IMG/VR virus record: IMGVR_UViG_3300029955_000126
Location: 1-25,924 of that record
Strand: one strand, 5' to 3'
DNA from: a virus
Length of the DNA: 25,924 nt
Part shown: positions 1 to 25,924 of the stretch, piece by piece
Numbering within the stretch: the first letter of the stretch is position 1
How the letters are laid out: every line of letters begins with the position of its first letter
Translations under genes and position numbers: made by a program
Notes under the pieces: model-generated
What the model saw: the letters and a program-made list of their open reading frames with translations, nothing else
The model's database searches: none
Told to the model about the DNA's origin: nothing

Positions 1-312
1 TATCGTTGCCGAGAAGATCAAGGACTCTGTGATTGCCGCCGAGCAGGCTGCCTGAACAGCAGCCGACGAAGCGACGAACCGCTCCGTCTCGTTGATCGAG
101 ACCGAGCTGGCTGCCTGGACCGCCGGTATCGTTGCCGAGAAGGCTTGGGCGTCTGTAATCGAGGCCGAGCTGGCTGCCTGGACCGCAGCCGACGAGGCGT
201 TGAACGTCTCCGTCTCGTTGATCGAGACCGAGGGGGCAGTCTGCACGGCGGCCAGAGCTGCTGTGAAGACCTGGATCTCGGTGACCAAGGCGGTATCCAC
301 AGCCTGGGTGAC
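1..312 (-). repeat. 21-residue (63-nt) protein-coding repeats, 126-nt double unit
   Basis: Near-identical 126-nt spacing is visible directly: the string TATCGTTGCCGAGAAG occurs at 1 and again at 127. Each 63-nt half encodes one unit. The SINET type (SINETETF, SINETERF) alternates with an AI/SITD type (SITDAQAF, AITESLIF). About five units are in the window and the array continues past the left edge. Confidence 0.85.
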
Positions 313-432
313 CGAGACCGTCCCCGTCACAGATGGGTTCGAGGTGCTGTCGAGAATGCCAAACGGCATCGCCCGCTGGTACGTGCCCGTCTCATTGATG
401 ATGACGCCGTTGAAGGCGTACTGGCGGGCCAT
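1..432 (-). CDS. Partial tail fibre-like protein with 21-residue SINE repeats (N-terminal 144 residues)
   Basis: The frame is open from an ATG at 432 to the window edge with no stop, so only the N-terminus is present. It starts 3 nt after the stop of the preceding fibre gene, with GGTGG upstream as a modest ribosome binding site. Residues 1-40 are unique (MARQYAFNGVIINETGTYQR...). From about residue 42 there are tandem 21-residue units such as VQTAPSVSINETETFNASSAA alternating with VQAASSASITDAQAFSATI; at DNA level the double unit is 126 nt. The same units fill the N-terminal two thirds of the gpL-like protein at 9256-11220. The alternating hydrophobic and small residues suggest a beta-solenoid or beta-hairpin stack. 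A virion fibre is inferred from position after another fibre gene and from the shared repeats. No enzymatic motif is visible and I do not recognise the family. Confidence 0.75.
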   Translation of the reverse strand, partial: MARQYAFNGVIINETGTYQRAMPFGILDSTSNPSVTGTVSVTQAVDTALVTEIQVFTAALAAVQTAPSVSINETETFNASSAAVQAASSASITDAQAFSATIPAVQAASSVSINETERFVASSAAVQAACSAAITESLIFSATI

Positions 433-435
433 GGG

Positions 436-1995
436 CTACACCACCGCCAGCTTGGGATCAATCCAGACGGTCGCCGAGGGCTTGGCAAGGCAGACGCGAG
501 CCTTCATCGGCCCCTTCATCTGCGGCGTAAAGGTCACGGAAAGCGTCTGCAAGACCGGGGTTGAGATACCGGGGTCGGTCCAGGTGGCGGAGCTGGTCGG
601 AACCGCACTGCCCGCCGTGCCCTGAAGCGAGGCGAGGGTTGCAGCGGCGGAAGACTGCGTGGCCGAGATCGGGTAGCTGGCATTGGTCAGCCCCTCGACC
701 TCAAGCCAAATCTGGTCAGCAGTCAACGTGGCTGACGAGGCGATCTCCAGGCTGACTGTTTTGGAGACACCAACCACGTCGTTCCAGATCATAATGTCTT
801 GGCTATAGAGCGGAAACTTGAAGGACGAGTAGGTGGTGGTCACCATCTTCAGCGAGTAGGCGGTGGTGCCGTCGCTTGCCCCGGCGTTGTTGTAGTTGGC
901 AGCGTCGGTGACGACAGAGCCCTCGAACATGTATTTCTCAGAACGGTAATTCAGTGAACCCGTGTCACTGCGAGTCAAGTTGATCGTGCCGTACCGCGAC
1001 GTTGGAGTCCCACCTGTAATAGCGATTGCGCCCAACTCGCAGTCAGAAACATTAATCAAAACTGAAGAGGGGCTGGTCACGCTGCCCAGGTAAATAAGCT
1101 CCGAGACATTCTCGCCTAAACCCAACCCCTGAAGGTTTATTACCCCCCTAGAGTTGAGGTTCAATGCAATTACCTCAGTCGTATTGTATGTTGTACCGAG
1201 CGCGGAAACTGTATCCCTCCAGGTAAACGTGCCTCCCGCAAATTGAATGGCGCATGCGCATGCGCCGTTTGCAACAGTCGTGGTGTTTATGAATGTTATA
1301 TCGCTAGACTGGGTACTGGGTGCCCCCAAATACATGCACGGGGTGGCGGAGTTCTTTAGCTGAAATATGCAGCCTTCAAAGATAAGGTTGCTAGAACTAC
1401 CCGCATAGGAAATATAGAGCACTGACGAGGTTCCGCCGCCAGACGTGTTGAATGTTACTCCGTTGAAATACGTAAACCCGTAGATGTCAATGCAGCCAGC
1501 GAGGTTCTCCGTATTTGCGACAGATGCTCCCGCCAGTAGTGCCGTAGGCGGAGCAGTGCTACTGTTTACGCTCAGTACCTTAACCGGGTTTGCGGCGGTG
1601 CCAGACCCTGCTAGATTCGTAGCGGTGGCACTTGCTGTCTGACTATGGGCGCTGTCCAGATAGACCGTGTCACCAGCGGCAGCCCAAGACATAGCCGTCT
1701 CCAACCGACAATGCGGAGCACTCCACCCGTAGGTCGAGTTTCCCGTCACTTCGGTCCAGACCGGGCCGCCGCTCTCGGTGGTGGTCGATCCTTTGGTCAG
1801 CACCCAGGTCGGTTCGGACGAAAGCGAGGTTCCCGCCGTGGTGCAGCGAAAGCACCGTTCGCTGCCAACAGTCGGGGTGGCGTTCTGGCGCACGATCTGC
1901 CCGAGCGTGTAGGCGGTGGTCGCCGCCCACTTCGCCACAGCATAATATTTGCTGGACGTGTTGGTGATGTCACCAGAGCAATACCAGAATGCCAT
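436..1995 (-). CDS. Tail fibre/tailspike-like protein, beta-helix type
   Basis: A 519-residue protein, ATG at 1995 preceded by TAAGGATCAGCC (AAGGA ribosome binding site). Residues about 20-90 resemble a small carbohydrate-binding module: an aromatic cluster W-x-A-x-x-x-Y-x-x-G-x-x-V, then a second W-rich strand ending in PVWTEVTG. From about 95 to 350 the sequence has the short, repetitive, Asn/Thr/Gly-rich strands of a right-handed beta-helix (for example CIDIYGFTYFNGVTF, LIFEGCIFQL, DITFINTTTVANG). The C-terminal 170 residues look like a separate beta-sandwich. It is the first gene after a terminator and is followed by a second fibre gene, so a receptor-binding or polysaccharide-recognising role is inferred. 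The middle (about 940-1640) is clearly richer in A/T than the flanking genes, which fits exchange of a host-range module. No catalytic residues can be assigned. Confidence 0.7.
   Translation of the reverse strand: MAFWYCSGDITNTSSKYYAVAKWAATTAYTLGQIVRQNATPTVGSERCFRCTTAGTSLSSEPTWVLTKGSTTTESGGPVWTEVTGNSTYGWSAPHCRLETAMSWAAAGDTVYLDSAHSQTASATATNLAGSGTAANPVKVLSVNSSTAPPTALLAGASVANTENLAGCIDIYGFTYFNGVTFNTSGGGTSSVLYISYAGSSSNLIFEGCIFQLKNSATPCMYLGAPSTQSSDITFINTTTVANGACACAIQFAGGTFTWRDTVSALGTTYNTTEVIALNLNSRGVINLQGLGLGENVSELIYLGSVTSPSSVLINVSDCELGAIAITGGTPTSRYGTINLTRSDTGSLNYRSEKYMFEGSVVTDAANYNNAGASDGTTAYSLKMVTTTYSSFKFPLYSQDIMIWNDVVGVSKTVSLEIASSATLTADQIWLEVEGLTNASYPISATQSSAAATLASLQGTAGSAVPTSSATWTDPGISTPVLQTLSVTFTPQMKGPMKARVCLAKPSATVWIDPKLAVV
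1249..1266. repeat. Perfect 18-bp palindrome inside the fibre gene
   Basis: GGCGCATGCGCATGCGCC equals its own reverse complement. It encodes Gly-Ala-Cys-Ala-Cys-Ala in the fibre protein. No regulatory context is evident; it may be a by-product of the repeated Ala-Cys codons. Confidence 0.8.
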
Positions 1996-2023
1996 GGCTG
2001 ATCCTTAGGTAAGAGGTTGAGGC

Positions 2024-2029
2024 ATCATA
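2024..2029 (-). promoter_or_regulatory. Possible -10 element upstream of the fibre genes
   Basis: On the minus strand TATGAT (5 of 6 matches to TATAAT) lies 28 nt upstream of the fibre ATG and just after the terminator at 2046-2072. The hexamer at the correct -35 distance (TTTTCT, in the terminator T-tract) is poor. A new transcript would be expected after a terminator, but this promoter is weakly supported. Confidence 0.25.
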
Positions 2030-2045
2030 TACGCCAAACCATCAA

Positions 2046-2072
2046 AAGAAAAGGGCGGCCTGGGCCGCCCTT
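2046..2072 (-). terminator. Rho-independent terminator after the lysis cassette
   Basis: Arms AAGGGCGGCC (2051-2060) and GGCCGCCCTT (2063-2072) are perfectly complementary and GC-rich. On the minus strand the stem runs into TTTTCTTTT. It lies 28 nt after the stop of the coiled-coil gene at 2101, so it separates the lysis genes from the fibre genes. Confidence 0.85.
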
Positions 2073-2100
2073 GGTACTTCGTCACTGCTAGTAGTGATCC

Positions 2101-2424
2101 TCAGAGCGGCGCGGTCAGCGCCGTGATGTCGTTGCCGACGTCGACGGACATCTTGGTGTATTCGGCCTGCAACGTCACCAGGGCGGCCTGTTTCTCGGCC
2201 AGCGTGGTCTTGGTGGTGGCCGCCTGGGCGACCAGGGAACGGATGTCGGTGCTGAGGATCTGGACGTCGTTGATGACGTCGTGGATGGTGCGGGCGGCGG
2301 AGACGCCAACCATGGTCGTGAACTGACCGACGTCCAAGGCGACGGCGTCGATGTCCTTCTCGACCTTCTTGATTTCGGGTTCGACATAGCCCAGGAGGGC
2401 GGCGATGGCGGCTTTCAAACTCAT
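2101..2424 (-). CDS. Small coiled-coil protein of unknown function, end of lysis operon
   Basis: A 107-residue protein. The start was set at the ATG (MSLKAAIAALLGYV) at 2424, because it overlaps the o-spanin stop as ATGA and has AGGGACC upstream; the longer in-frame reading MGHEPKGPEV would sit inside the spanin gene with no reason to. The N-terminus is a short hydrophobic helix. The remainder is charged and heptad-like (VEPEIKKVEKDIDAVALDV, then a helix around TTKTTLAEKQAALVTLQAEYTKM), which predicts an elongated helical bundle. There are no cysteines and no signal peptide. Its place as last gene of the lysis cassette, before a strong terminator, suggests a lysis or late accessory role, but no family is recognised. 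Confidence 0.7.
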   Translation of the reverse strand: MSLKAAIAALLGYVEPEIKKVEKDIDAVALDVGQFTTMVGVSAARTIHDVINDVQILSTDIRSLVAQAATTKTTLAEKQAALVTLQAEYTKMSVDVGNDITALTAPL

Positions 2425-2696
2425 GACTTCAGGTCCCTTTGGTTCGTGACCCACTGCTGCAGGTCGATCAGTTGCTGGGCATTGGCGTGGCAGACGCCGT
2501 AGTTGGTATCGACGGTGGTGAGGACGCCGCTCAGCTTGAGCGGAGTATTAGTCGCCAGACGTTCCAGAGGGAGCGGGTCGACCATCAGGCTCCCCGGCGG
2601 GTTGGGGAAGGCTGGGCAGGCCGGCGGCGGCGTCGTTGTGCAAGAGCACAAAGCCAGCAGGGATGCGGCAGCCAGCATCGTCTTTCGGAGACACAT
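2421..2696 (-). CDS. Outer-membrane spanin lipoprotein (Rz1-like)
   Basis: A 91-residue lipoprotein. The ATG at 2696 is preceded by AAGGATACCCGTTT, a good ribosome binding site. The N-terminus is MCLRKTMLAAASLLALCSC: basic residues, a hydrophobic stretch and a lipobox ending at Cys19 (L-C-S-C; the -2 Cys is unusual). A proline-rich segment (TTTPPPACPAFPNPPG) follows, typical of Rz1-type o-spanins. The rest (about 55 residues) is longer than classical Rz1 and includes another Cys. Its first 149 nt lie inside the i-spanin gene in another frame, the partly nested Rz/Rz1 arrangement. In the known pathway the o-spanin pairs with the i-spanin across the periplasm and disrupts the outer membrane after endolysin action. 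Confidence 0.85.
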   Translation of the reverse strand: MCLRKTMLAAASLLALCSCTTTPPPACPAFPNPPGSLMVDPLPLERLATNTPLKLSGVLTTVDTNYGVCHANAQQLIDLQQWVTNQRDLKS

Positions 2697-2943
2697 AAAC
2701 GGGTATCCTTCGGATGACCGTCTGGATGACGGTGCGGATTTCGACCTGATGCTCCTCGGCCTTCTTGCCGACGTCGGTGGTGATGTCGTCTTGCTTGGCA
2801 ACGACCACGTCCTTGTGCTCGACCGCTTCAGCCTTGGCGGCTTCGTCGGCGACGTCGCGGAGATGCCACTCGGTGCCGAAGCCGCCGGCATAGGTGCTGG
2901 CCAGCAGGGCGAGGAAGATCAGGATGCGAGTGCTAAGATCCAT
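2548..2943 (-). CDS. Inner-membrane spanin (Rz-like)
   Basis: A 131-residue protein. The start was placed at the ATG at 2943 (MDLSTRILIF), which has AAGGACCACCCA upstream; it overlaps the holin 3' end by 11 nt. Residues 5-20 form one membrane helix (TRILIFLALLASTYAG). Residues about 26-80 are a charged helical segment rich in E, K, D and V (periplasmic coiled coil). The segment GFVLLHNDAAAG near residue 97 resembles the C-terminal consensus of many phage Rz proteins. The tail is Pro/Gly-rich. The o-spanin gene overlaps the second half in another frame. Together with the holin and endolysin this makes a complete four-gene Gram-negative lysis set. Confidence 0.85.
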   Translation of the reverse strand: MDLSTRILIFLALLASTYAGGFGTEWHLRDVADEAAKAEAVEHKDVVVAKQDDITTDVGKKAEEHQVEIRTVIQTVIRRIPVYVSPKDDAGCRIPAGFVLLHNDAAAGLPSLPQPAGEPDGRPAPSGTSGD

Positions 2944-3178
2944 TGGGTGGTCCTTGCAGTTTACGTTGGATGCCAGCACCCACGGCGGCCAGCCCGATCC
3001 CAGTCAGCAGAGCCATCGACCCCGTGCAGAAGTTGCTGAAGTCGAAGGGCTTCTGCTGAATGACCACAGAGTAGACCTCCAGCAGCACAGCAATCACTGC
3101 AACGGAAACGCCCAGGACGAGGTGGACCTCGGCCTGAGCATCTTCCGAACTGACCAGACGGGTCAGCCAGTCGGTCAC
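2933..3178 (-). CDS. Holin, two membrane helices
   Basis: An 81-residue protein starting with GTG at 3178. The GTG overlaps the endolysin stop as GTGA, so translation is probably coupled. Two hydrophobic segments are clear: about 18-40 (EVHLVLGVSVAVIAVLLEVYSVVIQ, with an internal Glu) and about 50-70 (FCTGSMALLTGIGLAAVGAGIQ). The C-terminal tail is short and basic (QRKLQGPPNGS). Size, two-helix topology and location between endolysin and spanins fit a class II-type holin, which would permeabilise the inner membrane and time lysis. There is no dual-start motif like that of lambda S. Confidence 0.8.
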   Translation of the reverse strand: MTDWLTRLVSSEDAQAEVHLVLGVSVAVIAVLLEVYSVVIQQKPFDFSNFCTGSMALLTGIGLAAVGAGIQRKLQGPPNGS

Positions 3179-4017
3179 GATTGGAACGCCGCCAGCGCGG
3201 TGGCATAGCGGGACTGACGATCAGCCAGCCCGTTGAGACCACCGTTGATCTCGCGGGTCATGCCTTCGACGTCGCCAGCATCAGCCAGGGCGTTGAGGTT
3301 GTGGGTCGACCAGAACCATGCCGCCGACAAGGCCGCGTACTGCGGCGTCTGGAGCAGCTCAGGGTGGTTGATCAGGTCGATGCCGAGGGCATCGCCGCAG
3401 AGCTGGTGGTTGTCGCGCCCGGTGTCCTGGATCAGGCCACCACCCCGGAAGGCCCAGCCATCCCCGCTGGCTTCGTCACCGTTGCCCATGCGGTTGGCAT
3501 AGACCCGGTTGGCGATCTTCTCAGGCTGCCGGGCATAGTCGGCGGCGCTGTCCTCGTCGAAGTGGCTGGGGAAGGTCGCCAGCAAGGCTTCGGCGCTGTA
3601 GTTCAGGTTCTCCGAAACGGAGCAGAAGGAGCCGCTCTCGTGAGCGACCTGCGAGATGAAGCCGGCCAGACGCAACGGGCTGTCGATGCTGAACTGAATG
3701 CAGGCGGCATCGAGCGCCGGGGCATAGAGGGCAATGTTGGCCTCAGTGGCGTCGGGGACGGCCTCGGACAAAAGATCGGTCGTGATGGTCATCGTGTTCT
3801 CCCACTCCTCGGGCGGATTGATCTGCTGGGTCATCACCTGCTCGGGGTCGGCGTCACCGTAAAGTTCGACGAAGGCTTCCCGAATGCGGTTGATGACCCA
3901 CCAACTTTGGGACTTCTCCCCAGCCGCCCGTGCCACGAGGAGCAGACGGATACGATCCGCCTGCTCCCCATAAGCCGAGACCTGCCAGGAATGCTTCCCG
4001 GCGTTGGCCTTAGGCAT
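3175..4017 (-). CDS. GH19 (chitinase-like) endolysin with an in-frame N-terminal extension
   Basis: The frame runs from an ATG at 4017, overlapping the upstream gene's stop by 8 nt, and gives 280 residues. Residues 76-280 are a glycoside hydrolase family 19-type lysozyme: the general acid Glu is in VAHESGSF (E127) and a second conserved Glu in SENLNYSAEALL (E136). AFRGGGLIQDTGRDNH (consensus RGRGxxQlTGRxNY) and AAWFWSTHNLN follow. Family members cut the glycan strands of peptidoglycan. Residues 1-75 are extra: about 10-52 (SWQVSAYGEQADRIRLLLVAR... QSWWVINRIREAF) have the strand-helix-helix look of a small ribbon-helix-helix domain. An internal ATG at 3792 (MTITTDLL) with GGGAGAACACG upstream would give the bare 205-residue enzyme. 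The short form may be the main lysin and the long form a second product. Confidence 0.85.
   Translation of the reverse strand: MPKANAGKHSWQVSAYGEQADRIRLLLVARAAGEKSQSWWVINRIREAFVELYGDADPEQVMTQQINPPEEWENTMTITTDLLSEAVPDATEANIALYAPALDAACIQFSIDSPLRLAGFISQVAHESGSFCSVSENLNYSAEALLATFPSHFDEDSAADYARQPEKIANRVYANRMGNGDEASGDGWAFRGGGLIQDTGRDNHQLCGDALGIDLINHPELLQTPQYAALSAAWFWSTHNLNALADAGDVEGMTREINGGLNGLADRQSRYATALAAFQS
3792..3804 (-). promoter_or_regulatory. Internal ribosome binding site and second start for the endolysin
   Basis: On the minus strand GTGGGAGAACACG immediately precedes ATG ACC ATC ACG at 3792. The Shine-Dalgarno spacing is good, better than that of the upstream ATG at 4017 (GAAGGC about 10 nt away). 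The downstream product begins exactly at the GH19 domain, so two proteins may be made from one frame. Confidence 0.55.
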
Positions 4018-4375
4018 CTGACGCGGTGCCTTCAACGCTGGCGGCGGCGGTGACCGGAGGCTCGTCGGCTTCGAGCGGAGCCTGGATCGTCGGCTCGGTG
4101 AACCCAATGCCCGCCAGACGGGCGAACACCAGCCCCTGTTGAACGATGCCCAGGATGTTGGTGTCGAGGACGGCCTTGGCCGCCTGGGTCGTGCGGCTGA
4201 AGCTGGCGAGGGTGGTCTCCAGGTTCAGAGCGGCCTGGGCCAACGCGGTCAGGAACGTCGGGGCGTCGGGATAGGCCGAGCGGCGGGTCACCTCGGCGGC
4301 AGCGGCAGCGGGATCAATGATGGCGAACGCGGTGAGCTGTTCAGGGGTCAGGGTGGTGAGGTCCAAAGAGACCAT
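4010..4375 (-). CDS. Small protein of unknown function, first gene of the lysis operon
   Basis: A 121-residue protein with a strong ribosome binding site (CTCTGGAGGAAGCACTC before ATG). Residues 1-30 are LTPEQLTAF-type helix, then Ala-rich helices (AQAALNLETTLASFSRTTQAAKAVLD) and a moderately hydrophobic stretch ILGIVQQGLVFARLAGIGF that is too short and mixed for a confident membrane helix. The C-terminal 30 residues are acidic and Pro/Ala-rich and look disordered. It opens the leftward operon from the divergent region 4376-4510 and ends overlapping the endolysin extension by 8 nt. No family is recognised. A regulatory or virion-accessory role is possible, but nothing in the sequence decides it. 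Confidence 0.7.
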   Translation of the reverse strand: MVSLDLTTLTPEQLTAFAIIDPAAAAAEVTRRSAYPDAPTFLTALAQAALNLETTLASFSRTTQAAKAVLDTNILGIVQQGLVFARLAGIGFTEPTIQAPLEADEPPVTAAASVEGTASDA

Positions 4376-4510
4376 GAGTGCTTCCTCCAGAGAAGTTAAT
4401 GAGGCACTTTACAGCATCTGGCGCGCGACCGGGGCTGACGGTTAGTAACCGATAAGGTTACCTATCTTCCAACCGACCTATATTGCCTCCAGACATCTCT
4501 GGAGGCTTAC
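4376..4510. promoter_or_regulatory. Divergent control region between the lysis operon and the GapR-like gene
   Basis: This 135-bp gene-free stretch is AT-richer than its surroundings. It holds an inverted repeat GTAACC-gataa-GGTTAC (4445-4461) and a plus-strand TATATT (4479-4484) that could be a -10 for the gene at 4511. Its best -35 is weak. It also holds the hairpin at 4485-4506, and ribosome binding sites for both flanking genes. A minus-strand promoter for the lysis genes is expected here, because the neighbouring gene upstream of them is on the opposite strand. I could not find a convincing minus-strand -35/-10 pair. Confidence 0.5.
4485..4506 (+). promoter_or_regulatory. Hairpin that sequesters the ribosome binding site of the GapR-like gene
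   Basis: GCCTCCAGA (4485-4493) and TCTGGAGGC (4498-4506) are perfect 9-nt complements with loop CATC. The right arm contains GGAGG, the ribosome binding site of the ATG at 4511. In RNA the stem would hide that site; as DNA it is a symmetric operator-like sequence. Either reading points to regulated expression. Confidence 0.65.
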
Positions 4511-5014
4511 ATGCAAATCGGTAACAACGCGGTTCCCTTGCTCCGTGACTTCGTCAGCCAGCTCTATGACCTGAAGAAGGAAGAGGCCTCGGCCAAGGAA
4601 GACCGCAAGGATCTGGTCGAAGAAATGAAGGCCAAGGACCTGCCGGTCGCCGCCATGCTCGCCCTACTCAAGCGGGACGAGGAGAAGGTCGAGGGTCAGT
4701 TGGAGGCCCAGCGGAAAGCCGGGGCGATCCTCGGCATCACCGTCTATACCGAGGTCGATGAGGAGGAGCTGGCGGTCGATGAGGCCGAGGTGATCTTCGC
4801 CAAGGATCGGATCGAGGCCATTCGCGAGACCGACGCCGACTTGGAGCGGATCAAGAAGGAGGTCAAGGATAAGCTGGCCCAGGTCAAGAAGGACGGCTTC
4901 GTCCCCAAGATCGTGATGATGCTCGTGGACTTCCGGCTCGACCCTGACAAGCAGACTGCGTTCTCGACCAACAGCCTGCTGGTCGAGAAATACCTGGAGG
5001 CTGTCGGCGACTAG
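4511..5014 (+). CDS. Tandem GapR-like (DUF2312-like) DNA-associated protein, opposite strand
   Basis: A 167-residue, highly charged, mostly helical protein read against the flow of the late genes. Residues 9-76 (LLRDFVSQLYDLKKEEASA... DLVEEMKAKDLPVAAMLALLKRDE... GAILGI) follow the pattern of GapR/DUF2312: a first long helix with LxxFV, a KxDLxxxxKxxGF-like turn, a second helix, and a closing ALG-like motif. Residues about 105-166 (ADLERIKKEVKDKLAQVKKDGF... LDP... LVEKYLEAVG) repeat the same pattern, so the protein looks like an internal duplication. GapR of Caulobacter is a nucleoid protein that recognises overtwisted DNA; a chromatin or replication role here is inference. Its stop shares CTAG with the stop of the facing gpJ-like gene. 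An alternative is a generic coiled-coil protein. Confidence 0.6.
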   Translation: MQIGNNAVPLLRDFVSQLYDLKKEEASAKEDRKDLVEEMKAKDLPVAAMLALLKRDEEKVEGQLEAQRKAGAILGITVYTEVDEEELAVDEAEVIFAKDRIEAIRETDADLERIKKEVKDKLAQVKKDGFVPKIVMMLVDFRLDPDKQTAFSTNSLLVEKYLEAVGD

Positions 5015-7923
5015 GCGACGGTGAAGTTGTAGGTCGGCATCGAGCTGATCGGGGGCGTTTGCCCCAGCACGTTCACCGGCAAGATGACGAACTGGTAAGT
5101 CCCTGCGACCGGGGCGACGACGAGGTTCCCGTTATAGCGGTTCCACTGCTGATAGGGCGTCGTCGTCCCGCAGGGCAGCAGGCGCCACCAGACCTGCCAT
5201 TCGCCTGAGTAGAAGCGATAGCCCGTCGTGTCCCAGACCGTGTCGAAGACGAGGAAGCCAGGGATCTGCGAGATAGTCACCGACACGGGGGCCGGGATCG
5301 TCAACGGGTCGGTCGGGGTGCTATAGTTCGGCTGCGGGATGATCACCGCCTGATCAGCCTCGTACCACTTGTTCCGATTGATCTCGATGCAGTTGATCTC
5401 GAAGTGGTCAGGCGTCCCATCCGTCTCGGTGATCTTGAGAACCCGGAACGGCTTGGCCACTGTGTAGGGGCCGTTGGTGTCGAAGATCGTCAAGCTGCTC
5501 CCGACGCCGACATTGGACGGCGGCGCCTGAGCCAGCACCATCGAACCATCACTCGACAGGCTCTGGATCGGGATATCGACTACGCCTGAGGAGGTCTCGA
5601 TCACGGCGTGGTAGGAGCCGGCTACCGGGGTGGGTGGCTCAACCCCCAGGTTCACCGTCTCTTGGGTGATGTAGAGGGCCCCCGAGCTGAAGTGCCCCTC
5701 GTAGAGAGCGAGGCTGATCCTCGTATCGTATGAAGGCGCACAGACACTCGATATCACCGTCGTCCGGGTATAGACGCCCGGTGTGACGGTCGGTGCCGTC
5801 GTGAAGACCGTTGCCGAGACACCACTCTCATAGACCCAGGAGGGCGCCGCGCTCACCAGCGTAAGGGTCTCACCTGAGAAGTGCGTGGCTGGCACGGTGA
5901 GCGGGGTGTTCCCCGCTACCTGTTGGCTGAAGGTGACCTGGATGTCAGCAGGAGGGGTTCCGATGGCAGCATCAGCTCCTGCCGCCGCCGCCTCCCCCCA
6001 CTGCACCTGGGTGCCTGTCGGAGCCGCCAGCGTCAGCGCAGTCCCAGAGATGCTGGCGATCTGTCCCCGCTGGAGCGTCGAGTTATAGAGCGAGAAGACC
6101 GCCTGGGGCGGGACGAACGGAGGGATCTCCTGTAGCATCGTCAGGGTCAAGGTCGAGCCCGGTGCGGTGGGGGCCAAGGGGGAATATACAACACCGCTAG
6201 GGACATCGATGACCAGCGTGTAGGATTGCCCAGCCTCCAGGTAGATTGGGTCACGTAGGGTGATGGTGTTCCCAGCATATGACTTGATACGGCCCGTCAC
6301 CCCAAAGCCGAGGTCTTCGTCGCCAATCAAGATCACATCCATGGGTTTGACGTTCGCACCCAGACGGTTGGTCACTAGGGTTGCCGTCATCGTCTCGGTG
6401 GTCGCGGTGATCAGCTTGTAGCGAGCCCGGCGGATCGCTTCCGAGGCGTTGGTGCAGCCAACCGCGACAAAGTCCAGGCGGATCTGCCCGTTAGCGGCGA
6501 TGTAGTTCGGGTCAGTGATCAGTCGCTTATCGGTGTTCCACTGGATCTCGGGATTGGTGAAGGTGCAGTTGATGTAGTTGTATTGCGAGGTGATGTCAGT
6601 GAAGGAATAGCTGATGTCGCCGATCACGTTCTCGCGGGTGAACAGAGCGACCGCCTGCTCGTCCTTGTCGACCTTCAGATAGATCGTGCCGTTGAGATCG
6701 GTGAACATCACCCCATTGAATGCCCCTGCCATGTACTTGGCCTGCTCCTTGACGGAGCGGGCATCAGAGATCAGGGCGTTGAACGTGTAGCGCGGCAATC
6801 CATCCCCAACGGTCTCGTCGCACCACTGGGCGGCTTCGTAGAACGACCACTTATCGACCGTCAGAGGGCGATAGAACGAAGCACCATAGCGCGTGTTGGT
6901 CATCAGGTCGTAGAGGCACCACGCCGGGTTGTTGGTCCAAGCAAGCTGGAAGGTGCCGTCCCAGATGCCGGTGTAGGTCCTGTTGATCGGATCGTAGTTG
7001 GCCGGCACCTTGATCACCAGCATGTCGTAGATGCCGCTGAGCTGAGGCAGCGACGAGAACTGGGTCGAGGAGGTACCGTAGATCTGGACACAGGCGGTGT
7101 TGGGGAACTTCCAGTATTGGCTGTTGAGCGCCTGGAAGCTCTCCCACATGGTATCCGAATAGTGGGTCGCTCCGTCCGAGTTCGCTGTGAGCTTGACGAC
7201 TTGGATGTCCCAAGTGTCGTCAAGCGGGAGAACCTCGGTCACCGTCTGGTAGACGTAGTCGGACTGGGTCTTCCCGCTGATGATCGTGTCCTGCACCGTC
7301 AAGGCGATAGCAGCGTTGTCCCAGAGCGACGAGACGCTATCGCTCGAATAGAGGTAGGGCTGAGTGACATCGAGGTAGCTGTTGACCGCTGCGTTGGCCC
7401 GCAGGGCGGTGCTGAGGACAGCTTGGGATTCGATGGAAGCGATCACCGCCGCAACCTGATTGATGTCGACCCAGGTAGTGGACTTAGTCGGCTTGAACAG
7501 GATCTGCAGCGTCAGCGTTGTCGCATAGGAGCCGCTGCTATCGGTGGTCATCAAGGACTGGAGGACGATGCGGTTACCGATGGCAACGATATCACCAGAC
7601 ACGGTGCTGCGCGTGATCGGCTGGTTATACCAGAGGTTGGTGCCGATGTTGGTGCTACACGATGCCCCACTAAGCGAAAGAGCAATCGTGTAGCTGGGGA
7701 CGGCGTCACCTTCAAAGAAGTTGAGGGTGAAGCCAGGGAAGTTGGCGTTGCCGCTGTCATCCGTCAGCTGGGTGTCGCCAATCAGAAAGGATTGGTTACC
7801 ATTCTGCAGGCCCTTCCAAGGTCCCTCACCGAGCGCAATGAGTGTCTCGAAGGTATCGTCAGACCTGAGAGTATCAGGGTTGTTGGAATACGAGGAGCCT
7901 GAGGAGCCTGAATTACCGCCCAT
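5011..7923 (-). CDS. Tail tip hub / host-specificity protein (gpJ-like)
   Basis: A 970-residue protein starting at an ATG that overlaps the gpI stop as TAATG. The N-terminus is a Gly/Ser/Asn-rich leader (MGGNSGSSGSSYSNNPDTLRS) followed by SDDTFETLIALGEGPWKGL, as in gpJ-type proteins (a 'lsEGpI.Gl' motif). Residues about 370-545 contain the phage tail tip module: VKEQAKYMAGAFNGVMF, then ASEAIRRARYKLI... TMTATLVTNRLGANVKPMDVILIGDEDLGF... GRI, the typical 'A..Ar..l......tv.f.....g..v.pGDvi.i.d' block. The C-terminal part has several beta-sandwich-like stretches and a final FN3-like segment. In lambda, gpJ forms the central fibre and touches the receptor; the order gpL, gpK, gpI, gpJ is kept here, which supports the assignment. 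Confidence 0.9.
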   Translation of the reverse strand: MGGNSGSSGSSYSNNPDTLRSDDTFETLIALGEGPWKGLQNGNQSFLIGDTQLTDDSGNANFPGFTLNFFEGDAVPSYTIALSLSGASCSTNIGTNLWYNQPITRSTVSGDIVAIGNRIVLQSLMTTDSSGSYATTLTLQILFKPTKSTTWVDINQVAAVIASIESQAVLSTALRANAAVNSYLDVTQPYLYSSDSVSSLWDNAAIALTVQDTIISGKTQSDYVYQTVTEVLPLDDTWDIQVVKLTANSDGATHYSDTMWESFQALNSQYWKFPNTACVQIYGTSSTQFSSLPQLSGIYDMLVIKVPANYDPINRTYTGIWDGTFQLAWTNNPAWCLYDLMTNTRYGASFYRPLTVDKWSFYEAAQWCDETVGDGLPRYTFNALISDARSVKEQAKYMAGAFNGVMFTDLNGTIYLKVDKDEQAVALFTRENVIGDISYSFTDITSQYNYINCTFTNPEIQWNTDKRLITDPNYIAANGQIRLDFVAVGCTNASEAIRRARYKLITATTETMTATLVTNRLGANVKPMDVILIGDEDLGFGVTGRIKSYAGNTITLRDPIYLEAGQSYTLVIDVPSGVVYSPLAPTAPGSTLTLTMLQEIPPFVPPQAVFSLYNSTLQRGQIASISGTALTLAAPTGTQVQWGEAAAAGADAAIGTPPADIQVTFSQQVAGNTPLTVPATHFSGETLTLVSAAPSWVYESGVSATVFTTAPTVTPGVYTRTTVISSVCAPSYDTRISLALYEGHFSSGALYITQETVNLGVEPPTPVAGSYHAVIETSSGVVDIPIQSLSSDGSMVLAQAPPSNVGVGSSLTIFDTNGPYTVAKPFRVLKITETDGTPDHFEINCIEINRNKWYEADQAVIIPQPNYSTPTDPLTIPAPVSVTISQIPGFLVFDTVWDTTGYRFYSGEWQVWWRLLPCGTTTPYQQWNRYNGNLVVAPVAGTYQFVILPVNVLGQTPPISSMPTYNFTVA

Positions 7924-8525
7924 TAGATTTGCACCGCTGGGGTGGCGGCGAGATTACCGCTGGAGTCAGCGGCACCTGCGACGATCTCAGCCGAGAGGAT
8001 CTGCCCGTAGACCAGCATGGTGCCATAACCGATGGGGATCGGCGTCCCAATCTGGGTCGTATTTTGTGGGGTACCGAGGTAAAGCGAGGCCTCTGGACTG
8101 GAGTTGAGACTATTCTTAGGGGCGGGGCTGATGAGGGCGAGGAGGCCTCCGATCATCAACGAGGCCCCCAGAGGGATTAGGTTCAGAGACGCGCCACCTG
8201 TGTAGGGGGATAGAATAACCGCAGCGATGATAATGACAGCGCCAACAACCATCTGGATCATGCCGCCGCCGCTGCCCGCACCAGCGAAGGCCGGGACCAA
8301 GTGGAGTTCCTCAATGTCGTCGGAGAGCGGCGAATAGATCGCTTCACGGGTCGGGAACCCCACCACGCAAACCCGGTGGCGCCCCCGCCCTGGCACGGCC
8401 TGGAGTGCCCGGCCGGTGACCACGCAGAGAGCCTCGACGGCCTCGGCGACGGTGTCAACCGCTAGATCAAGGACCTGAGGAACCAGCTTCCTAAGGTAGC
8501 CGTGGACAATAATCCGACGCTTCAT
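7923..8525 (-). CDS. Tail assembly protein (gpI-like)
   Basis: A 200-residue protein. The start was placed at the ATG at 8525 (MKRRIIVHGYLRKLV), with CTCTGGAGAGGTTCTCAAAG upstream, rather than at in-frame starts further up that lie deep inside the JAB gene. Residues 1-80 have the beta-grasp pattern of lambda gpI (I-V-H-G-Y-L... VDTVAEAVEAL... IEELHLVPAFAGAG). Two hydrophobic glycine-rich helices follow (about 89-105 and 114-133), then a polar C-terminus with LYLGTPQNTTQIGTPIPIGYG, a typical gpI motif. In lambda, gpI is needed to assemble the tail initiator but is not certain to stay in the virion. It overlaps the JAB gene by 35 nt and gpJ by 1 nt. Confidence 0.85.
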   Translation of the reverse strand: MKRRIIVHGYLRKLVPQVLDLAVDTVAEAVEALCVVTGRALQAVPGRGRHRVCVVGFPTREAIYSPLSDDIEELHLVPAFAGAGSGGGMIQMVVGAVIIIAAVILSPYTGGASLNLIPLGASLMIGGLLALISPAPKNSLNSSPEASLYLGTPQNTTQIGTPIPIGYGTMLVYGQILSAEIVAGAADSSGNLAATPAVQI

Positions 8526-8811
8526 CTTTGAGAACCTCTCCAGAGGAGGAGACATTGTAACAGGACACTCCATCAACGCCAATGATGAAGTGCCGTAGAT
8601 CTGGCCATCCTTGGAAGCATTCCCGATCTATGTCTGAAAGTTTACTAGTAGAATTTGGGTGCGTGTGGATGGTCGCCCATATCTGATCTTCAAACCGAAC
8701 CATATACATTGGGTCAACGAAGAAGCTATTTTCGGGCGTGGCGGAGACGTTAGGCAGCTCGATCACCTCTCCGCTGTGGAGGATGATGCCGACCCGCTCC
8801 TTAACGCCCAC
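8491..8811 (-). CDS. JAB/MPN (Mov34-like) metallopeptidase domain protein, N-terminal half of gpK as a separate gene
   Basis: A 106-residue protein from a GTG at 8811, overlapping the NlpC/P60 gene by 11 nt; no strong ribosome binding site, so coupling is likely. The JAMM zinc signature is complete: catalytic Glu in KERVGII (E5), then H49-T-H51-P-x6-S59-x2-D62 (HTHPNSTSKLSDID). ELPNVSATPENSFFVDP matches the usual gpK N-terminal pattern ('PN....P..sF.i.p'). In lambda, gpK is one chain with MPN plus NlpC/P60; here the two domains are separate genes in reversed order, the peptidase first. It probably acts in tail tip assembly or cell wall penetration. Confidence 0.85.
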   Translation of the reverse strand: MGVKERVGIILHSGEVIELPNVSATPENSFFVDPMYMVRFEDQIWATIHTHPNSTSKLSDIDRECFQGWPDLRHFIIGVDGVSCYNVSSSGEVLKDEASDYCPRLP

Positions 8812-9259
8812 GTTTGTTCGCCGGCAAGAGATCCATCAGGTCCATCTGCTTCATGTCAGCGGCCTTCGGCTTCACGTCCTTGTGGCGGAAGACACCCAGC
8901 GTCATGTTGCGCCAGATGCCGCCATAGGTGATCCGCTCGGAAAGCCGGTCGGTGTAGTGGTGAAGGATCGTACCGTCGCCGAGGTTGATTGCAGCATGGC
9001 AGGCCACGCGGGCGCCGACCGCGATCAGGAAGACGTCGCCAGGCTGCCACTTGCTGGGGTGGCAGTCGACACCTCGGAACCCCTCCTCGTAGGCGTTCGC
9101 CATGTAGAGGTCCATGCCTTGGTCCCACCATTTGCTGGGCCGGGCATATTCCGAGAGGGTGACCCCGAAATTGTCGGCGTAGAACCGCTGGAGCAAGGTG
9201 TAGCAGTCGTCCACACCATGCTTGAAGGGAATGCCGAGGAGGTGCTCGTATTTCATCAT
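8801..9259 (-). CDS. NlpC/P60 cysteine peptidase of the tail tip (gpK C-terminal-like)
   Basis: A 152-residue protein from the ATG at 9259, which overlaps the gpL-like stop as ATGA. The catalytic Cys19 lies in GVDDCYTLLQRFYADNFG, the standard 'G.DC..l....' helix; His88 is in RVACHAAINLGDG and a third polar residue is H100/H101 in ILHHYTDR. WQPGDVFLIAVG is the family's 'pGDvvlf' strand. Family members cleave gamma-D-glutamyl-diaminopimelate or similar peptidoglycan peptide bonds; in tail tips they open the wall locally during DNA injection. The C-terminus (RHKDVKPKAADMKQMDLMDLLP) is a charged extension. Confidence 0.9.
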   Translation of the reverse strand: MMKYEHLLGIPFKHGVDDCYTLLQRFYADNFGVTLSEYARPSKWWDQGMDLYMANAYEEGFRGVDCHPSKWQPGDVFLIAVGARVACHAAINLGDGTILHHYTDRLSERITYGGIWRNMTLGVFRHKDVKPKAADMKQMDLMDLLPANKRGR

Positions 9260-11220
9260 AGTGTGACACTCGGAAAATCGGGGGGCTGATAGCAGCGGGC
9301 CGGGATCGTGAACATCGGGCCGTCGATGTCTTCGCGGAGCTGCAGCTGGATCGAGGTCTTGTTCAGGCTGGTAACCCGCATCACTCGCCATGTCATGCGC
9401 TGGTAGATCGCATTGTCGCCGGCGAGGTTGGTCCCCAACACTCGGAACCGATAGACCGTCGCGGAGTCGAGCTTGCGCTGGGCGACGAAGGACGAGAAGA
9501 ACCCAGAGGGGTTCATGATCGCCAGGGTCGGGCGGCTGACCTCTTCGTCGGCCCCGTTCATGACACCAGAGATCTTGATGCCTAGGCTCTCCCACACCTT
9601 GCCCTGCCACGTCAGCGCGTTGCCCGCGTGGAGGTAGATGTTGGTGACGTTGTCGTTCAGCACGATCTGGAACAGGTCGACGAGGCTATCGCCGGTCAGT
9701 AGCTTGCTGTCCGCGACGTGCTCGGGGATGCTCCAGGGGCTCGGGGTCTGGCCACCGGCCGTGAAGTTGGCCCCTGCCGAGATCACGGCTGAGCCGGTGT
9801 TGCGAAAGATGTTGTTGGTGATCGCGCAATTCTGCTCGGCCGACTGGACGATGCCGAGGGATGCCCACCGCTCGGTGGTATTGGTCAGGTCCATCGACGC
9901 TGCGAGGTCGACCGCAGCAAGGTTGGCCGTGAAGAGCTGAACCCCGGTGATCGCCACTGTAGGGAAGCTGGCTTGGAAGGGGTCGAGGACGATACCGTTG
10001 CAGATGATCGCCTCGATGTTGAGGCTATCGAGGCCCACCTGGGTGAGGTACAGCGCACCGCCGAAGCGATAGCCCATCCAGAGGCCTGTCGACGAAGGAG
10101 CTTGAGTAGCCGCCCCGGTGATCGCATAGCTCGGCGTGCCGATGATGTCGACGGCATCGACATTGGGCTGGGTCAGCGCAAGCGAGGAGTAGAAGAGCGT
10201 CCCCTCGACCCCTGTCAGCAAGACAGTCGGGTCGGCCTGAACAGGGCTGGCAGAGAGCGGGAAGCTCTCCTGGCCTGCCAGGGCCGCCGCCGAGATGGGG
10301 TGGGTGCTGCCGGCCAGGACGGTGAACTGCTCGACCTCGTTGATCGATGTCGAGGCAGCCGCTTGGGTGGTTGCCCCTGCTGCCGTGAGCAGGCAGGTCC
10401 CGGTAACCAAGAGAGCCGAGATAGGCTGGATCGGGCCGTTGAGGATGACGAACTGCTCGATCTCGTTGATCGAAATCGAGGAGGCACCCTGGACAAGGCT
10501 GGCAGAAGCAGTGATGCCGTTCAGGACGACGATGGCCGCCGAGGGGTTTGCTTGGGTGGCAGCACCCGTGAGGGTGAACTGCTCGACCTCGTTGATCGAA
10601 AGGACGGAGGCAGCTTGGACAAGGCTGGCAGAAGCAGTGATGCCGTTCAGGACGACGATGGCCGCCGAGGGGTTTGCCTGGGTGGAGGCTCCAGCCATGA
10701 CGAACTGCTCGACCTCGTTGATCGAAATCGAGGAGGCACCCTGGACGAGCACGATGGAGGAGTTCGTCAGGTTGCGGATCGAGAGGTTGACGGTTGCAAC
10801 AGCTTGGGTCGCCGACATCGAGCTGACCGTGAAGCCTTCAACCTCGTTGATCGAGAGTGCCGCTGCGGCCTGGGCGAGGCTGAGGGAGGCCGAGGTGGAG
10901 CCACCGCCTGAGCTGATCGAGACCGAGGCGTTCGCCTGGACCGGGCCGACGTAGAGGACGATGAAGTTCTGGGCTTCGTTGATTGAGACCGACGAGGCTG
11001 CTTGAAGGCAGGCTGCTGAGAGCGTGATGAGGCCACCGACCGCAATCGAGACCGACGAGGCCGCTTGGCCTACACCGCCTGAGATAACCGTGAAGCTTTC
11101 GGTCTCATTGATCGAGACAGAGGAGGCAACCTGAACAGGGGCTGCAAAGAGGGTGAAGCCTGCAGCACCTGCAGACGCTGGAGCGCCAAGGGGGTAAACA
11201 CCAAGGACGCCGTTCAGCAT
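9256..11220 (-). CDS. gpL-like minor tail protein with a long N-terminal 21-residue repeat array
   Basis: A 654-residue protein, far longer than lambda gpL (232). Residues about 29-457 are some 20 tandem units of about 21 residues, alternating VQxASSxSINExExF-type units with TQANPSAAIVVLNGITASASL-type units. Residues about 490-654 match gpL: ALTWQGKVWESLGIKISG, EEVSRPTLAIMNPSGFFSSF, TVYRFRVL, then IQLQLREDIDGPMFTIPARCYQPPDFP. Lambda gpL continues with a cysteine cluster that binds an Fe-S centre; this protein stops after a single Cys, so that part is missing. The repeats look like a beta-solenoid fused to the tail tip ring. It precedes NlpC/P60 with an ATGA overlap, the lambda L-K order. Confidence 0.8.
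   Translation of the reverse strand: MLNGVLGVYPLGAPASAGAAGFTLFAAPVQVASSVSINETESFTVISGGVGQAASSVSIAVGGLITLSAACLQAASSVSINEAQNFIVLYVGPVQANASVSISSGGGSTSASLSLAQAAAALSINEVEGFTVSSMSATQAVATVNLSIRNLTNSSIVLVQGASSISINEVEQFVMAGASTQANPSAAIVVLNGITASASLVQAASVLSINEVEQFTLTGAATQANPSAAIVVLNGITASASLVQGASSISINEIEQFVILNGPIQPISALLVTGTCLLTAAGATTQAAASTSINEVEQFTVLAGSTHPISAAALAGQESFPLSASPVQADPTVLLTGVEGTLFYSSLALTQPNVDAVDIIGTPSYAITGAATQAPSSTGLWMGYRFGGALYLTQVGLDSLNIEAIICNGIVLDPFQASFPTVAITGVQLFTANLAAVDLAASMDLTNTTERWASLGIVQSAEQNCAITNNIFRNTGSAVISAGANFTAGGQTPSPWSIPEHVADSKLLTGDSLVDLFQIVLNDNVTNIYLHAGNALTWQGKVWESLGIKISGVMNGADEEVSRPTLAIMNPSGFFSSFVAQRKLDSATVYRFRVLGTNLAGDNAIYQRMTWRVMRVTSLNKTSIQLQLREDIDGPMFTIPARCYQPPDFPSVTL
9850..11136 (-). 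repeat. About 20 tandem 21-residue repeats in the gpL-like protein
   Basis: Seven units carry SINE followed by x-E/Q-x-F (SINETESF, SINEAQNF, SINEVEGF, SINEVEQF and so on), separated by a second unit type, so the double unit is 42 residues (126 nt). The DNA is nearly identical in the centre: 10490-10551 and 10616-10677 match over 62 nt at exactly 126-nt offset. Units towards the gpL domain are degenerate but keep the leading VQ/TQ. Confidence 0.85.
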
Positions 11221-11222
11221 CT

Positions 11223-12080
11223 TTAACCCGTGATTTCAACGGTATCGACGCGGGCCAACCAGTGAAGAACGCGGCCAGTGGGGGTTCCTGAGGGGGGTGT
11301 CACGGTGAAGCCTACGCAGTTGTAACTCCCTCCGTTAGAGGCGGTTACTCCAACACCCGTGAGATTCCAACCATTTTGTGCGACCTGACTTCCTAAGACT
11401 GGACTCGTAACTGCAGCAGTCGTCGAGACAGTGCAGGAAGCAATCCCCGCAACTGTAGTATCAAGGATTGCGACATTTGCCGCTGTGGTTTGATCTGTCA
11501 CTATAACAGTTATTTTGAGCGACATGCTCTGACCACTATTAACATTTATACTCATACCCCCGCCAGAGCCAAAGCTGAGCAAATGCGGGGTAGTGCCAGT
11601 TGTGGTGCCCATACCGACATAGGTCCCGATCTGCCGATCACCGATAGTGCTGAACTTCCCGCTGGCATAGGCCCATTGCCCTTGGGTGTTGCCTGCAGCG
11701 TTCAAGCCATGGATAAAACACTGGGAGGTGGTTCCGTTGTTACAGGAGTCACCAAACATATAGCTGCCGGGGGAACCTGTGTGGCCGTTCCCGATGATGA
11801 TCGAAGGCGTCGTCGGGAACGCGTACCCGCCACCATAGGCATTGATCCCGAGGTTGGTCCCCATCACCACCACAGGGGATGTTGCCCCATAGTAGTTGAT
11901 CCCCGACCCAATAATAATGTTACCCCCCACCCCGCCTGGCTGAGCAAGGAGGTTCGACGAGTTACCAACCACAATGTCGTTGGAATAGGCTGCGGCAGCA
12001 GATCGACCAACAGCCAGGGCGCCGTTGATACTGCTAATCAGGTTCGCTAGGCGCTGCCGAACATCGAGTCCGCTGAACAT
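11223..12080 (-). CDS. Beta-rich fibre-like virion protein
   Basis: A 285-residue protein starting 1 nt after the preceding gene. Residues 1-30 form an amphipathic helix (MFSGLDVRQRLANLISSINGALAVG). Residues about 35-130 contain short IVVG/IIIG/VVMG strands spaced by Asn/Gly turns (DIVVGNSSN, NIIIGSGIN, VVVMGTNLGIN, SIIIGNGHTG), the look of a trimeric beta-roll or beta-helix. The C-terminal half is Thr/Val/Ser-rich beta sandwich with SQVAQNGWNLTG and VLHWLARVDTVEITG. A tail fibre or surface decoration is inferred from composition and from its place among minor tail genes. Parts (about 11300-11560) are less GC-rich than neighbours, suggesting a variable module. Family not recognised. Confidence 0.6.
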   Translation of the reverse strand: MFSGLDVRQRLANLISSINGALAVGRSAAAAYSNDIVVGNSSNLLAQPGGVGGNIIIGSGINYYGATSPVVVMGTNLGINAYGGGYAFPTTPSIIIGNGHTGSPGSYMFGDSCNNGTTSQCFIHGLNAAGNTQGQWAYASGKFSTIGDRQIGTYVGMGTTTGTTPHLLSFGSGGGMSINVNSGQSMSLKITVIVTDQTTAANVAILDTTVAGIASCTVSTTAAVTSPVLGSQVAQNGWNLTGVGVTASNGGSYNCVGFTVTPPSGTPTGRVLHWLARVDTVEITG

Positions 12081-12081
12081 C

Positions 12082-12504
12082 TTAGAAGTCCCCAGCGAGG
12101 CCGTTGACGTTCAAGACCTTCCCCGAGGTGAGAGCTATGGGGAGCCCCACATAAAGAGACCAGCCGGCTCCGAGCCATAGCACCCGATTACCGAAGGGGT
12201 CCATCGCGGTGCTACCGAGGAGGTTGGCATCGTCGAGAACATCCTTGGCTGCTACCCCCGAGCTGTTCCCTGCTCCAGCGGCAACGCTCACCGTCGCTAC
12301 GATGAACTGGGTCGTCCCATTGAAGAGGATGATGTTCACGTCATGGGCCGACGTGTCGGTCGTGGAGAGGTTCAGCCGGTCGATGCGGCTGCCATTGGTG
12401 CCAGCGGAGTAGACGCTCTCGGCCGTCGTCCCCATCGCGTTGGTGAGCTGGAAGCCGACGTTCTTGACCGTGCCGGGGAAGATGGGTTGGGTGTTCGCTG
12501 CCAT
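12082..12504 (-). CDS. Small beta-rich virion protein, unknown family
   Basis: A 140-residue protein whose ATG overlaps the upstream stop as TAATG. Sequence is Thr/Ser/Ala/Gly-rich with alternating beta pattern: SRIDRLNLSTTDTSAHDVNIILFNGTTQFIVATVSVAAGAGNSSG, then DPFGNRVLWLGAGWSLYVGLPIALTSGKVLNVNGLAGDF. This pattern resembles small phage particle proteins that report as 'virion structural' in many alphaproteobacterial phages. There are no cysteines or membrane helices. It sits in a five-gene run of similar proteins behind a strong promoter, so a role at the tail surface or tip is likely. The exact function is unknown. Confidence 0.65.
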   Translation of the reverse strand: MAANTQPIFPGTVKNVGFQLTNAMGTTAESVYSAGTNGSRIDRLNLSTTDTSAHDVNIILFNGTTQFIVATVSVAAGAGNSSGVAAKDVLDDANLLGSTAMDPFGNRVLWLGAGWSLYVGLPIALTSGKVLNVNGLAGDF

Positions 12505-12848
12505 TACTGGGATCCACAGATCGAGATGAACTCAAGGGAATTGATCGTCGAGACCGCCGCCGCCGTGATCGATATCGTGCAGGTCGCCGTGCCCGAGAGA
12601 ATGAGAGCAGCGCCGCCGTTGGTGCTGCTTTCAACATTCCGGGTGAGGGTCGTGCCCGACGAGGAGTAGATCCCCCAGCCACACTCGTGACCCGGCGTGC
12701 CAGTGTCTTCGAGGGCATAGTAGACGAGTTCCTGGTCCACAACCCCGCCGAGGGCAGCGGTCAGATACCCACTGACAGCAGCACCCATCGTGATGGGATC
12801 AGTGCCGGTGGTGCTGACGCTGACCTTGATGAGGTTGTGGTAGCCCAT
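12504..12848 (-). CDS. Small virion protein, unknown family
   Basis: A 114-residue protein, 3 nt after the preceding stop. N-terminus NLIKVSVSTTGTDPITMGAAVSGYLTAALGGVVDQELVYYALEDTG, then WGIYSSSGTTLTRNVESSTNGGAALILSGTATCTISITA. This 'v..tT.TG...i.lg.av.gy.tf......g..v.Y.i.d....E.G.G.y....tL.R' pattern recurs in small virion proteins of many phages. It is probably a beta sandwich that decorates tail or fibre. Three Cys residues are present. The assignment as a structural protein is inferred from pattern and neighbours. Confidence 0.65.
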   Translation of the reverse strand: MGYHNLIKVSVSTTGTDPITMGAAVSGYLTAALGGVVDQELVYYALEDTGTPGHECGWGIYSSSGTTLTRNVESSTNGGAALILSGTATCTISITAAAVSTINSLEFISICGSQ

Positions 12849-12851
12849 GGA

Positions 12852-13253
12852 TTAGACGCCCGGCACGGTGAAGGTGAACGAGCTGACCGACAGGGTCGCG
12901 CCCGAGGACAGGCTGACCGAGTTCAGGTTCATGTCGCAGCCCGAGGTACCCACGGTGCCGTCGAACAGCGGGGTGACGCCGTCCGACTTCCAGCAGCGGA
13001 ACCAAGCGGCGGTGCCGGTGGTGCCGATGGTCACGTTGCTGATCGCGTTGGCGGTGATCACACCATTCGAGGCGGTGCCGAAGGCGGTGCCGTTCAGGGC
13101 CAGGGTCGCCAGCAGGGTGCCCGAGACCGCCGTCTCCGGGGTCGACGGCTGGCTGCCGCTGAAGATCTGGATGGAACCGCCGTTGGCGAGGGCAGCAAGA
13201 GCATTCGCCTCGGCGTTGGCCGCGACGTAGGAGATGTGAAGGTTCGAAGCCAT
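12852..13253 (-). CDS. Small virion protein with a common phage structural pattern
   Basis: A 133-residue protein from an ATG at 13253 (AGGA upstream). It reads SIQIFSGSQPSTPETAVSGTLLATLALNGTAFGTASNGVITANAI... GTAAWFRCWKSDGVTPLFDGTVGTSGCDMNLNSVSLSSGATLSVSSFTFTVP. The motif order (IY/FxGxxP, GTLLATL, GTAxWFR, DGTVGT, DxNLNS, SGATLSVxSFT) is one I recognise from small structural proteins found in many tailed phages of Proteobacteria. Its detailed role is undefined. All-beta, no membrane helix. It lies second in the run of five virion genes. Confidence 0.7.
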   Translation of the reverse strand: MASNLHISYVAANAEANALAALANGGSIQIFSGSQPSTPETAVSGTLLATLALNGTAFGTASNGVITANAISNVTIGTTGTAAWFRCWKSDGVTPLFDGTVGTSGCDMNLNSVSLSSGATLSVSSFTFTVPGV

Positions 13254-13265
13254 GGATGTTCGGTC

Positions 13266-13631
13266 CTAGTTCGAGAGGTTTACGACGAGCTGCCCAGCGA
13301 GCACGCTCAAGGGGAACCCAGCCGTAATGGTCTGGGGCACAGTCATGGGGGCAGTGAAAAGCAGGTTGCCCGAACTGTCGAACAACCCGACCCACCCAAC
13401 GAGGCCCCAAGTGCCCGTTGGTGTCGGAAAGGTGATGTCATCACTGTTGGAGGCTTCCGGCTCAGCGGTGACGACGAAATTAACCAGAAGGCGGACATAC
13501 GTATCCCCGCCGGCCACTTCGACACCATCTCCACCAGAGGGGTCCGTGATGAACAAGCCCAGCGTCACACCTGTGCCGACCAGCAACTGGTTCAGCAAAG
13601 TGCTTTGCAGGTAAGGCGTCATGTTCGCCAC
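13266..13631 (-). CDS. Small virion protein, first gene after an internal late promoter
   Basis: A 121-residue protein. The start is the GTG at 13631 because CTGGAGGAGTCCACCC places a perfect ribosome binding site 9 nt before it; the ATG three codons later is too far away. The pattern YLQSTLLNQLLVGTG... LFITDPSGGDGVEVAGGDTYVRLLVNF... NSDDITFPTPTGTWGLVGWVGLFDSSGNLLFTAPM is a common tailed-phage structural pattern ('yl...ll..ll........ALft..P...g.g.Ev.gg.Y.R..v.F.....i.fp.at..WG.v.hvgl.d...GnlLf.g.l'). It probably forms part of the tail surface or fibre base. It heads the minor virion run and directly follows promoter 13658-13687. Confidence 0.7.
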   Translation of the reverse strand: MANMTPYLQSTLLNQLLVGTGVTLGLFITDPSGGDGVEVAGGDTYVRLLVNFVVTAEPEASNSDDITFPTPTGTWGLVGWVGLFDSSGNLLFTAPMTVPQTITAGFPLSVLAGQLVVNLSN

Positions 13632-13657
13632 GGGTGGACTCCTCCAGTCACGCCGGC

Positions 13658-13687
13658 AGTATATCCGTGGTGATTGGAAGATGTCAA
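13658..13687 (-). promoter_or_regulatory. Sigma70-type promoter inside the tail operon
   Basis: On the minus strand TTGACA (13687-13682, perfect) is followed after 18 nt by TATACT (13663-13658, five of six). The start of transcription would fall near 13651, leaving a leader of about 20 nt that contains the GGAGGAG of the gene starting at 13631. A 12-bp palindrome lies 28 nt upstream of the -35. This would uncouple the minor tail and tip genes from the capsid-tape measure transcript. Confidence 0.7.
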
Positions 13688-13714
13688 CGAGTTGGACTTG
13701 GACTCTATTTAGGC

Positions 13715-13726
13715 TTTACTAGTAAA
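13715..13726. promoter_or_regulatory. 12-bp palindrome TTTACTAGTAAA upstream of the internal promoter
   Basis: A perfect palindrome in the gap between the gpM-like gene and the internal promoter. The core TACTAGTA also occurs at 8643-8650 and 20280-20287, always within TTTACTAGTA on one strand. The position suits a binding site for an activator or for the phage's own small regulator; this is inference. Confidence 0.45.
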
Positions 13727-13729
13727 CTT

Positions 13730-14119
13730 CTATGGAAGCTCGATAAGTTCGACTATGAAGTCTTCAACAAGTCCATTGCCAGAGGCCACGCCTTTCGGGA
13801 TCTGGAGCGGCTTCGAAAACCGCACTGTTACATTACCAATGGCGGGGTGCGGGTAGATGAACGTCCCGTAGAGCCGCTTTGACTGGTAGAATACTTCGAG
13901 AGCACCGACGTTGTTGATGTACTCACTGGTCGTCAGGTCGACAGACACTCCGTCCGACTGGACGAAGTATTTGAATCCTGTGAAGTACAGCTTGAAGATC
14001 CGCTGGTCCGGGCTGTCAGGGGGCGCGGCGAACTGGTAGGAGTTGCCGAACTGGGCGCGGACGGTCGAGTCCGGGTAGAGGGTCTCGACCTTGTGACGGT
14101 TCCAGAGAAAGGTGTCCAT
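13730..14119 (-). CDS. Minor tail protein gpM-like
   Basis: A 129-residue protein starting 1 nt after the tape measure stop. The N-terminus MDTFLWNRHKVETLYPDSTVRAQFGNSYQFAAPPDSPDQRIFKLYF follows the gpM pattern (lambda gpM begins KTFRWKVKPG and has VRKVRFGDGYSQRAP... LKTYSV). The next strands (LEVFYQSKRLYGTFIYPHPAIGNVTVRFSKPLQIPKG) are beta-rich and the end VEDFIVELIELP resembles the gpM C-terminal strand. In lambda, gpM follows the tape measure and helps build the tail tip between tape measure and gpL; the location agrees. Similarity is moderate. Confidence 0.7.
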   Translation of the reverse strand: MDTFLWNRHKVETLYPDSTVRAQFGNSYQFAAPPDSPDQRIFKLYFTGFKYFVQSDGVSVDLTTSEYINNVGALEVFYQSKRLYGTFIYPHPAIGNVTVRFSKPLQIPKGVASGNGLVEDFIVELIELP

Positions 14120-14120
14120 G

Positions 14121-17100
14121 CTACTGCCCCATCGCTACAGATTTGATCAATTGCTTGGTCTGGCCACCACGCAGGATGTCGTCGCCGATGACGGCCAGGA
14201 CGTCCTTGGGGCCTAGGCTGGGCTTGGCGTCGGGGGCCATGACGTAGACGTTCGAAGTGTCGGGAGCCCGCTTGTTGGAGTTGGCCGCCGAGGACACCGC
14301 CGAGGAGGCGTTCGAGTTGTAGCTGTTGCCCATGGCATTCAGCGCCGAGAGGTTGTTGGCACCGATCAGGTCGACGGCAGACTGGCGCATGATGAACTCA
14401 CCCGGCGCGGCATTGATGAGCGTGCTGTCGCGGGTCGAGGTTGGAGCATCACCGCCAAGGGCGTAGCTACGGCGGGGGACCTTGCCCCCTTGCCAGAAAG
14501 CATGACGCCCGGTGACGTGGCCACCTTGCCAAGCCATAGCTTCGCCGCCCATGGCAGCCATCCCGCCGGCCCCTGCCCCGGCCCCTGCCCCGGCCCCTGC
14601 CCCTGCCCCTGCCCCGGCTCCACCGAACAAGCTCCCCAGCGCGTTGCCGCCCATGTTCATCAGCTGCTTGGCCACCATGTTCGATGCGACCTGCTGCATC
14701 GATTGGAGGATCGAGACGGCCATGTTCTTGAAGGCCATCCCGACCTTGGTGGTCCCCGCCTCCATGGTCGTGATGAAGGAACTCATCGCCTGAGTGGTCG
14801 AGTTCATGACCTGGGGGATGCCATTGCGGAGGTCCTGAAGCATGGTCGTATTATTTGCTGATTGCCAGTCACTAAAGCCCGAAGAGACGGCCCCGCCAAC
14901 CGAGGTCGGAGGAGCCTCTTTTTCGAGCTGGACCTTGTCCTTGAGCAGGGTTAACTGTTTGGACTGTTCCCCAGTGATCTTCTCCTGAACGGTCGCTTCT
15001 TCCTTTACCGCGTCATTATAGGCGTTCTGAGCCGTCTCATGGTCCTTGCTACCTTCGGGAGCAGCTTCGAGAGTCCGCTTGCGATTAGCAACATCCTCCT
15101 GGGCCTTCGTCAGATCCGTCGAGAGGGCTTTGATATAGGTGTCGATGGAGTTCAAAAGGGCTTGGTTCTCGGTAATCAGCCTCTGACCTGCGGCGATCTT
15201 CTCCTCATCCGTCAGCTGCTCACCAGCAGCCTGCCGCTTGGCATTCTCAAGCTGAGCATCCACCGCCGTCTTGTTGATCTGGAAGTTGCGCAGATCGAAC
15301 TGGTTCGTCGCGGTGGTAACATCCGCGTCGATCCCTTTCTTTACTGAGGTCTGGCTGGGGCCGAGGTCGGCAGCCTTCTGAAGGTCAGCCTGCTCCTCTT
15401 CGAGCTTCGTCCTCTCCTCGTTGATTTTGTCGAGCTTGAACTTCAGCTCGGCCGGGGAGCCTTTGTGGGAGAGCACCTCATCCTTGGCGACGACGATCAA
15501 GTCGTTGATGTAATCGTCAACAGCCTTCTTGAGCTTCCCAAGGTTGCCCTGGATCTCTGTGGGTGTAGCTTCGGCATCCTTGGCCGCTCGCATGATGTTG
15601 TCGAGGGTGGCCTTGGCATCGCTAACAGCGGCTTGGTCGGTCTGCTGCTTGATCGACAGGGCGGCAGCGTCGATAGCGTCGTTCCGGGTCTCAGCATCCC
15701 GCTGGTAGCCATCAATCTGCTGCTTGGCCGCAGCCTGAGCTGCCATGATCGCGGTGTCCCGGTTGGCCGCTGCGCCACGGGTGTCCGCGCCGGGGTTGGC
15801 GAGGATATCCTTCTGGTAGTTGTCGTTGGCCTGCTTCAAGGCAATCGCCAAGTTATCATTGGCTTTGGCCGTCGCATCCTTGAGGAAGGCATCGACCACG
15901 GCCTTGGTCTTGGCCTTCGACATCTGGCCAATGTCGTCCGCCGCCGTCAGGCTGTTGGCTGTCGAAGCCTTGGTGTCAATGAGCTTGTCAAAGGTCAGTG
16001 CGTCGGCCGTCGCCGTCAGGGTCTTCGCTACCAGCTCCTGCTGGGCAGTCTTCAGCTTCGCCAGAGCCTCCGCCGACCCCGCGTATTCGATCGGTTTGTC
16101 GGTGACATCTTCCTGGGACTTAATGAACGCCTCAAGGTTCTTGATGGTGTCACCGGCCTTCGAATTGAACTGATCGAGGCGGTCCTGGGCCAGCTTACGA
16201 AGGGCATCAGGGTCAGTCTCGTGGATATCTCCAGGCTTGTTAGCAGCGGCTTGCTCGGTCTTGGCCTCAACCAAGAGAGCATCAGCGCGGGCAACGATAG
16301 GCTGACCGGCGGCTTGCTCGTCGGCAGTACGGAGGAGGGCCTTCTGCTGCGCGGGGATGTTGGCCAGAGCGGTGAGCTTCCCCATCGCGGCGTTCAGCTC
16401 GGTCGCCGTTGCCCGAAGAGCATCCTTATCTTCAGGGGTGGTGGCATCATTGGCCCGCTTGGAGAAGTCGGCATAAAGCTTCCCGAGGATCTCGGAGTTA
16501 GCCGCGTTGCTTTCTGGTGTGCTGTCCTTCGCCGGCTGAGCCTTGAGGATGGAATAGGCTGCATCGTAGATCAGTTGCTTGTTCTTGTCGTCGTCGGACA
16601 GCTTGTTGGCATAGCCGCCGACCGTCGTGCTGGAGGCTGCGAAAGCCGCGTTGGCTGCCTTTTGATCCAGCTCGGCTTTGGACCCCAGTAGATCCGCCTG
16701 CTCGCGGGTCTTGATGACGATCTCCCCGGCGGTAGAGCCCTTCAGCTTCTCCAGCGCAGAGATAAGATCGTCCGTCTTGGTGACAGCTCCAGAGATATGG
16801 AGCCCCAGGGAGCCGAACTGCTCATTGAGGTTGGCGACCTCTTTGACAGGGTCCTTCAAGTTCTCACCCTCGGCGGCCAGCTTTAGGATCGCCGCATCGA
16901 TAGCGCCAACAGACTTTTCTGCGCTCTCAATCCCTGACTTCAGCTCGGAGATTTTACCCTTCACCGCATCGATCTGATCATCGAGAGAGGGGAACTTCCC
17001 CGAGAGGGCAGAGATCGCCATGGCCAAGGCGGCGACGGCTGTAACCACCACGGTGATGACGCTCGGGCTCTTGACCAAACCGAGGAGCATCCCTCCGAAG

Positions 17101-19640
17101 CCAACCGAGGCCTCCTTGGCGGCCACTCCGACCCCTTCGACAACCGTCTCAACCTCTTTCGCAGCGGTAAGGGTCTTCAGCGCCGTGGCGGCCTCAGTGA
17201 CTGCTGTCCCGGCGCCCATCAGCTCTAAGGTAAAAGCCGCCAGCTTCATCGACCCGAACGCCGCGCCGGCATCGACTACCGCGCTGGTGAGAGCCGGGAA
17301 CTTATTGGCTGCCGACAGGATACCGCTGGTGAGATTGGCGAGGCCCTTGAGAACCTCACCTAATGGCATCGCCGCATTCTGAAGCGTGGTCGCCCAGGTG
17401 TTGCCCAGGCGCTCGAAGGACCCAGCGAGGGTATCGAGGTTACGCTTGGCAGCGTCGGCAGCGGCCCCCTGCTGACCCATGGTGGCGATGAACTCGTCGG
17501 CGTGCTCGATGTTCTTTCCGAGGGCGTTGTAGAGGGCCGCGCCCTCCGCCCCCATGATCTTCATCGCCTGAGCCGAGGTGAGCCCGGCCTCGTGCATGTT
17601 CTTGAAAGCGCCGATCAGGCCGTTGGCCTTCAGGTCGACGGCGTCGGAGTTGAGCCCGACCTGAGCCAGCTCCTTGGTGAAGGCCTCGGTCGGATTGGCC
17701 ATCGCCAGCATGGCTTGGCGCAGCCCCGTGCCGAAGCGGTCCTGCATGCGGACGCCAGCGTCGGCGGCCAGCGCCATCGTGCCGATCAGCTCCTTGAGGC
17801 TGACATTGGCTTCGGCCCCGACCTCAGCAGTCAGGCTGAGCCCGGACTTCAGTGCCTCGGAAGTCAGCCGGCTCTTGGCCATGGTGCCGGTTGCGAGGTC
17901 CGCGATTTGCCCGGTGCTGCTGCTGGGCATATCGTAAGCGCCCACCACGCCGGTCAGCATGGTCGCGGCTTCCTGAGGCTTCATACGGGTGGCCGACGAG
18001 AAGTCGGTGATCCCCTTCAAACTGTCCTGGACCTGGGTCGCGGTGAAACCGAACTTGCCGAGGACGATGGTCGCCTCGACAATATCCTTGGCGGACTGAT
18101 TGCTGGACGCAGCCACACCGTCGATGGTGGTCCGCAGGTCCTTCATCTGGCTGTTAGACGCCTGGGTCAGCGCCTGCAATTCGCCGAACGATTTGTCCAA
18201 CTCGACGACGCTGCGAACGGTCTCGGTAATACCGCCGAACATTGAGCCGAAGATCATATAGTCGGCCATATTCGAAGAGTGGCGTCCGAAGCGGTCTTGG
18301 ACGCTTTCCTGCTGGGGCGGGGGGCGATTGGCCTTGGCAGCGGCCTTATTGGCTTCGGCTAGCTTCTCAACCTGGAGGGTCATATCCTTGACCTTAGCGG
18401 CCTGAAGATCCCACTCCAGGGAATTCTCCGCCAGAACATCAAGGTTCTTCTTCTCGGTAGCCAGGAGGGTCTGAGCCTCAGCAATCGGAGACGTAGCGGA
18501 AGCAGCACGGGCCGCGCCACGGTTATTGTTAAGGTCGATCTGCTGTTGAGGCCGAGCCGCGTTGGCTGCCGCTTTCTCAGCAGCTTCCTGATCGGCCGCC
18601 ACCATCTTCGCGTTGGCGTCGAGTTCCTTGAAGTAGCTCTTCGCCGAGGCAAGTCGTTCCTGCTCGTACTCGTTCCAAGCAGCAGCGGACTCTTTGTTGA
18701 CCTGAGCTTCCGCGTTGGCTGCCGCTTTTTGATCGGCCACCGCCATCGCCGCGTTGGCGTCGAGTTCCTTGAAGTAGCTCTTCGCCGAGGCAAGTCGTTC
18801 CTGCTCGTACTCGTTCCAAGCAGCAGCGGACTCTTTGTTGACCTGAGCTTCCTCTTTTTGAGCCTCCGTCACAGCCTTGATCTGGGTCTCGACGGCAAAG
18901 AGGTCCTCGGTATATGCCTTGATCCTTAGCGGGTCAGCGGCACCGATGGCCTCCTGCTGGTCCAAGCCGGCGGCGATCTTCATCTTCCCGAGCTGGTTGA
19001 GGTCGGTCGAGTTTGGGTCGACACCGTTGCGTCGATAACGCAACACATCGGGGTCAACCTCATTGAGCTTCCGTTCGAACTGCTTGCTCTGCCCCTTCCC
19101 AAGACCTTCCAACTTGGCTGCGTTGGTCGCCTCCCGGACAACGTCCAGCGACTTCAGCAGCGTGTTCCGCAGGCCATCGACGAACAGCTTCATCGTCTGG
19201 GTAAGCATCGCCTCGGTAGACGAGGCAATCGTCTTGCTGATGGCCTGAGCATTCTGACGGCCCAGGGACTGCTGATAGGCTGCGTTGTTCGCACGGGCGT
19301 CGGAGCGGTCCTGGTTCTGAAGTGAGTTGCGGCCTGAGTTGGCCGAGCCCATTTGCCGAGCAGCTACGCTGGCGGCAGTCCCCCGGTCATCCTCCTTGAC
19401 CCGATGAAGCTCCGCCAGGGTCTTCTGAGCTTGAGCCAGTTGGTTGTTGAGAGCCTCAACACCCTGAGTGAGGGCCGCCACCTTCTCCGTGGGAGGTCCG
19501 AAGGCTGCGCCCAAGGCCTCTGTGGCGGCGTCGGCGGAAACAGCAACCTTCCCTAGGCCCTGCTCAAGGGTGTCAAGCTCCTCAAGGCCGGTGACAACAG
19601 CATCTAGTTCAATCTGACCTGCACTGTTCTCGTCAGCCAT
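14121..19640 (-). CDS. Tail tape measure protein
   Basis: An 1839-residue protein, the longest gene here, with GAGAGGTTAGCAAC before the ATG. Residues 1-450 are helical, Ala/Gln/Glu/Lys-rich coiled coil, including a tandem duplicate of about 47-51 residues (residues about 263-360). Residues about 455-800 contain the TP901-type tape measure core ([31 protein letters not shown]..., [25 protein letters not shown]). A membrane-like helix [17 protein letters not shown] lies near 865. A long coiled coil follows, then an alternating Gly-Ala tract near 1675-1690 and a C-terminus with [15 protein letters not shown], common in tape measures. The protein sets tail length and may pass through the host membrane during injection; about 1.5 Angstrom per residue would give a tail near 270 nm (inference). 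Confidence 0.93.
14568..14624 (-). repeat. Low-complexity Gly-Ala codon tract in the tape measure gene
   Basis: Repeated CCCCTGCCCCGG on the plus strand encodes (Gly-Ala) about nine times on the minus strand. Such a tract can slip in replication and is probably a flexible linker before the C-terminal domain. Confidence 0.8.
18559..18852 (-). repeat. Tandem duplication in the tape measure gene
   Basis: Two units, 18559-18711 (153 nt) and 18712-18852 (141 nt), differ mainly by a 12-nt indel. The inner 102 nt (18610-18711 and 18751-18852) are identical, so the duplication is recent. It encodes [20 protein letters not shown]... [11 protein letters not shown] twice and preserves the frame. Confidence 0.9.
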
Positions 19641-19644
19641 GTTG

Positions 19645-20279
19645 CTAACCTCTCATCAAAGCACTGAACATCATTTGTGCTGACGCCATATCGTTCGGTG
19701 TCGTGTCTTCCACCTCGCCGTCGCTGCCGCCGAGGGCCAGCGAAACGATCCGGGCGAAGCTGTCGTATTCCTGCACGACCTTCATGTGCTCGAAGCCGAG
19801 CTTCATAGCTATCTTCGACCGCAGATCATTTCGACTGTTGGCCCAGTAGACTTTGGGGAGGCGGCTGGGCACCGTCTCGAATGCCCAGCACAGCGCGCCC
19901 TCAAAAGTTAGGCCTGAATACCAGCCGAGGAGAACGGCTCCAGCACCGCGTTGATCTTTGCCGCGTGTCCTTGGGCGTTCTCGACACGCCGCAAGAAAAA
20001 ACCCAGCAAGTGTTCTTTCCCCCAGTTCAAGGTCCGTTCGACGTCTTCGAGGCTGATGTCCAGCTCGTCCAGGGCGCGCTTGGTCTTCACCTTCCCGCTC
20101 TTGGTACGGTCGGCGAGAACGGAGCCCAGGAATGCGTCACGGGTATCGTTGTCGAGGTCGAGGGAGGCGATGGCATCGATGCTGGACACCGTGCGGGCCA
20201 GCTCGGTCAGCAGGCCATAAGACATGAACAGATCGACGGGAGCCCCGTCGACGATCACCGAAAGAGTTTCATCAGACAT
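19645..20279 (-). CDS. Tail assembly chaperone fusion made by -1 frameshift (gpGT-like)
   Basis: Reading starts at the ATG at 20279 and continues past a slippery TTTTTTC (20001-19995) into the -1 frame, which stays open to the TAG at 19645. The product would be about 211 residues: 95 from the first frame and 116 from the second (GLTFEGALCWAFETVPSRLPKVYW... FEHMKVVQEYDSFARIVSLALGG). The second frame has no convincing start of its own: its first candidate is a GTG at 19872 with a poor ribosome binding site, while the frame is open up to about 20136. Position between tube and tape measure genes and the -1 relation match lambda G/GT, where the fusion recruits tube subunits to the tape measure. 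The 4-nt gap to the tape measure start supports coupling. Confidence 0.8.
19908..20279 (-). CDS. Tail assembly chaperone, unshifted product (gpG-like)
   Basis: A 123-residue acidic, helical protein (MSDETLSVIVDGAPVDLFMSYGLLTELARTVSSIDAIASLDLDNDTRDAFLGSVLADRTKSGKV...). It has GGAG within CTCTGGAG 11 nt before the ATG. The helix pattern and the segment EHLLGFFLRRVEN that carries the slippery codons are typical of the major tail chaperone. It would coat the tape measure during assembly and be absent from virions. It sits just after a terminator-like hairpin, which may lower its expression relative to the tube gene. Confidence 0.85.
   Translation of the reverse strand: MSDETLSVIVDGAPVDLFMSYGLLTELARTVSSIDAIASLDLDNDTRDAFLGSVLADRTKSGKVKTKRALDELDISLEDVERTLNWGKEHLLGFFLRRVENAQGHAAKINAVLEPFSSAGIQA
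19995..20001 (-). promoter_or_regulatory. -1 ribosomal frameshift site TTTTTTC
   Basis: On the minus strand the zero-frame codons are GGT TTT TTC, so the heptamer T TTT TTC fits X XXY YYZ exactly. Slippage moves to the -1 frame, which carries the second half of the chaperone fusion. It lies 85 nt before the zero-frame stop. Confidence 0.8.
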
Positions 20280-20288
20280 TACTAGTAA
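20279..20288. promoter_or_regulatory. TTACTAGTAA palindrome at the chaperone start
   Basis: A 10-bp palindrome lies directly next to the ATG at 20279 and 2 nt from the CTCTGGAG element (20291-20298, minus strand). It shares TTTACTAGTA with sites at 8641 and 13715. Confidence 0.4.
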
Positions 20289-20296
20289 ATCTCCAG

Positions 20297-20334
20297 AGAA
20301 AAAGCCACGATGAGAGAATATCTCATCGTGGCTT
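20297..20334 (-). terminator. Terminator-like hairpin after the tail tube gene
   Basis: AAGCCACGATGAGA (20302-20315) and TCTCATCGTGGCTT (20321-20334) pair perfectly over 14 bp with loop GAATA. On the minus strand the stem leads into TTTTT then CTCTGG. It lies between tube and chaperone genes. Because the downstream chaperone and tape measure have no visible promoter, it is likely a leaky terminator that sets a high tube to low tape measure ratio. Confidence 0.8.
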
Positions 20335-20336
20335 CT

Positions 20337-20376
20337 AAGACAAGGGCGTGTGGTCTCTGGAGGAGCGCCTTGTCTT
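20337..20376. repeat. Second hairpin after the tail tube gene, with CTCTGGAGGAGCGCC in its loop
   Basis: AAGACAAGG (20337-20345) and CCTTGTCTT (20368-20376) pair over 9 bp. On the plus strand it is followed by TTCC, so it could also stop plus-strand transcription. Its loop holds, on the plus strand, the same 15-mer (CTCTGGAGGAGCGCC) that precedes the ATG at 24131 on the minus strand. Confidence 0.65.
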
Positions 20377-20380
20377 TTCC

Positions 20381-21181
20381 TTACGCCATCACAAGCTGGG
20401 CAGCCTGGGTGGAGAACAGGGAGTAGTAGGTGTCGGTCTGGACCGGGTTGTAGACGGTCGCCTCGAAGGGCATGTTGCCATAGCTCTTCGTGTCGAAGTG
20501 CAGGTTGAAGCCCTTGGTGATCTTGATCTTCGGGATGTTGATCCGGACCAGGGTACCGTCGCGCAGGGCGCCCACGGCGGCCATCGACAGGTAGGGCTGG
20601 TCGACGGTGGAAGCCAGAGCCTGCGGAGGCGCCAGACGGACAATCGCGCCAGCCGGGAGGCTGTCAGGGATGCCGTAGGTCAGGGTCAGCACGTTGGTGG
20701 AGACCGAGGCGATCAGGTCGACATAGATCTGATCCTGGGTCGCACCCTGCACGATGATCCAGCTGCCAGCGGTGAGGCTGGTGGCCGAGGTCACCGACAG
20801 GCTCATGTCGGGACTGACATAGGTGCCGGTGGTTTCGGCGGTGCTCACCGTGGTGGCCACGGCGGCGTTGGTCAGCAGCGAGCCGTTCTGGCCCAGCGCG
20901 TAAGCGATGTTCTTGGCGCTGTACTCGTAAACCTCGAACGAGCAGGACAGCTCGGACTTGTTCATCGCGCTGTCGACGATGTTGTTCTGCAGCCCCTGCG
21001 TGAGGTTGACGTAGCCGGTATCGTACTTCAGCTGGAAGTTCTTGACGAGGCCCAGGCCGTGCTGGGGGCCGTTGAGCTTGAACAGATCGGAATCACCGCC
21101 GTTGGCACCATAGGCACCAACCATCACAGTCGCCTCGCCGAGCATGAAGGTACCAGTTTTTGCGACGCCGAAGTTCGACAT
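20381..21181 (-). CDS. Major tail tube protein
   Basis: A 266-residue protein, ATG at 21181 with GGGAGCACATC upstream. It reads MSNFGVAKTGTFMLGEATVMVGAYGANGGD... HGLGLVKNFQLKYDTGYVNLTQGLQNNIVDSAMNKSELSCSFEVYEYSAKNIAYALGQNG, the familiar tube-protein order: an N-terminal 'G.a.v.lg' strand, a 'v..f.l......l.qG' strand, then a helix 'yE....ni.yAlG'. A Thr/Ser-rich beta insertion (about 110-175) may be an outer decoration domain. It precedes chaperone and tape measure genes and is followed by two hairpins, as expected for one of the most abundant virion proteins. Confidence 0.88.
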   Translation of the reverse strand: MSNFGVAKTGTFMLGEATVMVGAYGANGGDSDLFKLNGPQHGLGLVKNFQLKYDTGYVNLTQGLQNNIVDSAMNKSELSCSFEVYEYSAKNIAYALGQNGSLLTNAAVATTVSTAETTGTYVSPDMSLSVTSATSLTAGSWIIVQGATQDQIYVDLIASVSTNVLTLTYGIPDSLPAGAIVRLAPPQALASTVDQPYLSMAAVGALRDGTLVRINIPKIKITKGFNLHFDTKSYGNMPFEATVYNPVQTDTYYSLFSTQAAQLVMA

Positions 21182-21285
21182 GATGTGCTCCCGAATAGGT
21201 AAGAGAAATTCTGTATTCCTCTTGTACAGCGATGGGTGCTATGGTACGTCGTGAGATAAAAGCGGAATTATTCGGAGTTTATCAG
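21182..21285. promoter_or_regulatory. Divergent region between tail tube gene and RHH regulator
   Basis: A 104-bp gene-free stretch between divergent starts. It has ribosome binding sites for both genes (GGGAGC on the minus strand, CGGAGT on the plus). TTGTAC at 21222-21227 on the plus strand resembles a -35 but no good -10 lies at 16-18 nt. The flanking GTAC tetrads (21224 and 21244) make a loose dyad. Promoters are expected but not clearly visible. Confidence 0.35.
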
Positions 21286-21468
21286 ATGCCTAAGATGTCT
21301 GTTCTTCTTGATGACGACTTGCAGCAGCGCCTTGAGTACCGGGCGCGGGAGAACTGCCGCTCACTGAGCGGTGAGATCGTCTTCATCCTCAAGACCTACC
21401 TGAGGATGGAGCGCAACGTCGATGTCGATGCCTTCAAAGAGCTGGTTGGCGGTCAGCCAAAAGGTTGA
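21286..21468 (+). CDS. Ribbon-helix-helix (Arc-type) DNA-binding regulator, opposite strand
   Basis: A 60-residue protein. The ATG at 21286 is preferred over an in-frame ATG at 21232 because TCGGAG sits at the right distance and the fold begins at once: MPKMSVLLDDDLQQRLEYRARENCRSLSGEIVFILKTYLR. This is the Arc/MetJ/CopG pattern: a beta strand (residues 3-8), helix A (DDLQQRLEYRARENC), a turn, and helix B (SLSGEIVFILKTYLRMER). Such proteins bind short palindromes as dimers and usually repress. It is transcribed against the tail operon and its last 35 nt overlap the tail terminator gene. It may control late or its own transcription. The local DNA is A/T-richer than the neighbours. Confidence 0.8.
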   Translation: MPKMSVLLDDDLQQRLEYRARENCRSLSGEIVFILKTYLRMERNVDVDAFKELVGGQPKG

Positions 21469-21868
21469 CCATCAGCATCTGAAAGGTCCGCGAGGTTGAG
21501 CGGTGGACCGGCAGGATCGCCGTCCCTGCGGCGATGGTGAACTGGCCAAGGACATCCCCCGTATTGGCATCGACGTAGGGGACGCTGTTGGTCGGCTGGC
21601 AGAGGGTGAAGAGCTGGTCGAGGATGTCGCGGTGGGCGAACATCGACTGATCATCGACCGTGGCGACGCAGAACATCACCTTCACGTCCATGACCACGCG
21701 CCCGCTGTCGACGGTAAAGCCGCGCATGCCGACAATGTTCTCCACTGGCAACATGTCCAGGCTAGTGTACTGGTCGAAGTCGATGAAGGTTGCCGAGTAG
21801 GAGAGCCCAGTGATGAAGGTCTGGAGGAAGTTCGAGAGACTCGCATAGACGTTGTTGAACTCAGCCAT
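21434..21868 (-). CDS. Tail terminator-like protein
   Basis: A 144-residue protein with AAGGTGACCC before the ATG. It reads MAEFNNVYASLSNFLQTFITGLSYSATFIDFDQYTSLDMLPVENIVGMRGFTVDSGRVVMDVKVMFCVATVDDQSMFAHRDILDQLFTLCQPTNSVPYVDANTGDVLGQFTIAAGTAILPVHRSTSRTFQMLMVNLL. Mixed alpha/beta, with a central 'v.m.v.v.f.v......' strand pair and a final strand pair before a helix, as in gpU-type terminators. It sits between the completion protein and the tube gene, where the terminator normally lies. Assigned mainly by position and length. It overlaps the upstream gene by 8 nt and the RHH gene by 35 nt. Confidence 0.55.
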   Translation of the reverse strand: MAEFNNVYASLSNFLQTFITGLSYSATFIDFDQYTSLDMLPVENIVGMRGFTVDSGRVVMDVKVMFCVATVDDQSMFAHRDILDQLFTLCQPTNSVPYVDANTGDVLGQFTIAAGTAILPVHRSTSRTFQMLMVNLLADRQPAL

Positions 21869-22487
21869 GGGTCACCTTATAGCCTTGGGCTTCAAGCGCG
21901 TCGTCAATAGCCTTGGGGATCTCGACGTGAGCGTAGAACTTGATTAAGGGGAGAATGAGCGGGCGGATCACACCATAGGAATTGATGAGCTTCCAGTAAT
22001 CGATGTCACCTGTCATGGCGTCAGCCACGAGGCGGGTGACCCCCTTGTCGGTGTCCTCTTTGAGGCGCGGGAACGGGTCGATGAGGATGCTGAAGGTACC
22101 GTCCCTCGCCTGTGTGACGCTGACGGCCTGCCTGGAGGTGGGGTTGCCAAAGACTTGAGCGACCTTGTTGGTGATGTTCTCAATGTTTTCAACTAAGCGA
22201 CCGCTAGCGTCGAAGAAGGCCTGGGAGCCGAAGAATTTCATCTTCTTTTCTCGGTAAGGCTCAAGCAGGTCCTCCCAGACGGCTCCATAGGGCATCAGCT
22301 CTTCAGGGGGAGCGTTGATATGAGAGTTGACCAGAGCGACCAGCTCGATGAAGAAGAGTTGAGCCTGCGTGTTAGCCGCTTCGCGGGCAATCGCGGCGAT
22401 GTCTTTGAGCTTACGGTCGACGGCGTCGTCGAGCTTCTTGGTGATAAGCGCCTTGAAAGCTGCGCCGTCCCAGTTCTTGGCGACCAT
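21861..22487 (-). CDS. Tail completion / neck protein (HK97 gp10-like candidate)
   Basis: A 208-residue protein. The start was set at the ATG at 22487, which overlaps the upstream stop as TGATG with GAGGTGGC just before; the longer reading from 22586 lies inside the upstream gene. It is helical at first (FKALITKKLDDAVDRKLKDIAAIAREAANTQAQLFFIELVALV), then mixed, with RDGTFSILIDPFPRLKEDTDKGVTRLVADAM and IPKAIDDALEAQGY. The order head closure, this gene, tail terminator fits HK97 gp10-type tail completion. There is no decisive motif, so the function is positional inference. Confidence 0.5.
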   Translation of the reverse strand: MVAKNWDGAAFKALITKKLDDAVDRKLKDIAAIAREAANTQAQLFFIELVALVNSHINAPPEELMPYGAVWEDLLEPYREKKMKFFGSQAFFDASGRLVENIENITNKVAQVFGNPTSRQAVSVTQARDGTFSILIDPFPRLKEDTDKGVTRLVADAMTGDIDYWKLINSYGVIRPLILPLIKFYAHVEIPKAIDDALEAQGYKVTHG

Positions 22488-23023
22488 CACGCCACCTCGG
22501 CGATGGTGATCCCCATGGCATGTTCGATCCGGCGAACGGTCAAGGTCCCGTTGATGCGGTCGTTGAGCTGGATCGCCGCGCTGCACAGCACACGGTAGCG
22601 GCTCAGCGCCGAGAGACTGGTGATATCAGGGCCGAGCAACTCAAGGGTGCCCCAGAAGGTGCCGAGCGCCTGGGACGTAGTATCCCGCATCAGGCCAGTG
22701 ACCGGGTCGGCCACGGTGACTGAGCGGCTCCAGACGAGCTGCTGGTCGAGATCGAACAGCTTGAACAGCGCCGAGAAGGCCCCTTGGGCCTCGTCGTCAC
22801 CAGCCCAGGCAGCGAGCATGACCCGACCGGAGGTGTCGTAGATCATGTCACCCGCGTTGATCCCGCAGGAAGGGCGCACGTTGAGGACACGACGGGGGGT
22901 GTAGAAAGTGTTCCCCCTGCCAGCGGTCTCAGGAAGCAGCGAGATCGCACCGTAGAAGTGGCGGCCATCGACGGTGCGGAGCCGCTGGCGGAACTTTTGA
23001 CCTAGCTCACTCAGCTCTGGCAT
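22487..23023 (-). CDS. Head closure / head-tail joining protein candidate
   Basis: A 178-residue protein with AGGAGTGTGAA before the ATG. The pattern MPELSELGQKFRQRLRTVDGRHFYGAISLLPE... VLNVRPSCGINAGDMIYDTSGRVMLAAWAGDDE... FDLDQQLVWSRSVTVADPVTGLMRD is mainly beta with a small-barrel look like head-closure (stopper) proteins. It follows the connector-like gene. The function is inferred from position and predicted fold only. Confidence 0.5.
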   Translation of the reverse strand: MPELSELGQKFRQRLRTVDGRHFYGAISLLPETAGRGNTFYTPRRVLNVRPSCGINAGDMIYDTSGRVMLAAWAGDDEAQGAFSALFKLFDLDQQLVWSRSVTVADPVTGLMRDTTSQALGTFWGTLELLGPDITSLSALSRYRVLCSAAIQLNDRINGTLTVRRIEHAMGITIAEVA

Positions 23024-23024
23024 T

Positions 23025-23795
23025 TCACACTCCTGTGATGATGCCAGCTGCCCAAGGCAAGCCGGTTCCTTTAATGATGTCGGGTCGAGTTCCCACAGTC
23101 AGCAGCGACGGATAGGTACTGGCCATGCCGGTGATATTGGTCAGGGCGTCTTCGAGCAGGTCGGCGATCATGTCGTGGAGCGCCCCAAAGTCGAAGCCCG
23201 AGTACCGCTGGTAGGAGGCCTGACCGAGCTGCTCCTTCTGCAGGAGGCGAGCCGGAAGGCTCGGCATCAGGTCGAAGGCGGCCTTGTAGACCAAGGCGTC
23301 GTTGGCGTACTTGGCGTTGATCGTCCCGGAGGAGAGCGCCGCTGCAAGCATCCCGGTCGATTGGGTCATCGTGTTGATCTGGGCGTCGAGCAGGTAGTAG
23401 GCCCCGTAGAAGTCCACGTCGGCGTCGGGCAGCTCGGTCGAGCTGAGGCCCAACTGACGACGGACATCGTCTTCGGTCATGGCGATATTGAGCCAGGGGT
23501 TCAGCCGGTAGGCTTGGACGAACTGGTAGGGCTTGCTGCCGACCTTGAAGCTGCAGATCAGCGTGCGGATCTCGGTTGGCAGGCTGATGGCGTTGTTGAT
23601 CGCCGGGACGGTGATCGCCGTCTCGGTGATCCCTGAAGTCACGTAGAGCGAGATATTGGTCAGGCCGGTGATGAGGGTTCCGGTGTTGTCGCGGACAGAA
23701 TAGGTCACCGTGCCGGTGTCGGGAGTTTGGTACTCGCTATCGACCGTGAAGGGGACGACGAGGGAAACATCGTCACCGGCGGTGAAGTTCAGCAT
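23025..23795 (-). CDS. Head-tail connector candidate with beta N-terminal domain
   Basis: A 256-residue protein 3 nt after the preceding stop. Residues 1-95 look like an immunoglobulin-like or beta-sandwich domain (FTAGDDVSLVVPFTVDSEYQ, TGTVTYSVRDNTGTLIT). Residues about 105-225 are helical: MTEDDVRRQLGLSSTELPDADVDFYGAYYLLDAQIN resembles the first helices of gp6/gp15-type connectors ('...vr.~lgl...e.ddal...y...A...v'). The stretch GSKPYQFVQAYRLNPWLNIAM links the two. Position second after the capsid supports the connector role. The combination with a beta domain is unusual but not unknown. Confidence 0.5.
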   Translation of the reverse strand: MLNFTAGDDVSLVVPFTVDSEYQTPDTGTVTYSVRDNTGTLITGLTNISLYVTSGITETAITVPAINNAISLPTEIRTLICSFKVGSKPYQFVQAYRLNPWLNIAMTEDDVRRQLGLSSTELPDADVDFYGAYYLLDAQINTMTQSTGMLAAALSSGTINAKYANDALVYKAAFDLMPSLPARLLQKEQLGQASYQRYSGFDFGALHDMIADLLEDALTNITGMASTYPSLLTVGTRPDIIKGTGLPWAAGIITGV

Positions 23796-23798
23796 GGC

Positions 23799-24131
23799 TT
23801 ATTTGGCCTTCTTGGACTTGGCATCCGCCTCGGGATCGCCCAAGGGCAGTTCCGGTTCGGCGGGCTCCACGGCCTTGGGACCGAAGGCCGAAACGAAGCT
23901 AGCGATGGCCAGATCACGGTCGCCATCGCTTTCCCGCCAGTAGGTCAGGAACTCGGCGTCGGTCGCGGTCGGCTTCAGCTCGGCCTGGACGAGGCGAAGC
24001 TGACCGATCAGGGCACGGGCCTGGAAGAAGTGGCCCATTTCGACCACAGCAGGGCGGTTCGCCGGGATATGCTGACGGGTATCGTCGATGAGTTGAAAGT
24101 CACCGATGGTTTCGACAAGGGAAAGGGACAT
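23799..24131 (-). CDS. 110-residue protein downstream of the capsid, unknown function
   Basis: The start is the ATG at 24131 (MSLSLVETIGDFQLIDDTRQHIPANRPAVVEMG), with CTCTGGAGGAGCGCC directly before it; longer in-frame readings lie inside the capsid gene and are rejected. Residues 30-80 are helical (EMGHFFQARALIGQLRLVQAELKPTATDAEFLTYWRES... DLAIASFVSAFGP). The C-terminus is acidic then Lys-rich (EADAKSKKAK). The capsid-adjacent place corresponds to the lambda FI or small neck/assembly genes. No family recognised. Confidence 0.65.
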   Translation of the reverse strand: MSLSLVETIGDFQLIDDTRQHIPANRPAVVEMGHFFQARALIGQLRLVQAELKPTATDAEFLTYWRESDGDRDLAIASFVSAFGPKAVEPAEPELPLGDPEADAKSKKAK

Positions 24132-24137
24132 GGCGCT

Positions 24138-24146
24138 CCTCCAGAG
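24138..24146 (-). promoter_or_regulatory. CTCTGGAGG translation-initiation element
   Basis: On the minus strand CTCTGGAGG is followed by AGCGCC and the ATG at 24131. The same CTCTGGAG(G) core precedes starts at 4375 (4384-4392), 8525 (8538-8545), 20279 (20291-20298) and 4511 (4497-4505, plus strand). The GGAGG is the ribosome binding site; the fixed CTCT before it is not explained by 16S pairing. Confidence 0.6.
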
Positions 24147-24149
24147 TGA

Positions 24150-24179
24150 AGGGTGCCTGCAAAAAGTCACAGGCACCCT
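24150..24179 (-). repeat. Hairpin after the major capsid gene
   Basis: AGGGTGCCTG (24150-24159) and CAGGCACCCT (24170-24179) pair perfectly over 10 bp around a 10-nt loop (TGACTTTTTG on the minus strand). It starts 11 nt after the capsid stop. The T-run is in the loop rather than after the stem, so it is not a classic terminator; transcript attenuation or mRNA 3'-end protection is plausible. Confidence 0.65.
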
Positions 24180-24190
24180 GCCACGTCGTT

Positions 24191-25408
24191 TTAGCTCGTG
24201 AAGTCGATGATGTTGCGCGACTGGGGGAAGACCAGCTTGTAGCCGGTGTTCTCGGTGCGGACGTAGACGACTTCCTGCGTGCGGATCAACCGCTCGCTCT
24301 CGGCGATCTGCGAACCGGACTCGACCAGCTCCTCCAGGCACTCGGCGGAGGTCAGGCCGATCAACTGGCCGTTCGGGACGGACGAGCTGATGACGAACCG
24401 GACGCCGTTGAGCAGGATCGGCAGGCTCTGCTTGAGGTTGGGGCCGACACCCGAGTCCGCCAGGGCCTGGGCCTCGGAGGTCTGACCCGACAGGGTCGGG
24501 GTGAACAGCAGCAGCCAGTTGGCATACATCGCGTAGTTGCCGACCACGACGTCTACCGGCCACATGGTCGAGGCGCGGTTGACCAGCCAACCGAGCAGGG
24601 CCTTATAGTTGATCGAGCCGTTGGCGGTGTAGCCCGAGGAATAGCCGAAGGGTAGCTGCGAGGTCGAGCTGACCACGGTGGCGGCGGCATTGATGCCGTC
24701 GCCGTTGATCAGGATGCCGGTGGCGGCGATGACCTTGGACAGCTCCAACTGGCGCTGCACGCGGGCGGCGAAGGGGGTCATGATGTCGAGGGCGGCACGA
24801 CGGGCGAACTCGTAGGTGAACTTGTAGCCCGAACCATGCTTGTAGATCTTCACCGACTGCTCGCTGGTGCGGACGGTCTTGATCGGGATCGGAGCCCCTT
24901 CCGCGATGGTGTTGGTCGTGCGGGCGGTGGTGTCGTCCTCGACGAACGTGGTGATCAGTTCGTTGCCGGCGATGCCTCGGCTATTGCCGAGCATGGGCTC
25001 GACATATTCGATCATGTTGATCTTGTTCTTCCACCGGAGGATCGCGTCGATCACCGGGGGGAACAAGGCACGGGTGCCGTCGTAGGTCTGGAAGGTGTTG
25101 GCCGCCGCCTGGAGCAGCGCCCCGTTGGCGAGGTCATTCTTCACCGGCAGACCGAGATGGGCGAACGAGGCCTCCAGGCCGTTCAGGCCTTGGTAGCGTT
25201 GGCCCTGAGCGGCTTCGCTCTTGCTGGGGTCGATGCCCAGGGTCAGGTAGTCGCCGACGTTCAGGCCGTAGTCGCGGGCGTCCGAGCACAGCTTCAGACC
25301 CGCCTGCTGGGACTTGTAACTGTCCTTGTCCAGTAGGCCGCCGAGCACCTCGGTGGGGGACCGGCGATTGCGAGCCAGCTCGCAGATGTCTTTGGTAACG
25401 ACGCTCAT
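24191..25408 (-). CDS. Major capsid protein (HK97-like fold)
   Basis: A 405-residue protein; ATG with GGAGACCACGGAT upstream. Residues 1-110 are helical and may be a scaffolding-like delta domain. From about 115 comes the capsid core: FPPVIDAILRWKNKINMIEYVEPML, an E-loop-like segment (TTARTTNTIAEGAPIPIKTVRTSEQSVKIYKHGSGYKFTYEFARRAALDIM), the long spine helix FAARVQRQLELSKVIAATGILINGDG and the closing VVYVRTENTGYKLVFPQSRNIIDF. These follow the HK97-type pattern ('...eg...p........v.i......gv.i.~t.e...d..~...~.l...~..~.~~~~e...~ngdg'). It lies between a decoration-like gene and neck genes. A hairpin follows directly. I see no clear protease site, so cleavage is undecided. Confidence 0.85.
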   Translation of the reverse strand: MSVVTKDICELARNRRSPTEVLGGLLDKDSYKSQQAGLKLCSDARDYGLNVGDYLTLGIDPSKSEAAQGQRYQGLNGLEASFAHLGLPVKNDLANGALLQAAANTFQTYDGTRALFPPVIDAILRWKNKINMIEYVEPMLGNSRGIAGNELITTFVEDDTTARTTNTIAEGAPIPIKTVRTSEQSVKIYKHGSGYKFTYEFARRAALDIMTPFAARVQRQLELSKVIAATGILINGDGINAAATVVSSTSQLPFGYSSGYTANGSINYKALLGWLVNRASTMWPVDVVVGNYAMYANWLLLFTPTLSGQTSEAQALADSGVGPNLKQSLPILLNGVRFVISSSVPNGQLIGLTSAECLEELVESGSQIAESERLIRTQEVVYVRTENTGYKLVFPQSRNIIDFTS

Positions 25409-25423
25409 ATCCGTGGTCTCCGC

Positions 25424-25915
25424 TTAGCGCAGCAACACGATGGCGCAACCATCGGTGCTATAGGTGGCAATCGAGGTGACGAAGTTGGACTTCGCCAACT
25501 GGCCGGTGGTCCCCGTCAAGGGCGTGATGGTCTGGATGTTGCCGGGGTATGCCGTGCAGCCACCCACCATATCTCCGACGTTGACAGTGTGGCCGGTGGC
25601 GACCGGCAGCTTCAGGCCACCACGGATACGCACCGCGCAGACGCAGATACCTTCCTGGACCCGGTTCTCGACCTGCTCGATAACGCCGACGATGAACTCG
25701 CCATCGTGAGCCAGACGGACTTGAGTGTCGGCAGTGGTATCATAGGTCACGGCCAGCCCCACGGGGCCGAGCGTGGCCACCTCGCCGTAGAGGACGCCGG
25801 GCAGGCCATAGTTGGTCACGTACATCGTCTGGATGTCGGCGGCCGCATTGAAGGTGAATACGTCCTGGTCGAGGATGCCCTCGACCGAGACGCCAGCGCC
25901 AAGGATGTTGGTCAT
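25424..25915 (-). CDS. Capsid decoration-like protein
   Basis: A 163-residue protein from an ATG at 25913-25915, close to the right edge (upstream signals lie outside). It is beta-rich with a Val/Gly/Thr pattern: YGEVATLGPVGLAVTYDTTADTQVRLAHDGEFIVGVIEQVENRVQEGICVCAVRIRGGLKLPVATGHTVNVGDMVGGCTAYPGNIQTIT. The 'G.v....~~gl~v~~~~~~~~~...a.~g.~~G~~e......~~v~v~~~G~~kl~~~~~v~~Gd~v' arrangement is like small-barrel capsid stabilising proteins (DUF2190-type). The place just before the major capsid gene agrees. A minor head protein is the alternative. Confidence 0.65.
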   Translation of the reverse strand: MTNILGAGVSVEGILDQDVFTFNAAADIQTMYVTNYGLPGVLYGEVATLGPVGLAVTYDTTADTQVRLAHDGEFIVGVIEQVENRVQEGICVCAVRIRGGLKLPVATGHTVNVGDMVGGCTAYPGNIQTITPLTGTTGQLAKSNFVTSIATYSTDGCAIVLLR

Positions 25916-25924
25916 GGTCGGGGT

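What the first reader, a model, noticed from the sequence alone, without database searches (positions are those of the whole stretch)
9850..11136. A 21-residue 'SINE' repeat family, about 20 copies, fused to the front of a gpL-like tail tip protein
Residues about 29-457 of this protein are tandem 21-residue units with leading VQ/TQ and, in every second unit, SINExExF. I know of no named repeat with this signature. The alternation of two unit types (42-residue period) and the residue pattern suggest a beta-solenoid attached to the tail tip ring. Lambda gpL has nothing like it.
Basis: partly seen in the sequence, partly recalled or inferred. Interest (0 to 1): 0.75.

Follow-up and report, generated by a model that had tools for sequence, protein, structure and literature searches.

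The report
Repeat arm fused to tail-tip protein
A phage tail-tip ring protein that in all examined relatives is a small single domain here carries a long front extension of about twenty 21-residue repeats, probably an arm for gripping the host; similar 21-residue repeats recur in host-binding proteins of unrelated phages beside one small structural gene, a pattern for which no name was found.

Summary
Residues 29-457 of the 654-aa minus-strand ORF 9256-11220 are 20 units of 21-23 residues with a 42-residue super-period far above shuffles. SINE alternates strictly only in units 1-14; units 15-20 are degenerate. A second, truncated SINE array lies at the contig end (1-309). Residues ~495-654 are the HDI ring domain of a lambda gpL-like protein, without lambda's iron-sulphur domain. 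In close relatives gpL is about 150-170 aa with no extension. The window has about 4 kb inserted between gpM and gpL: five small genes plus the array, in frame with gpL and with no good internal start. The signature matches no Pfam, PHROG, NCBIfam or PDB family. AlphaFold gave strands but low confidence (pLDDT 38-70), so the solenoid is unproven. The array is not unique in kind: profile comparison links it to 21-residue Q-repeats in other phages (E 2e-4), and arrays of period 21/42 lie near phrog_3758 in 12 of 22 loci against 0 of 48 controls, fused to lectin, beta-helix, propeller or glycine-rich domains. One phrog_3758 relative is probably the baseplate 'garland' protein of phage 7-7-1. Best reading: a beta-rich adhesin shaft anchored on the tail-tip ring, analogous to 'evolved Dit' proteins. 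Function is inferred.

The parts
9850..11136 (-). Tandem 21-23-residue repeat array, 20 units (residues 29-457); SINE units alternate with non-SINE units in units 1-14
11137..11220 (-). Short N-terminal leader of the repeat-gpL protein (residues 1-28), starts 2 bases after the stop of the preceding gene
9739..9849 (-). Linker between repeats and gpL domain (residues 458-494); no ATG, and the one in-frame GTG has no ribosome-binding site
   Evidence: and sequence inspection; pLDDT < 50
9256..9738 (-). gpL-like HDI tail-tip ring domain (residues ~495-654); no Fe-S domain
   Evidence: phrog_18 2e-11, TIGR01600 6e-6, 34-46% identity to JWF-type gpLs, pLDDT ~90 over 511-633, Foldseek 8iyk_L 3e-7
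1..309 (-). Second SINE repeat array, truncated by the contig end, inside ORF 1-432
12852..13253 (-). phrog_3758 'virion structural protein'; a related protein (7-7-1 gp103, 9rkv_A) is probably the baseplate garland protein
   Evidence: PHROG 1.2e-30; L061 homologue hits 9rkv_A 1.2e-6 and 44nx_B 3e-11; identities
13266..13631 (-). Small protein of the Gp80 family (podophage GP4 fibre I protein); weak similarity to a carbohydrate-binding module
   Evidence: PF23140 6.6e-19; 8jou_a 3e-4, 5fu4_A 1e-3
12504..12848 (-). Inserted small protein, local match to a phage tail-fibre-domain protein
   Evidence: MW574966, 1e-4
12082..12504 (-). Inserted small protein, unknown
   Evidence: no significant relative
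11223..12080 (-). Inserted 285-aa glycine-rich protein, unknown
   Evidence: no significant relative
13730..14119 (-). gpM-like tail-tip protein (phrog_34212); in relatives its gene abuts gpL
   Evidence: phrog_34212 4e-33; synteny; the name gpM rests on gene order
13658..13687 (-). Promoter-like TTGACA-18-TATACT (11 of 12) at the upstream edge of the inserted gene block
   Evidence: weak evidence, 1.1 such sites expected by chance at the scan's looser threshold

Best explanation
The array is a beta-rich adhesin shaft (arm) that the phage has wired to its tail-tip ring. [quoted passage not shown] The arms would either touch host surface polymer with many weak contacts or carry small beta-proteins from the same inserted gene block (phrog_3758 garland-like protein, Gp80/CBM-like protein, glycine-rich protein). 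The array lengthens and shortens by duplication of 21/42-residue units. Shown: the repeats, the fusion, its absence in relatives, the inserted gene block, the gpL domain, and the recurrence of such repeats near phrog_3758 and beside adhesin domains. Inferred: beta-arm structure, three copies, host binding and docking.
For: gpL domain by PHROG, NCBIfam, identity and Foldseek. Lambda gpL HDI forms the last ring with gpJ and stacks on gpM (PMC10721106). Close relatives have gpM and gpL adjacent and no extension. Alternating hydrophobics at positions 7, 9, 15, 17 and two or three predicted strands per unit. 21/42-period arrays near phrog_3758 in 12 of 22 loci vs 0 of 48 gpL controls, fused to LamG, beta-helix, propeller and glycine-rich domains. 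In L091/L093 the repeats and C-terminus are nearly constant while the N-terminal domain differs, as expected of a shaft. 7-7-1 gp109, with such repeats, is annotated as a virion structural protein. Two adjacent 42-residue doubles are 87% identical in DNA, so copy number has changed recently.
Against: No confident structure (mean pLDDT 54.7 for the protein, 38 for the isolated array). The window array has no recognisable receptor-binding domain at its free end, so shaft-only or docking roles are guesses. No functional data exist for any of these arrays. Profile similarity to most other 21-period arrays is not significant, so the wider class may be convergent. The contig is metagenomic: host and virion unknown.
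Confidence: 0.5

Rival explanations
1. The repeats form a docking scaffold rather than an arm that touches the host: like binds like, so the gpL-fused array captures the second SINE protein (1-432) or the garland-like protein and hangs separately made fibres on the tip.
For: The same alternating SINE units occur in two proteins of one phage and nowhere else found. phrog_3758 relatives surround tail fibres in 7-7-1 (PMC12796354).
Against: No evidence of interaction; the second array could be an independent fibre built from the same duplicated DNA.
Confidence: 0.2
2. The array is a flexible, largely disordered spacer of no defined fold, with repeats kept only by DNA duplication.
For: Low AlphaFold confidence, below 50 over nearly all of residues 281-510. 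Ala/Ser-rich composition. Near-identical copies point to recent duplication.
Against: Conserved alternating hydrophobic positions (V/I 7, I 9, F 15, V 17) and strict 21-residue spacing while other positions diverge to 33-43% amino-acid identity; predicted strands in most units of the first half.
Confidence: 0.2
3. The fusion is an artefact: a sequencing or assembly frameshift, or a missed start, joins a separate repeat protein to an ordinary gpL.
For: gpL is a separate ~150-170-aa gene in all close relatives, and only one copy of this sequence is available.
Against: The whole junction is open in one frame, the linker has no ATG, and the one in-frame GTG has no ribosome-binding site.
Confidence: 0.1

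Closest known systems
Lambda gpL / JWF-, Seuss- and Lumi-type gpL (PF05100, phrog_18)
   Same: C-terminal 160 residues: HDI tail-tip ring domain, in the order TMP-M-L-K-I-J
   Different: Lambda has a C-terminal Fe-S domain and no N-terminal array; relatives are a bare HDI domain of about 150-170 aa
Evolved Dit proteins of siphophages (e.g. skunaviruses, PMC10688798)
   Same: A ring protein of the tail tip gains extra sequence that is thought to add host-surface binding
   Different: evoDits carry carbohydrate-binding domains inserted in Dit; here it is a tandem repeat array at the N-terminus of the gpL hub-ring protein
21-residue Q-repeat proteins next to phrog_3758 (L061, L090/L091/L093, L094)
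   Same: 21-residue units with Q near the start and alternating hydrophobics; profile match SINE-L061 E 2e-4, SINE-L094 E 0.01; reversed controls score 6-8
   Different: Not fused to gpL; no SINE motif; fused to LamG, beta-helix or FN3 domains, or free
Other 21-period arrays in phage tail or fibre proteins (mycobacteriophages Charlie, Papyrus and Fowlmouth; Vibrio 367.14; Atu_ph07; 7-7-1/OLIVR4)
   Same: Period 21, beta-like pattern, beside phrog_3758, in minor tail or virion proteins
   Different: No significant profile similarity to SINE; relation may be only geometric
7-7-1 garland protein (9rkv_A)
   Same: Related to the phrog_3758 gene in the inserted block; surrounds baseplate fibres
   Different: A small separate protein in a contractile-tailed phage; nothing repeat-like

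Membership tests
Phage minor tail protein L (gpL) | HDI ring domain, sequence and fold | tested here: met
   phrog_18 2e-11; TIGR01600 6e-6, below its curated cut-off; PF05100 19 bits, below its cut-off of 25; Foldseek 8iyk_L 3e-7
Phage minor tail protein L (gpL) | Gene order TMP-M-L-K-I-J | tested here: met
   but with a ~4 kb insertion between M and L, absent
Phage minor tail protein L (gpL) | C-terminal Fe-S domain with four cysteines, as in lambda | tested here: not met
   One Cys in residues 495-654; JWF-type gpLs also end before that domain, so this is a subgroup trait
Beta-solenoid repeat | Regular coils in a confident model or structure | tested here: inconclusive
   pLDDT 38-70, two or three strands per unit; monomer only
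Any named repeat family | Match in Pfam, NCBIfam, PHROGs or PDB | tested here: not met
   no significant match to residues 29-457
21-residue phrog_3758-linked repeats | Period 21/42 and phrog_3758 in the neighbourhood | tested here: met
   phrog_3758 at 12852-13253, 1.6 kb upstream of the repeat-gpL gene; survey
21-residue phrog_3758-linked repeats | Common descent by profile comparison | tested here: inconclusive
   Supported for L061 (E 2e-4), weak for L094 (E 0.01), not shown for the rest
Evolved Dit | Carbohydrate-binding domain in the extension that aids adsorption | not testable with these tools
   No domain recognised in the array; binding needs experiment

The most novel reading that the evidence does not exclude
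A general, unnamed 21-residue beta-repeat is a swappable shaft module of phage adhesins. It works with a garland-like partner (phrog_3758), has spread among siphophages, podophages and myophages of unrelated hosts, and in this phage has been wired directly to the hub-ring protein gpL.
Probability: 0.4. Interest if true: 0.68.

Novelty: new variant of a known kind. Interest (0 to 1): 0.5.

Why it matters
Tail-tip ring proteins with added host-binding parts (evolved Dits) are known in phages of Gram-positive bacteria. A long tandem-repeat arm on a gpL hub-ring protein is a different solution and gives a sequence handle on an uncharacterised class of phage adhesins. The link between 21-residue repeats and phrog_3758, one relative of which is probably a structurally placed garland protein, makes a testable prediction about which virion proteins partner, including in cultured phages (7-7-1, Charlie, Papyrus, Fowlmouth, Atu_ph07).

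Tried and rejected
Direct searches with the full protein or SINE patterns in viral contigs, genome contigs, phages and plasmids found the gpL part only. One pattern scan was wasted on a miscounted motif. A two-unit DNA pattern gave 24 loci: L061 and L082 were followed up; the rest were judged unrelated (other frames, coiled coils or other repeats). Single-protein tblastn of L061, L090 and L094 repeats against cultured phages: none. Low-complexity filtering may hide relatives. The PDB hits of the repeats (4r6f leucine-rich repeat E 0.04, 8bby S-layer E 0.88) were rejected as chance. UL20, DUF3626 and similar Pfam hits are below cut-off. The second AlphaFold model was not used for Foldseek because its confidence was 38. 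An internal start for gpL was considered and rejected on sequence. GC content does not mark the insert as foreign. No defence-system match.

Full report
What is there. ORF 9256-11220 on the minus strand encodes 654 residues. Residues 29-457 divide into 20 units of 21-23 residues, each starting with a residue followed by Q (18 of 20). Autocorrelation at lag 42 is 0.39, against a maximum of -0.05 over all lags in 300 shuffles. SINE is present in 7 units and alternates strictly through unit 14; units 15-20 are degenerate. Hydrophobic residues fall at positions 7, 9, 15 and 17 of the SINE units, the pattern of two short beta strands. Two adjacent 42-residue doubles are 87% identical in DNA while others are 51-66%, so units have been duplicated at different times. 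A second array of the same type is cut by the contig end at 1-309.

What it is attached to. Residues ~495-654 match minor tail protein L (phrog_18 2e-11; TIGR01600 6e-6), are 34-46% identical to gpL of Achromobacter phages JWF and 2-1, Xylophilus Lumi, Caulobacter Seuss and related contigs, fold confidently (pLDDT about 90 for residues 511-633), and match lambda gpL 8iyk_L by Foldseek (E 3e-7). [quoted passage not shown] The window protein and its close relatives lack that second domain. In JWF, 2-1, Lumi, Seuss, a Methylobacterium plasmid-phage and L010, gpM is directly followed by gpL, and none of the ten closest IMG/VR gpLs has an extension. The window instead has about 4 kb between gpM and the gpL domain: five small genes and the array. 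A search of twelve related records found no array.

Is it known? Pfam, PHROGs, NCBIfam and the PDB give no significant match to the repeats, and the literature searches made found no paper naming it (open-access papers only). Searches by SINE patterns found the signature nowhere else in viral or genome contigs. A looser two-unit pattern led to L061, a podophage-like contig with a 167-aa protein of 21-residue Q-units, directly after a phrog_3758 gene. phrog_3758 is also in the window's inserted block (12852-13253).

Survey. Of 22 loci retrieved by phrog_3758 homology alone, 12 have an ORF with best period 21 or 42 within 5 kb, against 0 of 48 gpL loci treated the same way. Some loci are related (L091/L093; L096/L106), so the count overstates independence; L105 also has a 21-period ORF that a spurious frame outranked, and L099 has period 23. 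Many gpL control loci are also redundant. The arrays adjoin LamG (L090), beta-helix-like (L091, L093, L094), FN3/LamG (L094), propeller-like (Atu_ph07, whose Pfam hits are WD40-type; 7-7-1 and OLIVR4 by inspection) and glycine-rich parts (Charlie, VSN-002). Profile comparison with reversed controls links SINE to L061 (E 2e-4) and weakly to L094 (E 0.01), and L061 to L090 and L094, but not SINE to the others. So a Q-type cluster is supported; the wider class shares period and neighbourhood only.

phrog_3758. The L061 member matches two solved chains: 44nx_B, which is the phiR18/KPP25-type protein, and 9rkv_A. 9rkv_A has the same length as 7-7-1 gp103 and matches it over its full length (E 9e-89), and the 7-7-1 paper assigns 9RKV to the tail fibres and describes garland proteins in contact with them. 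That gp103 is the garland protein is my inference from gene order, length and that entry.

Structure and mechanism. AlphaFold2 gives mean pLDDT 54.7 for the whole protein and 38 for the isolated array, with two or three short strands per unit. This does not confirm a solenoid; trimers could not be modelled. The best reading is a beta-rich arm anchored by gpL at the tail tip, three copies by analogy with lambda, used for host contact or for docking small adhesins. The closest functional analogy is the evolved Dit (PMC10688798). Confidence 0.5.

Noticed in passing
L106 6412-10365 (Agrobacterium phage 7-7-1 gp107-gp109): Three consecutive proteins annotated as virion structural proteins; gp109 has 21-residue repeats after a propeller-like part and no PDB relative, gp108 has a ~20-residue WxYPxY repeat. 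The 7-7-1 structure paper says the capsid-fibre protein is unidentified, so these are candidates worth testing.
   Followed up: partly
window 9739-13729: A block of five small genes plus the array is inserted between gpM and gpL; in relatives these genes abut or overlap. A promoter-like site (11 of 12) lies at its upstream edge.
   Followed up: partly
window 18589-18852: 141-bp tandem duplication (96% identical) inside the tape-measure gene, i.e. a 47-residue unit that could change tail length.
   Followed up: no
window 14566-14618: Short 6/12-bp tandem repeat in the tape-measure gene encoding a GAGAGA run.
   Followed up: no
window 4511-5014: A 167-aa, charged ORF on the opposite (+) strand between gpJ and the downstream genes; no defence-family match.
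   Followed up: no
window 436-1995: 519-aa protein next to the second SINE array with a weak head-decoration match (phrog_20658, 8e-5), a domain also present in the tail-fibre protein after the repeat gene in L061.
   Followed up: partly
L082 5641-7617: 658-aa protein made mostly of NLTHITAADTIPDTTVAGTG-type 21-residue units, in a contig with two phrog_3758 genes; not similar to SINE by profile.
   Followed up: partly
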